Source of the DNA: Nitrosopumilales archaeon
Lineage (GTDB): Archaea; Thermoproteota; Nitrososphaeria; Nitrososphaerales; Nitrosopumilaceae
DNA: 64,000 nt
Direction of reading: 5' to 3'
Assembly (NCBI GenBank): GCA_900299125.1
Contig: OMIR01000044.1
Location: forward strand, 1 to 64,000
Under the pieces are notes generated by a model. The model saw nothing but the letters and a program-made list of their open reading frames with translations, was not told where the DNA came from and did not search any database. The position numbers were made by a program, and so were the translations under genes. This document shows positions 1 to 64,000 of the stretch, piece by piece. The stretch's first letter is position 1, and every line of letters starts with the position of its first letter.

Positions 1-1514
1 ACTGTTTCGTATGAGAGATTTCTTACTTTGATAATGCTTGGATATAGACTTGCAAAATCCATAACTGTGACATTAAAATGAATTCCCTCTGTTGGTTCTA
101 CAACCAAACCGCCTCGATATTTTTTATCTTTGATGATTGCATCATTCATGACCCCTTGAGATTTCGCATCAAGTTCGTCTCGTCTTGGAATTAGTGCATT
201 TCTTTGACGGTGTTCATAGTATAACAGACTTCGAATCCATTGTGATACTCCCATTCTAGCAATATCATCTATGGGCATTCTGGCAATTCTTGATATTACA
301 ACTAGAAGATTCATCAATAAATCACTGTTGAAACTAGTCAGTTTGTATGTGAGTCGAGCGTCGTTATAGCAATAGCTTGCTAGTTGGTAGTTTGTTAGTT
401 GGTCCAACTCTACACCATAATCTAATTTTGATTCGTTGAGTAAAGCTAGTGATACACTATTTAAGGAAAAATCAGTATACTTGTGGGAGAATGCGTAAAT
501 CTGAAATGATCTGTTTGACATTGTTCTGTAAAGATCGATATGAACGCCGTGTTTTAGCGTGGCAGAATCTTTCATCATGTAAAGAGGGCCATCAGCATTT
601 TTGATTCCCAACCTTTCTGCTCGGTTGTACAAGTATGGCATATCAAAATCATCACCATTGAAAGTGATAACGAATGGGTATTGGCTAATTAACTTGAATG
701 CATCCTCTAACATTTTCTTTTCTTCTAATTGTGAATAAAAGACAGCATTAACACCAGATGGTAATTCATTTTTACCGTCATTAGAACCGTCCTTGCGTAG
801 GACAAAAATTTGTTTTAGTCCATCTGTCCCCTCAAAACCTATCGCTGTCACTCTTTTTTCAGCAATTTTAGGATCGGGTATTCTTCCAATTTCTGCTTCG
901 ACTTCTATATCAAAACTCAACCTTTTGATCTTTGGAATTGGCTGATTTAGTAACTCTGCCCATCCAGAAATATAATCTTGAAATTCTTTTGTATTTACAA
1001 TACCCTTTACAGTATTTACATCTAGCAGAAGACTCTTCATTGCAAGTGTTACATCCTCTGTGACTTCAAAATTATGTGGAACTATCTTTCCATCCTTAAT
1101 TTCATAAAATCTTCCTACTATTAGTCCTCTATCATACAAATAATTCTCATAATACTTGATGTCTGATTCCCATGTTTCCACTACATTTCTTATGCTTTTA
1201 TCAGTTTGAGTTCCACCAATTGCCAAAGGATCTGCTACTGTAATTTTTGAGACTTCTTCTTCTCTATCCTTAAGAAAATCTTTTTTTTTCACAATTTCGA
1301 TTTTTAATACATCTTTTCTTGTAGTAAGAAATGATAATTCTTCCGGATGAAGTTTTGAATAACAGTAAGGTTTGTGTTCAATCTCATCTGGCCACAATAT
1401 GACCTTCTCACTATTTGGATCATAGAACTTTAACATGGCACATTGTCTTTGACTGTCATAGGTTGCAGAGACTAGAAGTGATGGCCCGAGTGTTTTTAGC
1501 GGCTGGTCTGACAT
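1..1514 (-). CDS. polB: Archaeal family-B DNA polymerase, N-terminal part (runs off left edge)
   Basis: Replicative or repair DNA polymerase with 3'-5' proofreading. About 504 residues are visible from an ATG at 1514; the palm and thumb lie beyond the left edge. Seen in order: Exo I FDIE near residue 202, Exo II NGDDFD near 285, Exo III YCYNDAR near 384, and polymerase motif A DFASLYPSII with its metal Asp near 486. The N-terminal part matches the archaeal PolB N-terminal domain. The dCMP deaminase gene lies just upstream on the same strand with a gap of about five bases, so the two are probably co-transcribed. Identification is firm; only the C-terminus is unknown. Confidence 0.95.
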   Translation of the reverse strand, partial: MSDQPLKTLGPSLLVSATYDSQRQCAMLKFYDPNSEKVILWPDEIEHKPYCYSKLHPEELSFLTTRKDVLKIEIVKKKDFLKDREEEVSKITVADPLAIGGTQTDKSIRNVVETWESDIKYYENYLYDRGLIVGRFYEIKDGKIVPHNFEVTEDVTLAMKSLLLDVNTVKGIVNTKEFQDYISGWAELLNQPIPKIKRLSFDIEVEAEIGRIPDPKIAEKRVTAIGFEGTDGLKQIFVLRKDGSNDGKNELPSGVNAVFYSQLEEKKMLEDAFKLISQYPFVITFNGDDFDMPYLYNRAERLGIKNADGPLYMMKDSATLKHGVHIDLYRTMSNRSFQIYAFSHKYTDFSLNSVSLALLNESKLDYGVELDQLTNYQLASYCYNDARLTYKLTSFNSDLLMNLLVVISRIARMPIDDIARMGVSQWIRSLLYYEHRQRNALIPRRDELDAKSQGVMNDAIIKDKKYRGGLVVEPTEGIHFNVTVMDFASLYPSIIKVRNLSYET

Positions 1515-1519
1515 TTGAT

Positions 1520-2041
1520 TTACCTTTTTGGCTCATCAACTAAAGAGCTAGCCCATCTGCGAATTTTATTTTTATCTAGTTTGATAATTTCTATTCCGGC
1601 CTCTTTCATTAGATCATAATCTGTTTCTGGATAAGTATCAAGACATACGATTTTTTTTATTCCAATTGTTATAGCCATTTTTGAGCACTCTAAACATGGG
1701 ACGAATGTGGTGTAAAGTATGGCATCCTTGGTTCCAGCTTCAATACCCATTATCGCACAGTGCATTATTGCATTAGCCTCAGCATGATTACACAAACACC
1801 TGTCAAGACTTGCCCCGGATTCTATTTTTCCTTCCATTCTAAGCTGGCATCTTTTACAACCTCCTTCAAAGCAGTTTTTCACACCTGGTGGAGTTCCATT
1901 GTATCCTGTAGCAATCTGACGATTATTTCTCACAATTACTGCACCAACCTGTCTAGTCATACAATTCGATCTTAGCTTTGCAAGCTCAGCTTGAAGCATG
2001 AAATACTCATCCCAATTAGGGCGGTCAAAATTCACACACAT
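1520..2041 (-). CDS. dCMP deaminase (zinc cytidine/deoxycytidylate deaminase family)
   Basis: Converts dCMP to dUMP, feeding dTMP synthesis. The zinc site is clear: HAE (His86, Glu88 counted from the ATG at 2041) and PCLEC (Cys116, Cys119), inside a typical deoxycytidylate deaminase layout with GYNGTPPG. The frame stays open upstream to ATGs at 2080 and 2173. The family normally begins just before NFDRPxW, so the ATG at 2041 is preferred, and the longest form would run into the divergent helicase gene. It precedes polB on the same strand with almost no gap, coupling a dNTP-pool enzyme to the polymerase. Start choice is moderately certain, function is firm. Confidence 0.9.
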   Translation of the reverse strand: MCVNFDRPNWDEYFMLQAELAKLRSNCMTRQVGAVIVRNNRQIATGYNGTPPGVKNCFEGGCKRCQLRMEGKIESGASLDRCLCNHAEANAIMHCAIMGIEAGTKDAILYTTFVPCLECSKMAITIGIKKIVCLDTYPETDYDLMKEAGIEIIKLDKNKIRRWASSLVDEPKR

Positions 2042-2156
2042 CAATAATTGTCTGGCTATGCAATATTTACGTCGATCCATTATTTTATTCAGAATTAACC
2101 CATGCATTACAATTGATGACTCGAAACTATAAAATTCAAAGATCAAGTCTTTTGTA

Positions 2157-3662
2157 TTGTTGACAAATTTCATTCAGCACAAGTTCATCAAGCCAAACAT
2201 GGTTGAATCAAGAGAATACCAAACCGCATTGGCAAATCAAGCAATATCTGAAAACTGCCTTATAGTTTTACCAACAGGTCTTGGTAAAACTACCGTTGCA
2301 TTACAAGTAATTGCAAATTATCTATCTCGTGGAACCGGGGGTGTTTTATTTTTAGCTCCAACAAGAGTTCTAACTAATCAACACTATGAGTTTTTGCGTA
2401 ATAATCTAAATCTTGAAGATATTGGATTATTAACTGGTGAAGATACTCTTGCAAAAAGAAAAAAAAATTGGACAAATTCTGTTATCTGCGCTACACCTGA
2501 AATCACAAAAAATGATTTGGACAGAGAAATAGTATCTATAGATCAATTCTCTCTTGTAATATTCGATGAGGCGCATAGAACAATAGGCGATTATGCTTAT
2601 TCTAGTATAGCAAATAGATTTGCAAGTAAAAATGTCAGAATAATTGGAATGACTGCAACATTGCCCGCAGAAAAAGAAAAGGCAACTGAAATCATTACGA
2701 CACTACGAATCGCCAGTGTTGCGCAACGTACAGAGGAAAGTCCTGATGTTTCGCCATACATACAAAAGACAAATACGAATTGGGTAAAAGTTGATCTTCC
2801 ACAAGAAATGAAAGAAATTCAATATTATCTTAGAAAGGCACTTGAAGCCAGGCATACTGAGCTAACAAGATGTGGTTTGAGACTTTCTACAAATGTATCC
2901 CTTTCACAGTTGTTACGTGCACGAGATTTTGTAATCCGACAAAATAGACGTGCCGCAAAGCCATTATTTACAGCAATTCGATTACACTATGCCCTAAATA
3001 TTTTGGAAGCTCACGGCGTTACATCATTCTTGAGATTCGCTGAAAGAACTCGAGAAAAAAAAGGGGCAGGAATTAAAGAACTATTTGAAAGTGATCCTAA
3101 TTTTATGAGGGCCATGGAATTTGCAAAAGAAGCTCAGAAAAAAGGAATAGAACACAGTAAAATTACTAAATTGGCAGAAATCATCAAATCAATTTCTGGG
3201 AGGGCAATTGTATTTACCAGTTATAGGGACTCTGTTGAAATCATACATGAAAAACTAGTTAGTTTGGGAATTTCAGCAACATTCCTAATCGGTAAAGCTG
3301 GTGAAACAGGGTTAAAACAAAAACAGCAAGTAGAGACAGTACAGAAATTTCGTGACGGTCAATACCGTGTTCTAATAGCTACACGTGTGGGTGAAGAAGG
3401 TCTTGACATCTCAGAAGTTAATGATGTGATATTTTTTGATAATGTTCCAAGTTCTATCAGATTTGTTCAAAGAAAAGGAAGAACAGGAAGAAAGTCAGCT
3501 GGAAATCTCACTGTATTGATAGCAAAAGGAACTATTGATGAAACATATTATTGGGTAGGCCAGCGTAAAATCAAATCTGCTCAGACGATGGGAGATAGGC
3601 TGACTAGAGATTTACAAAAACAGTCTGATGATGTGCCAACAGGTTTGGATGCCTACTTTTAG
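2157..3662 (+). CDS. Hef/FANCM-type superfamily 2 helicase (helicase part only)
   Basis: DNA helicase or translocase of the archaeal Hef/FANCM group, expected to remodel stalled forks and branched DNA. Motifs in order: the YQ preceding motif I, Walker A PTGLGKT (39-45), DEAH (137-140), TATLP, a long helical insert between the two RecA lobes typical of Hef, GEEGLDI and QRKGRTGR. Euryarchaeal Hef carries a C-terminal ERCC4-type nuclease; this 501-residue protein ends soon after motif VI and has none. TTG at 2157 is chosen because the FIxHxxIKP lead-in is usual for the family; an ATG at 2199 would remove it. The stop overlaps the convergent parvulin gene by four bases. Confidence 0.9.
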
Positions 3663-3937
3663 GCTGTCCTTTTGATGATGTGATACCCGAACTCTGTTTT
3701 TACAGGTTCTGAGATTTGTCCTAAAGGTAATGCAAAAGCAGCAGTTTCAAATGGTTTTACCATTCTACCCCTACCAAAATAGCCAAGGTCGCCACCTCGT
3801 TTTCCACAACCTGTATCTAAAGATAATTCCTTGGCCAAATCGGCAAATTTTTCACCTTTTTTTAACCTATCAAGAATTGCCAATGCCTGACTTTGTTTTT
3901 CCACAAGTATGTGTGAGCATTTTATTTTATCTGCCAT
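3659..3937 (-). CDS. Small parvulin-type peptidyl-prolyl isomerase
   Basis: Single-domain parvulin (PpiC/Pin1 fold, 92 residues) that catalyses cis-trans isomerisation of prolyl bonds. The sequence shows the usual order: CSHILV at the start, [20 protein letters not shown] in the middle, [15 protein letters not shown], then FGYHIIK at the end with the conserved His. No signal peptide or membrane segment is present. A close structural counterpart, NmPin of Nitrosopumilus maritimus, is a characterised stand-alone thaumarchaeal parvulin. Start is ATG at 3937. Confidence 0.93.
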
Positions 3938-3968
3938 GTAGGTTCTTCATTTTGGTTATTGAAATATC

Positions 3969-4364
3969 TTATGAAAGTCCCCAAGATATTTTTGTAATTG
4001 TTGACAATTTCAGAAATGGTGCTTCCTTTTCTTTCCATGGTTCTCGTCTTACCCACTCGAATTTTTTAAAAAAGACATCATAGATTCGTTTAAACTCCGG
4101 ACCCTCATCGATTATTTTTATCTCTCCTTGAACTAAAATTGCTTTATGTGCTCCTGGATTATAGACATCAATGCTGACAGCTGCCATCGGATTTTGTTTT
4201 AGATTTTTAAAAGTTTTAGTTTTATAATCAGTCGCAATAATTATAGAGTCATCCAAGAAGACATATGAAACTGGTTTGACATGAGGAAATTTTTTACCCA
4301 TTGTGGAAAATCTGGCCTCTTCCATGGATGACAGGAATTCTTTTTCCTGTAAAGAAAAATTCAA
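3969..4364 (-). CDS. Pyridoxamine 5'-phosphate oxidase-like flavin protein
   Basis: A 131-residue split-barrel protein of the PNPOx-like family (FMN or F420 binding), with the typical pattern of an early strand FSTMGKKFPHVKPVSYV, then IIIATDYKTKTFKNLKQNPMAAVSID and an EWVRREP-type tail. True PNPOx enzymes are longer, so a B6-pathway role should not be assumed; many short archaeal members are F420- or haem-binding reductases. It follows the 94-residue gene at 4361 on the same strand with a four-base overlap, so the pair is an operon. Confidence 0.75.
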   Translation of the reverse strand: MNFSLQEKEFLSSMEEARFSTMGKKFPHVKPVSYVFLDDSIIIATDYKTKTFKNLKQNPMAAVSIDVYNPGAHKAILVQGEIKIIDEGPEFKRIYDVFFKKFEWVRREPWKEKEAPFLKLSTITKISWGLS

Positions 4365-4645
4365 GAATAAATCCTCTCTCGAATTTGTGGAATTTTAGCA
4401 TATACCATATCGCGAATTTTCATCTGATCCTCAATTGATGGTTCCCCCTCCCTAATGGAAGCAAGTGCTGTAGTAGCCATGCCTAAAGACATGCCAATTA
4501 TGACTCCAAAAACAAACTCCTTTACATTTTCAACTTTCATGATTGTTTTGTTTTGTTCAATATCTTGAATGTAGTTTGGTATGGCAGTTAACGTGCCTTC
4601 TAGTGTCATATTGATCAATTCTTCAAGCTGTGAATCCTCACTCAT
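4361..4645 (-). CDS. Conserved hypothetical protein with one hydrophobic segment
   Basis: A 94-residue protein I do not recognise. It has an acidic amphipathic N-terminal half, a Gly/Met-rich hydrophobic stretch near residues 45-63 (FGVIIGMSLGMATTALAS) long enough for one weak membrane span, and a charged C-terminal helix. It overlaps the start of the PNPOx-like gene by four bases, so co-translation is likely. Possibly a membrane-associated partner of that protein; this is inference only. Confidence 0.6.
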   Translation of the reverse strand: MSEDSQLEELINMTLEGTLTAIPNYIQDIEQNKTIMKVENVKEFVFGVIIGMSLGMATTALASIREGEPSIEDQMKIRDMVYAKIPQIRERIYS

Positions 4646-4729
4646 GGAATTCTATGTCTAAACATAGCTAATAAATTTGCAAAGGCCACTACGATAATCC
4701 TTTTAATGTCGTAATTTAGGAACAAAATA

Positions 4730-5131
4730 TTGCCGACATATTTTACCATTCAAGAAGCCAATGAAGCATTACCTTCGGTGATTCAAAAATTCAAAGCTTT
4801 ACAGAAACAAAGGGAAGAAGTGCAAAAATTAGAATCTTATCTCAATTCTGAGATGGGAATGTCGTATAATCTTGGTGATTATGCGACTGTAAAAAAGCAA
4901 CTCAACTCGGCAGTAACAAAATTCTACACTGCAATAGAAGAATTAGAAAACTCTGGTGTGATTTTAAAAAGTATTGACGAGGGACTGCTTGATTTCCCAT
5001 CAAAAAGATTTGATGAGGATGTTTGGCTTTGTTGGAAAGAAGGAGAATCTGAAATTAAATTTTGGCATGAGAAAGATGTTGGATTCATGGGAAGAAAACC
5101 GCTTAGCGTCAGCGATGAATCCTTAGTATGA
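4730..5131 (+). CDS. DUF2203 family protein
   Basis: A 133-residue protein of the DUF2203 family: it begins YFTIQEANEALPSV, continues with a long heptad-like helical pair (residues 20-75), and ends with the characteristic FPSKRFDEDVWLCWKEGE and FWHEKDVGFMGRKPL. The function of the family is unknown. Start is TTG at 4730. The stop overlaps the prenyltransferase start as ATGA, so the two are translationally coupled. Confidence 0.8.
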   Translation: MPTYFTIQEANEALPSVIQKFKALQKQREEVQKLESYLNSEMGMSYNLGDYATVKKQLNSAVTKFYTAIEELENSGVILKSIDEGLLDFPSKRFDEDVWLCWKEGESEIKFWHEKDVGFMGRKPLSVSDESLV

Positions 5132-6027
5132 ATATCTCAGTTTGGTTTCGTGTAATTAGAATCAAATTTCTATTGGCTTCAGTTATCTCAGTATCATTAG
5201 GTTTAGCCATATCTTATTGGCAAACCAGATCAATTGACATTGTAAGCTCGATAATAACAATGGGTGGAGTAATTGCATTACATTCTAGTGTAGATTTGCT
5301 CAATGATTATTGGGATTTCAAGCGCGGAATTGACTCTTTGACAAAGAGAACTAAATTTTCAGGAGGGACAGGGGTTTTACCAGAAGGTCTTCTAAAACCA
5401 TCATCTGTTTATTTTGCTGGAATGATTTTTCTAATGTTAGGTTCCATAGCTGGTGCATATTTCGTACTTTTTCATGGTTGGATTATTGCGATAATTCTAG
5501 GTTTTGCTATACTCTCAATCTATTTTTATTCTACAAAAATTGTCGATTCTGGTCTTGGTGAAGTTTTTGTTGGTATCAAAGGAGCCATGATTGTTCTTGG
5601 AACCATTTACATTCAAACTCATCAAATTATACTTGTAAACATTCTATCTGGAATAATTGCAGGAACATTGTCATCATTTGTATTATTTTTGACTTCCTTT
5701 CCAGACCATGACGCGGATAAAGAAAAAGGAAGAAAAACACTAGTAATTTTATTAGGAAAAAATTCCGCATCTAAACTATTTTGGATATTTCCAGGAATCA
5801 CATATGGAATTATAATTACTGGCGTAACATTCGGAATTTTTCCTCATTACTGTCTAATTAGCTTGGGATCAATTCCATTGCTAGTAAAGTCAGGAAAAAA
5901 AATCTCATTTTCACTAGATCAGTCTGAAAAATTTGAATCCATAATGAAGTCATCCATTTTATTCTCTAGGATTACTGGTCTGCTATTTGTTTTAGGATTT
6001 GTTTTGAGTTTTGTAAATAACAGTTAA
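5128..6027 (+). CDS. UbiA-family prenyltransferase (MenA-like)
   Basis: Integral membrane prenyltransferase of 299 residues with about eight hydrophobic spans. The two Asp-rich motifs that bind Mg-diphosphate are present: NDYWDFKRGID (Asn59-Asp69) and DHDADKEKGRKT (Asp193, Asp195, Asp197). The pattern is closest to MenA-like enzymes that attach an isoprenoid to an aromatic ring, which would suit quinone biosynthesis, but digeranylgeranylglyceryl phosphate or haem-type substrates cannot be excluded. It is coupled to the upstream DUF2203 gene by a four-base overlap. Confidence 0.82.
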   Translation: MNISVWFRVIRIKFLLASVISVSLGLAISYWQTRSIDIVSSIITMGGVIALHSSVDLLNDYWDFKRGIDSLTKRTKFSGGTGVLPEGLLKPSSVYFAGMIFLMLGSIAGAYFVLFHGWIIAIILGFAILSIYFYSTKIVDSGLGEVFVGIKGAMIVLGTIYIQTHQIILVNILSGIIAGTLSSFVLFLTSFPDHDADKEKGRKTLVILLGKNSASKLFWIFPGITYGIIITGVTFGIFPHYCLISLGSIPLLVKSGKKISFSLDQSEKFESIMKSSILFSRITGLLFVLGFVLSFVNNS

Positions 6028-6051
6028 ATCAATCGACAAAAAAATACTCAC

Positions 6052-7152
6052 ATGATTTCTGGTTTTGCGACATCTCAAGGAACGGAAGACTTTTCAAATA
6101 AAATGGGAGCACTAACTCAAAATTATAAAAAAATTCATGATCTAACTCTTTCAAATGTGGGCATTGGAACATACCTAGGAAACGTTGATTCACAAACTGA
6201 CGCACTAGTGACAGAAGCAGTTAGAAAATCAATACTTTCGGGAATAAATGTCATAGATACTGCAATTAATTATAGAGCACAAAAAGCTGAACGATCTATA
6301 GGTAAAGCAATCTCGGATTTGATAACTCAGGGGAAAATAAATCGAAATCAAATATTCGTTAGTACAAAAAACGGATATGTTACAAATGATGGCGACGTTA
6401 ATGAGGATTTTTGGACTTATATCCAACGTGAATATGCTAAACCTGGAATTATCAAAGCCAATGATATTTCCTCTGGCTATCATTGTATGACAATACCTTA
6501 TCTGTCAGATCAACTTGAGCGTAGTTTGAAAAATCTTGGATTGGAATGTATTGATCTAATGTATTTACACAATTCCGTCGAAGGACAACCAGACATAACA
6601 CGTGATGAGTTCTTAAAAAATCTTGAAAATGTTTTCATTTTTTATGAAAAAATGCGCAAAGATGGTAAAATAAGGTTCTATGGTATGGCTACATGGGAGT
6701 GTTATCGTGTTTCAAAGGATAACCCAAATCATCTTTCATTAAGTGATACTGTATCATTGGCAAAAAATATTGGTGGGGATGAGCATGGTTTTCGTTTCAT
6801 ACAACTTCCCTTCAATCTTTATTATGATCAAGCACTTATGCAAAAAAATCAGCTAGTTAATGGTACTCAGATGAACTTACTTGATGCAGCAAAAGAACTC
6901 GATATTGGCGTTTTTACTAGTGTGCCGCTAATGCAGGGCAGACTATTATCAGGTGGCACCGTGCCTGAATTTGGTGGTATTGTTCAGTCGTCTTTGCGCT
7001 GTCTACAATTTGTTCGTTCTACACCAGGAGTGCTTGCACCATTAGTAGGTCAAAAAAGCCAGAGTCATGTTGATCAGAATCTTCAGATTATGAAAATACC
7101 ACCACTGAGTCAATCTGAGTTTGATGATTTACTCAAAAAATTAGTTAATTAG
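6052..7152 (+). CDS. Aldo/keto reductase
   Basis: NAD(P)H-dependent oxidoreductase of the AKR superfamily, 366 residues. The catalytic tetrad can be placed: Asp69 (VIDTAINY), Tyr74, Lys106 (VSTKNGY) and His173 (MYLHNSV). It has the usual TIM-barrel order with GIGTYLG at the first strand and SVPLMQGRLL near the end. The N-terminal 30 residues are extra; an ATG at 6103 could be an alternative start. Substrate is unknown. It follows the prenyltransferase by 24 bases on the same strand. Confidence 0.88.
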   Translation: MISGFATSQGTEDFSNKMGALTQNYKKIHDLTLSNVGIGTYLGNVDSQTDALVTEAVRKSILSGINVIDTAINYRAQKAERSIGKAISDLITQGKINRNQIFVSTKNGYVTNDGDVNEDFWTYIQREYAKPGIIKANDISSGYHCMTIPYLSDQLERSLKNLGLECIDLMYLHNSVEGQPDITRDEFLKNLENVFIFYEKMRKDGKIRFYGMATWECYRVSKDNPNHLSLSDTVSLAKNIGGDEHGFRFIQLPFNLYYDQALMQKNQLVNGTQMNLLDAAKELDIGVFTSVPLMQGRLLSGGTVPEFGGIVQSSLRCLQFVRSTPGVLAPLVGQKSQSHVDQNLQIMKIPPLSQSEFDDLLKKLVN

Positions 7153-7235
7153 AAAAATTAAATTTGATAAGCTACTTGGATTGAAAATATTGTAATTCTC
7201 TCTAATTTTTATAATAATTCAAATTCAAGGAACTT

Positions 7236-8183
7236 ATGCTTCCAGTATTTTCCAGTAGGGCATTTCTGGCACCAATGGCCGGAGTAAGTGATCCAGCTTT
7301 GAGATTAATATGTAAAGAAATGGGTGCCGGATTAGTAGTTACAGAGCTAACAAGCATTCATGCTATAATTGCTAAACAAAAACAGCTCCAGGCACAAAAT
7401 TTGAAAATTTCTGAATTCATTGAATACTCTAACAATGAACGACCGCTGGGAGTTCAGTTGTTTGGTTCAGAAATTGAGGCTTTAGAAAAAGCTGCCAAAA
7501 TAGTTGAGCCATATTTTGATATTATCGATTACAACATGGGTTGCCCTGCTCCACACATTACTCAGCAAATGGCGGGAGGCGCATTACTTCAAAATCTGAG
7601 TTTGACTGAAAAAATCCTGAAAACCCTCGTAAATTCAGTAGACAAACCTGTAACACTAAAGATGCGTGCAGGAGTTGATGATGAATATGTTTTCAAAGAC
7701 ATTGCCAAGATTGCCCAACGTGCTGGAATTGAAATGATTACGTTGCATGCTAGAACTGTAAAACAGGGTTATTCAGTAGAGTCCGACTGGTCTCTAATAT
7801 CGGAGTTAAAAAAAACTGTTGACATACCAATAGTTGGAAATGGAGATGTAACCTCTCCAGAACTTGCAAAACAAATGTTGGAACAAACTGGCTGTGACTA
7901 TGTCATGATTGGCCGAGGTGCGATGGGGAATCCATTTTTATTTGAACAAGTAAATGATTATCTTGCAACAGGTAACTACAAAAAATATTCTCAAAAAAAT
8001 AAATCAGAAATATTTTGTAAATATCTTGATTATGCTGTAAAGTATAACATAAAATTCACAAACATAAGGCAACAAGCAATGAGATTTACCAAGGGATTAC
8101 GCGGCGGTTCTGAATTGCGTAATAAAATAATGAACTCAAAAAATTTCGAAGACCTAAAAAACATCATGTCGGAAATTTCTTAA
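7236..8183 (+). CDS. dus: tRNA-dihydrouridine synthase
   Basis: FMN enzyme that reduces uridine to dihydrouridine in the tRNA D-loop. The 315-residue sequence starts with FLAPMAGVSD, has the catalytic Cys103 in DYNMGCPAP, the KMRAG strand, the phosphate-binding VGNGDV and MIGRGAMGNPF, and an RQQAMRFTKG motif in the C-terminal helical domain. ATG at 7236 fits the family start. Confidence 0.93.
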   Translation: MLPVFSSRAFLAPMAGVSDPALRLICKEMGAGLVVTELTSIHAIIAKQKQLQAQNLKISEFIEYSNNERPLGVQLFGSEIEALEKAAKIVEPYFDIIDYNMGCPAPHITQQMAGGALLQNLSLTEKILKTLVNSVDKPVTLKMRAGVDDEYVFKDIAKIAQRAGIEMITLHARTVKQGYSVESDWSLISELKKTVDIPIVGNGDVTSPELAKQMLEQTGCDYVMIGRGAMGNPFLFEQVNDYLATGNYKKYSQKNKSEIFCKYLDYAVKYNIKFTNIRQQAMRFTKGLRGGSELRNKIMNSKNFEDLKNIMSEIS

Positions 8184-8190
8184 CTCACTA

Positions 8191-8200
8191 TCTATAAATA
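8191..8200 (+). promoter_or_regulatory. TATA box for the small YHS gene
   Basis: TCTATAAATA lies 23-32 bases before the GTG at 8223, the spacing expected for a leaderless archaeal transcript. Confidence 0.6.
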
Positions 8201-8222
8201 GAAAACAAATTGGCACATTCTT

Positions 8223-8372
8223 GTGCCTGTAGATCCAGTATGTGGAATTGAAATGGATGAATCTCTCGCTGTATCTTATGACCATGAAGGGAAAAAATAT
8301 TTTTTTTGTTGCAACGGTTGTAGAAGAATATTTAAGAAAAAACCAAAAAAATGGGCTAAAAACACTAAATAG
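8223..8372 (+). CDS. YHS-domain small metal-binding protein
   Basis: A 49-residue protein starting at GTG 8223. It begins PVDPVCGIEMD and contains KKYFFCCNGCRRIFKKKPKKW, the two halves of the YHS/TRASH-like domain that binds heavy metals with Cys residues (Cys7 and the CCxxC cluster). Proteins of this type are copper or heavy-metal chaperones or sensors, often appended to copper ATPases. A good TATA box precedes the start. Its last eight bases overlap the convergent AsnB-like gene. Confidence 0.82.
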   Translation: MPVDPVCGIEMDESLAVSYDHEGKKYFFCCNGCRRIFKKKPKKWAKNTK

Positions 8373-9294
8373 GAAACTTACCACACATTCTGCAGAATTT
8401 TGAGTTTTCTTCTAATTTGTGATGGCAGTCAGGACAAGAATTCTCAGAATGAACTTTGACTCGATGATATTTTTTAAAAGTTTCATAATAGAATAATGAT
8501 TCCTTAGTCCTGATTATAATATCGTCATCCTGTTTAATTTTTTCAATTCTTTTTAGAAATGCTTCGTCTGGTATCACTCCTTCAAAGAAATTAGTCAAGT
8601 TTCCAGTTCCAGCACCTTCCTGCATTGGTGATTTGACTCTCCAGACAATTTGACTTGGTATTTTACCATCAAACGCTTTTCTCAAAATAAATTTTCCATA
8701 TTTTTTATTATTATGAATATTGACTAGTTGGCTTGTGTCTAGTTCCTTTGCAAATTCTATGACTTTTGGATTGCAAAAAGGTGATTCTACTTCGACACCA
8801 AGAAACCTCCCTATTTTTTGTGAGGGGAAATGCATGATTTTACCTAGACGTGTCAAGTCTTTTCTCAATTCTTCATCAGTTTTTTCTAACAAGAAATTAT
8901 AGCCTGCAAAAATTTCATCGGCACCGTCACCAGTGATGATTCTATTATATCCTGATTTTTTTATCTCGGTTATTGCAAAATATGGCACAACGTTATTTCT
9001 AATTTCGATATCATTAAAATTACCAAGAATTTTTATGGTCTCTTCGATAGCTTCTAAAATCTGCGCAATGTGAAAAGTTTTCATATGAAAATCTAAATTC
9101 AATTCTTTTGCTGCAAGCTGACAATATGTTAGATCATTTGCGGTATAGTCTTTTGCTATGATCGTAATGCATTTTGGTTTCCTAGATTTTAACAAGAATG
9201 CAAGAATCGTACTGTCTAATCCACCTGAAAACGCCAAATGTTGGGCAGTAGTATCGGTGACTGCATTTTCTAAAATCTCAGTAATTTGATTCAT
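8365..9294 (-). CDS. Asparagine synthetase-like ATP pyrophosphatase with C-terminal zinc ribbon
   Basis: A 309-residue protein equivalent to the synthetase half of AsnB: PP-loop SGGLDS (23-28), GDGADEIFAGY in the middle, and KFILRKAF followed by RVKSPMQEG. The N-terminal glutaminase domain of AsnB, with its catalytic Cys2, is absent, so ammonia or another donor would be used, or the substrate is not aspartate. The C-terminus adds a zinc ribbon CPDC...CRMC (Cys287, 290, 301, 304). ATG at 9294 is preferred over the TTG at 9318. Amidation of aspartate is plausible but unproven. Confidence 0.82.
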   Translation of the reverse strand: MNQITEILENAVTDTTAQHLAFSGGLDSTILAFLLKSRKPKCITIIAKDYTANDLTYCQLAAKELNLDFHMKTFHIAQILEAIEETIKILGNFNDIEIRNNVVPYFAITEIKKSGYNRIITGDGADEIFAGYNFLLEKTDEELRKDLTRLGKIMHFPSQKIGRFLGVEVESPFCNPKVIEFAKELDTSQLVNIHNNKKYGKFILRKAFDGKIPSQIVWRVKSPMQEGAGTGNLTNFFEGVIPDEAFLKRIEKIKQDDDIIIRTKESLFYYETFKKYHRVKVHSENSCPDCHHKLEENSKFCRMCGKFPI

Positions 9295-9378
9295 TAATTT
9301 TTGCACAAGAAAAATCAATTAAGGTTTTTTGATACGTTAGCTAAAGCTAGTTTTGTCTGAAATGGATTTGATCTAAAA

Positions 9379-9846
9379 TTGAGCTCAGCCATTGTTAACT
9401 TTAAATATATTGCAAGAGAAATTCGCATATTGCTACTTCCTGCAGAGATTGAATCAAAAACACTAATTCCAGCATTACGCGCTATTTTGGCTAAAAAATT
9501 AGCTGAAGAACATAAAATTCGTGAAGACGAAATATCAAAAATGCTGGGTGTAACTCAGGCTGCAATTAGTAACTACATTCGTGGAACACGTGGTGATCCT
9601 AAATTAATTGAAAAACTTGTTTCAGATAAACAAGTATCTGAGATGATTTCAGAATTATGTGAGAGATTGTCTTCAGATATGGCGTATACTCCATCAAGCT
9701 TGGCTAAATTCATCAGTCTTTGTAATTATATCAAGTCTAGTCTTCTGATTTGTGAAATTCATCACAAATTAGAATCTGATATTGATGAAGCAATATGCAA
9801 AGAATGTGAGAATATGCTTCTAAAAGGACCTGGCTCTGTTTACTAA
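9379..9846 (+). CDS. HTH transcriptional regulator (COG2522-like)
   Basis: A 155-residue DNA-binding protein. Residues about 22-75 form the XRE-type helix-turn-helix seen at the N-terminus of archaeal ThiN-type and COG2522 regulators: PAEIESKTLIPALRAILAK, then ISKMLGVTQAAISNYIRG. The C-terminal part carries CEIHH and CKEC, possibly a metal or cofactor site. It diverges from the AsnB-like gene and begins at TTG 9379. It overlaps the Alba gene by four bases at the stop. The ThiN effector domain is absent, so the ligand is unknown. Confidence 0.8.
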   Translation: MSSAIVNFKYIAREIRILLLPAEIESKTLIPALRAILAKKLAEEHKIREDEISKMLGVTQAAISNYIRGTRGDPKLIEKLVSDKQVSEMISELCERLSSDMAYTPSSLAKFISLCNYIKSSLLICEIHHKLESDIDEAICKECENMLLKGPGSVY

Positions 9847-10139
9847 TTTTTTAAAATAATAATTTCTATTGTAGAAATCATACGTTTACCGAATTCACTT
9901 TCTGAGTCTAATTTTATCTGTTCAAGTTTGCATGACCCGTGAAGCATTTTCTCAACAATGATGTTTGCAATAGCAACCGCACCTGGAATGTTCATTCCTT
10001 TTGCTTTGAGGACAGCTTTGCCATGTCTGTTAACTATGGTAAAAACATCTAATGCCGCAGGCATTATTGGCGCATCGCGTACAAAATAGACATATGGAGG
10101 ATTATTTGCGATCTGTTTTGTTTCTTCCATAGTGATCAT
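9843..10139 (-). CDS. albA: Alba-family chromatin protein
   Basis: A 98-residue DNA/RNA-binding protein of the Alba family, a main chromatin component in archaea lacking abundant histones. The family order is visible: YVYFVRDAPIMPAALDVFTIV (strand and helix 1), KAVLKAKGMNIPGAVAIANII (RNA/DNA-contact strand and helix 2), then a strand ending ISTIEIIILK. The usual acetylated Lys region of Sso10b at the N-terminus is replaced by other residues. Start at ATG 10139 or 10130. Confidence 0.87.
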   Translation of the reverse strand: MITMEETKQIANNPPYVYFVRDAPIMPAALDVFTIVNRHGKAVLKAKGMNIPGAVAIANIIVEKMLHGSCKLEQIKLDSESEFGKRMISTIEIIILKN

Positions 10140-10190
10140 TTAGTAGTCTCCAAAAATCTAATTCTATTAAGTTTTATCGACGATTTGTCC

Positions 10191-10730
10191 TTAGTTGAAG
10201 TAATCAATTGGAATATTTTGATAGTCGCCATTTGGTAATCTACGTTTTATGACAATCGGTATTGCAAAATCATCGAGTTCTTTTAATGCAATATCTAATG
10301 AAGTTCTGGCATCTGCTGGTATGCTAATGAATGGCGGTGCACCCTGTGAGAGTTGTAGTGCTCGAGCTCCAAGAATTCTGGCTTTTTCAAATCTTGTCAA
10401 GTTTGGAGGTCCGATTGCAATTTTTCCCTTACCATCTAGTGGAATTTCGATAATTTCGTGAACAGGGTCCATATCGATAATTTCACGAGTTTCCATTTCC
10501 TTGATTTTTTTATCATACTCGGCTCGCTGATCTTCTGTTAGCTCTTTATCATCAAATGTTTTCTTGAATGCATTTACTGCATCTTCCATTGAGGTATCTT
10601 CGGCCATTTCTTCGCCAACTGGTTTGGCAAATTCAGGCTCCTCAATTTCTTCAGTAGATTCAATCTCAACTTCTTCAGGATCAGACAAGTGAAAAAACTC
10701 TCTAATGCGGTTATATAATCCAAATCCCAA
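10191..10730 (-). CDS. rpoK: RNA polymerase subunit RpoK/Rpb6 with long acidic N-terminal extension
   Basis: Residues about 108-179 are the conserved Rpb6/RpoK (omega-like) core: LTRFEKARILGARALQLSQG, then LDIALKELDDFAIPIVIKRR with the final PNGDYQNIPI. This subunit clamps the C-terminus of the large subunit and promotes polymerase assembly. Most archaeal RpoK proteins are under about 100 residues; here the core is preceded by about 105 residues rich in Glu and Asp, resembling the acidic N-tail of eukaryotic Rpb6. The start is a TTG at 10730; a later internal start would shorten the tail but not the core. Confidence 0.88.
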   Translation of the reverse strand: MGFGLYNRIREFFHLSDPEEVEIESTEEIEEPEFAKPVGEEMAEDTSMEDAVNAFKKTFDDKELTEDQRAEYDKKIKEMETREIIDMDPVHEIIEIPLDGKGKIAIGPPNLTRFEKARILGARALQLSQGAPPFISIPADARTSLDIALKELDDFAIPIVIKRRLPNGDYQNIPIDYFN

Positions 10731-10739
10731 AATTCTCGT

Positions 10740-11126
10740 ATGAGTGTGGGATCAGTATCCACAGCAAAGATGATCTTGGAAATCAAAGGAAAATTTACTA
10801 TGGAATGCGAGCTCAAAAGGCATCTATCTCCAAAAACAGTTGGAATCATAATGAGATCAATTCCTTTAGATGGAAATGCTCACCTCATCGGCTCAAATAT
10901 TGTCTATTTTGAGTCAAAGGTCAATTCAGGAGTTGAGCGGCAAAAAAAAGAATTCAAAAAAGGTGACATTGCATTTACGCCGGCCGGCTCTAACATCTGC
11001 ATATTTGTTAATGACACCATTACATCTAAACCGATGACCCCTATTGGAAAAATTCTCAGCAATGTGGAGCAGTTAAAGGATGTAACCTCTGGAGATGTTA
11101 TTTCTCTATATCAGTTAACTGATTGA
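10740..11126 (+). CDS. Cyclophilin-like fold protein (TM1367/DUF369-like)
   Basis: A 128-residue beta-rich protein with the pattern of the small archaeal cyclophilin-like family: MECELKRHLSPKTVGIIMRSIPL, then FKKGDIAFTPAGSNICIFV and PIGKI near the end. Members share the cyclophilin barrel but usually lack the peptidyl-prolyl isomerase active site; their role is unknown. It diverges from rpoK with only nine bases between the starts, so a bidirectional promoter would have to sit inside coding sequence. The tail overlaps S25e by 16 bases. Confidence 0.7.
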   Translation: MSVGSVSTAKMILEIKGKFTMECELKRHLSPKTVGIIMRSIPLDGNAHLIGSNIVYFESKVNSGVERQKKEFKKGDIAFTPAGSNICIFVNDTITSKPMTPIGKILSNVEQLKDVTSGDVISLYQLTD

Positions 11127-11437
11127 TAAATCCAGTGTCCTGAGAATCCACCGGCTCTTTTCACTGTACCCTTATTGAGAAGAGAAATCAGACATGCATT
11201 TGCTGTAGAAATTTTTACTCCGGTTTGTTTAGCTAATTCTTGAATTGTTAGATAATTATTTGATTTGATGAGTTTAACTGCTTGCTCTTCATCTAAGATA
11301 ACAGAAATTTCTGCCTTCTTTTCAGATTTTTCACCCTTTTTGTCTTTTCTGTCTTTTTTTCCACCAGATTCTTTTGCCTTGGAATCATCCTGTGATTTTT
11401 CCATAGCGGCTGCACCTTTCTTTTTTGCTCCACCCAT
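11111..11437 (-). CDS. rps25e: Ribosomal protein S25e
   Basis: A 108-residue small-subunit ribosomal protein. It has the Lys-rich disordered N-terminus (residues 1-42) and the winged-helix core with YLTIQELAKQTGVKISTANACL followed by LLNKGTVKRAGGFSGHWIY, diagnostic of S25e. This protein occurs in Crenarchaeota, Thaumarchaeota and eukaryotes but not in most Euryarchaeota. Start is ATG at 11437. Confidence 0.92.
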   Translation of the reverse strand: MGGAKKKGAAAMEKSQDDSKAKESGGKKDRKDKKGEKSEKKAEISVILDEEQAVKLIKSNNYLTIQELAKQTGVKISTANACLISLLNKGTVKRAGGFSGHWIYQSVN

Positions 11438-11527
11438 ACTTCGATTGCGAAATCTTCCATTTATAAACGATTGAGGAATCTAAAGAAAAATTTCAAATGT
11501 TAAATAATATTGCAATGTCTAAATTTT

Positions 11528-11740
11528 ATGGGAATTGTATCCAAAGGCGCAAAGTGCGACGTTGAAGGTTGTTCAAATGATGGTGCACGTTCTCTAAACT
11601 CTTCCAAAGTAGAAAATGCTGGACTGAGAATCAAAACTTCTGGAAAAAAAGCTGTTCTTTGTAAAGACCACTACAAAGAATGGAAAAAAGAGAGCAAAGA
11701 TGATAGGGATTTGGAAAGAGCTAGATTTGATAGATTCTAA
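11528..11740 (+). CDS. Small Cys/His zinc-binding-type protein
   Basis: A 70-residue basic protein starting at ATG 11528. It contains CDVEGCSNDGARSLN near the N-terminus and VLCKDHYKEWKKE near the middle, which together form a CxxxxC...CxxH zinc site followed by a highly charged helix. I do not recognise a named family; the layout resembles small RNA- or DNA-binding zinc proteins common in this phylum. It converges on deoxyhypusine synthase with a four-base overlap. Confidence 0.7.
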   Translation: MGIVSKGAKCDVEGCSNDGARSLNSSKVENAGLRIKTSGKKAVLCKDHYKEWKKESKDDRDLERARFDRF

Positions 11741-12837
11741 TGCTTTCTTTTTATTTTAAATTGTTTTTTATTAATTCTGTCTAGATACGTTTTCTGTAGT
11801 TTGGAATAATATGTGTCAAGATTTTTGTAAATTCTTTTAGGTTTTCTTGGTTTTTGAGTTGCTAAAACATATGCCGCCATAATTGGAAATGCGATTGTAG
11901 AGTCAGTATACACGGTGACTGTTCCTTTATGGGCATCTTGGACTTTGCCCCAACTTTTACCCTCTTGAAGTGTGGCACCTGATAAACCGCCAGTATCGGG
12001 TCTTGCATCTGTAATCTGTATGATGTAGTCTTGACCTCCATCCTCACTACCAAGAATCTGGTCAAGCATGGGTCCGGTTTGCTGAGCTGTGTTTTTTGGA
12101 ACACCACCACCTAATTCTATGATGGCAGATTTTTTAGAACTATTGACAATTGCAGCCTGTTCTAAAATCTCTTTAACAAAATCAAGATTATACACTTTAT
12201 TTTGTAATCTATGCACTCCAAGATTCATTGCTAATGAAGAATCTTTCAGAGTTGATACGTATACTGGGACGTCATATTTGTGAGCAGTTACTAGGAAGCT
12301 TTTATCGGGATGTTTTGCATGCTTTGCAGAGATTTCACCCATGATATTACAGAATTCAGCGGTAGTGAATGGTTTATCGATTAATTTGTTTCTAAACATC
12401 TCCTGAACTACTTTGTCTTCAGCAGCAAGTGTTTCAATGAATTTAATATACACGTCTCTGATTCGAACGATTTCTTTTTCATACAAAACCATATCATCAA
12501 CTTCAAAATGACCCTGTTTTACTGGAAATCCTCTAGCAAAATGATCTTCGTGGTAAACGTTTGCACCCGTGGCAATTATCCAATCTACAAACCCTTTTTC
12601 AATTAATGTCTTGATAATTCCTCCAAAACCTACTGGAGTCATTGCTCCAGCAATGGTCAAACAAATCACTGCATCCTCTTCAATCATTTTTGCCCAAAGT
12701 TTTGCCGCATCTCCTAGTTGTCTTGCATTGTATCCCGTACTGGAAAAAATATCTACAAGATCCTCAATTGATGTCTTTGAATTAATTTTGATATGTGGTA
12801 TGTCTTTGCCGTGAAAATGATGGTGGCCATGTTCCAT
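11737..12837 (-). CDS. dys: Deoxyhypusine synthase
   Basis: Transfers the aminobutyl group of spermidine to a lysine of translation factor aIF5A, using NAD. The 366-residue protein from ATG 12837 shows AGAMTPVGFGGII, IATGANVYHED near the N-terminal third, the active-site Lys in ELGGGVPKN, and the NAD/spermidine region DARPDTGGLSGA with ESxSWGK-like EGKSWGK. The N-terminus is His-rich (MEHGHHHFHGKD). The frame is open much further upstream but that part is hydrophobic nonsense overlapping the divergent gene, so 12837 is chosen. Requires a polyamine, which fits the agmatinase-family gene 3 kb downstream. Confidence 0.93.
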   Translation of the reverse strand: MEHGHHHFHGKDIPHIKINSKTSIEDLVDIFSSTGYNARQLGDAAKLWAKMIEEDAVICLTIAGAMTPVGFGGIIKTLIEKGFVDWIIATGANVYHEDHFARGFPVKQGHFEVDDMVLYEKEIVRIRDVYIKFIETLAAEDKVVQEMFRNKLIDKPFTTAEFCNIMGEISAKHAKHPDKSFLVTAHKYDVPVYVSTLKDSSLAMNLGVHRLQNKVYNLDFVKEILEQAAIVNSSKKSAIIELGGGVPKNTAQQTGPMLDQILGSEDGGQDYIIQITDARPDTGGLSGATLQEGKSWGKVQDAHKGTVTVYTDSTIAFPIMAAYVLATQKPRKPKRIYKNLDTYYSKLQKTYLDRINKKQFKIKRKH

Positions 12838-12889
12838 AATTTCGTGCCTTTGACATACTATAATAATTAATACTATCATAAAAGATCCG

Positions 12890-13222
12890 TTGAAAATAAT
12901 CGAAATGATAAATCCTGATAGAATTAATCGTGAACCTGATAAAGTTGTAACATTAATTGAATCGGGAAATTTCAAAGAGCAAGGATTTACAATAAAAAAA
13001 ATCACACTGCGTCTTTTTGTTGAAAAAAAAGATGTGAAGTTGGGTGATTACTCTCTCATAACATCGCTTGTAGAAACAGATCAGGGTGAGGTCGAAATGA
13101 TTTATGATGAAGGTTATAGGGGCGAAAACGCCTTGGATAGTACGGTGAGTTTTCTGATGAATAATTTGGGTTTATCTAGCATAATTTTGCGATCTGTTAT
13201 TGCACTTCAATCAAAGAACTGA
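12890..13222 (+). CDS. Conserved hypothetical protein
   Basis: A 110-residue protein, not recognised. It alternates beta-like strands and charged loops (FTIKKITLRLFVEKKDVKLGDY, then EVEMIYDEGYRGENAL) and ends in a hydrophobic helix. TTG at 12890 or ATG at 12905 could be the start. It diverges from deoxyhypusine synthase and precedes thrS by 38 bases on the same strand, so it may share thrS transcription. Confidence 0.6.
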   Translation: MKIIEMINPDRINREPDKVVTLIESGNFKEQGFTIKKITLRLFVEKKDVKLGDYSLITSLVETDQGEVEMIYDEGYRGENALDSTVSFLMNNLGLSSIILRSVIALQSKN

Positions 13223-13260
13223 CATAACATTTAATTCAATAAATCCAAGTTTCTGAATTT

Positions 13261-15141
13261 GTGCGGATATTACAATTACACTGTGATAGCATAGAATACA
13301 ATCCAACTAAAAAAGAGATCAAGTCAGCTGAAGAGATTAATCCCGAGTTTAAAAGATTTGAAGAGGTAGTAGTAGTATTTGTTGCCATAGAAAATGGTGA
13401 CGACTCTGAAATTGCTCAGAATGCAATTACTGAAATTAAATCCAGTATGAGCAAGGTTGGCTGTAAACGATTATTGCTTTATCCATATGCACATCTATCA
13501 TCAAATCTAGCAGCACCTTCAACGGCTCTATCAATACTAAAACAGATGGAATCACTAGCTTCAGATTTGGAAGTATCACATGCACCGTTTGGCTGGACAA
13601 AATCTTACAATGTCAAAGTAAAGGGGCATCCACTTGCTGAGAGCTCCAAAGTGTTTTCTAAAGATATTCCAGTTCATATGCATGACCACGCTCATGATGA
13701 TGAAGGACAAGCATCTGAGGCTTTAAAGTCAGAATCTAAAATCAAATCATTTTGGTATATTCTTAGTACTGATGGAACAATGACTGAAGTTGAAAAATTT
13801 AATTTTGCTAAACATGAGAAATTAGAAATTTTGGCGAAATACGAAGCGGCTAAAAAAAGAGCTGTCGATGAACCCCCACCACACGTCAAACTAATGAAAA
13901 AAATGGCTATTGCTGATTATGAACCAGCTTCAGATTCTGGCAACATGAGGTTTTATCCAAATGGTAGGTTGATCAAATCTTTACTAGAAAGATTTGTCAC
14001 TGATCAGGTTAAAGAATACGGAGGATTAGAGGTTGAAACTCCAATAATGTATGATTCACATCATCCTAGTATGGAGAGCTACTTTAACAGATTTCCAGCG
14101 AGACAGTACAATATCAATACTGAAGGTAAACAATTGTTTCTGAGATTCGCTGCATGTTTTGGACAATTTTTAATGGCAAATGATTTTCAAATATCTTACA
14201 AGAATATGCCGATGAAACTCTATGAACTAACAAGATATAGTTTCAGACGTGAACAGTCTGGCGAACTAGTAGGTCTTCGAAGATTAAGGGCATTTACTAT
14301 GCCTGATTGTCATGCATTCTGCACAGATATTCCTCAGGCAATTGAAGAATTCAAAAAGCGTTTTGATCTATCTAGGCATGTTCTCAAAGAAGTTGGTATT
14401 GAAGACAGTGATTATGAAATGGCAATTAGGTTTACTGAAGAATTTTACAATGAGAACAAATCTTCAATTGAGGAATTAGTCAAAAAACTAGGCAAACCTG
14501 TTTTAGTTGAGATGTGGAAAGAAAAATTCTTTTATTTTGTTTTGAAATGGGAATTCAATTATGTGGATAATCTTGGTAAGGCATCTGCACTATCTACTGA
14601 TCAAATTGACGTAGAAAATGGCGCTCGATATGGTATTAGATACTTTGATGAATCAAACACTCCACACCATCCGATAATTCTGCACAATTCTCCTAGCGGT
14701 GCTATTGAGAGAGTAATCTATGCATTATTGGAAAAAGCTGCTCTTGACCAAAAAGAGGGAAGAAAGGCACAATTACCATTATGGCTTGCACCGACTCAGG
14801 TTAGAATTATTCCACTCAAAGACGAATTTCTAAATTACTGTGAAGAACTAGCGGACAAGTTGAGCAAGAATGAAATTCGTGTAGATATTGATGATAGAAA
14901 CGAAACACTTGGAAAAAGAATTCGTGAATCAGAAACAGAGTGGATTCAATACACTTTGGTAATTGGTGAAAAAGAGGTTGGCAAAACAACTCTTTCAATT
15001 AGAGATAGAAAGACTGGAAACGTAAGGGAATTATCATTGGCAGAATTTGTGAATGAAATTAAAGAGCAAACCAAGGATAAACCGTTTACCAAACTCAATC
15101 TTTCAAGAAATGTCTCAAAAAGACCACAAATCATGGTCTGA
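13261..15141 (+). CDS. thrS: Threonyl-tRNA synthetase (archaeal type)
   Basis: Charges tRNA-Thr. The 626-residue enzyme starts at GTG 13261 with the archaeal N-terminal editing domain (D-aminoacyl-tRNA deacylase-like fold, residues about 1-145, including KRLLLYPYAHLSS) that removes misacylated Ser. The class II core follows: motif 1 around VTDQVKEYGGLEVETPIM, motif 2 YSFRREQSGE with zinc-binding Cys and His nearby, and motif 3 GAIERVIYALLE, then the anticodon-binding domain LAPTQVRIIPL...ESETEWIQYTLVIG. Length is normal for the archaeal form. Confidence 0.96.
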   Translation: MRILQLHCDSIEYNPTKKEIKSAEEINPEFKRFEEVVVVFVAIENGDDSEIAQNAITEIKSSMSKVGCKRLLLYPYAHLSSNLAAPSTALSILKQMESLASDLEVSHAPFGWTKSYNVKVKGHPLAESSKVFSKDIPVHMHDHAHDDEGQASEALKSESKIKSFWYILSTDGTMTEVEKFNFAKHEKLEILAKYEAAKKRAVDEPPPHVKLMKKMAIADYEPASDSGNMRFYPNGRLIKSLLERFVTDQVKEYGGLEVETPIMYDSHHPSMESYFNRFPARQYNINTEGKQLFLRFAACFGQFLMANDFQISYKNMPMKLYELTRYSFRREQSGELVGLRRLRAFTMPDCHAFCTDIPQAIEEFKKRFDLSRHVLKEVGIEDSDYEMAIRFTEEFYNENKSSIEELVKKLGKPVLVEMWKEKFFYFVLKWEFNYVDNLGKASALSTDQIDVENGARYGIRYFDESNTPHHPIILHNSPSGAIERVIYALLEKAALDQKEGRKAQLPLWLAPTQVRIIPLKDEFLNYCEELADKLSKNEIRVDIDDRNETLGKRIRESETEWIQYTLVIGEKEVGKTTLSIRDRKTGNVRELSLAEFVNEIKEQTKDKPFTKLNLSRNVSKRPQIMV

Positions 15142-15231
15142 TCTATTTACGAATATTCATCTTTGGTAATTTTCTAAATAATATTTCTCATATAGCATAG
15201 TATATTTTCTAGTGATTTTTGTGGAATTACA

Positions 15232-16098
15232 ATGAGTTATCTTGATTTGTATCTGAACAAGGATCCACTAATTATTAGTCCTGGAGAAAGTAAGACGCCA
15301 GTAGCAACCGTCTACGGTATCCCGTTTGACTCAACTCATTCTTACAAACCCGGATGCAGATTTGGACCTGACGCAATTCGCAAGGCGTTTAACAATATAG
15401 AAATTTTTCACCCTGATTTAGGAGTGGATCTAGAAGGAATAGCAATTGAGGATTTGGGAAATGCTATGCATACTGCAAATGTAGAGGATATGTTGGATAT
15501 GGTTGGAAAACTCACATCAGAGCTCACAAAAAGAGATAAACTATTGATAATTTTGGGTGGTGAACACTCTCTAACCTATGGGACATACATGAATGTACCA
15601 AAAGAAACAGGATACATTGTTTTTGACGCACATTATGATTTGAGAGATGGATATGCTGGTGAAGAATATTCTCATGCATCATATCTTAGAAGAGTTGTGG
15701 AAAAAAAAGGGGCGGATAAAATTATTCATGTCGGTGCACGCTCATTTGTAAAAGAAGAACTGGCATTTCTTAAAGAAAATAAAATTCGAACAATTACTGA
15801 TAAAGATATCAGAGAAGGCAAAGGACCAAAAATGGTAAAAGATGTATTATCAACTTTTGATAAAACCTATGTTAGCGTTGATTTAGACGTCCTAGATCCT
15901 GCCTTTGCACCAGGTGTTGGTAACCCTGAAGCAGTTGGGATCACATCTAGAGAATTATTTGACATGATCTACTCTATGCAAGGTAATAAAATATCAGTAC
16001 TTGATGTAGTGGAGCTAAATCCTACTTATGATAATGGTGCAACTGCGTCTCTTGCAGCCAAACTAATGTCTACTATGATTGCCATGAATTTTAAATAG
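15232..16098 (+). CDS. speB: Agmatinase/arginase-family ureohydrolase
   Basis: Binuclear Mn enzyme cleaving a guanidino compound to urea and an amine; agmatinase would yield putrescine. The metal ligands are all present: His112 (GGEHSLTYG), Asp132, His134, Asp136 (FDAHYDLRDG), and Asp217/Asp219 (VDLDVLDPAFAPG). The 288-residue length fits SpeB. It could instead use guanidinobutyrate or another guanidine; specificity cannot be read from the sequence. A TATA-like AGTATATTTT lies about 30 bases before the ATG at 15232. Confidence 0.85.
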   Translation: MSYLDLYLNKDPLIISPGESKTPVATVYGIPFDSTHSYKPGCRFGPDAIRKAFNNIEIFHPDLGVDLEGIAIEDLGNAMHTANVEDMLDMVGKLTSELTKRDKLLIILGGEHSLTYGTYMNVPKETGYIVFDAHYDLRDGYAGEEYSHASYLRRVVEKKGADKIIHVGARSFVKEELAFLKENKIRTITDKDIREGKGPKMVKDVLSTFDKTYVSVDLDVLDPAFAPGVGNPEAVGITSRELFDMIYSMQGNKISVLDVVELNPTYDNGATASLAAKLMSTMIAMNFK

Positions 16099-16120
16099 AC
16101 TTGGAAATAATTTTCCGACA

Positions 16121-16714
16121 TTGCTAAATAATCTTAGAGAATCACTAAAACCTTCGTTAGAGAAACTTGGAGCTAAGTTTGGTTCAACTGGACTTTCTCC
16201 AAACTTTTGGACAGGATTAGGCCTTGCATTAGCATTTGTCTCAGCTATAATGTATGGTCTTAACGAAATTATTTCTCCGTATTTTTCTGCAGCAATATTT
16301 GGAGGAATATTCCTTTTGATTTCTGGATTCTTTGATATGATTGATGGTCAGGTTGCAAGATATACAAAAAAAGTCACAAGGAAAGGTGGTTTCTTAGACT
16401 CAATTTTTGACAAGATAGCAGAGGTTGCGATTTTTGCAGGATTGTTAGTTGGGGGATTTACAGAACCAATATGGGTTTTACTTGCAATCACATTGTCTTT
16501 GCTTGTGAGTTATACAAGATCAAGGGCAGAATCATTAGGAATTAAAATGCAGGGAATAGGTATTGGTGAGAGAGCCGAACGATTGTTAGTTATTGGAATA
16601 ATTGGAATGATTCCCGGATTGATGCCATATGCAGTTGGAATTGTTATTGTTATTGCTGGCGTCACATTTGTACAAAGAATAATTGTAACCTCCAAGAATA
16701 TTAAAGAAGACTAG
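16121..16714 (+). CDS. CDP-alcohol phosphatidyltransferase (archaeal phospholipid synthesis)
   Basis: Integral membrane enzyme joining CDP-archaeol to a polar head group. The full family signature is present: Asp72, Asp75-Gly76, Ala79-Arg80, Gly89, Asp93 and Asp97 with exact spacing. About six membrane spans follow. Family members include archaetidylinositol-phosphate, archaetidylglycerol-phosphate and archaetidylserine synthases; the RAESLGIKMQGIGIGERAER region resembles the inositol-phosphate type, but the head group is not certain. Start is TTG at 16121. It converges on S26e with a four-base overlap. Confidence 0.85.
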   Translation: MLNNLRESLKPSLEKLGAKFGSTGLSPNFWTGLGLALAFVSAIMYGLNEIISPYFSAAIFGGIFLLISGFFDMIDGQVARYTKKVTRKGGFLDSIFDKIAEVAIFAGLLVGGFTEPIWVLLAITLSLLVSYTRSRAESLGIKMQGIGIGERAERLLVIGIIGMIPGLMPYAVGIVIVIAGVTFVQRIIVTSKNIKED

Positions 16715-16998
16715 TATAATTTACCTGTCTGTCTTCTGCTGTCAGCAGATCTAATTTTCAAAATGCCAAAGTGAATAGCACATGAAACACAATACCACTT
16801 TAGAACTTTGGGCGATGCGATGTATGCTCCCTGTGCACGCAATTCTTTTGCAAGTGATGCCTCAACCAAATTCAGTCTTGATGTGACCTTCTTTGCCTTA
16901 TCTTTTGGTACCGTTGCTCCACAATTGGTGCATTGAATACGATCTGATGAACCCTTTCCACCTTTCCGTCTTCCCCTACTTGCACGTTTTAATGGCAT
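16711..16998 (-). CDS. rps26e: Ribosomal protein S26e
   Basis: A 95-residue small-subunit protein starting at ATG 16998 (MPLKRASRGRRKGG). The zinc pair CTNC near residue 23 and CVSC near residue 72 are the S26e signature, with the VPKDKAKKV loop between. The upstream in-frame TTG at 17007 adds only three residues. S26e occurs in Crenarchaeota, Thaumarchaeota and eukaryotes. Confidence 0.93.
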   Translation of the reverse strand: MPLKRASRGRRKGGKGSSDRIQCTNCGATVPKDKAKKVTSRLNLVEASLAKELRAQGAYIASPKVLKWYCVSCAIHFGILKIRSADSRRQTGKLY

Positions 16999-17038
16999 GT
17001 AAAGCAATCCAAAATGCCTCCTTATAATCCTGATGTGA

Positions 17039-18793
17039 TTACTGTGTCACTAAATAGACTGCAAACTTGTTTTCGGCATCAATTGAATACTCGGAAATTT
17101 TTTCAAAATTAAACCCCCTGATGTTTTTGACTTTGTTGTATAGTGATTCCCCAATTACTAGTGTATTTGGTTTTGCAAGAGAATTAATTTTTGAACACGT
17201 GTTAACAGTGGAACCAAAAATGTCATCGATAGCAGATGTAGCAACTATAGCTACTCGAACGGGGCCAAACATGGCGGATATTCTATAGCTAACTTCGGGT
17301 AGTTTCTCACTAGTTAATGCACTGTTAATAGATGTCCTAGATTCAATTAATTTCATACAACAATTAAGCATCTCTTCAAATGGTGATAGTTCATCAGAAT
17401 CTGTCTTTGGAAAATAATACAATAGTGCATCACCGATATTTTTAACAACTACTCCATGATTTTGTGCAATCGCAGTAGCTGCAGTATTAAGAAATATTGA
17501 ATAAAACTTACTAGTCTGCATGTCAGTAAGATTGGAAGTTAATTTTGTTGAGCCAACAATATCAACAAAACATACACAATAGTTAGAACTGTACTGAGAA
17601 AACTGCAAAAGAATATCTTTTTGTTGTTTAATTATATCTTCACGTTCCTTAATTTTGAGTAATGAATCTTGGATTTGCTCAGCCATTTGATCAAAAGAGC
17701 GAGAAAGTTCCCCAATCTCATCGTCTGATTTGATATTTGTTCTAACACTAAAATCTCCATTAGCTACTTGGTTTGCGGCGTTTTTTAGCCGGATTATTGG
17801 TTTTGATATCAGTCTGGAGAGAAAATATGCTACAATAGCTACTGACACTGTGATAATTATTCCAAGAATGATAATTTTATCCCTAAGATCAGATACTGGC
17901 TCGAAAATTTCCGATTCGTCAATCTCTACAATGGTGATCATTCCAAGTGTTTTCATACATAATGAAGAACCAATGACTGGAATTCCACGATAGTCATTAT
18001 GAGTTCCAAAATAAATCTGACCGTCTGCTAGGCAGAATTCGAGTGGTTTGGTATTGACATTTTGTTTAAACGCAGCATTAGGTATGAATCTTGATTCAGA
18101 AATCATGTTTCCACTCATATCGATAAGATAAGACTCTCCCGTCTTACCTAGTCCTTTCCTATTGAGTAAAACATTATCGATTTGATTTGTATTTGCTGTA
18201 ATTATAGCAACTCCGATAACAGATGTATCGTCAGTTTTTTCAAAAATTGGAGCTGCGGTAATGATTTTTCGCTTACCATCATTTCCTAGAATTATCTGGG
18301 TGAAAACTTCTTTTTTTCCATGAATGTATGTTGAATCCACGACAAAGTCTTTCTTACTTTTATTATTGACTAGTGAAAATAATCTCTGGCCCTGATTTCC
18401 TACAATCTCTACATTTTCTAAATCATCCAAACCGCCTATACTTACTTCAAAAGCCTGAATCTCTATGAGAAGTTCTGTTCTCTTATTTTCTACAGTTTCA
18501 ATAAGAATTTTTTTGTCTTGTATCTGATTTAGTTCGGATACAACACTTCTGATCATTGGATTTGTGGTGATTACCTGAATTTCTTGCATTTTTGTATTAA
18601 GTAGACGTTCTATTGTTCCACCACGAATTGCCGCTTCTCCAATCAGTTGGTATGTGGCTCTCTCACCTAGAATTACCTTAGAATAATGAAATGAGAGAAA
18701 AACTGTTAACCCTATCCCTATTAATGATACCGCAATTACTAAAAAAACCAATTTTTTATCAATGGTCAGAGTGATGATCTTTCTCACAGTCAT
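17039..18793 (-). CDS. Membrane class III adenylate/guanylate cyclase with extracellular sensor and HAMP
   Basis: A 584-residue receptor cyclase. In order: an N-terminal span (residues 15-33), an extracellular Cache-like sensor of about 250 residues, a second span (about 305-325, IIILGIIITVSVAIVAYFL), HAMP (RLISKPIIRL...DEIGELSRSFDQMAEQI), a coiled linker and a class III cyclase domain. The first metal Asp in FVDIVGST (near 411), the IGDALLYYF strand and the DDIFGSTVNTCSKI helix are intact, so it is probably active. Likely converts an external ligand signal to cyclic nucleotide. Start is ATG 18793. Confidence 0.87.
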   Translation of the reverse strand: MTVRKIITLTIDKKLVFLVIAVSLIGIGLTVFLSFHYSKVILGERATYQLIGEAAIRGGTIERLLNTKMQEIQVITTNPMIRSVVSELNQIQDKKILIETVENKRTELLIEIQAFEVSIGGLDDLENVEIVGNQGQRLFSLVNNKSKKDFVVDSTYIHGKKEVFTQIILGNDGKRKIITAAPIFEKTDDTSVIGVAIITANTNQIDNVLLNRKGLGKTGESYLIDMSGNMISESRFIPNAAFKQNVNTKPLEFCLADGQIYFGTHNDYRGIPVIGSSLCMKTLGMITIVEIDESEIFEPVSDLRDKIIILGIIITVSVAIVAYFLSRLISKPIIRLKNAANQVANGDFSVRTNIKSDDEIGELSRSFDQMAEQIQDSLLKIKEREDIIKQQKDILLQFSQYSSNYCVCFVDIVGSTKLTSNLTDMQTSKFYSIFLNTAATAIAQNHGVVVKNIGDALLYYFPKTDSDELSPFEEMLNCCMKLIESRTSINSALTSEKLPEVSYRISAMFGPVRVAIVATSAIDDIFGSTVNTCSKINSLAKPNTLVIGESLYNKVKNIRGFNFEKISEYSIDAENKFAVYLVTQ

Positions 18794-18867
18794 GCCTTAT
18801 GCGCATGGAATATCTCTTTTTCTCAAATTACTAGATAATTTATGTAAGTTCTGTCACGATATTATGG

Positions 18868-18984
18868 ATGCGAGGTCTTTGTCATTTCTGTCTAAAGTCT
18901 AACGTTGAGATTGTAGTAGAGAAAGGTCAGATTATTTGCCCATCCTGCCTTGAAAAGCAAAAAACTAAATCCGAATCGCGTTAA
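18868..18984 (+). CDS. 38-residue zinc-ribbon protein
   Basis: A very short frame from ATG 18868 with two Cys pairs, CHFC (Cys5, Cys8) and CPSC (Cys24, Cys27), separated by a beta-hairpin-like VEIVVEKGQII, and a charged tail. This is a minimal zinc ribbon. It lies between the divergent cyclase and the PfkB kinase gene, ending nine bases before the kinase start, so it may be the first gene of that operon. Function unknown; coding status rests on the motif and tight spacing. Confidence 0.6.
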   Translation: MRGLCHFCLKSNVEIVVEKGQIICPSCLEKQKTKSESR

Positions 18985-18993
18985 ATCATCTCA

Positions 18994-19863
18994 ATGAATC
19001 TTGCAGTTTACTCACATTGTACAATTGATGAGATTCACATTAATGGTAACTTGTATGAAAGACCAGGGGGGCCTGCGTGCTATTGTGGATGTACTGCTAA
19101 AAAAATGGGTTTTAATGTTGACTTGCATACTAAATTTGGCTCTGACTATAGTAATGTAGAGTATTTAAAAAAAAACAAAATTAATTTTGAAAATGCTGAA
19201 TCTAAATTAAACACTACACGATTTAGACTAGAGATTAAAGACACTGAACGAACTCTGTGGATAAAAAATCTCTGTGAAAAAATTGATTATATTAAAACCC
19301 AATCTTATGGAATTTTGATTAGTCCGGTATTTGATGAAATTCAGATAGATGTTTTAGAAAAATTAAAATCTGATTCTAATTTTGTCGCATTAGATCCTCA
19401 GGGTTTTATTAGAAGAAAAGGACAAGATGGATTGGTTAGCTTTGAAAGAACCAGCATTAATCTTGATGGAATCAACGTGCTCAAATCAGACCCTAATGAG
19501 GTGTATCATCTTACGGGCATTGAAGGTATTGAAGGTGCAAAAATACTTCATAAAAAAGTAGAGCACTTGTTGTATACTAACAAACGTGATGTCTCACTAT
19601 TTTACAAAGATAGGCAGTACTCAATATCTCTTCCAAATATTGAAATTTATGATACCGTAGGTGTGGGTGATATTTTCACTGCTACTTATTGTTGTGCAAT
19701 GCTAAAAGAAAAAGACCCTCTTTGGGCTCTAAGCTTTGCAGGTGGTGCCGCACAGGCAGCATTAGAATCTAAACAGGTTGGTTTGGATAAAATTCCAGAA
19801 AAAGGTGAAACCCAAGTCAATGCCTCGTACTATTATAATATCATGAAGTTCAAAGAAGACTAA
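18994..19863 (+). CDS. PfkB/ribokinase-family carbohydrate or nucleoside kinase
   Basis: ATP-dependent kinase of 289 residues. The N-terminal substrate region is RPGGPACYCGCTAKKMG and the C-terminal anion-hole motif is DTVGVGDIFTATYC, with the catalytic Asp in GVGD. The lid and substrate residues do not identify the sugar. Cys-rich N-terminal motif (CYCGC) is unusual. It sits between a zinc-ribbon gene and NAD kinase on the same strand. Confidence 0.82.
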   Translation: MNLAVYSHCTIDEIHINGNLYERPGGPACYCGCTAKKMGFNVDLHTKFGSDYSNVEYLKKNKINFENAESKLNTTRFRLEIKDTERTLWIKNLCEKIDYIKTQSYGILISPVFDEIQIDVLEKLKSDSNFVALDPQGFIRRKGQDGLVSFERTSINLDGINVLKSDPNEVYHLTGIEGIEGAKILHKKVEHLLYTNKRDVSLFYKDRQYSISLPNIEIYDTVGVGDIFTATYCCAMLKEKDPLWALSFAGGAAQAALESKQVGLDKIPEKGETQVNASYYYNIMKFKED

Positions 19864-19895
19864 GCTTTTATTATTAAAAGAAAATCTAATTTTTT

Positions 19896-20891
19896 GTGCA
19901 AATAGGAATTTCTGGAATAACTCCAACAGATATTGCTGTAAAAACAATAAAGACGCTTTTAGATGATTATGGATTATCTTCTAGGTATGTTGGCTATAGG
20001 CCACAAAAAGATCTTGATTGTATTATTGTCACTGGCGGGGATAGGGGAGTTCGCAATTATTTTCATAGAACTCTTGATGCGCAAATTCCAGTATTGGGTG
20101 TGGGCGAATCTGAATCTAATGGCTTTCTGGCTCAAATTGATCTTAAGGAATTCTCATCTATTGTAAATAGAATTAAAAAATCCGACTATGAAACTTCAGA
20201 GTTTTCCAGAATTGCCGTGAAAATTGACGGTAAACCAGTTTATCCTGTACTCAATGATGTCGCAGTATTTTCATCAAAAAGTGCGATGCTCATGGAACAT
20301 GTACTTCGTGTCAATCATGAGGAAGTTTGGCATGATTCTAGTGATGGGGTAATAATCTCAACTCCAATAGGTTCTTCTGCATATTCTATGTCTGCTGGAG
20401 GCCCCATGATATTTCAGGACTCTCCAGTGTTTGGTATTGTTTCTGTAAATTCACTTGATATCACTCGCAGACCGCTCATAGTTAATGATACAAGTATTAT
20501 TGAAGTGGATGATGTTTCTTCAAGAATATTTTGTGAGGTAGTTATGGATGGTGTTGATAGAGTTAGAATTAACAATACTTTAGAGTGTACAAAAACTGTC
20601 CCTTCTGCAAGAATTATCAAAATAAAGAAAGATTCTACAGCAGTCTCTGCATTAACAAAGAAAGTAAAATTGGCAGAGGATCTATTAAACATGCCTCCTA
20701 GCTCTAAACTTCTACTAAAAACTCTAGAGTTTGAAGGTTCTATGACTCAACGTGATCTTATTACAAAAACTCTACTGCCTGATAGAACAGTCCGTCTTGC
20801 GTTACGCCACTTACTAGACAAAGGATATGTCAAAAAACGAATCTCAATGCGTGATTCTAGGCAAAAAATCTATGAAATTTCTAAAACCTAG
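19896..20891 (+). CDS. nadK: NAD kinase fused to a winged-helix domain
   Basis: Residues 1-265 match the NAD kinase family: GGD at 47-49, LNDVAVFS where the family has NE, and the strong STPIGSSAYSMSAGGPM motif. Residues about 275-331 form a MarR-like winged helix (MTQRDLITKTLLPDRTVRLALRHLLDKGYVKKR). The usual GGDGT is GGDRG here, altering the ATP loop while keeping the catalytic Asp. It may be an NADP(H)-sensing regulator, a kinase with DNA-binding activity, or both. Start is GTG 19896; the stop overlaps pyrG convergently. Confidence 0.85.
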   Translation: MQIGISGITPTDIAVKTIKTLLDDYGLSSRYVGYRPQKDLDCIIVTGGDRGVRNYFHRTLDAQIPVLGVGESESNGFLAQIDLKEFSSIVNRIKKSDYETSEFSRIAVKIDGKPVYPVLNDVAVFSSKSAMLMEHVLRVNHEEVWHDSSDGVIISTPIGSSAYSMSAGGPMIFQDSPVFGIVSVNSLDITRRPLIVNDTSIIEVDDVSSRIFCEVVMDGVDRVRINNTLECTKTVPSARIIKIKKDSTAVSALTKKVKLAEDLLNMPPSSKLLLKTLEFEGSMTQRDLITKTLLPDRTVRLALRHLLDKGYVKKRISMRDSRQKIYEISKT

Positions 20892-22483
20892 CTAGAAGCT
20901 CTGATAAATGCTTCAAAAGATTCTTCAGGAAAACCCGGCCTACTATTGAATTCTGGGTGAAATTGAACTCCAAAATAGAACTTGTGCGAGGGTATCTCTA
21001 AAATTTCCATTCTTTTTGAATCGTCTGATTCTGCTGAAAAAATCATTCCATTCTTTTCAAATTCTTCTAAATACTTTGTATTAATTTCATATCTGTGCCT
21101 GTGTCTTCTAGAAACATGAGTAGATTGGTAAGTTTTTGCCGCAAGTGTCTTTGGTTTTATTGAAATATCGTGTGCGCCAAGACGTAGTGTACCGCCTAGA
21201 TTTGACAATGTTTTTTGTTCTGGCAACAAATCAACTACTGGATGTGTAGTGTTTGGATCTAATTCTGTAGAATTGGCATCAGAATAATTTAACACGCTTC
21301 TACCAAAGGCAACTGCGGCTAATTGAAATCCAAAACAAATCCCTAGATATGGAATGTTTTTCTCACGCGCAAAATTTGCTGTTTTTATGATACCTTCAAC
21401 ACCTCTGGAACCAAATCCTCCAGGGACTAGAATTCCATTATATTTTGACAGCTTGTCAACATTACCATTGATATCCTCTGAATCAATCCAGTCTATGGAT
21501 ACAGATTTTCCAATTTTCGCTCCTGCATGTTTTAGTGCATGATTTACACTCACATAACTATCTGCTAGCGTTACATATTTTCCAACCATGGCAATCTTGA
21601 TTTCGCCATCTTTTTGTTGCATAGAATGAACAATACCATTCCACTTGTCCCAGTTTGTTGCAGAATTTATCATGCCAACTTTACCAAACTTTTTGAACAT
21701 TTTGTCTACAATTCCTTGCTCGTAGAGTATTTGCGGAACTGAAAATATTGATGGAACGTCATGGCATGAAAAAACATCATTAGCGGTAACGTTGGTGAAC
21801 ATGGAGATTTTCTTTTTAGTTGATTCTAAAAGAGGCTCAGTACATCTAACTGCCATAAAGTCTGGTTGAATTCCGATTCTTCTTAATTCTTGAACAGAAT
21901 GCTGAGTAGGTTTGGTTTTTTGCTCACCTACAACATCAAGTGATGGAGCCAATGTTACATGAACAAATAACACACCCTCAGAGCCACGCTCTAATCTCAT
22001 CTGTCTTAGCGCCTCTAAAAATGGCAGAGATTCAATATCTCCTACAGTTCCACCACACTCTACAACTAGAAAGTCCAGGTTTTCATCTTCGGCTATTTTA
22101 TGGATTCTTTTTTTGATCTCATCGGTGATGTGAGGAATTATTTGAACACATGCTCCTAGATACTCTCCACGCCTCTCTGCTTCTATTACTGCAGAGTAAA
22201 TCTGAGCGGTTGTAATATTGTGCGATTTTTTGAGATCTTGGTTTAGGAATCTCTCATAATTACCAATATCCATATCGCATTCTCCACCATCATCTGTGAC
22301 GTATACTTCTCCATGGGCAACTGGATTCATCGTTCCTGCGTCATAGTTGAGGTATGGATCGATCTTGACACAAGAAACTTTTTGGTTAGATAATTGTAAT
22401 AATTTTGCAATCGATGAGGTGACAACTCCTTTGCCTAAGCCGGACATTACTCCACCTGTGACAAAAATGAACTTTGTCTGCAC
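20888..22483 (-). CDS. pyrG: CTP synthase
   Basis: Aminates UTP to CTP using glutamine. The 531-residue enzyme has the N-terminal amidoligase domain starting KFIFVTGGVMSGLGKG with VKIDPYLNYDAGTMNP, and a C-terminal class I glutamine amidotransferase with the nucleophile in LGICFGFQ and the His-Glu pair in QFHPEFNS. Start is GTG 22483; an A+T-rich TATA-like element on the minus strand lies near 22500-22513. Confidence 0.96.
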   Translation of the reverse strand: MQTKFIFVTGGVMSGLGKGVVTSSIAKLLQLSNQKVSCVKIDPYLNYDAGTMNPVAHGEVYVTDDGGECDMDIGNYERFLNQDLKKSHNITTAQIYSAVIEAERRGEYLGACVQIIPHITDEIKKRIHKIAEDENLDFLVVECGGTVGDIESLPFLEALRQMRLERGSEGVLFVHVTLAPSLDVVGEQKTKPTQHSVQELRRIGIQPDFMAVRCTEPLLESTKKKISMFTNVTANDVFSCHDVPSIFSVPQILYEQGIVDKMFKKFGKVGMINSATNWDKWNGIVHSMQQKDGEIKIAMVGKYVTLADSYVSVNHALKHAGAKIGKSVSIDWIDSEDINGNVDKLSKYNGILVPGGFGSRGVEGIIKTANFAREKNIPYLGICFGFQLAAVAFGRSVLNYSDANSTELDPNTTHPVVDLLPEQKTLSNLGGTLRLGAHDISIKPKTLAAKTYQSTHVSRRHRHRYEINTKYLEEFEKNGMIFSAESDDSKRMEILEIPSHKFYFGVQFHPEFNSRPGFPEESFEAFIRASS

Positions 22484-22561
22484 ATTTGAATAAGGAAAAA
22501 GATATTTTTAATTCTTTTTTTATTGGATATGCTTTAATTCACATTTTTTCTCTTCAAAAGA

Positions 22562-22828
22562 ATGATCGAAGAAGTCTGGGTTTCGATGCTTGGCAGTATA
22601 GCAGCCGCTTTGGTCACAGCTAGCTTCATACCTCAGGTGATTAGGGGCTATCGCACAAAACAGTTAGAGGATGTTTCGTACTGGTTAATGATAACGATCT
22701 GCATTGGACTCTCACTGTGGATTGTATATGGAGTAATCAAAGAAGATTTGGTCATAATTGGAGCTAACATTAGTACTATTGCGTTAAATGTCATATTACT
22801 CTCATTAAAGGCAAAATATTCAAAATAA
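22562..22828 (+). CDS. SemiSWEET-type PQ-loop membrane protein
   Basis: An 88-residue protein with three hydrophobic spans (about 6-24, 40-58, 64-82), the triple-helix unit of SemiSWEET/MtN3. The proline-glutamine motif FIPQVIRGYRTK follows the first span. Bacterial SemiSWEETs act as dimers and move sugars by facilitated diffusion; the substrate here is unknown. It diverges from pyrG and converges on trpA with no gap. Confidence 0.85.
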   Translation: MIEEVWVSMLGSIAAALVTASFIPQVIRGYRTKQLEDVSYWLMITICIGLSLWIVYGVIKEDLVIIGANISTIALNVILLSLKAKYSK

Positions 22829-23560
22829 TTATTTTGTAGCAGATTTGAGTTGTTTAGTGAATTTTGCAACAGCACTTTGAATTCTAGGAGATGGAGTTTT
22901 TTCAATGATTTTAATTATGGAAGAGCCAACAATTGCGGCATCGGCGCCATGTTTAACATATGATTTTACATCTTTAGGAGTTGATATTCCAAATCCTATT
23001 CCAACTGGAACTCTTTTCTTTGCAATTTTTTTGGTATTTTTAAGAGCAGAAATCGTATATGATTGGATTTTATTCTGAACTCCAGTTGTACCATACACTG
23101 CTACAAGATACAAAAATCCTGTAGTCTGTCTTACAATTTCATGTAATCGTTGTTTACTTGTGTTTGGTGATACAAGGAAAATAGTATCCAAATGGTGTTT
23201 TTTTGCAGCTCTGATATACTCTTTTGATTCTTCTACTGTCATATCTGGAGTGATAATACCATCCAAACCTGCACTCTTGGCTAATTTGAAAAATTTTTCA
23301 TACCCTTTGTTGTATAAAATATTGGTATATGTCATCAATACTAGAGGAATCTGACTTTCACTTCTGATTTTTTCAATGAGATTCAAAAATTGTTTCATTT
23401 TAGTTCCTTTTTCCAAAGAGATTGTACTTGCATGCTGAATAACTGGCCCATCAGCTAAAGGATCTGAAAAAGGAAAGCCTAATTCGATTATGTCAGCACC
23501 GCCTTCAATTAATCCGCGGATTGCAGAGAACGTATCTTTGTAAGATGGATATCCAACCAT
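22829..23560 (-). CDS. trpA: Tryptophan synthase alpha subunit (true start upstream of the first ATG)
   Basis: Cleaves indole-3-glycerol phosphate to indole, which passes to TrpB. The catalytic Glu and Asp are in ELGFPFSDPLADGP. From the first in-frame ATG (23560) only 243 residues are made, lacking the N-terminal helix and first barrel strand. The same frame continues upstream to 23644 and encodes the missing part ([18 protein letters not shown]), but contains no ATG, GTG or TTG. An ATT at 23632 (or 23620) would restore a normal length of about 263-267 and overlap trpB by some 10-23 bases. Last gene of the trp operon. Confidence 0.9.
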   Translation of the reverse strand: MVGYPSYKDTFSAIRGLIEGGADIIELGFPFSDPLADGPVIQHASTISLEKGTKMKQFLNLIEKIRSESQIPLVLMTYTNILYNKGYEKFFKLAKSAGLDGIITPDMTVEESKEYIRAAKKHHLDTIFLVSPNTSKQRLHEIVRQTTGFLYLVAVYGTTGVQNKIQSYTISALKNTKKIAKKRVPVGIGFGISTPKDVKSYVKHGADAAIVGSSIIKIIEKTPSPRIQSAVAKFTKQLKSATK

Positions 23561-23609
23561 TACATATGTGACTAGTGCTTTTTGTCCAGTGTTATTTAGT
23601 TCAGAGAAC

Positions 23610-24800
23610 TTATTTTGAATTCTCGATGTAATTTTGTACCACCTCTACGTCCTTGTCTCCTCTGCCTGACAATGTTACAACTATGCTATCTGACTTGGGT
23701 TTCTTCTTTGCAACTTTGATAGCCTCTGCTATGGCATGTGCTGATTCTAGTGCTGGAATAATTCCTTCGGTTCTAGTCAACATCAAAAATGCTTCAATTA
23801 CTTCTTTATCTGTAGCAGAAACATATCTTACTCTTTTTTGATCTTTAAAGTATGAATGCTCTGGACCCACACCTGGATAATCTAATCCTGCAGAAATACT
23901 ATGAGTTTCTTGAATTTGACCTTCAGAATCTTGTAACAAATATGTCATCATTCCATGAAGAACTCCTTTGGTTCCAGCTGATAATGTGGCAGAATGATGA
24001 CCTGGTTTTAGTCCCTCACCTGCAGCTTCAACTCCGATGATTTCTGCGTCAGTGTCAACAAGCGGATAAAAAGTTCCAATAGCATTAGAACCACCACCAA
24101 CACATGCAATTACTGTATCTGGGGATTTTTTTCCAAATGTTTTGATTTGCTGTTTTATCTCCTCACCGATTATTGACTGAAAATCTCTAACCATCACTGG
24201 GTATGGATGTGGTCCGACAGCAGAACCTAGCAAATAATATGTATCTTTGACGTTGGTAATCCAGTCCCTTATTGCCTCATTAATGGCATCTTTGAGAGTT
24301 TGCGATCCTGCCTTTACAGCATGAACTTGACATCCTAACATGTTCATTCGAAACACATTGAGTTTTTGTCGCTGTGTATCCTTGTATCCCATGTAAACTT
24401 CGGCCTTGAGTCCTAATGCGGCACAAGCCATAGCTGTGGCTACCCCATGCTGACCAGCTCCTGTCTCGGCAATGATTCTTGTTTTTTTCATTCTCTTGGC
24501 CAGTAATGCTTGGCCTAGGGTGTTGTTGATTTTATGAGCACCACCGTGAAGAAGATCTTCTCTTTTCAAGTAAATTTTAGCACCACCGATTTTTTCAGTG
24601 AGGTTTTTTGCATAGTAAAGGGGAGTGGGTCTACCTGCATACTCTTTGAGATAGTAATTTAGCTCTTTTTTGAAATCTGGATCATTTTTGTACTTGAGAT
24701 AATTCTGTTCTAATTCTTCAATTGCTGGTACTAGTGTTTCAGGTATGTATTTACCCCCAAATTCACCAAATCGACCCTCTTTAGGAAATCTAATTTTCAT
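23610..24800 (-). CDS. trpB: Tryptophan synthase beta subunit
   Basis: PLP enzyme condensing indole with serine. The 396-residue sequence is the TrpB1 type: [13 protein letters not shown], the PLP lysine in [23 protein letters not shown], the phosphate loop [10 protein letters not shown], and [13 protein letters not shown]. Its start overlaps the end of trpC by four bases. Expected to form the alpha2beta2 complex with TrpA. Confidence 0.97.
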
Positions 24801-25567
24801 ATCGCGTTCACAAGACTCCTAACGTTCTCTTTAATATTTTCTGACTTCATGATGCTAGAGCCAATCAGAAATGCACTAGCCCCACATTTTTTTAGGAATT
24901 GTATGTCTTGAGGGGTTTCAATTCCACTCTCGGACACTATAATTCTGGTTTTATCATAACCCTCAAGAAGATTTTTAGTGGTATTGATATCAATTTGCAG
25001 AGTATCTAAATTTCGATTGTTTATACCAACAAGGTCAGCATCTGTTCTCAAGGAATTCTCAAATTCGGATTTTGTATGTGCCTCAACTAGAACCTTTAGC
25101 CCATTTTTATGTCCGTATTCGATAAACTCGTCAATATCGCCGAGTAATCCAATGTCAAATAATGACTGGATCAGTAGCATATAGTCTGCACCGATTTTTC
25201 TTGCAGCATCGATTTGAATTTTATCAACAATGATGTCTTTCATTAGCATCGGTATCTGGACGTTTTTTCTGATTTGCATAAAATATTCTGGCGATCCTTC
25301 GAAGAGATACGGCTGTGTTAGAACCGAAAGTGCTTTGGCACCACCCTCGACCATAGATTGCGCAATCTCAACTGGGTTGGATATTTTTCGTATTTTTCCA
25401 AGTGAAGGAGATGAAAACTTTACCTCTGTGATAAGAGATGCATGTTTGTTTTCAGTAATCGATTTGATTAAATCTGTTTTAGATTTCGGAATGGTTTCAC
25501 TAATTTCATAGATTCCTTCAGAAATTGCTTTATGCGAATTATCAAATAATTTTTTTAAAGTATTCAT
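24797..25567 (-). CDS. trpC: Indole-3-glycerol phosphate synthase
   Basis: Fourth common step of tryptophan synthesis. The 256-residue TIM barrel has the catalytic Lys in [39 protein letters not shown] and SESGI in family order. It is a stand-alone enzyme, not fused to TrpF. Starts overlap by four bases with trpD upstream and trpB downstream. Confidence 0.95.
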
Positions 25568-26607
25568 GATTGTAACTCCTTTAGCTTGGAATTATCTCCA
25601 CAATCTCTAAGAAATTTCTCAAAATGTGAAATCGCATTACCTGATCTAATTGATTCTAAAGACATTTGAAGTCCTTCAGAGATATCTTTGGCCAAATTAG
25701 CAACAACTAATCCTGCTCCTGAATTCAGACATGTGATCTCAATTTTAGATTTACTTGCAGAGCCATCTAAAACAGAAATGAATGATTGTATTGCATCACT
25801 TAATGTTGATATTTGAAAATCCTTGATTGTTGCTTTGTGCAATCCAAGTTTTTGCGGATCAATTATTGATTTCTCGATTTTATCATCATGAAGAAAACAA
25901 ACGTTGTTCTTGGAGGTAGTTGATAATTCATCTAATCCATCCGCTGAATGTACTGTCATGATGTTTTTTGAGCCTTTTTTTTGTAAGATGCTGGGTATTC
26001 GTTGCAAATATTCTTCTGAGAATACTCCTATTAGCTGATTTTTCACACTTGCTGGATTACACAATGGTCCTAGCAAATTAAATGCCGTTCTTGTTTTGAG
26101 TATTTTTCTTGCAGATGCAACATGTTTCATGGCGGGGGGATATTTTTGGGCAAATAGAAAGCCAATTCCATGTTTTTCAATTATTTCTGCTGTCTTGGTA
26201 GGTTCTGAATTAAGGTTATATCCAAAATATTCGAATATGTCAGCACTTCCAGTAACTCCAGATGATGAACGATTTCCATGCTTGGCTACTATTCCACCAC
26301 AAGACGCAATTACAAATGCCGCAGTCGTGGAAATATTGAATGTGTTGAGTTTGTCTCCTCCAGTACCACATACGTCAATTATCGTACCCTTGCATTTGGG
26401 GAAAATATGAACTCCATGCTGTTCCATTTTAGATAACATTGTGAGTAATTCATCATCAGTCTCTCCCTTGTTTGCCAAATGTTGTAAAAACACGGCCTTT
26501 AATTGATCAGACTCTCGTTCTGATAATAAAATTTCCATGGCATCATTCATTTGTTCGTTATTGAGGTTGCCTCCAACTTCTAATCGTGCAATGTAATGTT
26601 CTAGCAT
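25564..26607 (-). CDS. trpD: Anthranilate phosphoribosyltransferase
   Basis: Joins anthranilate to PRPP. The 347-residue protein shows the PRPP motif CGTGGDKLNTFNIST, the KHGNRSSSG loop, and RTAFNLLGPLCNPA. It is not fused to the TrpG amidotransferase; trpG is a separate gene with a seven-base overlap at its start. Confidence 0.95.
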   Translation of the reverse strand: MLEHYIARLEVGGNLNNEQMNDAMEILLSERESDQLKAVFLQHLANKGETDDELLTMLSKMEQHGVHIFPKCKGTIIDVCGTGGDKLNTFNISTTAAFVIASCGGIVAKHGNRSSSGVTGSADIFEYFGYNLNSEPTKTAEIIEKHGIGFLFAQKYPPAMKHVASARKILKTRTAFNLLGPLCNPASVKNQLIGVFSEEYLQRIPSILQKKGSKNIMTVHSADGLDELSTTSKNNVCFLHDDKIEKSIIDPQKLGLHKATIKDFQISTLSDAIQSFISVLDGSASKSKIEITCLNSGAGLVVANLAKDISEGLQMSLESIRSGNAISHFEKFLRDCGDNSKLKELQS

Positions 26608-27191
26608 TTTTTCACCTTGTTAATAAAATTCTGAAGGATTTTTTTTCCTTCAGTAGTAAGAATTGATTCTGGATGAAATTGTACGCCTTCAATTAGATAG
26701 TCTTTGTGAGAAACCCCCATAATCTCTCCATCATCTTCGGCAACCGCTGTTATTTTTAGAACATCTGGCAAGATTGTTTTTTCCCCGACTAGTGAGTGAT
26801 ATCTTGTTGCGCGAAAAGGATTTTGAACTCCCTCAAATAACGAATCAGAATAATGTTTAATCTGACTAGTTTTTCCATGTCTGGCACAACCCGCATTAAC
26901 AACTTTACCGCCAAATTCATGAATTATCCCTTGATGACCCAGACAAATTCCAAGAATTGGGGTCTTGGGTCCTAACTCACGTATTACATTTGAACAAATT
27001 CCGAAATATCTTTTGTCTTCAGGAGTTCCAGGTCCTGGAGATATTATTATTGCATCGTAATTTTTTTGACTGATCTCTTCTAATGTAATCTTGTCATTGC
27101 GTACGACATCTGATTCAACCCCAAGTTCACCTAACAATTGAGCAATATTGTAGGTAAAGGAATCATAATTGTCAATTATTAGAAATTTCAT
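26601..27191 (-). CDS. trpG: Anthranilate synthase glutamine amidotransferase component
   Basis: Class I glutaminase of 196 residues supplying ammonia to TrpE. The nucleophile lies in GICLGHQGI, the oxyanion strand in IISPGPGTPED, and the His-Glu pair in QFHPESILT. It may also serve aminodeoxychorismate synthase, as such subunits often do. Coupled to trpE by a four-base overlap. Confidence 0.95.
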   Translation of the reverse strand: MKFLIIDNYDSFTYNIAQLLGELGVESDVVRNDKITLEEISQKNYDAIIISPGPGTPEDKRYFGICSNVIRELGPKTPILGICLGHQGIIHEFGGKVVNAGCARHGKTSQIKHYSDSLFEGVQNPFRATRYHSLVGEKTILPDVLKITAVAEDDGEIMGVSHKDYLIEGVQFHPESILTTEGKKILQNFINKVKKC

Positions 27192-28537
27192 TTTGTTGAC
27201 TCCCTTAGCGCAGCAATCATGGCGCTTGCCTTGTGTTCAGTTTCTTTGAATTCTCCCTCGGGGGTAGAATCTATAACTATTCCAGCCCCTGATTGAATAA
27301 ACCCATTATTGCCATCAAAAAATATACTTCTAATTGCTATTGCAAAATCACAGCATCCATTATTGGAAAAATAACCAACCGCTCCAGCATACTGCTCTCT
27401 TATGTCTGGCTCTAATTCGTTAATTATCTCCATAGCTCTGACTTTTGGTGCTCCTGACACTGTTCCTGCGGGAAATACCGCCTCAAATGCTGAGAACATG
27501 TCATATTTATCGTCTAATGTCCCTACCACATGGGTTACAATGTGCTGAACATGTGAGAATCTTTTGATTTGCATTAGTTCAGGAACTTTAACAGAGCCGT
27601 ATTTACATACTCGGCCCACATCGTTTCGTCCAAGATCAACTAACATGGTGTGTTCAGCCACTTCTTTTTGATCTGATAAAAGTTCTTGCTCTAGTTTTTT
27701 GTTTTTTTCTTCGTCTTCAGTAATCTTACGTGTTCCTGCAATTGGAAATGTTTCGACCTCTTTTCCAGTAACTCTGACTAGCATTTCTGGACTGCATCCA
27801 ATGTAAGTTTTTTCGCCAAATTTCATGTGATAAAGATATGGTGAGGGATTTAGTGATCGTAATTCTTTATAGACTCTAAGAAAATCACCCGAAGCTGTAA
27901 AATTAAATTTTCGTGATAAAACTACTTGAAAGATATCTCCAGAGTTTAGATATTCTTTTGCCTTGTTTACTATGGTTCTAAATTTTGACTCATCCATATT
28001 TGATTTAATTTCTGAAATGTTTATGTTTCCAAATTTTCTATCTGTTTGTTTTATCTCATTAATTCTATTTTCATCATAATAAAAATACAGAGACTGTTTT
28101 GTCTTGTTATCATACAGAATTCCATCGTGATAGATTCCGAATTCCAATAATGGTTTAGAGTTGTCCTTGATTGGAATATTTTCGTATAATTTTATTGCGT
28201 CGTAATTGATTATTCCAACAGCGCCACCGAGATATCTGTGCGATTTATCATTAGTTGATACAATAAAATTTTTAAGAGCTGTAATCGGATCACTAGTTTG
28301 TATTGTCTTTGTAGTACCGTCTTTGTATGACGCTTCTATTCTATCAGAGTATCCACGTATGATTATTTTTGGATCAAATCCAATAATTGATGATTCTGCT
28401 AATTCTTTAGGACCCGTAAGTGATTCAAAGAGAAAAGTATGCAAATAATGCTGTTCTAACTTTGAATAAATTTCAAACTGGGTTCCAGGTAAGCCTAGGG
28501 GTATTACAGTACAAGTATGGTTACCAAAGATGGCCAC
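27188..28537 (-). CDS. trpE: Anthranilate synthase component I
   Basis: Makes anthranilate from chorismate with TrpG. In its 449 residues the feedback-site LLES-like FLFES is near residue 37, with the chorismate-binding core QVVLSRKF, PSPYLYHM, PIAGTRKI, LVDLGRNDVGR, GTVSGAPKVRAMEII and the final GAGIV. First gene of the trpEGDCBA operon. The start is GTG at 28537; a minus-strand TTAAATAT at 28563-28570 is correctly placed as its TATA box. Confidence 0.95.
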   Translation of the reverse strand: MAIFGNHTCTVIPLGLPGTQFEIYSKLEQHYLHTFLFESLTGPKELAESSIIGFDPKIIIRGYSDRIEASYKDGTTKTIQTSDPITALKNFIVSTNDKSHRYLGGAVGIINYDAIKLYENIPIKDNSKPLLEFGIYHDGILYDNKTKQSLYFYYDENRINEIKQTDRKFGNINISEIKSNMDESKFRTIVNKAKEYLNSGDIFQVVLSRKFNFTASGDFLRVYKELRSLNPSPYLYHMKFGEKTYIGCSPEMLVRVTGKEVETFPIAGTRKITEDEEKNKKLEQELLSDQKEVAEHTMLVDLGRNDVGRVCKYGSVKVPELMQIKRFSHVQHIVTHVVGTLDDKYDMFSAFEAVFPAGTVSGAPKVRAMEIINELEPDIREQYAGAVGYFSNNGCCDFAIAIRSIFFDGNNGFIQSGAGIVIDSTPEGEFKETEHKASAMIAALRESTK

Positions 28538-28562
28538 CCATAATTTTGCTGATTTTTCTGGG

Positions 28563-28570
28563 ATATTTAA
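28563..28570 (-). promoter_or_regulatory. TATA box of the trp operon
   Basis: Minus-strand TTAAATAT centred about 29 bases before the trpE GTG at 28537, consistent with a leaderless operon transcript. Confidence 0.5.
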
Positions 28571-28655
28571 TGAGTTGTTTTATCTGTGATTTTTCATAAT
28601 TTTTATAAAAAATTCCACTGATTTAGGCACGATCAGGCTCAAATATTGTAATTAT

Positions 28656-28682
28656 TACGGTATGGTACGGTACCTTTATATG
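28656..28682 (+). promoter_or_regulatory. TATA box and upstream direct repeat before the 28705 gene
   Basis: CTTTATATG at 28674-28682 is the TATA box, 23-31 bases before the ATG. Immediately upstream, TACGGTA occurs at 28656-28662 and again at 28666-28672, exactly ten bases apart, covering the BRE position. Confidence 0.5.
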
Positions 28683-28704
28683 CGATCTTGTTGTATTATA
28701 TCCC

Positions 28705-28905
28705 ATGAGTCAGTTACTTGAAAAACCAAAATCCCATGTGTTGTACTCCGAAATTTATTTTGGCAAGACAAAAACTCTATTGAAGAGCTCTGCACTTGAA
28801 GTCAGATGTGATTTATGCAACTCTGAACTTGGCGAAGGTATTGGAATTACTGCCAAAAAAATTGGTGAGCGAACTGTCTTTGTTTGCAGCCAACATGGTT
28901 TTTAG
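28705..28905 (+). CDS. Small Cys-containing conserved hypothetical protein
   Basis: A 66-residue protein, not recognised by name. The C-terminal half has CDLCNSEL (residues 35 and 38) and VFVCSQHGF (Cys60, His63), a plausible single zinc site on a beta scaffold. A strong TATA box precedes the ATG. It is the first of three closely packed small genes reading rightward. Confidence 0.65.
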   Translation: MSQLLEKPKSHVLYSEIYFGKTKTLLKSSALEVRCDLCNSELGEGIGITAKKIGERTVFVCSQHGF

Positions 28906-28943
28906 TTGTAAAACTGATAAGTAAGAACTGGAAATATCTACGT

Positions 28944-29294
28944 ATGACTGATTTTAGTTATGAACCATACAGGAAAATCCACGTTCATGATTTGATCAAG
29001 ATGAGTTTAGATGATTTAGTTAGTATGATTTCTACTCTGGATTCTGCAAATGCATATTGGACAGACGGTGTTCTCTTTGTTAATTTTTCTATTTCAGAGT
29101 CTGATGAGTTGGGTAAAAAAGAAATTGAGGGTGAGACATATCTAGATAGAATTATTTTTTGCAAGTATGAGAAACATACCAAAACTGCCAAATCTAGTAC
29201 AAACGTAGAAATCAACGTGATCAACGTTCAAACTAGTCATTTGTATAGTGAATTAGTATCATGGATTAAAAAACAACCTGTTTGGAATGAATGA
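28944..29294 (+). CDS. Conserved hypothetical protein
   Basis: A 116-residue protein starting at ATG 28944 (the frame is open to 28884 but that overlaps the previous gene). It combines an N-terminal helical part (YRKIHVHDLIKMSLDDLVSMI) with alternating strands and ends KKQPVWNE. Function not recognised. It overlaps the next small gene by four bases (ATGA), so the two are coupled. Confidence 0.6.
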   Translation: MTDFSYEPYRKIHVHDLIKMSLDDLVSMISTLDSANAYWTDGVLFVNFSISESDELGKKEIEGETYLDRIIFCKYEKHTKTAKSSTNVEINVINVQTSHLYSELVSWIKKQPVWNE

Positions 29295-29500
29295 TGATGA
29301 TTGAAACTACCGATTTTAGTAAAATTCATGAAAAAATAACAAACTCAGAGATTCCAGTTGGTGATTTGATATCATATTTTAGAGTTAAATGCAAGCATTG
29401 CGGGCATCATAGAATAATGCATGATTCAGTAGGAAAATGTGAGGGTGTAATGAATAAACCCTGTAACTCAGGATGTGATAATTTTTCTCCGGAAATCTGA
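29291..29500 (+). CDS. Small Cys/His-rich protein
   Basis: A 69-residue protein whose second half holds CKHCGHHRIMHDS, GKCEGV and a final CNSGCDNF, giving at least five Cys and three His, enough for one or two zinc sites. No named family is recognised. Coupled to the 28944 gene through an ATGA overlap. Confidence 0.65.
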   Translation: MMMIETTDFSKIHEKITNSEIPVGDLISYFRVKCKHCGHHRIMHDSVGKCEGVMNKPCNSGCDNFSPEI

Positions 29501-29536
29501 GAAATATTCTTAACTCGTCAAGTTTTTAGTAATGCC

Positions 29537-29821
29537 ATGTATGTGGCAATAATTGACATACCACTAAAAGAAGAGCGAGAAAATGAATTCAGCGCTTGGA
29601 TAAAGGAGACTAACAAAATTTTAAGTAAAAATTCGGGATTTATTGGAAGGCGACTTGGTAAATCAAGTGATGGTAAATACATCATAATAGCTGAATTTCA
29701 AGATGAGGCTACACATCATAGAATTCACCAGTCTCCTGAACATCATCAAATCTCATTACAATTAATGGACTATCTCAAACAAGGACCATCAAGAAAATTT
29801 TTCGATATAATCTCACAGTAA
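29537..29821 (+). CDS. Antibiotic biosynthesis monooxygenase (ABM) domain protein
   Basis: A single ferredoxin-like ABM domain of 94 residues: YVAIIDIPLKEERENEFSAW, NSGFIGRRLGKSSDGKYIIIAEF and a HHRIHQSPEHHQI helix. Members are small dimeric oxygenases, haem-degrading enzymes or simple binding proteins; which applies here cannot be told. His-rich region is notable. ATG at 29537. Confidence 0.72.
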   Translation: MYVAIIDIPLKEERENEFSAWIKETNKILSKNSGFIGRRLGKSSDGKYIIIAEFQDEATHHRIHQSPEHHQISLQLMDYLKQGPSRKFFDIISQ

Positions 29822-29859
29822 ATTTTTAGTATATTTTTTACCAGTTGGAAATTAAGAAT

Positions 29860-31533
29860 TTACCAAATTGGACTAGTAACTGCACCTTGAGCAGCAGAAC
29901 CCACAAGTGAAGCATATTTTGCTAAAGCACCGGATTCATAATTTGGTTTTCTTGGTTGCCATGTATTTCTCCTATTCTCCATTTCATCATGCGATATGTT
30001 TAGATCAATTTGGTTTGTTTCAGTATCAATTATGATTTGATCCCCATCTTGAACCAATGCTATGTTTCCACCAACATAAGCCTCTGGGGCAACATGACCT
30101 ATCATGAATCCTCTTGTGGCACCAGAAAACCTACCATCTGTAACCATCGCAACTTTTTCACCTAATCCTTGACCTACAAGTGCTGCAGTAACAGCTAGCA
30201 TTTCTCTCATACCTGGTCCACCCTTTGGACCTTCATATCGAATAACTACTACGTCCCCTTCTTTGATTTTACCTTGTGATACTGCATCAAAGGCCAACTC
30301 TTCTCTATCAAAACATTTTGCTTTTCCAGTAAATTTAGTGATTTTTACTCCAGACATTTTTACCACTGCTCCATCTGGAGCCAAGGAGCCTCTAAGAATT
30401 ACAGCAGTTCCAGTTTTGTATAATGGATTAGAAATTGGCTTTACTATATCATCATTTGATGGAGGTAAAATAATTCCATCCAGATTCTGTTTCATTGTTT
30501 TTCCAGTTATGGTCAAGACATTCTCGTGCAATAATTTTTTGTCCAATAATTTCTTGAGCATTAACGGTACGCCACCCACTTTGTCTAGATCATTCATTAC
30601 ATACATTCCACCGGGCTTGAGGTCTGCTACATGAGGAACTTTTCTTCTAATTCGCTCAAAATCATCATATGTAAGCTTCACTTTGGCCTCATGAGATATT
30701 GCAAGTAAATGAAGAATAGCATTGGTAGAACCCCCAATAGCATTAAGCATTGTAATTGCGTTCTCAAAAGCTTCAAAAGTCAAAATATCCCTAGGTTTGA
30801 TGTTATTTTTTAGAGCCTGAACGCATGCCACACCTGTATCGTAAACAATTTTTTCTCTTCTATCATCTTCTGCCGGTGGTGATGCGCTTCCAGGAAGTGC
30901 AATTCCAAGTGCTTCAGAAATTGATGCCATTGTATTTGCAGTAAACATACCACCACAAGAGCCTGCAGTAGGGCAAGCATAATTTTCAATATTCTTTAGA
31001 GCCTCAAGAGTCAACTGCCCTGCATCATATGCTCCAACTGCCTCATAAACATCTTGAACGGTAAGCTGCTTACCGTTTAACATTCCAGGCATTATAGTTC
31101 CGCCATAAACAAAGATTGACGGTAGATTTAATCTGGCCATTGCCATCATTGTTCCTGGAAGACTCTTATCACAACCTGCAATTCCAACTAGCCCATCATA
31201 TTGATGTGCACGTACCATCAGCTCAATAGAATCCGCAATAACCTCTCTAGAAATCAAAGAAGATTTCATGCCTTCATGGCCCATTGCAATTCCATCCGAT
31301 ACTGCAATAGTAGAAAATTCTCTGGGAGTAAATCCTGCATCAGATACTCCTTGCTTTGCTTTAATTGCTAATCTTGGAAGGTGAATATTGCATGGTGTTG
31401 CCTCATTACCTGTATGGCATACTCCGATGAATGGCTTATCTAAATCACTATCAGTTAGACCCATGGCCTTGTACATTGCTCTGTGAGGAGCACGGGCCGT
31501 TCCAGAAACTACATTTCTACTTGAAATCTCCAT
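29860..31533 (-). CDS. ilvD: Dihydroxy-acid dehydratase
   Basis: Fe-S dehydratase of branched-chain amino-acid synthesis. The 557-residue enzyme has the cluster cysteines in GVCHTGNEATPCN, GCDKSLPG and CPTAGSCGGMFTANTM, and late motifs MVTDGRFSGATRG and GHVAPEA. The rest of the ilv pathway is not in the window. Start is ATG 31533. Confidence 0.96.
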   Translation of the reverse strand: MEISSRNVVSGTARAPHRAMYKAMGLTDSDLDKPFIGVCHTGNEATPCNIHLPRLAIKAKQGVSDAGFTPREFSTIAVSDGIAMGHEGMKSSLISREVIADSIELMVRAHQYDGLVGIAGCDKSLPGTMMAMARLNLPSIFVYGGTIMPGMLNGKQLTVQDVYEAVGAYDAGQLTLEALKNIENYACPTAGSCGGMFTANTMASISEALGIALPGSASPPAEDDRREKIVYDTGVACVQALKNNIKPRDILTFEAFENAITMLNAIGGSTNAILHLLAISHEAKVKLTYDDFERIRRKVPHVADLKPGGMYVMNDLDKVGGVPLMLKKLLDKKLLHENVLTITGKTMKQNLDGIILPPSNDDIVKPISNPLYKTGTAVILRGSLAPDGAVVKMSGVKITKFTGKAKCFDREELAFDAVSQGKIKEGDVVVIRYEGPKGGPGMREMLAVTAALVGQGLGEKVAMVTDGRFSGATRGFMIGHVAPEAYVGGNIALVQDGDQIIIDTETNQIDLNISHDEMENRRNTWQPRKPNYESGALAKYASLVGSAAQGAVTSPIW

Positions 31534-31583
31534 TATGCAATCAACTCAGCTAATGCCATATTAGAATTTGGGTAATTCTCAGA

Positions 31584-32201
31584 CTATTTCTTCTCTATGA
31601 ATAAACCGTCAAGTTCCTTTAGATAGTTGTCCACCTGAGTCTGATTTTCATTTCCGTATAAGACAAGTACTCTGTCATCATCCTTTATGACATAGTTGAT
31701 CAAAGATGGAACCTTTTCGTGATTTACATAGAATTTTAGAGAATAATCTTCATTACTGCAGAATGTATGTTCTGGTTTCTTATCTGGGAAAATAAAGCAA
31801 TTATCATCAAAACCTACTTTCATAGATTTGAATAGAAATCCTAAAGGCACGTTTGTGGCATGTCTATGAATAGTATCTCCATTTTGACTTTCAAAGTGAA
31901 TGTATGGGCTTTTTACCTGATATTCGGGTAAAGAAAAGTCAAATTTGTCACCAAATAGTCTAACAAGAACAGCAGCATGCTCATGATCATCACCTAGCTT
32001 TCCAGCTCCTGGTGGACCAGACATTTGAGTTCCTGTCACAGTCAGTTTTTCATAATAATGATAAGAGGCAAATCCGATTATTGCAATGATTACTGCGAAA
32101 ACACCTGCAGCTATGAGTCTGTTTTTTTGTTTTTGAGATTTTTGCTTTGAGGCATAGTTTTCTCGTTCTTTTTCACGTCGGGAATCTCTGTTTTCGCCCA
32201 T
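31584..32201 (-). CDS. Membrane-anchored extracellular protein with His motifs
   Basis: A 205-residue protein with a charged cytoplasmic N-terminus (1-28), one span (about 29-46, IAAGVFAVIIAIIGFASY) and an extracellular domain. The domain carries DDHEHAAVLVRLFG, YIHFE and TIHRHATNVPLGFLF, a set of His residues that could bind copper, plus one Cys pair that could form a disulfide. I do not recognise a named family. It follows ilvD's start region by 50 bases with no clear link. Confidence 0.65.
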   Translation of the reverse strand: MGENRDSRREKERENYASKQKSQKQKNRLIAAGVFAVIIAIIGFASYHYYEKLTVTGTQMSGPPGAGKLGDDHEHAAVLVRLFGDKFDFSLPEYQVKSPYIHFESQNGDTIHRHATNVPLGFLFKSMKVGFDDNCFIFPDKKPEHTFCSNEDYSLKFYVNHEKVPSLINYVIKDDDRVLVLYGNENQTQVDNYLKELDGLFIEKK

Positions 32202-32282
32202 GTTAATCGTATTCCTAAAAGAGTACTAATTTAATCAATCGCATCAGAAGCATAATAAAATACAGATCTAAGAAATGAATCA

Positions 32283-32687
32283 TTGGATTGTATCTTTTGT
32301 CAAATCATTTCAAAAAATCGAGAGGGACACTTTGTCTATGAAGATGCCAATCATGTGGCCTTTTTAGATAAATATCCAATAGATAAGGGACATGTTCTAG
32401 TGGTGCCAAAAAACCATCATGAAAAGATCACTGATATGTCAGAAGACAGTGTTGGAAAATTATTTAGTATAATCCCAAGAATTGCCAAAGCCATCATGAA
32501 CTCAACTGGGGCTGTTGCATTTTCTCTGGCACAAAACAACGGAAGAGAGGCAAAACAAATCATTCCACACGTTCATGTCCACATAATTCCTAGATATGCT
32601 GAAATTGGTGCAGTATGGACCAAAAGAACTATTCCTAGTTCTCAAGAATTGGATGAATTATCAACTCTGATTAAAAAGCATATTTAG
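32283..32687 (+). CDS. HIT-family nucleotide hydrolase/transferase
   Basis: A 134-residue histidine-triad protein. The catalytic triad HVHVHI lies near residue 96, after NNGREAKQIIPH, and the N-terminal CIFCQII (zinc pair) and KGHVLVVPKNH are typical of the HINT branch. HINT proteins hydrolyse AMP-lysine and related phosphoramidates. Start is TTG at 32283. Confidence 0.9.
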   Translation: MDCIFCQIISKNREGHFVYEDANHVAFLDKYPIDKGHVLVVPKNHHEKITDMSEDSVGKLFSIIPRIAKAIMNSTGAVAFSLAQNNGREAKQIIPHVHVHIIPRYAEIGAVWTKRTIPSSQELDELSTLIKKHI

Positions 32688-32776
32688 AATTTTTTAGAAT
32701 AATGAAATTATTTGAATATTTTTTGATGAATTACTGTTAACCAACACTGAAATGTAATACTAACAAGTTTGTAAAA

Positions 32777-34051
32777 TTAGAGGTTTGGATTGTATCTGAG
32801 AATTGCGGCAGATTTTCCAAGACTAGATAACATTGCACCATATTCAGACAAGCCTGAAATTACTTCTATTTTTGTACCGACTGGAATAGCGATAGTGGAC
32901 AGATAATCAACTATGTCTTGTGATATTCCTACTCGATCCATAGATTTGCATGAATCACAAGGCTTGCTTAACAATTCAGTTTTTTTAGAAATTAGTTTTG
33001 GTTGTTCAATTATCTCTTCAACTATGTTCTTGCATCGATTGCATGTTATTTCCAGTCTATACAGGTTGGTATCGTCAGTAATTAGCAAGATATCGACTAC
33101 ATTGTTTTTTAATAGATTTAGAATATCTTTGAGACCATACACACCTAGACCTGTCCTGTTATTGATTTCGCGAAATAGCCTCTCTACTAATTTTTTTTCT
33201 TCTGCTAATCTAAAATCAGAAAGAACATCCTGTGCTTTCATAAAAGCTTCACGTATTCCTTCAGAGCCAGAATATGATGTATCTAGTGTTGAAATTACCA
33301 TGTTTTGCAGTCTATATTCGAGATAGTTTTCTTTGAGAAAGTCTTCTTTTGTAGGACCTGGACCTGATACAATTAGTCCTTTGATTGGATAGATATCAAT
33401 GAAAAATTCTTTGGTTGTTTCTGCAACTCTATTGTAATAGTATGATAATTCCATCTCTCTGAGCCTTTCAAATCTTCTAGCAGATTGCCCGCCCTGCCTG
33501 TGTTTTCCTGCAACGCCAGAACTAGTTTCTCTGAGTACTTCGATTTTGTCCCCATGCAAAAGTCCCCATCCTGCATCCTTGGTATCAATTGCTAAAAATC
33601 CAATTAGATTATCGTCTTTTAGCATGTCTTTGAGAATATCTACATGAAAATGATCATCGCAGCGATACAATGAAGTGGTAAGATCCTTTGGCGGTTCTAG
33701 CTCCCAGACTTTGATTACCTCACTTCCAATGGGACCTCCGCCTTCTGGTGGAACCGCACCACAAAAAACAACTAAACCACGTTCTGGTGTTTCCTTGTAT
33801 AGCTTTAGTCTTTGCTGCACACGTCCAAGTGCATCCACTACGTGGGTTCTCGTCATTGCGGATTTGATATTATCTGCAGTTCCTTGTTCTTCGCGTAATT
33901 GATTAATGACTAGGTGCAACTGCTTTGCCTTTGGAATGTAAACAGTGATCAATTCAGTACCCCTACCAGAAATTCTAGATAGTTCATCCAAAGTTTTTTT
34001 AATCTTGTAAATTTTTACCGAGTCTTGCTTTTCTATAGTGATTTTTCCCAA
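32777..34051 (-). CDS. prf1: Peptide chain release factor aRF1
   Basis: Recognises all three stop codons and triggers peptide release. In the 424-residue protein, codon-recognition NIKS is at 61-64, the catalytic GGQ at 187-189 (RQGGQSARRF), and domain 3 follows with two Cys pairs CNRC and CDSC near residues 333 and 356, a zinc site kept in some archaeal aRF1. Start is TTG 34051. Confidence 0.96.
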   Translation of the reverse strand: MGKITIEKQDSVKIYKIKKTLDELSRISGRGTELITVYIPKAKQLHLVINQLREEQGTADNIKSAMTRTHVVDALGRVQQRLKLYKETPERGLVVFCGAVPPEGGGPIGSEVIKVWELEPPKDLTTSLYRCDDHFHVDILKDMLKDDNLIGFLAIDTKDAGWGLLHGDKIEVLRETSSGVAGKHRQGGQSARRFERLREMELSYYYNRVAETTKEFFIDIYPIKGLIVSGPGPTKEDFLKENYLEYRLQNMVISTLDTSYSGSEGIREAFMKAQDVLSDFRLAEEKKLVERLFREINNRTGLGVYGLKDILNLLKNNVVDILLITDDTNLYRLEITCNRCKNIVEEIIEQPKLISKKTELLSKPCDSCKSMDRVGISQDIVDYLSTIAIPVGTKIEVISGLSEYGAMLSSLGKSAAILRYNPNL

Positions 34052-34133
34052 CAGGATTCAAGCTTTTTGGATGCCATATTAAGATTCCAACAATTCATGT
34101 GAATCTGAAATTGATGAATATTCTAACGACTAA

Positions 34134-34778
34134 CTACTCGTCTAGAACCTTGCGAAATACATCTAGTGGTTGATTTCCTGTGATTTTCGTAATTTTATCA
34201 CCAGAAATGATCAAAAATGATGGTGTTGCATCAATTTTAATTCCTTGTCCAAATTCATAAGTATTGAGAACCTTTTTTTCGTATTTTTTCGAATCAAGAC
34301 ATCTTTCTAATGCATCAACATCCAGACCTGCAGTCTGACCAAAATTACTCAGGGATGCTCGATTTATCCAGCCAGTCCTCTCCCCATTCCAGTTTTTGTA
34401 AATCTCATCATGCATTGCCCAAAATTTACCCTGATCATTAGCACAGTGGGAAGCTTCTGCTGCAAGAACAGAGTCAGGCCCATTTAATGGAAAATCTAGA
34501 AAAATCAAACTTGCTTTACCACTATCAATGTATTCTTTTTTGATTACATCAAGACTATTTTTGTGAAATTTGTAGCAAAATGTACACTGATAGTCACCAA
34601 ACTCTACTATGGTAATCGGGGCAGAAGAAGTTCCAATGTGAGGGGAACCACGCTCGATAAGATCTCCTAAAGTAAAATCAGTATTTTTTTGAGGTAGTAA
34701 ATTTCCAAAAACAGCAATTACAAAAACCACTGCAATAACTGCTATTGCAGAAGGAATTACAAAAGCTAGTTTTGACAT
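34134..34778 (-). CDS. DsbA-like thiol:disulfide oxidoreductase, membrane anchored
   Basis: A 214-residue extracellular thioredoxin-fold protein. An N-terminal anchor spans residues 3-27; the active site is CTFC (Cys65, Cys68) in EFGDYQCTFCYKFH, followed by the helical insert with GKFWAMHDEIY and the cis-Pro in IDATPSFLI. It should form or shuffle disulfides outside the membrane. ATG 34778 is chosen; the frame is open further but that overlaps the regulator gene. It lies downstream of the DUF4443 regulator on the same strand, 35 bases away. Confidence 0.87.
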   Translation of the reverse strand: MSKLAFVIPSAIAVIAVVFVIAVFGNLLPQKNTDFTLGDLIERGSPHIGTSSAPITIVEFGDYQCTFCYKFHKNSLDVIKKEYIDSGKASLIFLDFPLNGPDSVLAAEASHCANDQGKFWAMHDEIYKNWNGERTGWINRASLSNFGQTAGLDVDALERCLDSKKYEKKVLNTYEFGQGIKIDATPSFLIISGDKITKITGNQPLDVFRKVLDE

Positions 34779-34813
34779 ATTCTTGACTATTTCAAGACGC
34801 AAAAATAGTTTTG

Positions 34814-35452
34814 CTATGCAATAGTTGCAAGTGTCCACAGTGCGGAATTTTTTGCAGCAATTTCTGCCACAAATGGATCGTCTGCAGAAGCAATTATTAT
34901 CAAATCCCCGTTTCTAGGATTGAGATTTTTTAGCAGTAATTTTCTTGTTTTTGTATCGTCTGATAAGCAATCAATACTTTCTTTTGGAAAAACAAACTGA
35001 TTTTCTTTGTATTGTAGTGTGGTAGCCCCACTAGCACCGTAAAGGATGGCATAATCTCGCTGTTCCATTCCTGTTTTTGAGGCAAAAGAATACGTTCGAA
35101 GAATCACCCCGTAATTGAATTTGCTACGTGCAATGTTGCATTTTGGTATAATGCACTCGGAATCAATCACGTCGTGTAATGATTTAGCGAAATTTTTTCC
35201 CTTGATCGTAAGAAATGTTCCGGATTTGGTTGAATCTGCAAACCCTGTTTCTTTTAGATGGGCGATCATTGTCTTGACTGCCCCTTCACCAATGTGAAGT
35301 TGCTCACATAATGTGTTTCTGGAAACATAGGATTCGGTATACAATAATTGAAATGCTTTGAAAACATGAGGAGTTGAAAATGTCAGAACTTTGGAGGAAC
35401 CTTTTCTGGATACAATGTTTTGTAATGTTTGTACTCTTGACCGCATACTCAT
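34814..35452 (-). CDS. DUF4443-type HTH regulator, divergent from cbtBA
   Basis: A 212-residue protein with an N-terminal winged helix (about 25-90: RNTLCEQLHIGEGAVKTMIAHLKETGFADST) and a C-terminal domain of the DUF4443 type. The C-terminal part includes CIIPKCNIARS, two Cys that might bind a metal. It diverges from the cobalt-transporter-like genes across 55 bases that hold a perfect palindrome lying between its TATA box and its own start codon, so autoregulation and control of cbtBA are likely. Ligand not known; cobalt or a cobalamin form is my inference. Confidence 0.78.
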   Translation of the reverse strand: MSMRSRVQTLQNIVSRKGSSKVLTFSTPHVFKAFQLLYTESYVSRNTLCEQLHIGEGAVKTMIAHLKETGFADSTKSGTFLTIKGKNFAKSLHDVIDSECIIPKCNIARSKFNYGVILRTYSFASKTGMEQRDYAILYGASGATTLQYKENQFVFPKESIDCLSDDTKTRKLLLKNLNPRNGDLIIIASADDPFVAEIAAKNSALWTLATIA

Positions 35453-35457
35453 TAAAT

Positions 35458-35476
35458 ATTGGATGGTTCATCCAAT
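35458..35476. promoter_or_regulatory. Operator-like perfect inverted repeat
   Basis: ATTGGATG and CATCCAAT form an eight-base perfect inverted repeat with a three-base spacer, placed between the divergent DUF4443 regulator (ATG 35452) and cbtB (ATG 35508). A dimeric regulator bound here would sit at the regulator's transcription start and just beside the shared TATA element. Confidence 0.6.
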
Positions 35477-35479
35477 GAC

Positions 35480-35486
35480 TTAAATA
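35480..35486. promoter_or_regulatory. TATA element shared by regulator and cbtB
   Basis: TTAAATA at 35480-35486 lies 22-28 bases before the cbtB ATG. Read on the minus strand, TATTTAA is 28-34 bases before the regulator ATG. No other good box is present in the 55-base gap. Confidence 0.55.
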
Positions 35487-35507
35487 CATTGATTCGAGGA
35501 TTTCTGC

Positions 35508-35723
35508 ATGACACAGTCCAAAGAGATTGTAATTTCAAAGTCAAGTGTTCCAAAACTAGCAATACTAATTCTTGCTGCGTTTTCTGCATTTGGGCTATTC
35601 GTTGTGGGCTTTGATCAAGGACAGTTGTTTTCTCCAGTGTTTGGGGAGCAAGCTTTTGATCAGATGTGGCTACACGAACTCACTCATGATATGAGACATG
35701 CAGCTGGCTTTCCATGCCACTAG
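35508..35723 (+). CDS. cbtB: CbtB-type cobalt transporter subunit
   Basis: A 71-residue membrane protein with one span (about 16-35) and the family C-terminus: HELTHDMRHAAGFPCH, giving His56, His60, His64, Cys70 and His71 as metal ligands. CbtB with CbtA is a predicted cobalt uptake system, in bacteria often under a cobalamin riboswitch. Followed by cbtA after 12 bases. Cobalt supply fits the cobalamin adenosyltransferase found 19 kb downstream. Confidence 0.87.
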   Translation: MTQSKEIVISKSSVPKLAILILAAFSAFGLFVVGFDQGQLFSPVFGEQAFDQMWLHELTHDMRHAAGFPCH

Positions 35724-35735
35724 CGTGAATCCTTC

Positions 35736-36461
35736 ATGAAGACGTCTATTTTTATTGCGGCCGTTATACTAGCTGGTGCACTTTCAGGTACAATATACGG
35801 CTTGGCCAATCTAGTCCTTGTTGAACCATACTTGGATACTGCAATTAGTATAGAAAATCAACATTTATTCAATTCTGGCAAAGAGCAGAATACCCCAGAT
35901 TTTTGGGCAAAATATTATTCGTATAGGGCATGGCAAAAAGGAGGAGAGATTATAGCTGGTTCTATTTTTGGCTTGGCCATGGGGTCATTATTTGGTCTAG
36001 TTTTTGGACTGACAAAAAGTTCACTCCCACGCAAAAATCCTATAGCAAAGTCATTGTTTTTGGCAATGATAATGTGGGCAGTTTTGTACATTGTACCTTT
36101 TGCAAAATTCCCTGCAAATCTTCCAGGAATGGAAGGATCTGAAACAATAATTCCAAGACAGACATTGTATCTTACCATGCTGACAATATCCGGACTTGGA
36201 GCAGTAGGATTTTTTGTATTTTATAAAAAAACTGGAAAAAAGTTAGCCTCCATTACAGGATATGCCATATTAGTAATTATGGCATTTTTTATAATTCCAG
36301 CAAATCCTAATTCTCCACAATTAGATTCCCAGTTAATTTTTTTCAGGCTGGCTACAATTACCGGAATGACTATGTTTTGGATATCTTTGGCAATGATTTT
36401 TGGGGCTTTATGGATAAAGCTAAACCTTGATCAGATTTATGAAAAAAAATCAAAAAACTAA
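35736..36461 (+). CDS. cbtA: CbtA-type cobalt transporter subunit
   Basis: A 241-residue protein with about six spans. The family features are an early span with AGALSGTIYGL, the FGLAMGSLFGLVFGL span, and KFPANLPGMEGSETIIPRQTLY between spans, which matches the CbtA KYPANPP...ETI loop. Expected to form the permease with CbtB. Same strand, co-transcribed with cbtB. Confidence 0.85.
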   Translation: MKTSIFIAAVILAGALSGTIYGLANLVLVEPYLDTAISIENQHLFNSGKEQNTPDFWAKYYSYRAWQKGGEIIAGSIFGLAMGSLFGLVFGLTKSSLPRKNPIAKSLFLAMIMWAVLYIVPFAKFPANLPGMEGSETIIPRQTLYLTMLTISGLGAVGFFVFYKKTGKKLASITGYAILVIMAFFIIPANPNSPQLDSQLIFFRLATITGMTMFWISLAMIFGALWIKLNLDQIYEKKSKN

Positions 36462-36475
36462 ATTATTTATTCTCA

Positions 36476-36511
36476 TTCTATATAATTAGAACAATAACAT
36501 TTTATTTAAAG
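36476..36511 (+). promoter_or_regulatory. Promoter region of the tandem HTH pair
   Basis: TTATTTAAAG at 36502-36511 is the TATA box, 24-33 bases before TTG 36535. Upstream, TTCTA and TAGAA (36476-36480 and 36487-36491) form an inverted repeat with a six-base A+T spacer. Confidence 0.45.
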
Positions 36512-36534
36512 ACCGAAAGAGGGAACACAATAAC

Positions 36535-36867
36535 TTGACTAGACGGTTTACTTTACCACAATTAAAAAAATATGATATTACTCAAAAAGTAATTGAGGCA
36601 TTAGCTGATGCGGAATCAAGGACTGTGCTCTTTTCAGTTATTAAAAAAGGTAAAACAGCTGCAGAAATTGCAACAAAGTATAAAATTCCGTTATCATCAG
36701 TTTACAAAAAATTAACAGATCTAGAGAATCTTTCTTTGGTTCATGTAGAGCGCTGGATGATTTCGGATAATGGTAGAAAATTCAAAGTTTATCGCTCTAG
36801 AATTAAAAGAGCAGACATTTCAATTAAAAAACCAGAACCAGTTCTTAGTCTAGCACCTAATCAGTGA
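36535..36867 (+). CDS. Winged-helix transcriptional regulator, tandem copy 1
   Basis: A 110-residue HTH protein: TLPQLKKYDITQKVIEAL leads to a wing-helix core KTAAEIATKYKIPLSSVYKKL, then LVHVERWMISDNGRKFKVYRSRI. It is a clear paralogue of the next gene (same order, similar core). ArsR/MarR-like fold by pattern; no Cys ligand set is visible. Start is TTG 36535. It precedes an FTR1-type iron permease, so metal- or redox-linked control is plausible. Confidence 0.75.
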   Translation: MTRRFTLPQLKKYDITQKVIEALADAESRTVLFSVIKKGKTAAEIATKYKIPLSSVYKKLTDLENLSLVHVERWMISDNGRKFKVYRSRIKRADISIKKPEPVLSLAPNQ

Positions 36868-37202
36868 TTAAAATGCTCGACAAGAAATCCACACAAAATC
36901 TCAGTCATTATGATGTAACTCAGCAAATTATTGAGACACTTGCTAATGTTTATTCCCGTGCCGTTCTTTTTTGTATTATAGACAAGGCAAAAGATGCTCA
37001 AACCATTGCCGATGACCAAAAAATGTCAGTATCTACAGTTTACAAAATTCTCTCTCAACTAGAAAATCTCACATTAATTGAGGTTGATAGATACGAGATA
37101 TCTGACGCTGGAAAAAAAATCAAATATTACAAATCAAGAATCAAAAAGGCAGAAATTATTGTTGGCGGGAATATGCCCATTCTTAATCTCCAATCTAATT
37201 AG
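36864..37202 (+). CDS. Winged-helix transcriptional regulator, tandem copy 2
   Basis: A 112-residue paralogue of the preceding gene: YDVTQQIIETLANVYSRAVLF, then MSVSTVYKILSQLENLTLIEVDRYEISDAGKK. The two overlap as GTGA (start GTG 36864; an ATG at 36873 is possible), so they are translated together and may form a heterodimer. Function inferred from fold only. Confidence 0.75.
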   Translation: MIKMLDKKSTQNLSHYDVTQQIIETLANVYSRAVLFCIIDKAKDAQTIADDQKMSVSTVYKILSQLENLTLIEVDRYEISDAGKKIKYYKSRIKKAEIIVGGNMPILNLQSN

Positions 37203-37206
37203 TGTC

Positions 37207-37242
37207 ATTCTAGAATCATAGAACAGCTTTCTCCTTTAAATA
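37207..37242 (+). promoter_or_regulatory. FTR1 promoter with palindrome
   Basis: TTTAAATA at 37235-37242 is the TATA box, 24-31 bases before GTG 37266. The ten-base palindrome ATTCTAGAAT lies at 37207-37216, about 20 bases above it. Confidence 0.5.
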
Positions 37243-37265
37243 AAGTTAGGCTTACCTATCTAATT

Positions 37266-39485
37266 GTGAGATATTTTTGGGCGGTATTGCTTGGAGTAAT
37301 AGTAATTTTATCGTCTTTACACGCTTCGTACTCTCAAACATATGATTCCAGTCTTGTTGGATCATCTGTAATTGTAACAAAAATTGGTGCATCATTAACC
37401 AAATCAAGCATAGAAAGTGGAGATTTGGAATCAGCGCTAGTTTATTCGAAATTTACTACGGATTATTATTCACAACAGATTGGAGCTTTACGTCCTACTG
37501 AAAACCCGGCCGTAGATCCACTGCATTTACTTTTAATTGATATTCATTCAAAAATTGAGAATGGTTCTTTAGATTCAGTTTCTGCAGATTTAGATTATGT
37601 ATTATCGGAAATAGAAAAATTTCCAAAATCAAATGACAAAAATCTAGTTATTGTAAATATCCTAGGTGTTGCTGATCAAACATATCAAAAAGCATTCACT
37701 GATAATTCATCACAATATTATACAATTTCGTATGATTTGATTAGAGAAGCAGAGTTAATCTCTGAATCAATAGCATCTAATGAAAGACAGGAAAAAGAAA
37801 TTGAAGAGTTTTTCTTTGATTTGAAATCTCTGATTAACAGTAAGGCTGATTTTATTCCGACTAGTAAGTTAATTACTGCAATACAACGAGATTTAACAAA
37901 AACTGATTCTTTGACTAGTGAGAAATCTAATCTCTTTAATTCTATAAAAGACAAATACTCTAAAGCTAATCAAGAACTAAAAAATGGAAATTATCAAAGG
38001 GCTGAAGAACTGGTCATTTCAGCCTATTTGGATAACTTTGAGTATCTAGAAGGAGATATTGAGAAAGTTGACGAAAGTCTTGTTCACAATATGGAATCCA
38101 ATATGAGAGAAAAACTTCGAGACATGGTTCGTGAGAAAAAATCACCTGAAAGTATCAGTGCCTTCATTGAAGATCCAATTCTAAAAGATTTGAATCAGGC
38201 CGAGTCTTTATTTTCCAATCTTAAAGACAACAATATCCAGTTCGCTGATGCAGAAACCATAACACCAAAGCCTCTCAATCCAATTGGCTCTGCTAGTGAG
38301 GAACAAAAGTCTGGCGTTAGAAGCCAAATTGACATTATTCGTGATAAATTGGAAACAATGTTAGAACAATACAAAGAGGGAAACTATGAAGCGGCTTTAA
38401 CAACTGCCAGAATTGCATATTTGGATAGCTACGAACATGTTGAAATCCCACTGCGAAATATCGATCCTGATTTTACTCTGGAAGTAGAATTGCAATTTGC
38501 ACAAATGCGCCAGCTAATCAATGAAAGGGCCGATTTTGATCTCGTTCAAGAGGAAGCAGTCAAAGTAAGGCGTAGCCTAGACGAATCAGAAAGACTAGTA
38601 ACAGGAACTGGTCAACTTGCACCATCAATTGCATTCACATCGTCTTTCGCAGTAATTTTCAGAGAAGGATTAGAATCTGTTTTGATTTTAGGTGCAATTC
38701 TGACATATCTTGAAGCGTCAAGAAATACCAAATACAAAAAATTTGTCTATTATGGCATAGTAATCGCAATTGGAGCAACTGCAATTACATGGATTGCAGC
38801 GTCATACATAATTGAAATTTCTGGTGCAAATCGTGAACTAGTAGAGGCAATAGCTGCATTATCTGCAACTGCGGTTTTATTTTATGTCAGTTTTTGGATA
38901 CTAAATAAAATCGAACACAAGAAGTGGATGGAGTTTGTCAAGGCCAAGGTCTGGCAAGCATCTACTACTGGAGGTGTTGCAGTGTTTGTACTTCTATCCT
39001 TTTTTACAATATATCGAGAGGGATTTGAAACAGTATTATTTTATCAAGCAATGTTTGGATTTGCAAAACACATGGAATCCTATGTTGGCTTGGGATTTGT
39101 TTTGGGAATTGGTGTATTATTAGCAGTGTATTATATCACCAGACAGCTAGGAAAACGATTGCCACTAAAGATTCTCTTTGGTCTAACTATGGGGGTTGGC
39201 GCATATCTTTCTATAGCATTCCTAGGAAACGCAATACGGGAATTACAAACACTAGACTTACTGCCATTTACTAGCATGTTAGGAATTATTCCCAGATTGG
39301 ATATCAATTTGGCAAAAATGACTGGAATTTATCCAACTTTGGAGTCATTAATTGGTCAAGTCATGCTGCTTTCAGTATATCTGGCTGCATCCACATACGT
39401 TCTTGTATTAAGACCGAAACGAGATGAGCAGATATCATCAATGCGCAAGTCAAGAAAAGAGATTGACGAGTTTGAGGCGCATTAG
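37266..39485 (+). CDS. FTR1-family iron permease with large extracellular N-terminal domain
   Basis: A 739-residue protein. A signal peptide (1-23) precedes a mainly helical extracellular region of about 430 residues with two similar repeats (YSKANQELKNGNYQRAEELVISAYLD and EQYKEGNYEAALTTARIAYLD), then a seven-span FTR1 domain with both RExxE iron motifs: REGLE at 466-470 and REGFE at 584-588. FTR1 permeases import ferric or ferrous iron, usually with a redox or periplasmic partner. The N-terminal repeats may capture metal. It has its own promoter and follows two HTH genes. Confidence 0.88.
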   Translation: MRYFWAVLLGVIVILSSLHASYSQTYDSSLVGSSVIVTKIGASLTKSSIESGDLESALVYSKFTTDYYSQQIGALRPTENPAVDPLHLLLIDIHSKIENGSLDSVSADLDYVLSEIEKFPKSNDKNLVIVNILGVADQTYQKAFTDNSSQYYTISYDLIREAELISESIASNERQEKEIEEFFFDLKSLINSKADFIPTSKLITAIQRDLTKTDSLTSEKSNLFNSIKDKYSKANQELKNGNYQRAEELVISAYLDNFEYLEGDIEKVDESLVHNMESNMREKLRDMVREKKSPESISAFIEDPILKDLNQAESLFSNLKDNNIQFADAETITPKPLNPIGSASEEQKSGVRSQIDIIRDKLETMLEQYKEGNYEAALTTARIAYLDSYEHVEIPLRNIDPDFTLEVELQFAQMRQLINERADFDLVQEEAVKVRRSLDESERLVTGTGQLAPSIAFTSSFAVIFREGLESVLILGAILTYLEASRNTKYKKFVYYGIVIAIGATAITWIAASYIIEISGANRELVEAIAALSATAVLFYVSFWILNKIEHKKWMEFVKAKVWQASTTGGVAVFVLLSFFTIYREGFETVLFYQAMFGFAKHMESYVGLGFVLGIGVLLAVYYITRQLGKRLPLKILFGLTMGVGAYLSIAFLGNAIRELQTLDLLPFTSMLGIIPRLDINLAKMTGIYPTLESLIGQVMLLSVYLAASTYVLVLRPKRDEQISSMRKSRKEIDEFEAH

Positions 39486-41586
39486 AATAGGAATTGATGT
39501 AGGTGGTACCTTCACAAAGGCTGTTGCAATAGACATCAAAACAGGACAAATTGTTGGAAAATCAACTGTCCCAACATCTCATAGTTCTCAAAAAGGTGTA
39601 TCAGAAGGAATTGTAATCGCTTTATCAAAAATATTATCAGAATCAAAAATCGACATCTCAGAAATAGAGCTAATCGCGCACTCTACAACCCAGGCAATCA
39701 ATGCTTTGTTGGAATCAGATACTGCAAAGGTAGGAATAATTGCAATGGGTGTAACTCCTGAAAAAGGACACATAATCAAGAGAACTAATCTATCGGATAC
39801 AAAAATTAACTCTGATCAGGGCCTAAAAACAGAGCACGCGTTTTTAGATACCGGGCATTTGATAACAGAATCAGAGGTCTCTAATACAATATCTGATTTA
39901 AAGAAAAAAGGTGTTCAGGTAATTGTTGCAACTGAAGCATTTGGAGTCGATGATCCATCAAATGAAATATTTGTAATGAAAAATGCCATGGAACATAAAA
40001 TTCCTGCCACGGCATCACACGAAATATCTGGAATTTATGGATTGGAAATTAGAACTTTGACTGCGGCAATTAATGCAAGTGTTTTACCTAAAACATTTGA
40101 GGTGGCAGATTTTGTCGAAGATGCAATTAGAGGAGTTGGAGTGTCAGCACCACTAATGATAATGAAAGGAGATGGAGGAGTGACAAACATGGACACATTT
40201 AGGACAAAACCCATCCTTACAATACTCTCTGGACCTGCAGCAAGTGTCGCAGGTGCATTACTCTATCTAAAAGTCTCTAATGGGATTTTTATCGAAGTTG
40301 GGGGGACTAGCACCAATATTTGTATAATTAAAAATGGCAAACCCGAGATTCGTTATGTTACAATCAATGAGCATCCTACTTGTATTAGATCAATGGATGT
40401 GAGAATTCTTGGAGTTGCCGGCGGCTCGATGATAAAACTCAGAGACAATAGGGTCTGGAAAGTCGGCCCTCGCAGTGCCCACATAGCAGGCCTCAGATAT
40501 TCCTGTTTCGCAGAGCCCGAAGTGCTCAAAAGAGGAAAGATCATTCTAGTCAGACCTAAGCAAAGCGATTCTGAACCATATGTTGCAATAGAGTGTGAAA
40601 ATGAAACATTTGCAATCACTAATACTTGTGCAGCTAATGCACTAGGTCTAATTGATAAAACTGATTACTCTTACGCAAATCAAACATCGGCAAAAATTGC
40701 CATGGAATTACTTGGCCGACAGGCAGGAGTAACTGGTCCAGAAATTGCAATGTCGGTAATTCAAACAGCGTCTTTTGAAATTACCAAAACCGTATCAAAA
40801 ATTCTCAAAGAATTCAAAATGGACAAGAACCATACTCAAATAATTGGTGGAGGTGGTGGAGCATCAGTTCTAGTTCCATTTGTTGCAAAGCAACTTGGAA
40901 TATCATACAAAAAGGCAGAACATGCTGAGGTAATATCGTCAATAGGTGTAGCTTCTTCAATGATACAAGAGGAAATAGAGCACACCATAACAAATCCGAC
41001 CCCTGAACAAATTTCGGAACTGCATAAAAAAATTCATCAGGCAATGATAGACAAAGGAGCAATACCGGAATCAATTACAATTGATTCTGAATATATTTCT
41101 GAAAAATCATTATTGAGATTATCTGCCACCGGGAATGTTGAAATGGATAGCTCAGAGAACGCCAAAAATGTATTCACACTAGATGAGGCAAAAATTCGTG
41201 CAGCTGAAATTTTGAACACGTCTTCAGATTTAGTGGATTTATCATTTGAAACTGATCATTATTTTGTATTTACTGGACACGTATCTGAAAAAAAACTCTT
41301 TAGCAAGAAGAACAGACATCCAATTCTTGTATTAGATAGATTTGGTAGGCAAAAGCTTTCAATAAAAAACGGTAAATTGTTTCTTGGCGGCAAAATTTCG
41401 ATATTAGAAGAAATAGATGATTTCTTAGAATCTCGAAATAGTGAAATCGCTCCACAGGTCTATCTATTGAACAATCTAAAATTGGTAGATTTTTCTGGAC
41501 TAACCTCGATTTCGCACATACTGAGTGCCATAAAAGACGACCTAGATTCATCAGATAGGGCAGCTGTAATAGTAGAAATTTCATGA
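39472..41586 (+). CDS. Hydantoinase/oxoprolinase-family ATPase
   Basis: A protein of 704 residues from TTG 39472. It begins IRIGIDVGGTFTKAVAIDI (actin-like phosphate 1 region) and contains TTQAINALLE, GDGGVTNMDTF, LSGPAASVAGAL, the central FIEVGGTSTNI nucleotide motif, and IIGGGGGASVLVP near the end. This is the HyuA/oxoprolinase domain pattern. Substrate unknown (hydantoin, oxoproline or another cyclic amide). ATG at 39424 would overlap the permease by 62 bases; the TTG cuts this to 14. Confidence 0.83.
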   Translation: MRRIRIGIDVGGTFTKAVAIDIKTGQIVGKSTVPTSHSSQKGVSEGIVIALSKILSESKIDISEIELIAHSTTQAINALLESDTAKVGIIAMGVTPEKGHIIKRTNLSDTKINSDQGLKTEHAFLDTGHLITESEVSNTISDLKKKGVQVIVATEAFGVDDPSNEIFVMKNAMEHKIPATASHEISGIYGLEIRTLTAAINASVLPKTFEVADFVEDAIRGVGVSAPLMIMKGDGGVTNMDTFRTKPILTILSGPAASVAGALLYLKVSNGIFIEVGGTSTNICIIKNGKPEIRYVTINEHPTCIRSMDVRILGVAGGSMIKLRDNRVWKVGPRSAHIAGLRYSCFAEPEVLKRGKIILVRPKQSDSEPYVAIECENETFAITNTCAANALGLIDKTDYSYANQTSAKIAMELLGRQAGVTGPEIAMSVIQTASFEITKTVSKILKEFKMDKNHTQIIGGGGGASVLVPFVAKQLGISYKKAEHAEVISSIGVASSMIQEEIEHTITNPTPEQISELHKKIHQAMIDKGAIPESITIDSEYISEKSLLRLSATGNVEMDSSENAKNVFTLDEAKIRAAEILNTSSDLVDLSFETDHYFVFTGHVSEKKLFSKKNRHPILVLDRFGRQKLSIKNGKLFLGGKISILEEIDDFLESRNSEIAPQVYLLNNLKLVDFSGLTSISHILSAIKDDLDSSDRAAVIVEIS

Positions 41587-41700
41587 TTCAAAATACTAAA
41601 ACTAGCAATCAGAAACATTTGGTTCAAATCCTTTTTTTGATTTAGGCATATCTGTGAATTTGATAACAAGACCTATAATGCAAAACTACACAAGCACATC

Positions 41701-42171
41701 ATGAAACTAGTTATTTTTTTGACAATACTTGGAGGTCTCTCATTTTTACCAATGTCATTTGCAGAATCTGGGATTTATCCTCTAGTTGTGGATGAAAAAT
41801 CATTTGAGATTCCATACCAAGTAGATGGTCAGATCATTGCAATGAAAATCGATAACGAGTCAAAATCATTACTAATTGGATTAAACCATGTAAAAGAATC
41901 TACTTTTAGAGTATCACTTCCCACTGAATTGATTTCTGCAACAAATGATAACTTTGTTGTTCTAGTTGATGGGTATGAGTCTGATTTTGTATTATCAAAT
42001 TCTGAAAATAATCCCAGCATACGAGTTCCAATATCTGATTCAACAGAAGAAATTGAAATTATCGGCACACGAGTCATACCGGAATTTCCATTAGGAATCC
42101 TATTTGTCGTAGCTGTAATGATTTCACTAACAATTATTATGACAAAATCGAATTTGCCTTTTTTTAGGTAG
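41701..42171 (+). CDS. Secreted protein with PEF-type C-terminal sorting signal
   Basis: A 156-residue protein with a signal peptide (1-21, ending SFAES), a beta-rich domain of about 100 residues, then the C-terminal tripartite signal VIPEFPLGILFVVAVMISL followed by a short basic tail. This PEF-type signal is processed by archaeosortases in Thaumarchaeota, attaching the protein to the surface. The core domain is not recognised. The tail overlaps the convergent purP-like gene by eight bases. Confidence 0.75.
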   Translation: MKLVIFLTILGGLSFLPMSFAESGIYPLVVDEKSFEIPYQVDGQIIAMKIDNESKSLLIGLNHVKESTFRVSLPTELISATNDNFVVLVDGYESDFVLSNSENNPSIRVPISDSTEEIEIIGTRVIPEFPLGILFVVAVMISLTIIMTKSNLPFFR

Positions 42172-43192
42172 TTACCTTATCTAATTTTTTTTGTTTTGCA
42201 GCTTTTTTAATTTCTCTGGCCATTCTTCTTCCCATGCTCATTGGCTCATCATATAGAAGTGTAGAATATGGCGAACCCTCCATGTAGATATTGGTTCCAG
42301 CAACAATTCTAGCTGAAAACTCGAAACTCCAAAATTTTCCATTTTGATCATAGACTCCTTCAATGCAGAATGGACCATTCATTCCTGGTTTGACGAGTCT
42401 TTGTGATGCAGACACAAATCTCTCACCCATTTGATAGACCTCATCTAATAATGACTCTCTTAGAACCATTGGGCTATTTCCTATGACGTTAAATGAAGAA
42501 ATGTAATCCATTCCAATTTGTTCGCTTGCGGGAATTCGGGCCAATCCTTCAATGTCGGATTCATGTCTTTTATCCACGCCAAAAAATTCTAACTTGTCTT
42601 GTAGTGGTGAGTAGAAAAATTGCAAATATGCTAATACTCCCATGACATATTCCTGAATGTACAAGTCAGAGTCACCTTTTATGAGACCCTGTTGTATCAG
42701 TATGTCTCTTTTTTTGATATAGTCTTTTTCAGAGCTAGCTAAAAAATAGCCCTTACCACCTGCTGCCCCGTGTCTTTTTGCAATTACTAGTTGATTGATT
42801 TTGTTAGGAGTTGGAATTTGTTGTGGGACATTAAGTTTTGACTCTAACATCAATTGCTGCTTGAGCTCCCGGTCTGATTCCCATTTTAAAATCCACTTGT
42901 TCCCAAAAACTGGAATTTTAATGGACTCGATTTGTTTTGTAGACATTTGAGCAATTAGCGTTCCATGAGGAATTAACACCGCGTCATTTTTTTCCAAAAT
43001 ACTAGTTGATTTATTATCTAAAAACTCTTCAAAGGAATCAACTAGTATGATTTCATCAATAAAATCAAATCTTTTGTATAATCTCTCTCGTTTTTTTTCA
43101 GAGATCAGGATTGTTTTTAGTCCTTCATCTTTGGCACCTTTTAAAACCTGTAGAGCACAGTGTGAGCCAAGTGTGGCAACAGAAACCATCAA
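42164..43192 (-). CDS. purP: Formate-dependent AICAR ligase (PurP-type)
   Basis: Makes FAICAR from AICAR, formate and ATP, the archaeal alternative to the PurH transformylase. The 342-residue protein fits the PurP ATP-grasp family: ATLGSHCALQVLKGAKDEG at the N-terminus, KRHGAAGGKGYFLA in the grasp, FFGVDKRHESDIEGLARIPA, and FEFSARIVAGTNIYMEGSPYS in the ATP/metal site. PurP paralogues exist with unknown functions, so the assignment is likely but not absolute. Confidence 0.85.
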   Translation of the reverse strand: MMVSVATLGSHCALQVLKGAKDEGLKTILISEKKRERLYKRFDFIDEIILVDSFEEFLDNKSTSILEKNDAVLIPHGTLIAQMSTKQIESIKIPVFGNKWILKWESDRELKQQLMLESKLNVPQQIPTPNKINQLVIAKRHGAAGGKGYFLASSEKDYIKKRDILIQQGLIKGDSDLYIQEYVMGVLAYLQFFYSPLQDKLEFFGVDKRHESDIEGLARIPASEQIGMDYISSFNVIGNSPMVLRESLLDEVYQMGERFVSASQRLVKPGMNGPFCIEGVYDQNGKFWSFEFSARIVAGTNIYMEGSPYSTLLYDEPMSMGRRMAREIKKAAKQKKLDKVTT

Positions 43193-43213
43193 TATTTTGA
43201 ATAAATTCTACCT

Positions 43214-43432
43214 TTATGAAAGTTCAGCTTGAGTCTTTGAAACAAAAGCAAATACTTCGTCTATAAGATCAATTGATAGGTCTTTTTTAAGATCTTCAGG
43301 AGTTGCCTTTAGTACGAAATCTACCATGCTTTTATTTTTAGTCATAGTTTGAGGATCTTTTGCATACATTGAATAAACAGAAATGGCATTAGATATGACC
43401 ACCAAAAGTCTCTCCCTATCAGATAAAGCCAT
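43214..43432 (-). CDS. Small conserved helical protein
   Basis: A 72-residue, mostly helical protein (ERLLVVISNAISVYSMYAKD, then DLKKDLSIDLIDEVFAFVSKTQ). No motif is recognised. It lies 21 bases upstream of purP on the same strand and is probably co-transcribed. ATG 43432. Confidence 0.6.
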   Translation of the reverse strand: MALSDRERLLVVISNAISVYSMYAKDPQTMTKNKSMVDFVLKATPEDLKKDLSIDLIDEVFAFVSKTQAELS

Positions 43433-43552
43433 GACATTTTCATAAAAAAACGGTAATTTTTACTCTATTGTATAAAATAGAATTTCATGGTAAAATTCAG
43501 GCTCACACATTAAAAGAATAACTATTAAGATTTACGAATGAATTTTACCCTA

Positions 43553-43562
43553 GATATAATAA
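43553..43562 (+). promoter_or_regulatory. TATA box of the SIMPL gene
   Basis: GATATAATAA lies 22-31 bases before the ATG at 43584. Confidence 0.5.
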
Positions 43563-43583
43563 ACAACCACTCGATAAAACCTT

Positions 43584-44363
43584 ATGAACAAAACTATCTC
43601 GTTTGCAGTTGGAGCCGGAGTCCTTCTGGCATTAGCCTTCTCACTTGGAGTCATACCAAATGTAAGCAATGCAATGGGACAAACTGAGCCAACTCCGTAC
43701 CCATCACGAGAAAAAACACTCTCAGTGAGCGGTCAAGCGACTACATTTGTTGAACCAGATAGACTGAATGTCAACTTTGGAGTTGAAGTACAAAAAGCAA
43801 CTGCCAAAGACGCACTAGAAGAAAATACTTCTAGAATGAACGAAGTCATTGATGCCATAAAATCAACTGGAATATCTGAAGATGAAATAAGCACAACACA
43901 GTTCACAATTTATCCAGTCTACGAGTCATATCAGGAAAAAGAAACCGGTATCTACCGACAAAGACTTACTGGATACAGTGTTTCCAATATGATTTCTGTC
44001 AAGACATCAAAACTCAATCTAGCATCTGACATTATAGATTCCGCTGTAAAGGCCTATGTTAACAGAGTAGATAACGTGTGGTTCTCTCTTTCTGAGAAAA
44101 AACAACAACAAGTTAATGATGATCTACTAGCAGAAGCCATAAGCAACGCAAAATCAAAAGCCGACAAAGCACTAGCACCATTAAACTATAGTGTTATCGG
44201 TGTAAAACACGTTAGTCTCTCAGATTCTGGCTATTATCCACCACCGATACCAGTTTACGCTGCTAGGGATATGGGATATGCCAAAGAGGCAACGCCGATA
44301 TTCTCATCTGACCAACAAGTTAGTGCCACAGTAAGTGTTGTCTTTCTAATAGGAAGCGACTAA
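43584..44363 (+). CDS. Secreted SIMPL-domain (DUF541) protein
   Basis: A 259-residue exported protein: signal peptide at 1-30 (ending VSNA), then a SIMPL domain with LSVSGQATTFVEPDRLNVNFGVE, TQFTIYPVYE, and KADKALAPLNYSVIGVKHVSL. SIMPL proteins assemble into ring-like structures; their role, perhaps in stress tolerance, is unclear. It ends just before a T-rich stretch that could terminate transcription. Confidence 0.87.
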   Translation: MNKTISFAVGAGVLLALAFSLGVIPNVSNAMGQTEPTPYPSREKTLSVSGQATTFVEPDRLNVNFGVEVQKATAKDALEENTSRMNEVIDAIKSTGISEDEISTTQFTIYPVYESYQEKETGIYRQRLTGYSVSNMISVKTSKLNLASDIIDSAVKAYVNRVDNVWFSLSEKKQQQVNDDLLAEAISNAKSKADKALAPLNYSVIGVKHVSLSDSGYYPPPIPVYAARDMGYAKEATPIFSSDQQVSATVSVVFLIGSD

Positions 44364-44386
44364 ATCTTTCTTTTTATTAAAATTAT
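44364..44386 (+). terminator. T-rich putative terminator after the SIMPL gene
   Basis: The stop codon is followed within a few bases by a pyrimidine tract (TCTTTCTTTTTATT), the usual form of archaeal termination signal. No stem-loop is needed or seen. Confidence 0.35.
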
Positions 44387-44521
44387 TTTCAATCAATCAA
44401 TTACAATTAATTGAATATAATTTCAAAAAAGCTATTACGAGCAAAATACTCTGATATGAAAAGCCCATAGAAAATCCATTGTAATAAAATCAAAGAGATT
44501 TGGAAACAGACGTCTAAATTT

Positions 44522-44896
44522 TCATAGATGCTTTTCATATAATGATAATTCTTCAATTGTGCGAATCTTTCCGCCAGTGATCTGAATTAGTCGCTTTTTG
44601 TAGAACAAATCAATTCTAGTTCTGTGTTGTAGTAATTCTATTACCTTTCTGGTCATATATCGCCCCTTTTTGTCAAAATCAAATAATAAAATCAGATTTT
44701 TATTTAAAGAGACAGAATCTGCAAATTTTACAAGGCCACCGAATTTATGAAATTCAAGAATTTTTTGTTCCAAACCTAGACTTTTTAGCGCCTGAGAGTC
44801 TTTTTTGCCCTCTACTATTATTACACTGTCAGTAACAGAATTTAGTGAGGAAATGAAATCTCGAATTTCCGAAATTTCTTCTGGTTCAATTTGCAT
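44522..44896 (-). CDS. Toprim-domain protein
   Basis: A 124-residue single Toprim domain from ATG 44896. The catalytic-type Glu is in VIIVEGKKDSQAL and the acidic pair in LILLFDFDKKGRY (DxD). Similar small archaeal Toprim proteins resemble RNase M5 or DnaG Toprim fragments and may act on RNA or DNA; no partner domain is present. The frame extends to 44950 but the Toprim layout favours the later ATG. Confidence 0.78.
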   Translation of the reverse strand: MQIEPEEISEIRDFISSLNSVTDSVIIVEGKKDSQALKSLGLEQKILEFHKFGGLVKFADSVSLNKNLILLFDFDKKGRYMTRKVIELLQHRTRIDLFYKKRLIQITGGKIRTIEELSLYEKHL

Positions 44897-45030
44897 GTAA
44901 TGTTTAGAGAAAGGTGGGATAATTTGTATTAGAGTTAATGAAGATGACAAAGAAATGCATGAAAATTTGATTTATTACTGTGAAGGATAATTTCTAAGCA
45001 AATATTTTAAGAATTTAATCAAAAATCTAT

Positions 45031-45258
45031 CTAAAAAGGATCACGTTTCATATAATCATCTTGAGCTGATTTGATTTTTTGATCATATGCGATATCATAT
45101 GTGATGTCAACTAGTTCTGCCTTACTTGTAATTGGTACTAGTGTTTCATCTTGGTCTAATGTGGTATCATCTTGAAGATTCAAAAGAGTATCGATGCTAT
45201 CTGCTAGAATCATGCGTACTTCTTTGATGTAATCAACAATGTCTTCATTGCCGCTCAT
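45031..45258 (-). CDS. Small acidic conserved hypothetical protein
   Basis: A 75-residue acidic protein (EDIVDYIKEVRMILADSID, then LDQDETLVPITSKAELVDI). No recognised motif. It has its own ATG at 45258, diverging from aspS across 117 bases that contain TATA-like elements for the right-hand operon (CTTATATG near 45302 and AAAATAAATA near 45343). Confidence 0.55.
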   Translation of the reverse strand: MSGNEDIVDYIKEVRMILADSIDTLLNLQDDTTLDQDETLVPITSKAELVDITYDIAYDQKIKSAQDDYMKRDPF

Positions 45259-45375
45259 TAGTAGAGAATCATAGTTTTAGTCTAATTAATTTTTCATCGG
45301 CTTATATGATAGGCACAGGCTCAAAACACGCGCAATTTTCATTAAAATAAATACCGAATCCCAAGCACACTTACC

Positions 45376-46686
45376 ATGATAGGCAGAGACTTGGAAAATT
45401 GGAGGCGGACACATTACTCTACTCAATTATCAGCCAAGCTTGAAAATAACGAAGTAACTGTGATGGGCTGGGTTTTATCAGTAAGGGGACATGGAAATAT
45501 TTCTTTTATGACACTAAAAGACATGCAAGGAGAAATTCAGATAGTAGCCAAGGCCGGAAGCTGTCCTGATGATGTTAGAGAGAAAATATCCCACCTAAAA
45601 TCACACTCTTCAGTTGGTGTTATGGGAGTTATCAAACCTTCAGAAAAGGCACCAAACGGTGTAGAGATTATTCCTAAAGAATTAAAAGTTTTTTCCGAAG
45701 TTGAAAAAATTCCTCCCTTTGAGCCATATGCTAAAACCGTAAAAAACATCGACACGCGATTAGAAATAAGACCAATTGATCTCAAAAGAAAATCACTACA
45801 ACATGTCTTTAAAGTAAGAAGCCTAGTACTCAAGTCAATTAGAGATTATTTTTATGCTAGTGAATTCTTGGAAATCAATACTCCGAAAATGATTGCCACA
45901 GCAACAGAGGGTGGAGCTGCATTGTATCCAATTTTTTACTATAACAAAGAGGCATTTTTAGCCCAATCTCCTCAGTTATACAAAGAACAACTAACAATGA
46001 GTTTTGAAAAAGTATTCGAGATTGCGCCGATATTTCGTGCAGAGCCTTCTAGAACTAATCGACATCTCTCTGAAGCAATTTCAATAGACATGGAAGAAGC
46101 ATATGTGGATTATAATGATATAATGCAGAGAATTGAAGACCTCATTAAATCATCAATTAAGACCATATCGGAATATGCAAAAAATAATCCAGATTCGGAA
46201 TTTATTGTACCAGAACTACCAGAAAAAATTCCTCAATACACCTATGCTGAGCTAGTAGATAGAATGCAAAAGGCTGGCGCTAAAACCGAATGGGGTGATG
46301 ATTTGTATCCATCAAATTTGAAAAAAATTGGTTTAGATGGATTTTACTTTATCAAGGACTGGCCAACTGGACCAAAGCCATTTTATGTCAAAATAAGCAA
46401 GACTGATCCCAAAGTATCCGAATCATTTGATTTGATGTTTGGAGATTTGGAACTCTCCTCAGGCAGTACCAGAGTTGAGAAAAAAGACGAATTAGAAGAG
46501 AGAATGAAAAACAAGGGCCTCAAAGTTGATGCTTTTGAGTATCATCTAAGGGCGTTTGATTATGGCGTGCCACCACACGCCGGATGTGGAATAGGCCTAG
46601 AAAGACTGATCATGGCCCTTACAGGAACTGAAAACATAAGAGATACAACACTATATCCCAGAGACGTAGATAGACTTACACCATAG
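45376..46686 (+). CDS. aspS: Aspartyl-tRNA synthetase (archaeal, probably non-discriminating)
   Basis: Charges tRNA-Asp, and in organisms with GatCAB commonly also tRNA-Asn. The 436-residue enzyme has the OB-fold anticodon domain (VTVMGWVLSVRGHGNISFMTL) and the class II core: motif 2 FEIAPIFRAEPSRTNRHLSE, the FLAQSPQLYKEQL loop, and motif 3 GCGIGLERLIMALTG. It heads the operon with gatC, gatA and gatB, strong context for the indirect Asn-tRNA route. ATG 45376. Confidence 0.95.
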   Translation: MIGRDLENWRRTHYSTQLSAKLENNEVTVMGWVLSVRGHGNISFMTLKDMQGEIQIVAKAGSCPDDVREKISHLKSHSSVGVMGVIKPSEKAPNGVEIIPKELKVFSEVEKIPPFEPYAKTVKNIDTRLEIRPIDLKRKSLQHVFKVRSLVLKSIRDYFYASEFLEINTPKMIATATEGGAALYPIFYYNKEAFLAQSPQLYKEQLTMSFEKVFEIAPIFRAEPSRTNRHLSEAISIDMEEAYVDYNDIMQRIEDLIKSSIKTISEYAKNNPDSEFIVPELPEKIPQYTYAELVDRMQKAGAKTEWGDDLYPSNLKKIGLDGFYFIKDWPTGPKPFYVKISKTDPKVSESFDLMFGDLELSSGSTRVEKKDELEERMKNKGLKVDAFEYHLRAFDYGVPPHAGCGIGLERLIMALTGTENIRDTTLYPRDVDRLTP

Positions 46687-46694
46687 GTGAGAAA

Positions 46695-46961
46695 TTGGTA
46701 ACAAAAGAAGACATTGAGCATATTGCAAAGCTAATGAGAATAGATGTTGTAAATTCCGACGAGTATTTTGAGCGACTAAATAAGATACTAGGATATTTTG
46801 ACATTTTAGACAAGGCTGATATTGACGGTGAGGATATACCAGTACAACAAGTAGCAATAGAAGATCTCAGAGAAGACAAGTACATTGAGTTTTCAGATAA
46901 TCTCATAGAACAACTAAAAAACTACAAGGGAAGCTACATCAGAGCACCCAAGATGAACTAG
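46695..46961 (+). CDS. gatC: Asp/Glu-tRNA amidotransferase subunit C
   Basis: An 88-residue GatC: the N-terminal helix EDIEHIAKLMRIDV and the loop KILGYFDILDKADIDGEDIP with the final IRAPKMN wrap the GatA-GatB interface. Start is TTG 46695, eight bases after aspS; its stop abuts the gatA ATG directly. Confidence 0.9.
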   Translation: MVTKEDIEHIAKLMRIDVVNSDEYFERLNKILGYFDILDKADIDGEDIPVQQVAIEDLREDKYIEFSDNLIEQLKNYKGSYIRAPKMN

Positions 46962-48410
46962 ATGAAACTAGGAATTTCCGCTGCAGAATATATCAGCAGT
47001 ATCAAAAATGGAACAATTTCTGCTGAAGAGTTTATGTCTAAAACACTAGAGCACATAAAAAAAGTAGAACCAAAATTTCATGCGTTTATCTCAATTGATG
47101 AATCTGCCATAGAAGAGGCCAGACATGTTGACAAGAAAATAAAATCTGGAGAAAACGTTGGAGCGTTTTTTGGAATGCCAATCTCAATTAAGGATAATAT
47201 TTGCATCAAGGGTGGCAAAACCACATGCGCATCTAAAATACTAGAGAATTATATTTCTCCATATGACGCAACTGTAGTTTCTAAACTAAAAACTCAGGAT
47301 GCAATAATTGTTGGCAAAACTAATCTTGACGAGTTTGCAATGGGTGTCGCAACTGAATTTTCCGCATTTGGCCCAAGCAGGAATCCTTGGAATACGGATT
47401 ATGTTCCAGGCGGTTCATCAGGAGGCAGTGCGGTAGCTGTGGCAGGCCTAGAATCCATACTGTCATTGGGTTCAGATACCGGAGGTTCCGTGAGAAATCC
47501 TGCTAGTTTTTGCAATATTGTGGGATTAAAGCCAACATATGGGCTAGTATCAAGATTCGGCCTAGTATCATATGCAAACAGCATAGAACAGATTGGACCT
47601 ATGGGAAGAAGAGTGGAAGATGTGGCCTTGCTCTTAAATCACATTGCGGGAAAGGACTCTAATGATCCCACTACAATAGATAACAAAAATCAAGATTATC
47701 TCTCTGAAATTAATGCTGGAATTTCCGGGAAAAAAATTGGAATAATAAAAGAAATGAGCACTGGTGCAGGATTGGATAGCACGGTATCTTCAGTATTCAA
47801 AAATTCTGTAGCCGCATTTGAAAAATTGGGTGCTAAAATACAAGAAATATCACTAGATATGGTAGAGTATACTGTTGCAACATATTATGTTCTAACAACT
47901 GCAGAAGCAGGAAGTAATCTATCCAGATATGATAACTTGCGATACGGTTTTGAACTGGATTCAGAAGGCTATGAATTCAAATCATATATTTCCAAGGCAA
48001 GAAGAAATTTTGGACCCGAAGTTACACGAAGAATGATTCTTGGCGGTTTTGTTCCTTCAGCAGGATTTGCTGGAAAATACCTACTCAAGGCACTCAAAGT
48101 TAAAAGCAAACTACAAAAACAAATCCAAGATGCTTTCTCAAAGTGTGACTTTTTAATTTCCCCAACAGTTCCAGTAATGCCTTTTAAATTTGGAGAAAAA
48201 ATAGACGACCCATTAGCAATGTATCTAGCAGATATTAACACCGTTACAGCAAATCTTACTGGAATTCCTGCAATTTCCGTTCCATACGAAATCAAAAATG
48301 GACTACCTGTTGGAATACAAATTCACGCCAATTCATTACAAGAAAAACAATTACTGCAAGCTGCCTGTGCTTTGCAGAGCACTACAAATCTACCGGAGAT
48401 ATCAATATGA
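46962..48410 (+). CDS. gatA: Asp/Glu-tRNA amidotransferase subunit A
   Basis: Amidase subunit that releases ammonia from glutamine. The 482-residue amidase-signature enzyme has the catalytic Lys in ISIKDNICIKGG, the cis-Ser/Ser pair in GGSSGGSAVAVA and GSDTGGSVRNPASF, and a long C-terminal part ending IPAISVPYEIKNGLPVG. It overlaps gatB by four bases. Confidence 0.96.
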   Translation: MKLGISAAEYISSIKNGTISAEEFMSKTLEHIKKVEPKFHAFISIDESAIEEARHVDKKIKSGENVGAFFGMPISIKDNICIKGGKTTCASKILENYISPYDATVVSKLKTQDAIIVGKTNLDEFAMGVATEFSAFGPSRNPWNTDYVPGGSSGGSAVAVAGLESILSLGSDTGGSVRNPASFCNIVGLKPTYGLVSRFGLVSYANSIEQIGPMGRRVEDVALLLNHIAGKDSNDPTTIDNKNQDYLSEINAGISGKKIGIIKEMSTGAGLDSTVSSVFKNSVAAFEKLGAKIQEISLDMVEYTVATYYVLTTAEAGSNLSRYDNLRYGFELDSEGYEFKSYISKARRNFGPEVTRRMILGGFVPSAGFAGKYLLKALKVKSKLQKQIQDAFSKCDFLISPTVPVMPFKFGEKIDDPLAMYLADINTVTANLTGIPAISVPYEIKNGLPVGIQIHANSLQEKQLLQAACALQSTTNLPEISI

Positions 48411-49807
48411 TCGGATTGGAAATTCACTGTCAGCTAACCAAGCTAGAAAGCAAGCTATTCTGTACATGCAAGGCAAACTATCGCAGTTTTGAGCCAAACA
48501 CCAACATTTGTCCTGTTTGCATGGGAATGCCTGGAACATTACCTAGATTGAACAAAAAGGCAGTAGAAAAGGCAACAATGATTGCAATGGCATTAAACTG
48601 TAAAACGCCTCAAAAACTAGGATTTTTTAGAAAAAATTACTTTTATCCGGATTTGCCTAAAAACTATCAAATCACGCAGCTAAATCTGTACGGACCAACT
48701 AGCATAGGAGAGCAAGGAAAGGTATCAGTTGAGGGAAAAGACATTCGAATTAGAAGGATTCAGCTAGAAGAAGATCCCGGCAGACTCATCTATGAGGGAG
48801 CATCTGAGAAGACTGCAATAACTCTGGTTGATTATAATCGTGCGGGAACTCCTCTAGTGGAAATTGTCACAGAGCCTGATTTTGATAATCCAAGACAAGT
48901 TAGAATTTTTCTAAATGTTTTATCAGATTTACTTGAAAATCTAGATGTTGCAGACCCATCACTAGAGGGTGCGATGCGAGCTGATGCAAATGTTTCAATT
49001 GAAGGCGGAAATAGAGTTGAAGTCAAAAACATTGGCTCATTTCATGATTTAGAAAAGGCAATACACTTTGAACTTACTAGACAGTCTAGTCTTAAAGAAA
49101 GAGCAATTGAAATTGCTCAAGAGACGCGACACTGGGACGACAAACGAAAAATTACAATCTCTTCAAGATCTAAAGAAGAAGATCAGGACTATCGGTATAT
49201 TCTTGAAGGTGACATACCGTGGGTTTTGATGAATGAGAAATCCCTTGAGATTTGGAGGAAAAACATGCCAGAGAGTATTAGCTCCAAAAAGGAAAGATAT
49301 GTGACAAAATATTCAATTCCAGCCCAAGTAGCAGATGTATTATCTTCTGATAAATTTTATTCTGACTTGTTTGAGCAAGCCCATAACGAATCAAACGCTA
49401 AAGAAATTGCAAATCTAATTACTACTGATTTGATGGGACTAGTTGATACAAGAGAAAAAAGAGAACAGTCCAAGCTTACTCCACAGCATTTATCGGATCT
49501 AGTCTCAATGATCAACTCTGGCAAAGTAACTCGCAGTTCTGCAAAAAATGCCCTTCAAGAGATAATCAAATCAGGAAAATCAGTTTCTGAGATTATTTCC
49601 ACCACAGGATTGGCTAAAATATCTGATGAATCCGAGATAGAGAAAATAATTGAACAAGTCATTAATGAGGAAAAAACTGCAGTCACACAAGCAAAAGAGA
49701 ATCCTCAAACAATTAACTATCTGGTAGGCAAAGTAATGCAAAAAACAAAGGGCAAGGCAGATCCGACCATCACACTGAACATATTCAAGAAAAAATTAGG
49801 AATATGA
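48407..49807 (+). CDS. gatB: Asp/Glu-tRNA amidotransferase subunit B
   Basis: Activates misacylated Asp-tRNA or Glu-tRNA and transfers ammonia. The 466-residue protein begins IGLEIHCQLTKLESKLFC, with the zinc Cys set CTC...CPVC, the HFxKYFYPDLPKNYQITQ-like region, and a YqeY tail (residues about 320-466) ending TKGKADPTITLNIF. This is GatB rather than GatE. The ATG overlaps the gatA stop. Confidence 0.96.
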   Translation: MIGLEIHCQLTKLESKLFCTCKANYRSFEPNTNICPVCMGMPGTLPRLNKKAVEKATMIAMALNCKTPQKLGFFRKNYFYPDLPKNYQITQLNLYGPTSIGEQGKVSVEGKDIRIRRIQLEEDPGRLIYEGASEKTAITLVDYNRAGTPLVEIVTEPDFDNPRQVRIFLNVLSDLLENLDVADPSLEGAMRADANVSIEGGNRVEVKNIGSFHDLEKAIHFELTRQSSLKERAIEIAQETRHWDDKRKITISSRSKEEDQDYRYILEGDIPWVLMNEKSLEIWRKNMPESISSKKERYVTKYSIPAQVADVLSSDKFYSDLFEQAHNESNAKEIANLITTDLMGLVDTREKREQSKLTPQHLSDLVSMINSGKVTRSSAKNALQEIIKSGKSVSEIISTTGLAKISDESEIEKIIEQVINEEKTAVTQAKENPQTINYLVGKVMQKTKGKADPTITLNIFKKKLGI

Positions 49808-50070
49808 TACACAGTGATACTGAAGAAATTCAAATAATCAAAATAATATCAAGACTGCCGGATTTTTCATGGCTGCTTCAAGCCAAACCCGATAAGATAA
49901 GATCTGAAATTCACTCAAAAATAGCCGATATGTTGCATCAATACTATATAGAAAACACGCAGGGGTCTGTAGGAATTTGGACTGGTGAATTCAAAAAATA
50001 TGGAATTTCTGAAAGTGATGGTAAAACCATGATTGCCTGCGCCAGAAGACTGGGCTTGGAAATTTCCTAG
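49804..50070 (+). CDS. Small conserved protein coupled to gatB
   Basis: An 88-residue helical protein (EEIQIIKIISRLPDFSWLL, then IHSKIADMLHQYYIENTQG and MIACARRLGLEIS). No family is recognised. Its start overlaps the gatB stop as ATGA and its stop is two bases from the next gene, so it belongs to the operon. A role in the amidotransferase complex is possible but unproven. Confidence 0.6.
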   Translation: MIHSDTEEIQIIKIISRLPDFSWLLQAKPDKIRSEIHSKIADMLHQYYIENTQGSVGIWTGEFKKYGISESDGKTMIACARRLGLEIS

Positions 50071-50072
50071 AA

Positions 50073-51992
50073 ATGTCATTTGTTTTTGTACCAAGCAGGC
50101 AACAAACTGAAAATTCCAATATTTTTAGATTCATGTGCAAGCACTCTATAAAATCACTAGACGAGTTGCAAAAAAAATCAGTATCTGAATTAGATTGGTA
50201 TTGGAATGCAGTAAATGATGATCTTGGCATAGTATGGGATAAAAAATACACTATTGTCTCTGATTTTTCATCTGGAATACAGTGGCCAAAATGGTTTGTT
50301 GATGGAAAATTAAACATTGCAAATACCATATCAGAAACAGCAAAAAAATTTCCAGAAAAAATAGCTTATTTTGCAGTATCAGAAACCGGCAATAATAAAA
50401 AAATCACATATGCAGAATTGGAAGCCCAGTCAAATAAATTTGCAAATGCATTAGCACTGCTAGGAGTAAAAAAAGGAGATACCGTAGCAATCTATGCTCC
50501 AATGATAATTGAATCAATTATTGCCATTACTGCCTGTGCTAAAATAGGAGCAATCCAAACTACGATTTTCTCAGGCTTTAGCTCTGAGGCATTACAAATC
50601 AGATTGCAAGACTCTAATAGTAAAATCCTGATAACTAGTGATGGTTTTTACAGAAAAGGCAAGCCGATATCACAAAAAGAAGCCGTTCTCAATGCAATAA
50701 AAAATACAAACATTGAGAGAATCATTGTAGTTGAATATCAAAAAATAGACAAGTATGATTTCTCTGACTCTATTCTCGACTATGCAAAACTTTCAAACCA
50801 GTCTGAAAAATTCAAATCAGAAACAATGGATTCAGAGGATCCACTCTTTATTTTATACACCTCTGGAACAACTGGCAAGCCAAAAGGAGTAATTCATACT
50901 CATGGTGGCTTTGCAGTATATGCTGGTCATCAAGCCTCCTACCTAATTGATCTGAGGCCTGATGATGTTATTTTTTGGCCGGCTGACATTGGATGGATTA
51001 CTGGACAGGTGTGGAATTGTTATGGATTATTGGAGATTGGTGCAACGGCAATACTGTATGATGGTGCTCTAGACTATCCCAATCAAGAAAAAATCTGGGA
51101 AATTTTAGAAAAATTCGGTGTTACAATTTTTGGAATATCTCCTACTGCCACTAGGATGCTCAAAAGTACCGGAATCACTCCAAGAATAGAGTATAATTTA
51201 GAAAAAATACGCCTAATTCCAACCACTGGTGAGCCAATTGATGAGGAATCTTGGTTTTGGTTATATGATAAAGTGGGCAACAAAAAAATTCCAATAATGA
51301 ATTTAGCTGGAGGAACTGAAATTGGGGGTGCCATGCTTTCAGTTTTTCCAGGAATGAGTCTGAGGCCAACTACAGTTGGAATGCCCTGTCCTGGATTTGA
51401 TCTAGACGTAATCGACGAGTCTGGAAAATCTATAACGGGAGAAAAGGGATTCTTAGTCATAAAATCTCCTTGGCCCTCCATGACCAGAGGACTATTAGGT
51501 GACAATGATAGGTATCTAGCGACATATTGGAGTCAGTACAAAAATCTGTGGCTGCATGGCGATTATGTTCAAAGAGATTCAGACGGATTGTGGTATATGC
51601 ATGGAAGAATAGACGATGTCATTAATGTATCAGGTCATCGATTAAGTACCGTAGAGATAGAGCAAATAGTTTCATCGCATGAGAAAATCTCGCAATCAGC
51701 TGCAATCGGAATTCCTGATAAAATAACTGGTGAGGCAATAGCTGTCTTTATTGTATTAAAAAATAAAACAGATTCAAAAATTCAAGAAGAAATTCAAGAT
51801 TTCATATCCAAAAAAATTGGCAAGTTGGCAAGACCAAAATCAGTCCACATTCTATCAGATATGCCAAAGACGAGAACTGGAAAGATTATGAGGAGACTCT
51901 TAAAGGCCAAACTAGTAGGTCAAAATCTGGGGGATTTATCAGCATTAGAAAATCCCGAAGTCTTGAATGAAATCATTCAAGTTATCTCCTAA
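50073..51992 (+). CDS. acs: AMP-forming acyl-CoA synthetase (acetyl-CoA synthetase-like)
   Basis: A 639-residue ANL enzyme activating a carboxylic acid with ATP and CoA. The P-loop is YTSGTTGKPKGVIHTHGG, followed by PADIGWITGQVWNCYG, TTGEPI, the hinge GRIDDVINVSGHRLST and the C-terminal KTRTGKIMRR. The Acs-type N-terminal cap (WYWNAVNDDLGIVWDKKY) is present. Acetate is the default substrate; propionate or 3-hydroxypropionate, relevant to thaumarchaeal carbon fixation, cannot be excluded. The first 20 residues may not be translated (ATG at 50133). Confidence 0.85.
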   Translation: MSFVFVPSRQQTENSNIFRFMCKHSIKSLDELQKKSVSELDWYWNAVNDDLGIVWDKKYTIVSDFSSGIQWPKWFVDGKLNIANTISETAKKFPEKIAYFAVSETGNNKKITYAELEAQSNKFANALALLGVKKGDTVAIYAPMIIESIIAITACAKIGAIQTTIFSGFSSEALQIRLQDSNSKILITSDGFYRKGKPISQKEAVLNAIKNTNIERIIVVEYQKIDKYDFSDSILDYAKLSNQSEKFKSETMDSEDPLFILYTSGTTGKPKGVIHTHGGFAVYAGHQASYLIDLRPDDVIFWPADIGWITGQVWNCYGLLEIGATAILYDGALDYPNQEKIWEILEKFGVTIFGISPTATRMLKSTGITPRIEYNLEKIRLIPTTGEPIDEESWFWLYDKVGNKKIPIMNLAGGTEIGGAMLSVFPGMSLRPTTVGMPCPGFDLDVIDESGKSITGEKGFLVIKSPWPSMTRGLLGDNDRYLATYWSQYKNLWLHGDYVQRDSDGLWYMHGRIDDVINVSGHRLSTVEIEQIVSSHEKISQSAAIGIPDKITGEAIAVFIVLKNKTDSKIQEEIQDFISKKIGKLARPKSVHILSDMPKTRTGKIMRRLLKAKLVGQNLGDLSALENPEVLNEIIQVIS

Positions 51993-53208
51993 TTTTCTTT
52001 ATTTCTTGTGATACAAGGGGCAGAAAAGCTCCAACATCTGTAACTATGCCCAGTGCTTGCCATGTTCCTCTATCCATTAGTTTTGTTACAGTTGGCTGAC
52101 TAATATCTACAACAATTACTTTGACATGAGCTGGAAGCATATTACCAGTAGCAATAGAGTGCAGCATTGTAGATACCATTATGACCATTTTGGCATCTTT
52201 GAGAATTTTTTTGTATTCTTTTTGCGCTATTGCAGTATCCGTGATAACGTCCGGCAACGGACCATCATCTCTAATAGAGCCTGCCAAGACAAACGGAATT
52301 TTCTTTTTAACGCATTCATATAGAATCCCGCGCTTTAATTCTCCTTTTTTTACCATTTCTGAAATAGAGCCAGCCCGAAATACTGCATTAATTGTATCCA
52401 TGTGATTTCTGTGTCCTTTAACGGCAAGTGAGCCATCATGGACATTCATTCCTAGTGAGGTCCCAAGAGTTGCATATTCTATATCATGAACTGCAAGTGC
52501 ATTACCTGCCAGTATGCCGTCAAGAAATCCCATTCGTATCAATTCTGCAACCGAGTCTGCGGCACCAGTGTGCACTATGGCAGGCCCTCCAACCAGAATT
52601 ATTTTTCCGCCAGATTTTTTAGTCTTGAAAATATCCTCGGCGACTTTTTTTGCAATATGCTGAGTTGGTCTCTCTGAAGAACTACTGCTGCCCATAAATG
52701 CAAATACGTTAGAGCCCTCTCGTGGTCTTTCTGGCGGTGTTATCTTTACACCAGTCTCTCCGACTACTATCATGTCGCCTTTTTTTACATCTCGAATTGG
52801 AGTGCAGCTAGCCTTGTTTCCTTTGACTACAATACACTTGTCCATCATCATATTATCTACTGTAATCCACTTGCCGCCAATGAGAATTTCCGTGGTATTA
52901 TTGGTAGTAGAATAGAAATCAACTGGCATTACCATATCTCTAGTAGATGCCTTTAGGACGACATTTTTTCCTACAGTCGGAATTGCACCCTCGCGATAAA
53001 CCTGCTCTAATATTTTATTGAGGTGATCTTGTGTTTTTCCCTGAATTTGCAGTTTGGCATAACTTGGCTCTTTTTTCTTTTTTCCAACATGCATTTGTAA
53101 AACTTCAAACTCTCCACCAAGATCCATTATTACATCAAAAATTCTAGTCAGTATCATTGAGTCAATGAGATGACCCCTTACCTCTACATCTGATGAAAAG
53201 TTAGCCAT
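51982..53208 (-). CDS. LOR/SDH-domain enzyme (archaeal ornithine cyclodeaminase-like)
   Basis: A 408-residue protein of the TIGR00300 type: the N-terminal LOR/SDH domain (EVRGHLIDSMILTRIFDVIMD, through VDFYSTTNN), a middle linker, and a C-terminal NAD-binding lobe with KIILVGGPAIVHTGA, GFLDGILAGNALAVHDIE and VIMVSTMLHSIATGNMLP. A methanogen member of this group was reported as an ornithine cyclodeaminase making proline; the same is likely but not certain here. It converges on acs with an 11-base overlap. Confidence 0.8.
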   Translation of the reverse strand: MANFSSDVEVRGHLIDSMILTRIFDVIMDLGGEFEVLQMHVGKKKKEPSYAKLQIQGKTQDHLNKILEQVYREGAIPTVGKNVVLKASTRDMVMPVDFYSTTNNTTEILIGGKWITVDNMMMDKCIVVKGNKASCTPIRDVKKGDMIVVGETGVKITPPERPREGSNVFAFMGSSSSSERPTQHIAKKVAEDIFKTKKSGGKIILVGGPAIVHTGAADSVAELIRMGFLDGILAGNALAVHDIEYATLGTSLGMNVHDGSLAVKGHRNHMDTINAVFRAGSISEMVKKGELKRGILYECVKKKIPFVLAGSIRDDGPLPDVITDTAIAQKEYKKILKDAKMVIMVSTMLHSIATGNMLPAHVKVIVVDISQPTVTKLMDRGTWQALGIVTDVGAFLPLVSQEIKKIRR

Positions 53209-53273
53209 TTGAATATCCTACCTCTACATGTGAATTTAAAATATATCCCATGCACAAAATTTGACAAACACTG

Positions 53274-53621
53274 CTATACTGGCAGGATTACCTTGCCAGA
53301 GAATTTTGGTATGCCGTCTTTTTCGAACTGTGCAACTAGATTATCACATTCCTGTCTTTGGACGCCCTGAACAATTGCCTTTGAGAATCCACCCTTGTCG
53401 CATATTGCAACAATATAACCCGAAGTATCTGTGAGAACAAATCCGCTAGACTCGTCAACTATGGCATAAAGATTCTCTTCGCCAACTGGCTCCCAAACAT
53501 CAGATTTAGAATTTTGGAGGGCCAGTGCGGGCATTGCTCTATTGTTTGTAAATTGGTTCAGGTATTCTCGAGAGGCTGCAACTCTTTTTTGACCTAGTTT
53601 TAGCGCAGCAAAATATTGCAA
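53274..53621 (-). CDS. Conserved hypothetical protein
   Basis: A 115-residue protein of mixed helix and strand: AALKLGQKRVAASREYLNQF, then AIVDESSGFVLTDTSGYIVAI with Cys pairs far apart. No motif is recognised. Start is a TTG at 53621. It sits alone between two convergent or divergent neighbours. Confidence 0.5.
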   Translation of the reverse strand: MQYFAALKLGQKRVAASREYLNQFTNNRAMPALALQNSKSDVWEPVGEENLYAIVDESSGFVLTDTSGYIVAICDKGGFSKAIVQGVQRQECDNLVAQFEKDGIPKFSGKVILPV

Positions 53622-53673
53622 TAATCATTCATCATACGATAATTATTAAAATGTAAAGAAAACAGACAGTGTA

Positions 53674-53976
53674 ATGCCGCTAGCTAATCAGGTAATCATG
53701 ATGCTAAATGAGATCACATCCAATATCAAAAACAAGCAGGAACTAAATTCTCAAGACGAGATTTTCATCAAAGACACTTTTAAGAGAATTTTAGAATCTG
53801 GGCAGCATTACAATGTGGATGAAATAGAATCATGGTTTGAAAACGAGGGTAGCTGGACACACAGGCCTACCATTATTCGAGTAACGAACATGTCGCACTA
53901 TGTTCAATCAAGATTTGAGCAGGCTCCAAAAAAACTCAAAATGGTATCAGATAATGATAGTTGCGGATGCGATTAG
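53674..53976 (+). CDS. Conserved hypothetical protein with Cys tail
   Basis: A 100-residue, mainly helical protein (EIFIKDTFKRILESGQHY, then EIESWFENEGSWTHRPTIIRV) ending CGCD, a possible metal or prenyl-like Cys tail. Function not recognised. The tail overlaps the convergent 76-residue gene by four bases. Confidence 0.55.
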   Translation: MPLANQVIMMLNEITSNIKNKQELNSQDEIFIKDTFKRILESGQHYNVDEIESWFENEGSWTHRPTIIRVTNMSHYVQSRFEQAPKKLKMVSDNDSCGCD

Positions 53977-54203
53977 GATTCGATTTTTTCAAGCAGTTTA
54001 GAAATTGTCATGCTGTTTTGCTCACGCTCTGATAATATTTCGTCTAGTCTTTTTTTGGCCAACTCGTTTGGATTGCCAGAGATGATTTGAAAATACTCTT
54101 CATCTAATGTTTGATTTGCCTGAAATCTCTTGATTATTTCAAATAATATTCCAATTAGCTCATTTTGCGCCCTGATCAGTTCGTCTTTTTGCTCTACAGA
54201 CAC
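53973..54203 (-). CDS. Small coiled-coil hypothetical protein
   Basis: A 76-residue helical protein rich in Glu and Lys with heptad-like spacing (DELIRAQNELIGILFEIIKRF, then ELAKKRLDEILSEREQ). Not recognised. It follows the HD-domain gene on the same strand by 30 bases and may be co-transcribed with it. Confidence 0.55.
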   Translation of the reverse strand: MSVEQKDELIRAQNELIGILFEIIKRFQANQTLDEEYFQIISGNPNELAKKRLDEILSEREQNSMTISKLLEKIES

Positions 54204-54233
54204 AAAAAAATTTAGGAGTATTCTAGTATATAG

Positions 54234-54788
54234 TCAGTGCTTTAAGTTTTGTATCATTTTTTTGATTTGCAAATCATTTGTCCTATCTAGTGCAGAATCA
54301 AAGAACTGCTCTAGTTTTTTTCTGGAATAACCCTCGGATTGGTATTTTTTTGCCTGTAGTGCCATTTCCAGTTTGTCAACATCATGCACCAGTCTAGCCT
54401 CTGGTGTAGTATTTTTTTGATATTGAATCCATAGTGTCCAGTATTTTTTTCTCAAAGAAGGACTCAGAGAAGACATGATTTTTTTCATTGCCAGATTTTC
54501 CTTTTTCTTTTTTGGTCCATCATCTGGCGTAAGATCACCTGTGATTGATTCGGCCAAATCATGCAATAGCGCCATTTTGAGTATTTTAGCCGAGTCTAGA
54601 TTTTTGGAATCTGCTAGAATCATCGCTATTGCGGCAACAGAATATACGTGGTCTGCAACAGATTCTGGTTTTTTGATTCCGAGTTTTTTTTGCCAGCCTC
54701 TTCTTGGTTTTGTCTTTAGATTTAGTATGTGCTCAAAAAACAGATCAGAATTTTCTAGTGTCGCCTTCAAGTAGGCCTGAATCACCAT
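54234..54788 (-). CDS. HD-domain phosphohydrolase (YfbR/HDDC2-like)
   Basis: A 184-residue HD hydrolase. The metal residues are in SVADHVYSVAAI, LLHDLAESITGDL and VHDVDKLEMALQAKKY, matching the 5'-deoxynucleotidase (HDDC2/YfbR) branch that cleaves dNMPs. Start ATG 54788; the first 43 bases overlap the zinc-finger gene in another frame. Translation may be coupled to that small protein. Confidence 0.85.
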   Translation of the reverse strand: MVIQAYLKATLENSDLFFEHILNLKTKPRRGWQKKLGIKKPESVADHVYSVAAIAMILADSKNLDSAKILKMALLHDLAESITGDLTPDDGPKKKKENLAMKKIMSSLSPSLRKKYWTLWIQYQKNTTPEARLVHDVDKLEMALQAKKYQSEGYSRKKLEQFFDSALDRTNDLQIKKMIQNLKH

Positions 54789-54867
54789 GAATCCTGTCTA
54801 TATGCTTTGATAGTTCTTCTTTGGTCTTGAAAGCCGAGTTGCAATAAGGACATGAAATATCGCTCAC
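54745..54867 (-). CDS. 40-residue C2H2 zinc-finger protein
   Basis: A tiny frame from GTG 54867 with a textbook single C2H2 finger: Cys6, Cys9, His22 and His27 (C-x2-C-x12-H-x4-H), with the core hydrophobics Phe13 and Leu19 in place (CPYCNSAF, LSKHIDRIHG). Archaeal C2H2 micro-proteins with one finger are known in other groups and affect surface or biofilm traits, but this one is uncharacterised. Its 3' end overlaps the HD-domain gene start by 44 bases in another frame. Confidence 0.78.
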   Translation of the reverse strand: MSDISCPYCNSAFKTKEELSKHIDRIHGDSGLLEGDTRKF

Positions 54868-54946
54868 AATTGGACTAGAATATCATTTGTATTAAATTGT
54901 TTCAGATAACCAAGAGATAATAATTACAAACACATAACCCGAACGG

Positions 54947-55483
54947 TTGAAAATTTATACAAAGACTGGCGATGATGGCACCACAGGATTGCAAGACAAT
55001 TCCCGAGTCTTAAAATCAGATATTAGGATCAAGGCGTATGGGGAAATTGATGAAACAAATTCTGTTTTAGGCCTGATTTTATCACAAAAACCGGACTCTG
55101 ATGTCAGTAATTTGCTAGTCAGGATACAAAATGAGCTATTCATTGCAGGCTCTGACCTCTCAAATCCAGACTTGACAATTAAACAAAACAGAGTAGATGA
55201 CTCTATGATTGCAAATCTTGAAAAACACATTGACTTGTTCGAGTCCGAGATTGCCCCTCTGACTAACTTTATTCTTCCCGGCGGTATTCAAATTGCATCG
55301 CTTTTTCACCTAGCCAGAACCGTATCTAGACGTGCAGAAATTTCTGTAGTCGAGCTGGCACTAAAAGAGCGGATAAATCCAAAGTGTCAGATATATCTCA
55401 ATAGATTATCTGATCTTTTCTTTGTCATGGCACGACTTGTAAATAAGAGAGCCAATACTGCAGATGTAATTTGGAAGCCTTAA
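54947..55483 (+). CDS. pduO: PduO-type cob(I)alamin adenosyltransferase
   Basis: Makes adenosylcobalamin from cob(I)alamin and ATP. The 178-residue protein has the ATP motif TKTGDDGTTGLQ, IKAYGEIDETNSVLGL, the Arg/Asp region with FILPGGIQIASLFHLARTVSRRAE and a final YLNRLSDLFFVMARLVN. Adenosylcobalamin serves methylmalonyl-CoA mutase and B12-dependent ribonucleotide reductase; CbtBA is encoded 19 kb away. Start TTG 54947. Confidence 0.92.
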   Translation: MKIYTKTGDDGTTGLQDNSRVLKSDIRIKAYGEIDETNSVLGLILSQKPDSDVSNLLVRIQNELFIAGSDLSNPDLTIKQNRVDDSMIANLEKHIDLFESEIAPLTNFILPGGIQIASLFHLARTVSRRAEISVVELALKERINPKCQIYLNRLSDLFFVMARLVNKRANTADVIWKP

Positions 55484-55524
55484 TCAAAAGACACTTTAAT
55501 TCCATAATTTTGAGCTAACTTAGC

Positions 55525-55598
55525 GCCAAGGTAGCTCAGCCTGGGAGAGCACTCCGCTGAAGACGGAGCCGTCGTGGATTCAAGTCCCACCCTTGGCA
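55525..55598 (+). tRNA. tRNA-Phe (GAA)
   Basis: A 74-base cloverleaf: acceptor GCCAAGG/CCTTGGC pairs fully, D stem GCTC/GAGC, anticodon stem CTCCG/CGGAG with loop CTGAAGA (anticodon GAA, Phe), a five-base variable loop and discriminator A73. No CCA is encoded and no intron is seen. The T stem is GTGGA/CCCAC, giving an A53-C61 mismatch where nearly all tRNAs have G53-C61. Followed by a T-rich stretch. Confidence 0.92.
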
Positions 55599-55612
55599 GA
55601 CATATTTTTCTA
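55599..55612 (+). terminator. T-rich signal after tRNA-Phe
   Basis: The tRNA 3' end is followed within about five bases by ATTTTTCTATTTT, a typical archaeal termination tract. Confidence 0.35.
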
Positions 55613-55681
55613 TTTTATCAAAAATTTGGTTCTAATGGAATCAAATTCGTTCTAGTCGGATTTTCTTTAATTTCTAGAAGA

Positions 55682-55750
55682 ATGACTCACAAAGTTGCAA
55701 AAGTTGCAAAAGTTGCAAAAGTTGTAAAAGTTGCAAAAGTTATATACTGA
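55682..55750 (+). repeat. 9-bp minisatellite GTTGCAAAA with in-frame micro-ORF
   Basis: Five tandem copies of a nine-base unit (55694-55738; the fourth is GTTGTAAAA), then a partial copy that turns into TATATA. Because the unit is three codons, the sequence reads as a 22-codon frame from ATG 55682 with a Lys-Val-Ala repeat and a TGA at 55748. Whether it is translated is unknown. The tract sits directly above the TATA box of the solenoid gene. Confidence 0.85.
55739..55746 (+). promoter_or_regulatory. TATA box of the solenoid gene
   Basis: GTTATATA, 22-29 bases before ATG 55768, formed from the end of the last nine-base repeat unit. Confidence 0.5.
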
Positions 55751-55767
55751 AAACTAAATTTGATAAC

Positions 55768-57249
55768 ATGAAACTATTACTAGTAATTATGACTTTAGGA
55801 GTTATTGCTAGTTTATCAGTAGTATCAATTCCAGGAGCTGAAGCCGGAAGATCTTTTACTTTGGCTAAAGGTACATGTGAACATGCGTTAAGAGGAACTT
55901 GGGCTCCGACAGATCCAAATACAAATCCAAAAACAGCAGGGACTTGTTCAATTAACAATCTAACAATTATCAAATCCGGCGTGACTATGAATATTCCAGT
56001 TGGAGTTACACTTGAGATTAATAATAATGGTTCATTGGACATCAAAGGAGCAATATCCCCAAATCAAGGCCATATTGGAATAAATGCCGGTGGAGTAATA
56101 ACTATATCCAACTCTGCCGCAAATGGCATCTATAATTATGGTACAATTGAGAATTCAGGGACATTAACAATACAGAATACTGGAGGAACTGGCATCTTTG
56201 GTGGTGGTACAATTGAGAATAATGAAACACTGACAATACAGAATACTGGAGGAACTGGCATCAATAATTATTTTGGGACATTTAAAAATTTCGATATAAT
56301 CAATGTGTACAACACCAATGCTATTGGTAATGGTGTAATCAATTATGGCACATTTAGAAATTATTCAGGCGGTACTATCAATGTAAACAACTCTGGTAGT
56401 TATGGTTTCAATCTTTATGGTTCTACATTTACCAATGATTCAGGCGGTACTATCAATGTAAACAACTCTGGTGCTACTGGTGGTATCTACAGCTCCAGTT
56501 CTGCCACTATCAATAATTCAGGTATTATGACAATAACTAGCTCAGGTACTTATGGTGTTCAATCATATGGTCCTATTTACAATTCAGGTGGGGCAATAAC
56601 GGTTAGTAACACTGGTGGATTCGGATTCCGCTCAGAAACAACTAACACTTTTACTAATTCCGGCAATTTCACGGTAAGCAACGCTGGTGCTTCCTCTCTC
56701 GGTGTCCAATTACTTGGTACATTTAACAACAATAATCATGGCAATTTCACGGCAAGCAACACTGGTGCTTCCTCCACAGGAGTCAGAGTCTATGGAACGA
56801 TCAACAATAATTCCGGAGGCAGAATCACCTCAAGTAATACTAACGGTATTGGCATCGATAATAATTCCGGCGGCGGTTTAATTAACAACTATTCCGACGG
56901 TACTATCAACGTGTATAACAGCGACGGTGCGGGAATACAAAATAACAGTAATCTTCACAATTACGCAACAATCAATATTTCTAATTCAGGAGGAATTGGG
57001 ATTCAGAACATTGCTTCTCATAATATTTACAACGAAGGATTAATTGACATGACCAGCATAGCTGGAAGCGCTGGCATTTGGAATTATGGTACAATCGACA
57101 ATAGTGAGTATATCAAAATGAGAACTAGTGCTACAAACGCCATAATTAATGACGGCACAATATCTAACGGTGGAACGATTTGCAATACAGGAAGTTATGA
57201 CGGCACAATCCCAACATCTGGAAACGCCGTAGTTACTGGTTGTTCTTAA
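55768..57249 (+). CDS. Repetitive secreted beta-solenoid protein
   Basis: A 493-residue exported protein. Signal peptide at 1-26 (ending GAEA), a short Cys-containing segment, then about twenty imperfect repeats of 15-25 residues built from Asn, Gly, Ser, Thr and Ile (GTIENSGTLTIQNTGGTGI-like), the signature of a right-handed beta-helix or solenoid. No catalytic motif and no membrane anchor at the C-terminus is visible. Likely a surface adhesin or matrix protein. DNA-level repeats show recent internal duplication. Composition differs from neighbours and suggests an accessory gene. Confidence 0.8.
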   Translation: MKLLLVIMTLGVIASLSVVSIPGAEAGRSFTLAKGTCEHALRGTWAPTDPNTNPKTAGTCSINNLTIIKSGVTMNIPVGVTLEINNNGSLDIKGAISPNQGHIGINAGGVITISNSAANGIYNYGTIENSGTLTIQNTGGTGIFGGGTIENNETLTIQNTGGTGINNYFGTFKNFDIINVYNTNAIGNGVINYGTFRNYSGGTINVNNSGSYGFNLYGSTFTNDSGGTINVNNSGATGGIYSSSSATINNSGIMTITSSGTYGVQSYGPIYNSGGAITVSNTGGFGFRSETTNTFTNSGNFTVSNAGASSLGVQLLGTFNNNNHGNFTASNTGASSTGVRVYGTINNNSGGRITSSNTNGIGIDNNSGGGLINNYSDGTINVYNSDGAGIQNNSNLHNYATINISNSGGIGIQNIASHNIYNEGLIDMTSIAGSAGIWNYGTIDNSEYIKMRTSATNAIINDGTISNGGTICNTGSYDGTIPTSGNAVVTGCS

Positions 57250-57402
57250 TTCTAAAAAACCCCATAACTCTTAAAAAACCAATTTTAGATTTGTTCAAAT
57301 CAGTAAAATACAAGGAATGAACACTCGTAGGTAAAACTCCCAAGAGCATGTTCTACTCGGAAAATTATAAAAATTAAAAGGAACTAGGTTAAATGAAAAT
57401 TA

Positions 57403-58731
57403 TTGAAATTCCTACTTGCAACATTGGCATTATTACTAATCTCACTATATAGCATTCCTGATGCAAAGGCGACGTATTCCGTAAAAGATACAATCAGTGT
57501 AGAAAATAGCCCTACAGGTATTGCAATAAATCAAATATCTAACAAAATCTACGTTACAAATTATCGGGGCAATACAGTATCTGTAATTGACGGGACTAGT
57601 AATACAGTATCTACAATCAGTACTGGATTACAGGAACCTTTGGGAGTTGCGTATAATCCCATAAATGATAAAATCTATGTTGCCAATAGTAATCAAGGCA
57701 ACACGGTATCAGTATTTGGTTCATCAAATAATTTTCTACAATCCATCACAGTCGGAAACAGACCTAGCTATATTGCAACAGATACAACAAATAACAAAAT
57801 TTACGTTACCAACAGTCAGGACAATACAGTATCTGTAATTGACGGGACTAGTAATCTGGTGACAGCGACGATACCTGTTGGAGGCGGTCCTTTAGGGATA
57901 GCATATAATCCAATTAACCATAAAATTTACATTGCTAATCAAGTTGATGATACAGTCTCTGTAATTGACGGGACTAGTAATCTGGTGACAGCGACAATAC
58001 CTGTTGGTATTGAACCTTTCAGCATAACAGTAAATCAGGCTTCAAACAAAATTTACGTTACCAATTTTCGAGGTAATACAATATCAGTAATTAACGGCTC
58101 GAGTAATACAGTGACTACAATTTCAGATCCAAGTTTTAATGGACCCGTTGGCATTGCGTATAATTCAATAAATGATAAAATTTATGTTACTAATTATTTT
58201 GGCGAAACAGTTTCTGAAATTGATGGCTCAAGTAACTCTGTAACAGGAACAATACCACTGGGTGAAACACCTTACGGCATAGCAGTAAACCCAATATCAA
58301 AGAAAATTTATGCAGTAATCGAGGGAGACGACACAGTCTTGGAAATATATGATGAAAATCTTGTATTTCTTAACATAAAGACACCCGATGGTCCAAACAC
58401 GATTAACATCAAGAATACCAAAGGTACGAACACAATTTACATTCTGGGCACAAATACTTTTGATGTATCAAAAATTGACACCGTGAGTATAAAATTAGAT
58501 ACTCAGAGTGTTCCTATCATACAACCTTTCTTCTCAAAGACATCCATCACAGACATTAACTTGGACGGAATACATGATCTTGCAGTACAATACAAGACAT
58601 CTGAACTCAAATCAAAACTTGATTTGACAGTTACAAACTCGTTACGCCTGTATCTTGACGCAAATTTAAAAAATCCTGACAGCTCAACAGTGATTTTTGG
58701 AACTAATACAGTTCGAATCATCAGCAAGTAA
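57403..58731 (+). CDS. Secreted YVTN-repeat beta-propeller protein
   Basis: A 442-residue exported protein with a signal peptide (1-23, ending AKA) and about seven YVTN-type blades (residues 30-310), each with NxxxNKIYVTNxxxNTVSVIDGTSN. A smaller C-terminal domain (about 315-442) follows. Such propellers are common archaeal surface proteins, possibly for adhesion. Two blades share a DNA repeat of about 50 bases. The start is a TTG at 57403; an ATG ten bases upstream is out of frame. Confidence 0.82.
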   Translation: MKFLLATLALLLISLYSIPDAKATYSVKDTISVENSPTGIAINQISNKIYVTNYRGNTVSVIDGTSNTVSTISTGLQEPLGVAYNPINDKIYVANSNQGNTVSVFGSSNNFLQSITVGNRPSYIATDTTNNKIYVTNSQDNTVSVIDGTSNLVTATIPVGGGPLGIAYNPINHKIYIANQVDDTVSVIDGTSNLVTATIPVGIEPFSITVNQASNKIYVTNFRGNTISVINGSSNTVTTISDPSFNGPVGIAYNSINDKIYVTNYFGETVSEIDGSSNSVTGTIPLGETPYGIAVNPISKKIYAVIEGDDTVLEIYDENLVFLNIKTPDGPNTINIKNTKGTNTIYILGTNTFDVSKIDTVSIKLDTQSVPIIQPFFSKTSITDINLDGIHDLAVQYKTSELKSKLDLTVTNSLRLYLDANLKNPDSSTVIFGTNTVRIISK

Positions 58732-58914
58732 AAAACCCCAACCAAGATTCTCATTAAATTAGGCTAGATGTGTTTTTGTTTTTTTCACGCCGCCCAAGGT
58801 AGACAGATTTTTGCATTTTATCTAAATAATTAGTCGTAATCGCAATGTTGAATCTAAAACTAACCTTTATCATAGTTTCAATCCATAATTTCACAATACA
58901 TTTTCCAAGTAATT

Positions 58915-59363
58915 TTAGCAATAGTTTGGGAGATTGCATTCATGATGTATGTGAAAATTACCATTCTCATAGGTTATTCCGATATGAGTAGGAGTTAATG
59001 ACTTGCCACTACCAATACATGTGATTAATCCATTAGCTTGAAAAACACGTATTGTTGAATCCGAATTCACAGATAAATCATTTACACTATTACGTAAACG
59101 TCCTAATTTTTCACCAGTCGATAAATCAACAACGTCTAATTTCTGAAACTCTAGATCATGAATGACGCGGTTACCACTTTGAATAGTAATTACCAAAATT
59201 GTTCAACTAGCTTAACTTCGGTACCACACACTAGACCCGGTATTGGATTATCGATCAGAGTTGGAGAACCGGTTCTGTTAGCAGCATATGCATGATTTGT
59301 ATCAAATATCATCAAAGTTGAGACTAGGATTGTCAAAATTAGAACTAAACACCGATTAATCAA
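58915..59363 (-). pseudogene. Frameshifted secreted-protein gene
   Basis: Two adjacent minus-strand frames look like halves of one exported protein. The first, from TTG 59363, encodes a signal peptide ending AYA and continues to a TAA at 59190. The second, reading on from about 59196 in another frame, encodes about 90 residues (VVDLSTGEKLGRLRNS, GNFHIHHECN) to a stop at 58915. Adding one T to the TTTT run at about 59195-59198 joins them smoothly. A perfect promoter TTTAAATAAG (59385-59394) lies above. Either a real frameshift or a base-call error. Confidence 0.7.
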
Positions 59364-59384
59364 CTAATAATTCAATTTTGAAGG

Positions 59385-59394
59385 CTTATTTAAA
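59385..59394 (-). promoter_or_regulatory. TATA box of the frameshifted gene
   Basis: Minus-strand TTTAAATAAG is 22-31 bases before the TTG at 59363, showing that the promoter of the broken gene is still intact. Confidence 0.5.
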
Positions 59395-59501
59395 ATTAAA
59401 TTCTCAAGCAAGTAATTAGATTCAAAATTAATATTAAAATCAGAGTCGCTTTTGGCAAAATGTGAATTTGAAGTCATTATCCATTTTCTTCAAAAAAAAT
59501 T

Positions 59502-59591
59502 ATGAAAGTCATTACACCATTACCAATTCTAATTATTTTTTCTTTGACAATTTTAATTGAAATTACGATCTGGATCATCTCTAGAAAATAA
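59502..59591 (+). CDS. Possible 29-residue membrane micro-protein
   Basis: A short frame from ATG 59502 that is almost entirely one hydrophobic span (LPILIIFSLTILIEITIWII) with a basic end. Nothing else is visible in the otherwise A+T-rich stretch 59395-59706. Coding is uncertain because such hydrophobic frames arise easily in A+T-rich DNA. Confidence 0.3.
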   Translation: MKVITPLPILIIFSLTILIEITIWIISRK

Positions 59592-59670
59592 GAGATCAAT
59601 TTTTGATCTAAATTTTTTTCCATCACTGATTCTTGATTGATATAATGAGAATTGAAAAATTAAGTAATCT

Positions 59671-59678
59671 TTTAATAC
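59671..59678 (+). promoter_or_regulatory. TATA box of the Lys-rich protein gene
   Basis: TTTAATAC lies 29-36 bases before TTG 59707, and too close (about 8-15 bases) to TTG 59686, so it supports the later start. Confidence 0.4.
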
Positions 59679-59706
59679 ATGAGAATTGCCTCAACACAGC
59701 GTTAGT

Positions 59707-59931
59707 TTGGCAAAAAAAGACCCAAAAAAATCAGCAAAAGAAGAAAAAAAGGCAAAGACCTCTTCAAAAACAGACAAGCCTGCAAAAAAGGCCAAATCCA
59801 AAAAACCTTCAGGGTTTGCAGACGACGGCCTAGTAATCATTGATGAGGAAATTCAGGAAGACAAGGAAGCTGAATTAGAGGCCAGAAAGGCATACTTGGA
59901 AGAGGCCAGATCTCAAGAAGTCGAAGACTAA
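59707..59931 (+). CDS. Lys-rich acidic-tailed small protein
   Basis: A 74-residue protein with a Lys/Ala/Ser-rich, disordered N-terminal half (AKKDPKKSAKEEKKAKTSS) and an acidic helical C-terminal half (IQEDKEAELEARKAYLEEA). The charge pattern resembles nucleic-acid-binding tails seen on S25e and on chromatin proteins, but no family is recognised. TTG 59707 is preferred from the TATA spacing. Confidence 0.65.
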   Translation: MAKKDPKKSAKEEKKAKTSSKTDKPAKKAKSKKPSGFADDGLVIIDEEIQEDKEAELEARKAYLEEARSQEVED

Positions 59932-59961
59932 AACTTTATTCGTAATTACACATATCATATC

Positions 59962-60204
59962 ATGATGCGAGCAGTATGCCTAATTACTATCAAACCCGGC
60001 AAGACTGATAACGTCATGGAATCATTGCGCAAAAAACGCAAGCTCCTCAAAGAGATTTTACCAGTTACAGGCAGGGCGGATATTTGCGTTTTATTGCAGG
60101 GACCCATGGATGAAATTAACAACATGGTAATTGATTTTAAGAAAATCAAGGACATTGTAACCACAGAGACACTAATGGAAGTGGAGGTAAATATGGGATG
60201 GTAA
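59962..60204 (+). CDS. Standalone Lrp/AsnC ligand-binding (RAM) domain protein, copy 1
   Basis: An 80-residue RAM domain (ferredoxin-like fold, amino-acid binding): RAVCLITIKPGKTDNVMESL, then GRADICVLLQGPMDEINNMV and a final TTETLMEVEV. The DNA-binding HTH of Lrp proteins is absent. Stand-alone RAM proteins bind effectors and may modulate full-length Lrp regulators. It overlaps the next gene by seven bases. Confidence 0.85.
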   Translation: MMRAVCLITIKPGKTDNVMESLRKKRKLLKEILPVTGRADICVLLQGPMDEINNMVIDFKKIKDIVTTETLMEVEVNMGW

Positions 60205-60416
60205 AGGCTGTAATTTTGGTAAAATCACCTAAAAAGCTAATTGCGGCAAAGCTTGGCAAGCTACAGTACGTATACAATTCATTTCCAGTCTCAGGTCAAT
60301 TTGATGCTGTTGCCTTTGTCAGTGTGGAGGATTTGGCACAGATTCGTGAAATTACCACGAAAATTCAGATGATTCCTGGTGTAGAACGAACAGAAACCAT
60401 GATGGAAATACAATAA
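60198..60416 (+). CDS. Standalone Lrp/AsnC ligand-binding (RAM) domain protein, copy 2
   Basis: A 72-residue RAM domain: VKAVILVKSPKKLIAAKLG, FPVSGQFDAVAFVSVEDL and a final VERTETMMEIQ. It is a divergent paralogue of the gene before it and translationally coupled through the overlap; the pair could form hetero-oligomers. No HTH is present. Confidence 0.85.
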   Translation: MVKAVILVKSPKKLIAAKLGKLQYVYNSFPVSGQFDAVAFVSVEDLAQIREITTKIQMIPGVERTETMMEIQ

Positions 60417-60447
60417 AGGTTAAAACGCTTTATCACGTAATCATTCC

Positions 60448-60861
60448 GTGAATATAAAACGCGTAGGAAACGTCATTTTGGCAGTAAGGGACCTTGACAA
60501 ATCAATTGCGTTTTATCATGAATTGCTTGGACTGCCAATAAAAAACCAGAGGCGCACTTGGGTGGACCTTGGACAGACAGGAGCTCTTCTTAGCTTGCAT
60601 CCGGCATCAATTGTTGCAGACCACACCTCCAATAATTTAGAGGGCGGCATTGTGGTAGGATTTCTTGTAGGGGATGTAAAATCCGCACTAGATGAGCTAA
60701 AAACAAAAGGGGTTCGAGTTCACAGAGAAATCATGGATAGAGAAGCTGGAAAAAACGCCATAGTTTTGGATCCAGACGGATACATGGTATCACTCTTTGA
60801 GCCAAAGTTCGAAGACTCGCAACAACAATCAAAAGGCTATCACGGATTCGCTCCGGCCTAA
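60448..60861 (+). CDS. VOC/glyoxalase-family protein
   Basis: A 137-residue vicinal-oxygen-chelate domain: VGNVILAVRDLDKSIAFYHELLGL at the start and NAIVLDPDGYMVSLFEP at the end, with an acidic metal ligand in LFEP. One His (LLSLHP) and Glu could complete the metal site. Reaction not identified (glyoxalase, dioxygenase, epimerase and resistance proteins share this fold). GTG 60448. The stop overlaps the convergent gene by four bases. Confidence 0.8.
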   Translation: MNIKRVGNVILAVRDLDKSIAFYHELLGLPIKNQRRTWVDLGQTGALLSLHPASIVADHTSNNLEGGIVVGFLVGDVKSALDELKTKGVRVHREIMDREAGKNAIVLDPDGYMVSLFEPKFEDSQQQSKGYHGFAPA

Positions 60862-61244
60862 ACAATACTTTTTATTTTTCTTGCAATTTCGAAAACAGAT
60901 TTCTCACTTGGATTAACAGAGATATAGTAAACTACCTTGTCTTTTGGAATACACATTACAATTGCATTCTTGTGACGAATTGTTGCAACATCCAGATCTC
61001 CAAATGCCTTTGCTTGTCCCTTGCGCAGAGTAATGAGATTTGAAATTATGAAAAATTCGTTTTTTGCCGACTCTGGGTTGAGTAGAGGTTTGATTCCAGG
61101 CCTGATAATTCCAGTTAGAGTTCGTCCAAATTCATTTATGACACCTGCATAGCGAATTGACTTTGATACTTGGATAATTTTTTGACAGTTTTTTCTATAC
61201 TGAATTATGGATTCTTTCCACTTTTGCTCAGGTGTCTTGCTCAT
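60858..61244 (-). CDS. DUF6659-like conserved protein
   Basis: A 128-residue protein resembling a family found widely in Thaumarchaeota: SIRYAGVINEFGRTLTGIIRPGI, then ISNLITLRKGQAKAFGDLDVATIRHKNAIVMCIP. The alternating strands recall roadblock/profilin-like folds. Function unknown. ATG 61244. Confidence 0.65.
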   Translation of the reverse strand: MSKTPEQKWKESIIQYRKNCQKIIQVSKSIRYAGVINEFGRTLTGIIRPGIKPLLNPESAKNEFFIISNLITLRKGQAKAFGDLDVATIRHKNAIVMCIPKDKVVYYISVNPSEKSVFEIARKIKSIV

Positions 61245-61284
61245 GATAAAACATCAACTATAGAGCATTAAAAAGAATTCGTCC

Positions 61285-61650
61285 CTAGACTTTTTTGTTC
61301 TTAAATGACTCTATTCTCTTTTTGAGTTCTGCATTTTCCAATCGGAGTTTTTCAAGTTCTTCTTTAGTAGCATAATCTGTAGCCATTTTGTGTGCCATTG
61401 GGTGACCTGGTGCAAACATGGAAGCACTCATGTCCAGCATGCCAGATGCGTGCTTTAGATACATTTTGTTAAATTCATTAATTTTACCGGTAAATGAGGA
61501 ATTTTCTGCAATCATTTTCTCTTTGAGCCTAGTAGGGCTAGTAGGTCCTGCCAATCCCGGTGGATACCTCAATTGTGCAAATGGGCTGAGGCTAAATCCA
61601 AATGGATAGCCGTGCATTTCCATAAAGGCTCGAAGCATTGCCGGTTCCAT
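61285..61650 (-). CDS. Coiled-coil protein resembling a short PhaE-type subunit
   Basis: A 121-residue protein with a Pro/Met-rich N-terminus and a C-terminal leucine-zipper-like coiled coil (EELEKLRLENAELKKRIESF). The coiled tail and the helical middle recall the PhaE subunit of polyhydroxyalkanoate synthase, seen in related soil lineages, but no PhaC is in the window, so this is only a suggestion. ATG 61650. Confidence 0.55.
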   Translation of the reverse strand: MEPAMLRAFMEMHGYPFGFSLSPFAQLRYPPGLAGPTSPTRLKEKMIAENSSFTGKINEFNKMYLKHASGMLDMSASMFAPGHPMAHKMATDYATKEELEKLRLENAELKKRIESFKNKKV

Positions 61651-61744
61651 GTTATAGATTAGGCATCACAGTATTTTTGCTTTGGCATTACGCACGATAT
61701 GAGGGGCACTAGTCAAGGTGGGGTCAGTTTTTATCAAATTGAGC

Positions 61745-61769
61745 TGATCGCTGATCCTTATAGCGATCA
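61745..61769. promoter_or_regulatory. Inverted repeat around a TATA element
   Basis: TGATCGCT (61745-61752) and AGCGATCA (61762-61769) form a perfect eight-base inverted repeat. The nine-base spacer contains TTATAG, 28-33 bases before the ATG at 61791. A third half-site GATCGC follows at 61772-61777. This is the layout of a repressor operator over a promoter. Confidence 0.5.
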
Positions 61770-61790
61770 TAGATCGCAGGCCAATTAGAA

Positions 61791-61931
61791 ATGAATCTCA
61801 AGCACTGCACAAAGTGCAAGAAAAACATCAACATGGGAGAACTACACAAAATTGTAATGTATGTAGTTCAGGAAAAATTCACAGACCATCACTATGAGCA
61901 CATCGAGTGCCCTGACAAATTCACAGTCTAG
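61791..61931 (+). CDS. 46-residue Cys/His protein
   Basis: A short frame from ATG 61791 with HCTKC (Cys6, Cys9) near the start, and HHYEHIEC near the end, enough ligands for one zinc site. It is preceded by an operator-like palindrome around its TATA element and overlaps the convergent cyclase stop by four bases. Function unknown. Confidence 0.6.
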   Translation: MNLKHCTKCKKNINMGELHKIVMYVVQEKFTDHHYEHIECPDKFTV

Positions 61932-62737
61932 TCCAAATGAATCCAGATTGGATATAGCGTACCGTCGTCTCTATTGTACTTCCATTCGTTGTTTTTCCAA
62001 ACTGCTTTTTCAAAACTATTTTGAATTGATGGATGAATTCTATTGTACACATCATCGCCAATTAGAATTTGGTTAGGCTTTGCCATTGACTGGATTTTAG
62101 CTGCAATATTCATGACAGGTCCCAAAATATCAACATGTGATTTTGTTGCATCAGAGCCGTATCTGACTATCATGTTTTGTCCATAATCAATTCCGACCTT
62201 GATAGCCAAGTCAGGATAATCATACTGATTTAGAATTGGGTTGATTCCTTTTTGAATTACTGAGAGCATTGATTTTGCACACATTACCGCATTATCTGCA
62301 GGCTGTAATTGATTTTCCTCTGCAGGAAAATATCCAATTACTGCATCACCGACAAATTTTAGCACAAATCCGCCATGATGACGTATGGTTTGTGCCATTT
62401 CCTGGGCAAAACATGTGATAATAATTGCTACCTTGTCCTCTGGCAAGTCCAGCGTAATTTGCGTAGAGCCAACCAAATCAACATAGAGCACCACCATTTT
62501 CATTCTAGAGAAAACATGTTTTCTCAAAAAAGTATCAGATTCATCTTCTTGTGGAGAGTACTCGTATCCACTTTTTAGAGCCCGCCAGACACGGTTCTGG
62601 GTTTCCTTGATCAAAGTCTCTGAATCTACTACTCTTTCAGAAGATTTTGATAGCATCATATCGATGAGGTCAGGTCCCTTTCCAGATGGTTTTACCTCTG
62701 GCATATCTGCTGATGGTTTTTTCTCAGAACTAGTCAA
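61928..62737 (-). CDS. Soluble class III adenylate/guanylate cyclase
   Basis: A 269-residue cytosolic cyclase without membrane spans. Residues about 75-250 form the class III domain: metal Asp in LYVDLVGSTQI, VGDAVIGYFP, and the transition-state helix DILGPVMNIAAKI. The first 75 residues are disordered and charged. It makes cAMP or cGMP by family; activity is likely because all metal positions are kept. The start TTG 62737 lies ten bases downstream of the zinc-ribbon gene's stop on the same strand, so the two form an operon. Confidence 0.85.
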   Translation of the reverse strand: MTSSEKKPSADMPEVKPSGKGPDLIDMMLSKSSERVVDSETLIKETQNRVWRALKSGYEYSPQEDESDTFLRKHVFSRMKMVVLYVDLVGSTQITLDLPEDKVAIIITCFAQEMAQTIRHHGGFVLKFVGDAVIGYFPAEENQLQPADNAVMCAKSMLSVIQKGINPILNQYDYPDLAIKVGIDYGQNMIVRYGSDATKSHVDILGPVMNIAAKIQSMAKPNQILIGDDVYNRIHPSIQNSFEKAVWKNNEWKYNRDDGTLYPIWIHLD

Positions 62738-62747
62738 TTTATCACGC

Positions 62748-62870
62748 CTAATCTAGTGGAAAGCTAGCAGAACAATTTGGACATTTTGCCCTTCTTCCCT
62801 TGTATGTAGAGTCATAATACTGGATTACCTCGACTTTGCAGCTGCTGCATAAAATCTTGTTTAGTGCCAA
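62748..62870 (-). CDS. 40-residue zinc-ribbon protein upstream of the soluble cyclase
   Basis: From TTG 62870 (62876 GTG and 62879 TTG also possible) this reads ALNKILCSSCKVEVIQYY, then GRRAKCPNCSASFPLD, a two-CxxC zinc ribbon. The minus-strand TATA-like TTAAATATAAAA at 62893-62904 is correctly spaced for the 62870 start. It directly precedes the cyclase gene and probably shares its transcript. Confidence 0.65.
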   Translation of the reverse strand: MALNKILCSSCKVEVIQYYDSTYKGRRAKCPNCSASFPLD

Positions 62871-62941
62871 ATACACCAAAAATAAGGGCGGTTTTATATT
62901 TAAGAGATTAGTGCTTTTGCAACATTAGGATTTTTAGGCTA

Positions 62942-63799
62942 ATGCCAATTCTTGATTTTGTGCGCCTAGGTAACAAAAGCAGTGACGAGTTCTTGGAGGT
63001 ATTGGCTGCAAAATCACAGCAATTAAGCCAGATTTATCAAAAAAATATCGACGGTCTGGTAAAACCAAGACAAATCAAAGTCATGCTAGGAGATACGACG
63101 GTAACAGACCAGAATACCTTTGATCCAGAGGCAGTATCTAATTTCTATAATTCAATTTTAAACAAGATTCCACACTGGAAAAGCCAAGGCATAACAAGTA
63201 CTGCCGATGAAGATTTGAGGCGTGTTTTTGTCAAGACCGAGATTCAAATTAAAAACTATACCATACTATGGCACATGGCATTACAATATCATGCATTACT
63301 GTATTACAAACCCGACATTCAGGTTCAAATAATACAAAAAGAGCTTGCAGAGATCATGGATAATACAATAAACAAGGAAAAAGAGCTTGCAGATTTAACG
63401 GATTCAATGATTAGAGAAAAACTAGAGACGATGGGATACAAAAACTTGGATGAGCAAAAATTATTTGAAGTGTTATTTGAAAACGACCAATTACGGGACC
63501 AAATAGCAACAGAGGCAGGAAAAAAGACAGATTATGACTTTAAGGCCAAAGACCAAAGAAAAAAAGAGTTATTCAAGCAATTAGATAATTTGTTAATAGA
63601 GGCATACACTACAACGTCAGTACTAATTGATGAGAACAGGCTAGTGACTGGCGAGGAAGGCTGCATTTGCACTTTAGATCTAGACTATATCAAAAACAAG
63701 AAAAAAGAATCAATTTTTGATCCAAAAAGAATCAGCCAACAGACAAAACAAGAGATAATCCAAGAACTAGACAAGATAATCAAAGTGCTACAAAACTAG
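62942..63799 (+). CDS. Conserved helical hypothetical protein
   Basis: A 285-residue, strongly helical and charged protein (AAKSQQLSQIYQKNIDGL, then KELADLTDSMIREKLETMG). It has a CIC motif near residue 238 (EEGCICTLDL). No recognised domain. It diverges from the zinc-ribbon/cyclase pair. ATG 62942. Confidence 0.6.
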   Translation: MPILDFVRLGNKSSDEFLEVLAAKSQQLSQIYQKNIDGLVKPRQIKVMLGDTTVTDQNTFDPEAVSNFYNSILNKIPHWKSQGITSTADEDLRRVFVKTEIQIKNYTILWHMALQYHALLYYKPDIQVQIIQKELAEIMDNTINKEKELADLTDSMIREKLETMGYKNLDEQKLFEVLFENDQLRDQIATEAGKKTDYDFKAKDQRKKELFKQLDNLLIEAYTTTSVLIDENRLVTGEEGCICTLDLDYIKNKKKESIFDPKRISQQTKQEIIQELDKIIKVLQN

Positions 63800-63841
63800 A
63801 AAAATTTTATATTAACAAATTTCACAAATCAAAATAATAGC

Positions 63842-63890
63842 CAAAGGAACAATGAACTGTTAACCAGTTCAAGGGGAGAACGTTCCTTTG
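63842..63890 (+). other. Nested stem structure in an intergenic region
   Basis: A 49-base element between two genes. CAAAGGAAC (63842-63850) pairs perfectly with GTTCCTTTG (63882-63890), nine bases, and inside it TGAACTG (63853-63859) pairs with CAGTTCA (63865-63871), seven bases, around a five-base loop TTAAC. A purine-rich AGGGGAGAAC fills the 3' side. Structure is seen; function (small RNA, regulatory leader, protein site) is not known. Confidence 0.55.
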
Positions 63891-63913
63891 ACTAATGATT
63901 AACGATGATCGCC

Positions 63914-63925
63914 AAAATATTTAAG
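63914..63925 (+). promoter_or_regulatory. TATA-like element near the right edge
   Basis: AAAATATTTAAG lies 17-28 bases before a GTG at 63942, suggesting a promoter for a gene that runs off the window. Confidence 0.4.
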
Positions 63926-63941
63926 ATCTGTGGATCAATTT

Positions 63942-64000
63942 GTGCCTAAAATTACCACTAGAGCCGATTTCTGCTTCTTGTCAAGAATTTGCACACGAAA
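63942..64000 (+). CDS. Possible start of a gene truncated by the right edge
   Basis: From GTG 63942 (or GTG 63930) a frame stays open to the end of the window, reading PKITTRADFCFLSRICTR. Only about 19 residues are visible, so no family can be named. Support comes from the upstream TATA-like element. Confidence 0.3.
   Translation, partial: MPKITTRADFCFLSRICTR

Follow-up and report, generated by a model that had tools for sequence, protein, structure and literature searches.

The 55 bp that separate a gene for a DUF4443 protein from the divergent cbtBA genes hold a perfect palindrome. Sequence comparisons make it probable that this palindrome is the operator of the adjoining DUF4443 protein, which would repress cbtBA until cobalt or cobalamin is short, and that the same signal serves cobalt and B12 genes across the phylum. 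The locus lies in a 64,000-nucleotide stretch of DNA from a Nitrosopumilales archaeon, which is called the window here.

Table 1. Positions of the regulator, the candidate operator and the predicted cobalt transporter genes in the window
Feature	Position	Strand	Basis
DUF4443 regulator, N-terminal winged HTH and C-terminal DUF4443 domain	34814-35452	-	Profile matches, structure model
Divergent intergenic region, 55 bp	35453-35507		Sequence read
Predicted palindromic operator ATTGGATG-GTT-CATCCAAT, consensus WTTGGAYRNNNYRTCCAAW	35458-35476		Direct sequence read and conservation
Right half-site, continuous with the probable BRE (TFB element) that precedes the cbtB TATA	35469-35479	+	Position (putative BRE role)
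TTAAATA, the cbtB TATA element, about 25 bp ahead of the ATG (leaderless)	35480-35486	+	Putative promoter role
cbtB, small membrane subunit of predicted cobalt transporter, ending in HELTHDMRHAAGFPCH	35508-35723	+	PF09489
cbtA, membrane subunit of predicted cobalt transporter	35736-36461	+	PF09490

The locus and its palindrome

The regulator has a winged HTH domain at about residues 17-96, which is PH0730_N/CggR_N-like, and a DUF4443 domain at residues 110-207 (34832-35125). It matched PF14544 (DUF4443) with an E-value of 6e-29 and 100.3 bits, above the Pfam curated cut-off of 27. It may start at position 35452 or at a second, in-frame ATG at 35446, near which conservation in the family begins. 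On the other side of the intergenic region, CbtB matched PF09489 (E 3e-12; 46.9 bits, cut-off 27) and scored 27.4 with the NCBIfam model, below its cut-off of 64.4. CbtA matched PF09490 (E 5e-48; 164.6 bits, cut-off 30.7). Together in tandem, they make up a predicted CbtAB transporter, for which cobalt transport is itself a prediction. Directly past cbtA are two small winged-HTH proteins in tandem (36535-36867 and 36864-37202), which several relatives retain, and then an FTR1-type iron permease (37266-39485). This pair and the permease are possibly another metal-control module. Relatives of the regulator were also looked for in viral contigs, and none were found.

The start codons at 35452 (-) and 35508 (+) leave a gap of exactly 55 bp. 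The sequence-only reading had placed an 8-bp inverted repeat and a TATA element in this gap, and our read of the sequence confirmed both. The 8-bp arms, 35458-35465 and 35469-35476, are perfect and flank a GTT spacer (35466-35468). The position of the TTAAATA element suits a leaderless cbtB transcript, and the TATA-to-cbtB spacing in relatives is the same as in the window. Read on the minus strand, TTAAATA may also serve the regulator in the window's genus.

Taken from the window sequence alone, the palindrome is only suggestive, since perfect inverted repeats (arms at least 8 long, spacer at most 12) turned up in 85 of 5000 dinucleotide shuffles (1.7%) of the 55 bp, and the 64-kb window contains 25 repeats of that class. 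The strong evidence comes from the comparison across genomes, in which sites were counted by pattern search. Apart from the palindrome, the 1.56-Mb assembly has no exact match to TTGGATRNNNYATCCAA. When 2 mismatches were allowed in a loose pattern, the same genome gave 194 matches, which was too many, and a regulon reading based on them was dropped. Two other matches in this genome, to TTGGATNNNNNATCCAA, were dismissed because they are not at promoters; one is at a gene 3' end (L291) and the other about 30 bp beyond a gene end (L292).

Conservation in the Nitrosopumilaceae and coupling to the regulator gene

The family sample consisted of 200 Nitrosopumilaceae genomes, 117 of which have the regulator, and 89 further regulator loci were read. 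The regulator and cbtB are divergent in most of these 89 loci, with the palindrome beside the cbtB TATA element (e.g., TTGGATAAATCATCCAAGAGCTTAAATAC). A site was called when at least 14/16 positions agreed with the consensus. The site was found in 82/89 cbtB upstream regions of regulator-containing loci, compared to 0.16% in shuffles and to 6/27 cbtB upstream regions in regulator-free genomes (82/89 versus 6/27: Fisher 3e-12, not phylogenetically corrected). Some of the seven low scorers are further cbtB matches in loci that do have the site. Across the 82 sites, GGA and the second C of TCC are invariant, and 61 of them end 31-32 bp ahead of the projected cbtB start. At the regulator locus of Nitrosotenuis chungbukensis MY2 (L248, read as L012), the candidate operator is ATTGGACGATTCATCCAAG; a narrower alignment (A2) in the genome-contig search links the window's genus to Nitrosotenuis. 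The case that the sequence-only reading had named against itself, a palindrome missing from relatives that retain the divergent pair, was looked for and is not what we found, as the pairing with the site holds from 81% down to 35-40% regulator identity. Together, these counts and the spacing describe what marks an operator/repressor pair, which is an inverted repeat conserved at the core promoter and coupled to a regulator gene.

The two halves of the site behave differently when the regulator is absent. In regulator-free genomes, the left half (TTGGAY) is retained in 6/27 regions, whereas the right half (ATCCAAGAGC), which runs into the BRE, is retained in 14/27. This is as expected if the left half serves the regulator only. 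Part of the contrast between genomes with and without the regulator may reflect which cbtB paralogue was retained. Among genomes with the regulator, six unlinked second copies of cbtBA have the site, one of them with a 16/16 match (L182), suggesting that the signal can act in trans. Four second copies in such genomes are without it (L184, L185, L189, and L191).

Loci in which an insert of about 0.5-1 kb lies between the regulator and cbtB separate control of the two genes. The site is on the cbtB side in 17/17 testable loci (14-15/16 positions), whereas the regulator side scores 10-14/16, i.e., it has decayed. Since the site is kept at cbtB and decayed at the regulator, control of cbtB appears to be under selection and autoregulation to be optional. 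The self-repression that the sequence-only reading had also proposed is, thus, plausible in the window but not conserved. In Nitrosarchaeum-like loci, the insert between the two genes holds an ORF of about 250-265 aa (L038:2028-2822; also L025, L037, L041, and L049), and the palindrome is again found next to cbtB.

Several genomes depart from the usual arrangement. In G108, where no cbtA was detected, the gene opposite the regulator and a perfect site encodes a NicO-family nickel/cobalt permease (L088). In G114, a ZnuA-type binding protein is encoded opposite the regulator, with a degenerate site before it (L077); the cbtBA genes, elsewhere in the genome, have their own site (L193). One genus has the regulator facing a lone cbtB, with cbtA elsewhere in the genome or not found (L082, L085, L087, and L091). 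Five Nitrosopumilaceae genomes without a DUF4443 gene still have the site at cbtB (L161, L162, L163, L172, which is degenerate, and L176), and in several of them the regulator gene is cleanly absent between cbtB and a dsbA-like gene. Recent loss of the regulator or a second binding protein would explain these sites. A site on contig 11 of G069 was dismissed because it falls at an ORF 3' end (L192).

The signal across Thermoproteota and the DUF4443 family

To cover the phylum, exact TTGGATRNNNYATCCAA matches were collected in 300 Thermoproteota genomes, with the reversed pattern as the control. Outside the family, 48 exact sites were found, compared to 12 for the control. Of 40 inspected sites, 31 precede cobalt or corrinoid genes, a count that includes six sites from three closely related species (G263, G306, and G432). 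The remaining 9/40 are coding or unclear and were left out of the regulon count. The target genes are cbtB (in two further families), NiCoT, cbiM, cbiB with divergent cobN, a chelatase-type AAA gene, CobD, and BtuF-like and ECF-S-like genes. CbiM, CbiB, and the threonine-phosphate decarboxylase CobD scored above NCBIfam cut-offs, while the BtuF and ECF-S substrate assignments are putative, with some below cut-off or without a Pfam match. The sequence-only reading had offered a response to cobalt or cobalamin, and these target genes support it. That reading looks right but too narrow, as the signal appears to be a phylum-wide cobalamin/cobalt signal, of which only the cobalt-uptake part is left in the organism of the window.

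The pairing of regulator and site recurs in further lineages, with BtuF-like (L147/L207), chelatase-type (L236), and ECF-S-like (L212/L213) genes. Outside the family, a DUF4443 gene is present in 203/256 genomes, and site and gene occur together in 25/27. Because DUF4443 is so common, this co-occurrence is weak evidence alone. G418 and G448 have sites at B12 genes and no detected DUF4443 gene. Two other arrangements were noted. In G005 (L234:1474-1780), a perfect palindrome is 35 bp ahead of a CsoR/RcnR-type metal repressor gene (PF02583) and directly past a membrane protein with an HMSAPDHW motif. In G242, three exact palindromes stand in tandem inside 83 bp (L228:1510-1592), with no clear target gene.

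The AlphaFold2 model of the regulator has a pLDDT of 93.7. The sole full-length match of the regulator is 2p8t, PH0730 of Pyrococcus horikoshii (profile E 1.7e-28), and Foldseek aligned the model to it with an E-value of 2.6e-11 and TM scores of 0.68/0.77. The HTH domain resembles that of CggR, and similarity to MntR is weak. In the C-terminal DUF4443 part, G128, R132, D133, G139, and D183 are invariant. A tree of 39 DUF4443 proteins gave two groups with 99/99 support. Members of the clade with the window's regulator adjoin cobalt or corrinoid genes: BtuF-like and cobZ-like (L147), cobS and CobY-like (L294), ECF-S and DUF4430 (L155), and a chelatase-type AAA gene (L236). The other group adjoins a GPN-type GTPase and other genes, including an ABC ATPase gene in one lineage; in three of its loci (L293:1794-2414, L295:1362-2000, and L296:1454-2077), the DUF4443 gene adjoins small conserved genes together with one for a GPN-type GTPase. 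This second group probably has a function other than cobalamin regulation. Since the tree splits the family and the other group has different neighbors, the operator and regulon are claimed for one DUF4443 clade.

Proposed mechanism, alternatives, and known systems

The position of the site relative to the promoter bears on how it works. Depending on the lineage, it is found on one or the other side of TATA: 3-6 bp upstream, where it overlies the BRE (cbtB, NiCoT, and some BtuF-like genes), or directly downstream, where it overlies the expected transcription start (cbiM, ECF-S-like, and other BtuF-like genes). On either side of TATA, the site always touches the core promoter, which suggests repression by occlusion. 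This position favors the repression of cbtBA that the sequence-only reading had inferred. In the proposed mechanism, a regulator dimer would use its winged HTH domains to bind both TTGGAY half-sites and would cover the BRE/TATA of cbtB, so that TBP and TFB could not assemble. On shortage of cobalt or cobalamin, the regulator would release the DNA and cbtBA would be expressed. The effector would more likely be a cobalamin than free cobalt. This logic would resemble bacterial B12 feedback on cobalt and corrinoid uptake, with a one-component protein repressor in place of a riboswitch. A single site would make up the regulon of the window's organism, and in other Thermoproteota the signal would also act before corrinoid uptake and cobalamin synthesis genes.

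A wider proposal can be made tentatively, at slightly less than even confidence. One DUF4443 clade could be the cobalamin-sensing repressor of archaea, a protein equivalent of the B12 riboswitch of bacteria, and its corrinoid-binding domain would differ from the B12-binding folds known so far. From a single 17-bp signal, it could control cobalamin synthesis and the uptake of corrinoids and cobalt across Thermoproteota, and cobalt uptake alone in most ammonia-oxidizing archaea.

Sensing of cobalt (or nickel/cobalt) ions instead of a corrinoid would fit the Nitrosopumilaceae, in which the targets are all metal permeases (cbtBA and one NicO permease, plus the ZnuA-type protein beside the regulator in G114). 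We consider it somewhat unlikely, and favor a corrinoid effector, because the same site elsewhere precedes corrinoid uptake and synthesis genes and because, in the family alignment, DUF4443 has no conserved Cys and no His cluster, the one near-invariant His being in the HTH domain. The direction of control could also be the reverse. Archaeal Ptr2-type activators work from directly upstream of the BRE, and the site is in that position, which is open to activators, in the window, in other ammonia-oxidizing archaea, and at NiCoT promoters. Activation of cbtBA by the DUF4443 protein in this manner is unlikely, since it is hard to reconcile with the cbiM, ECF-S-like, and several BtuF-like sites, which are downstream of TATA over the expected start.

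Another possible explanation is that the palindrome is bound by a different transcription factor, with the DUF4443 gene as a mere neighbor. The five family genomes and two others with a site and no DUF4443 gene point in this direction, as do the many DUF4443 genes that are not beside a site. We find this quite unlikely in view of the divergent pairing, which is retained with the site even between distant regulators, of the loss of the left half in most regulator-free genomes, and of the recurrence of the pairing in further lineages. A chance repeat, an extended core-promoter element, or an RNA hairpin, each acting without a dedicated regulator, is very improbable. A few shuffles of the 55 bp do give repeats as good, and the right half does resemble a BRE and is often retained without the regulator. 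However, both arms are present at fixed spacing in nearly all of the regulator-containing regions, far above the shuffles, and these conservation data refute the chance reading. A hairpin is opposed by the position of the cbtB site; since the site is upstream of TATA, the palindrome is absent from the cbtB transcript. An Rfam search of the window at 33500-37500 and of 18 regulon loci found no cobalamin riboswitch, and the palindrome itself gave no Rfam match.

Repression by the DUF4443 protein can be compared with several known systems. By sequence and fold, the regulator is the same two-domain protein as the PH0730-like/DUF4443 family (PDB 2p8t; PF14544 and PF22167). A solved structure of the Pyrococcus relative, PH0730, has been available since 2007. 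In the sources searched, this family has no assigned function, operator, or ligand, and it appears in a Pyrococcus transcription-factor survey as a family label only (PMC6316755); here, an operator and a regulon are proposed for one clade. The CggR DNA-binding domain (PDB 7oyk and 8r3g) is among the closest with a solved DNA complex, and its similarity makes a similar mode of winged HTH binding to the operator likely. CggR is a bacterial sugar-phosphate regulator, and its effector domain is unrelated to that of the regulator. NikR, DtxR/MntR, and CsoR/RcnR likewise control metal uptake or efflux from promoter operators, but none of their models scored over its curated cut-off with the regulator, which has no conserved Cys/His metal site. 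Bacterial B12 riboswitch regulons include cbtAB, btuFCD, cbiMNQO, and cob genes. These are nearly the same genes as those of the proposed regulon, and we infer the same feedback logic, which would be exerted in our case by a protein and a DNA palindrome instead of an RNA.

Rodionov and colleagues reportedly proposed, in J Biol Chem in 2003, a CBL-box in some archaea, which is said to be the signal of a hypothetical B12 regulator before cobalamin genes. The palindrome described here resembles the reported CBL-box in that it also precedes cobalamin and cobalt genes (31 of the 40 inspected exact sites outside the family). The difference is that the CBL-box regulator was hypothetical and the DUF4443 protein is proposed here. 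If the two signals are the same, the motif is not new and the regulator assignment is. A literature search found no paper on DUF4443, on the CBL-box, or on CblR with archaea and B12. Pairs of a repressor and its operator are familiar as such, and, as far as searched, what is new is that an operator and a cobalt/B12 regulon are assigned to DUF4443.

Judged from the genomes compared, the regulator very likely acts as a cobalt/B12 repressor, which would give the domain of unknown function DUF4443 a proposed function. Ammonia-oxidizing archaea are held to be major producers of B12 in the ocean and need cobalt. For the control of B12 and cobalt supply in archaea, the outcome is a named protein, an exact candidate operator, and a list of genes, and the signal can be used to find B12 and cobalt genes in unannotated archaeal genomes.
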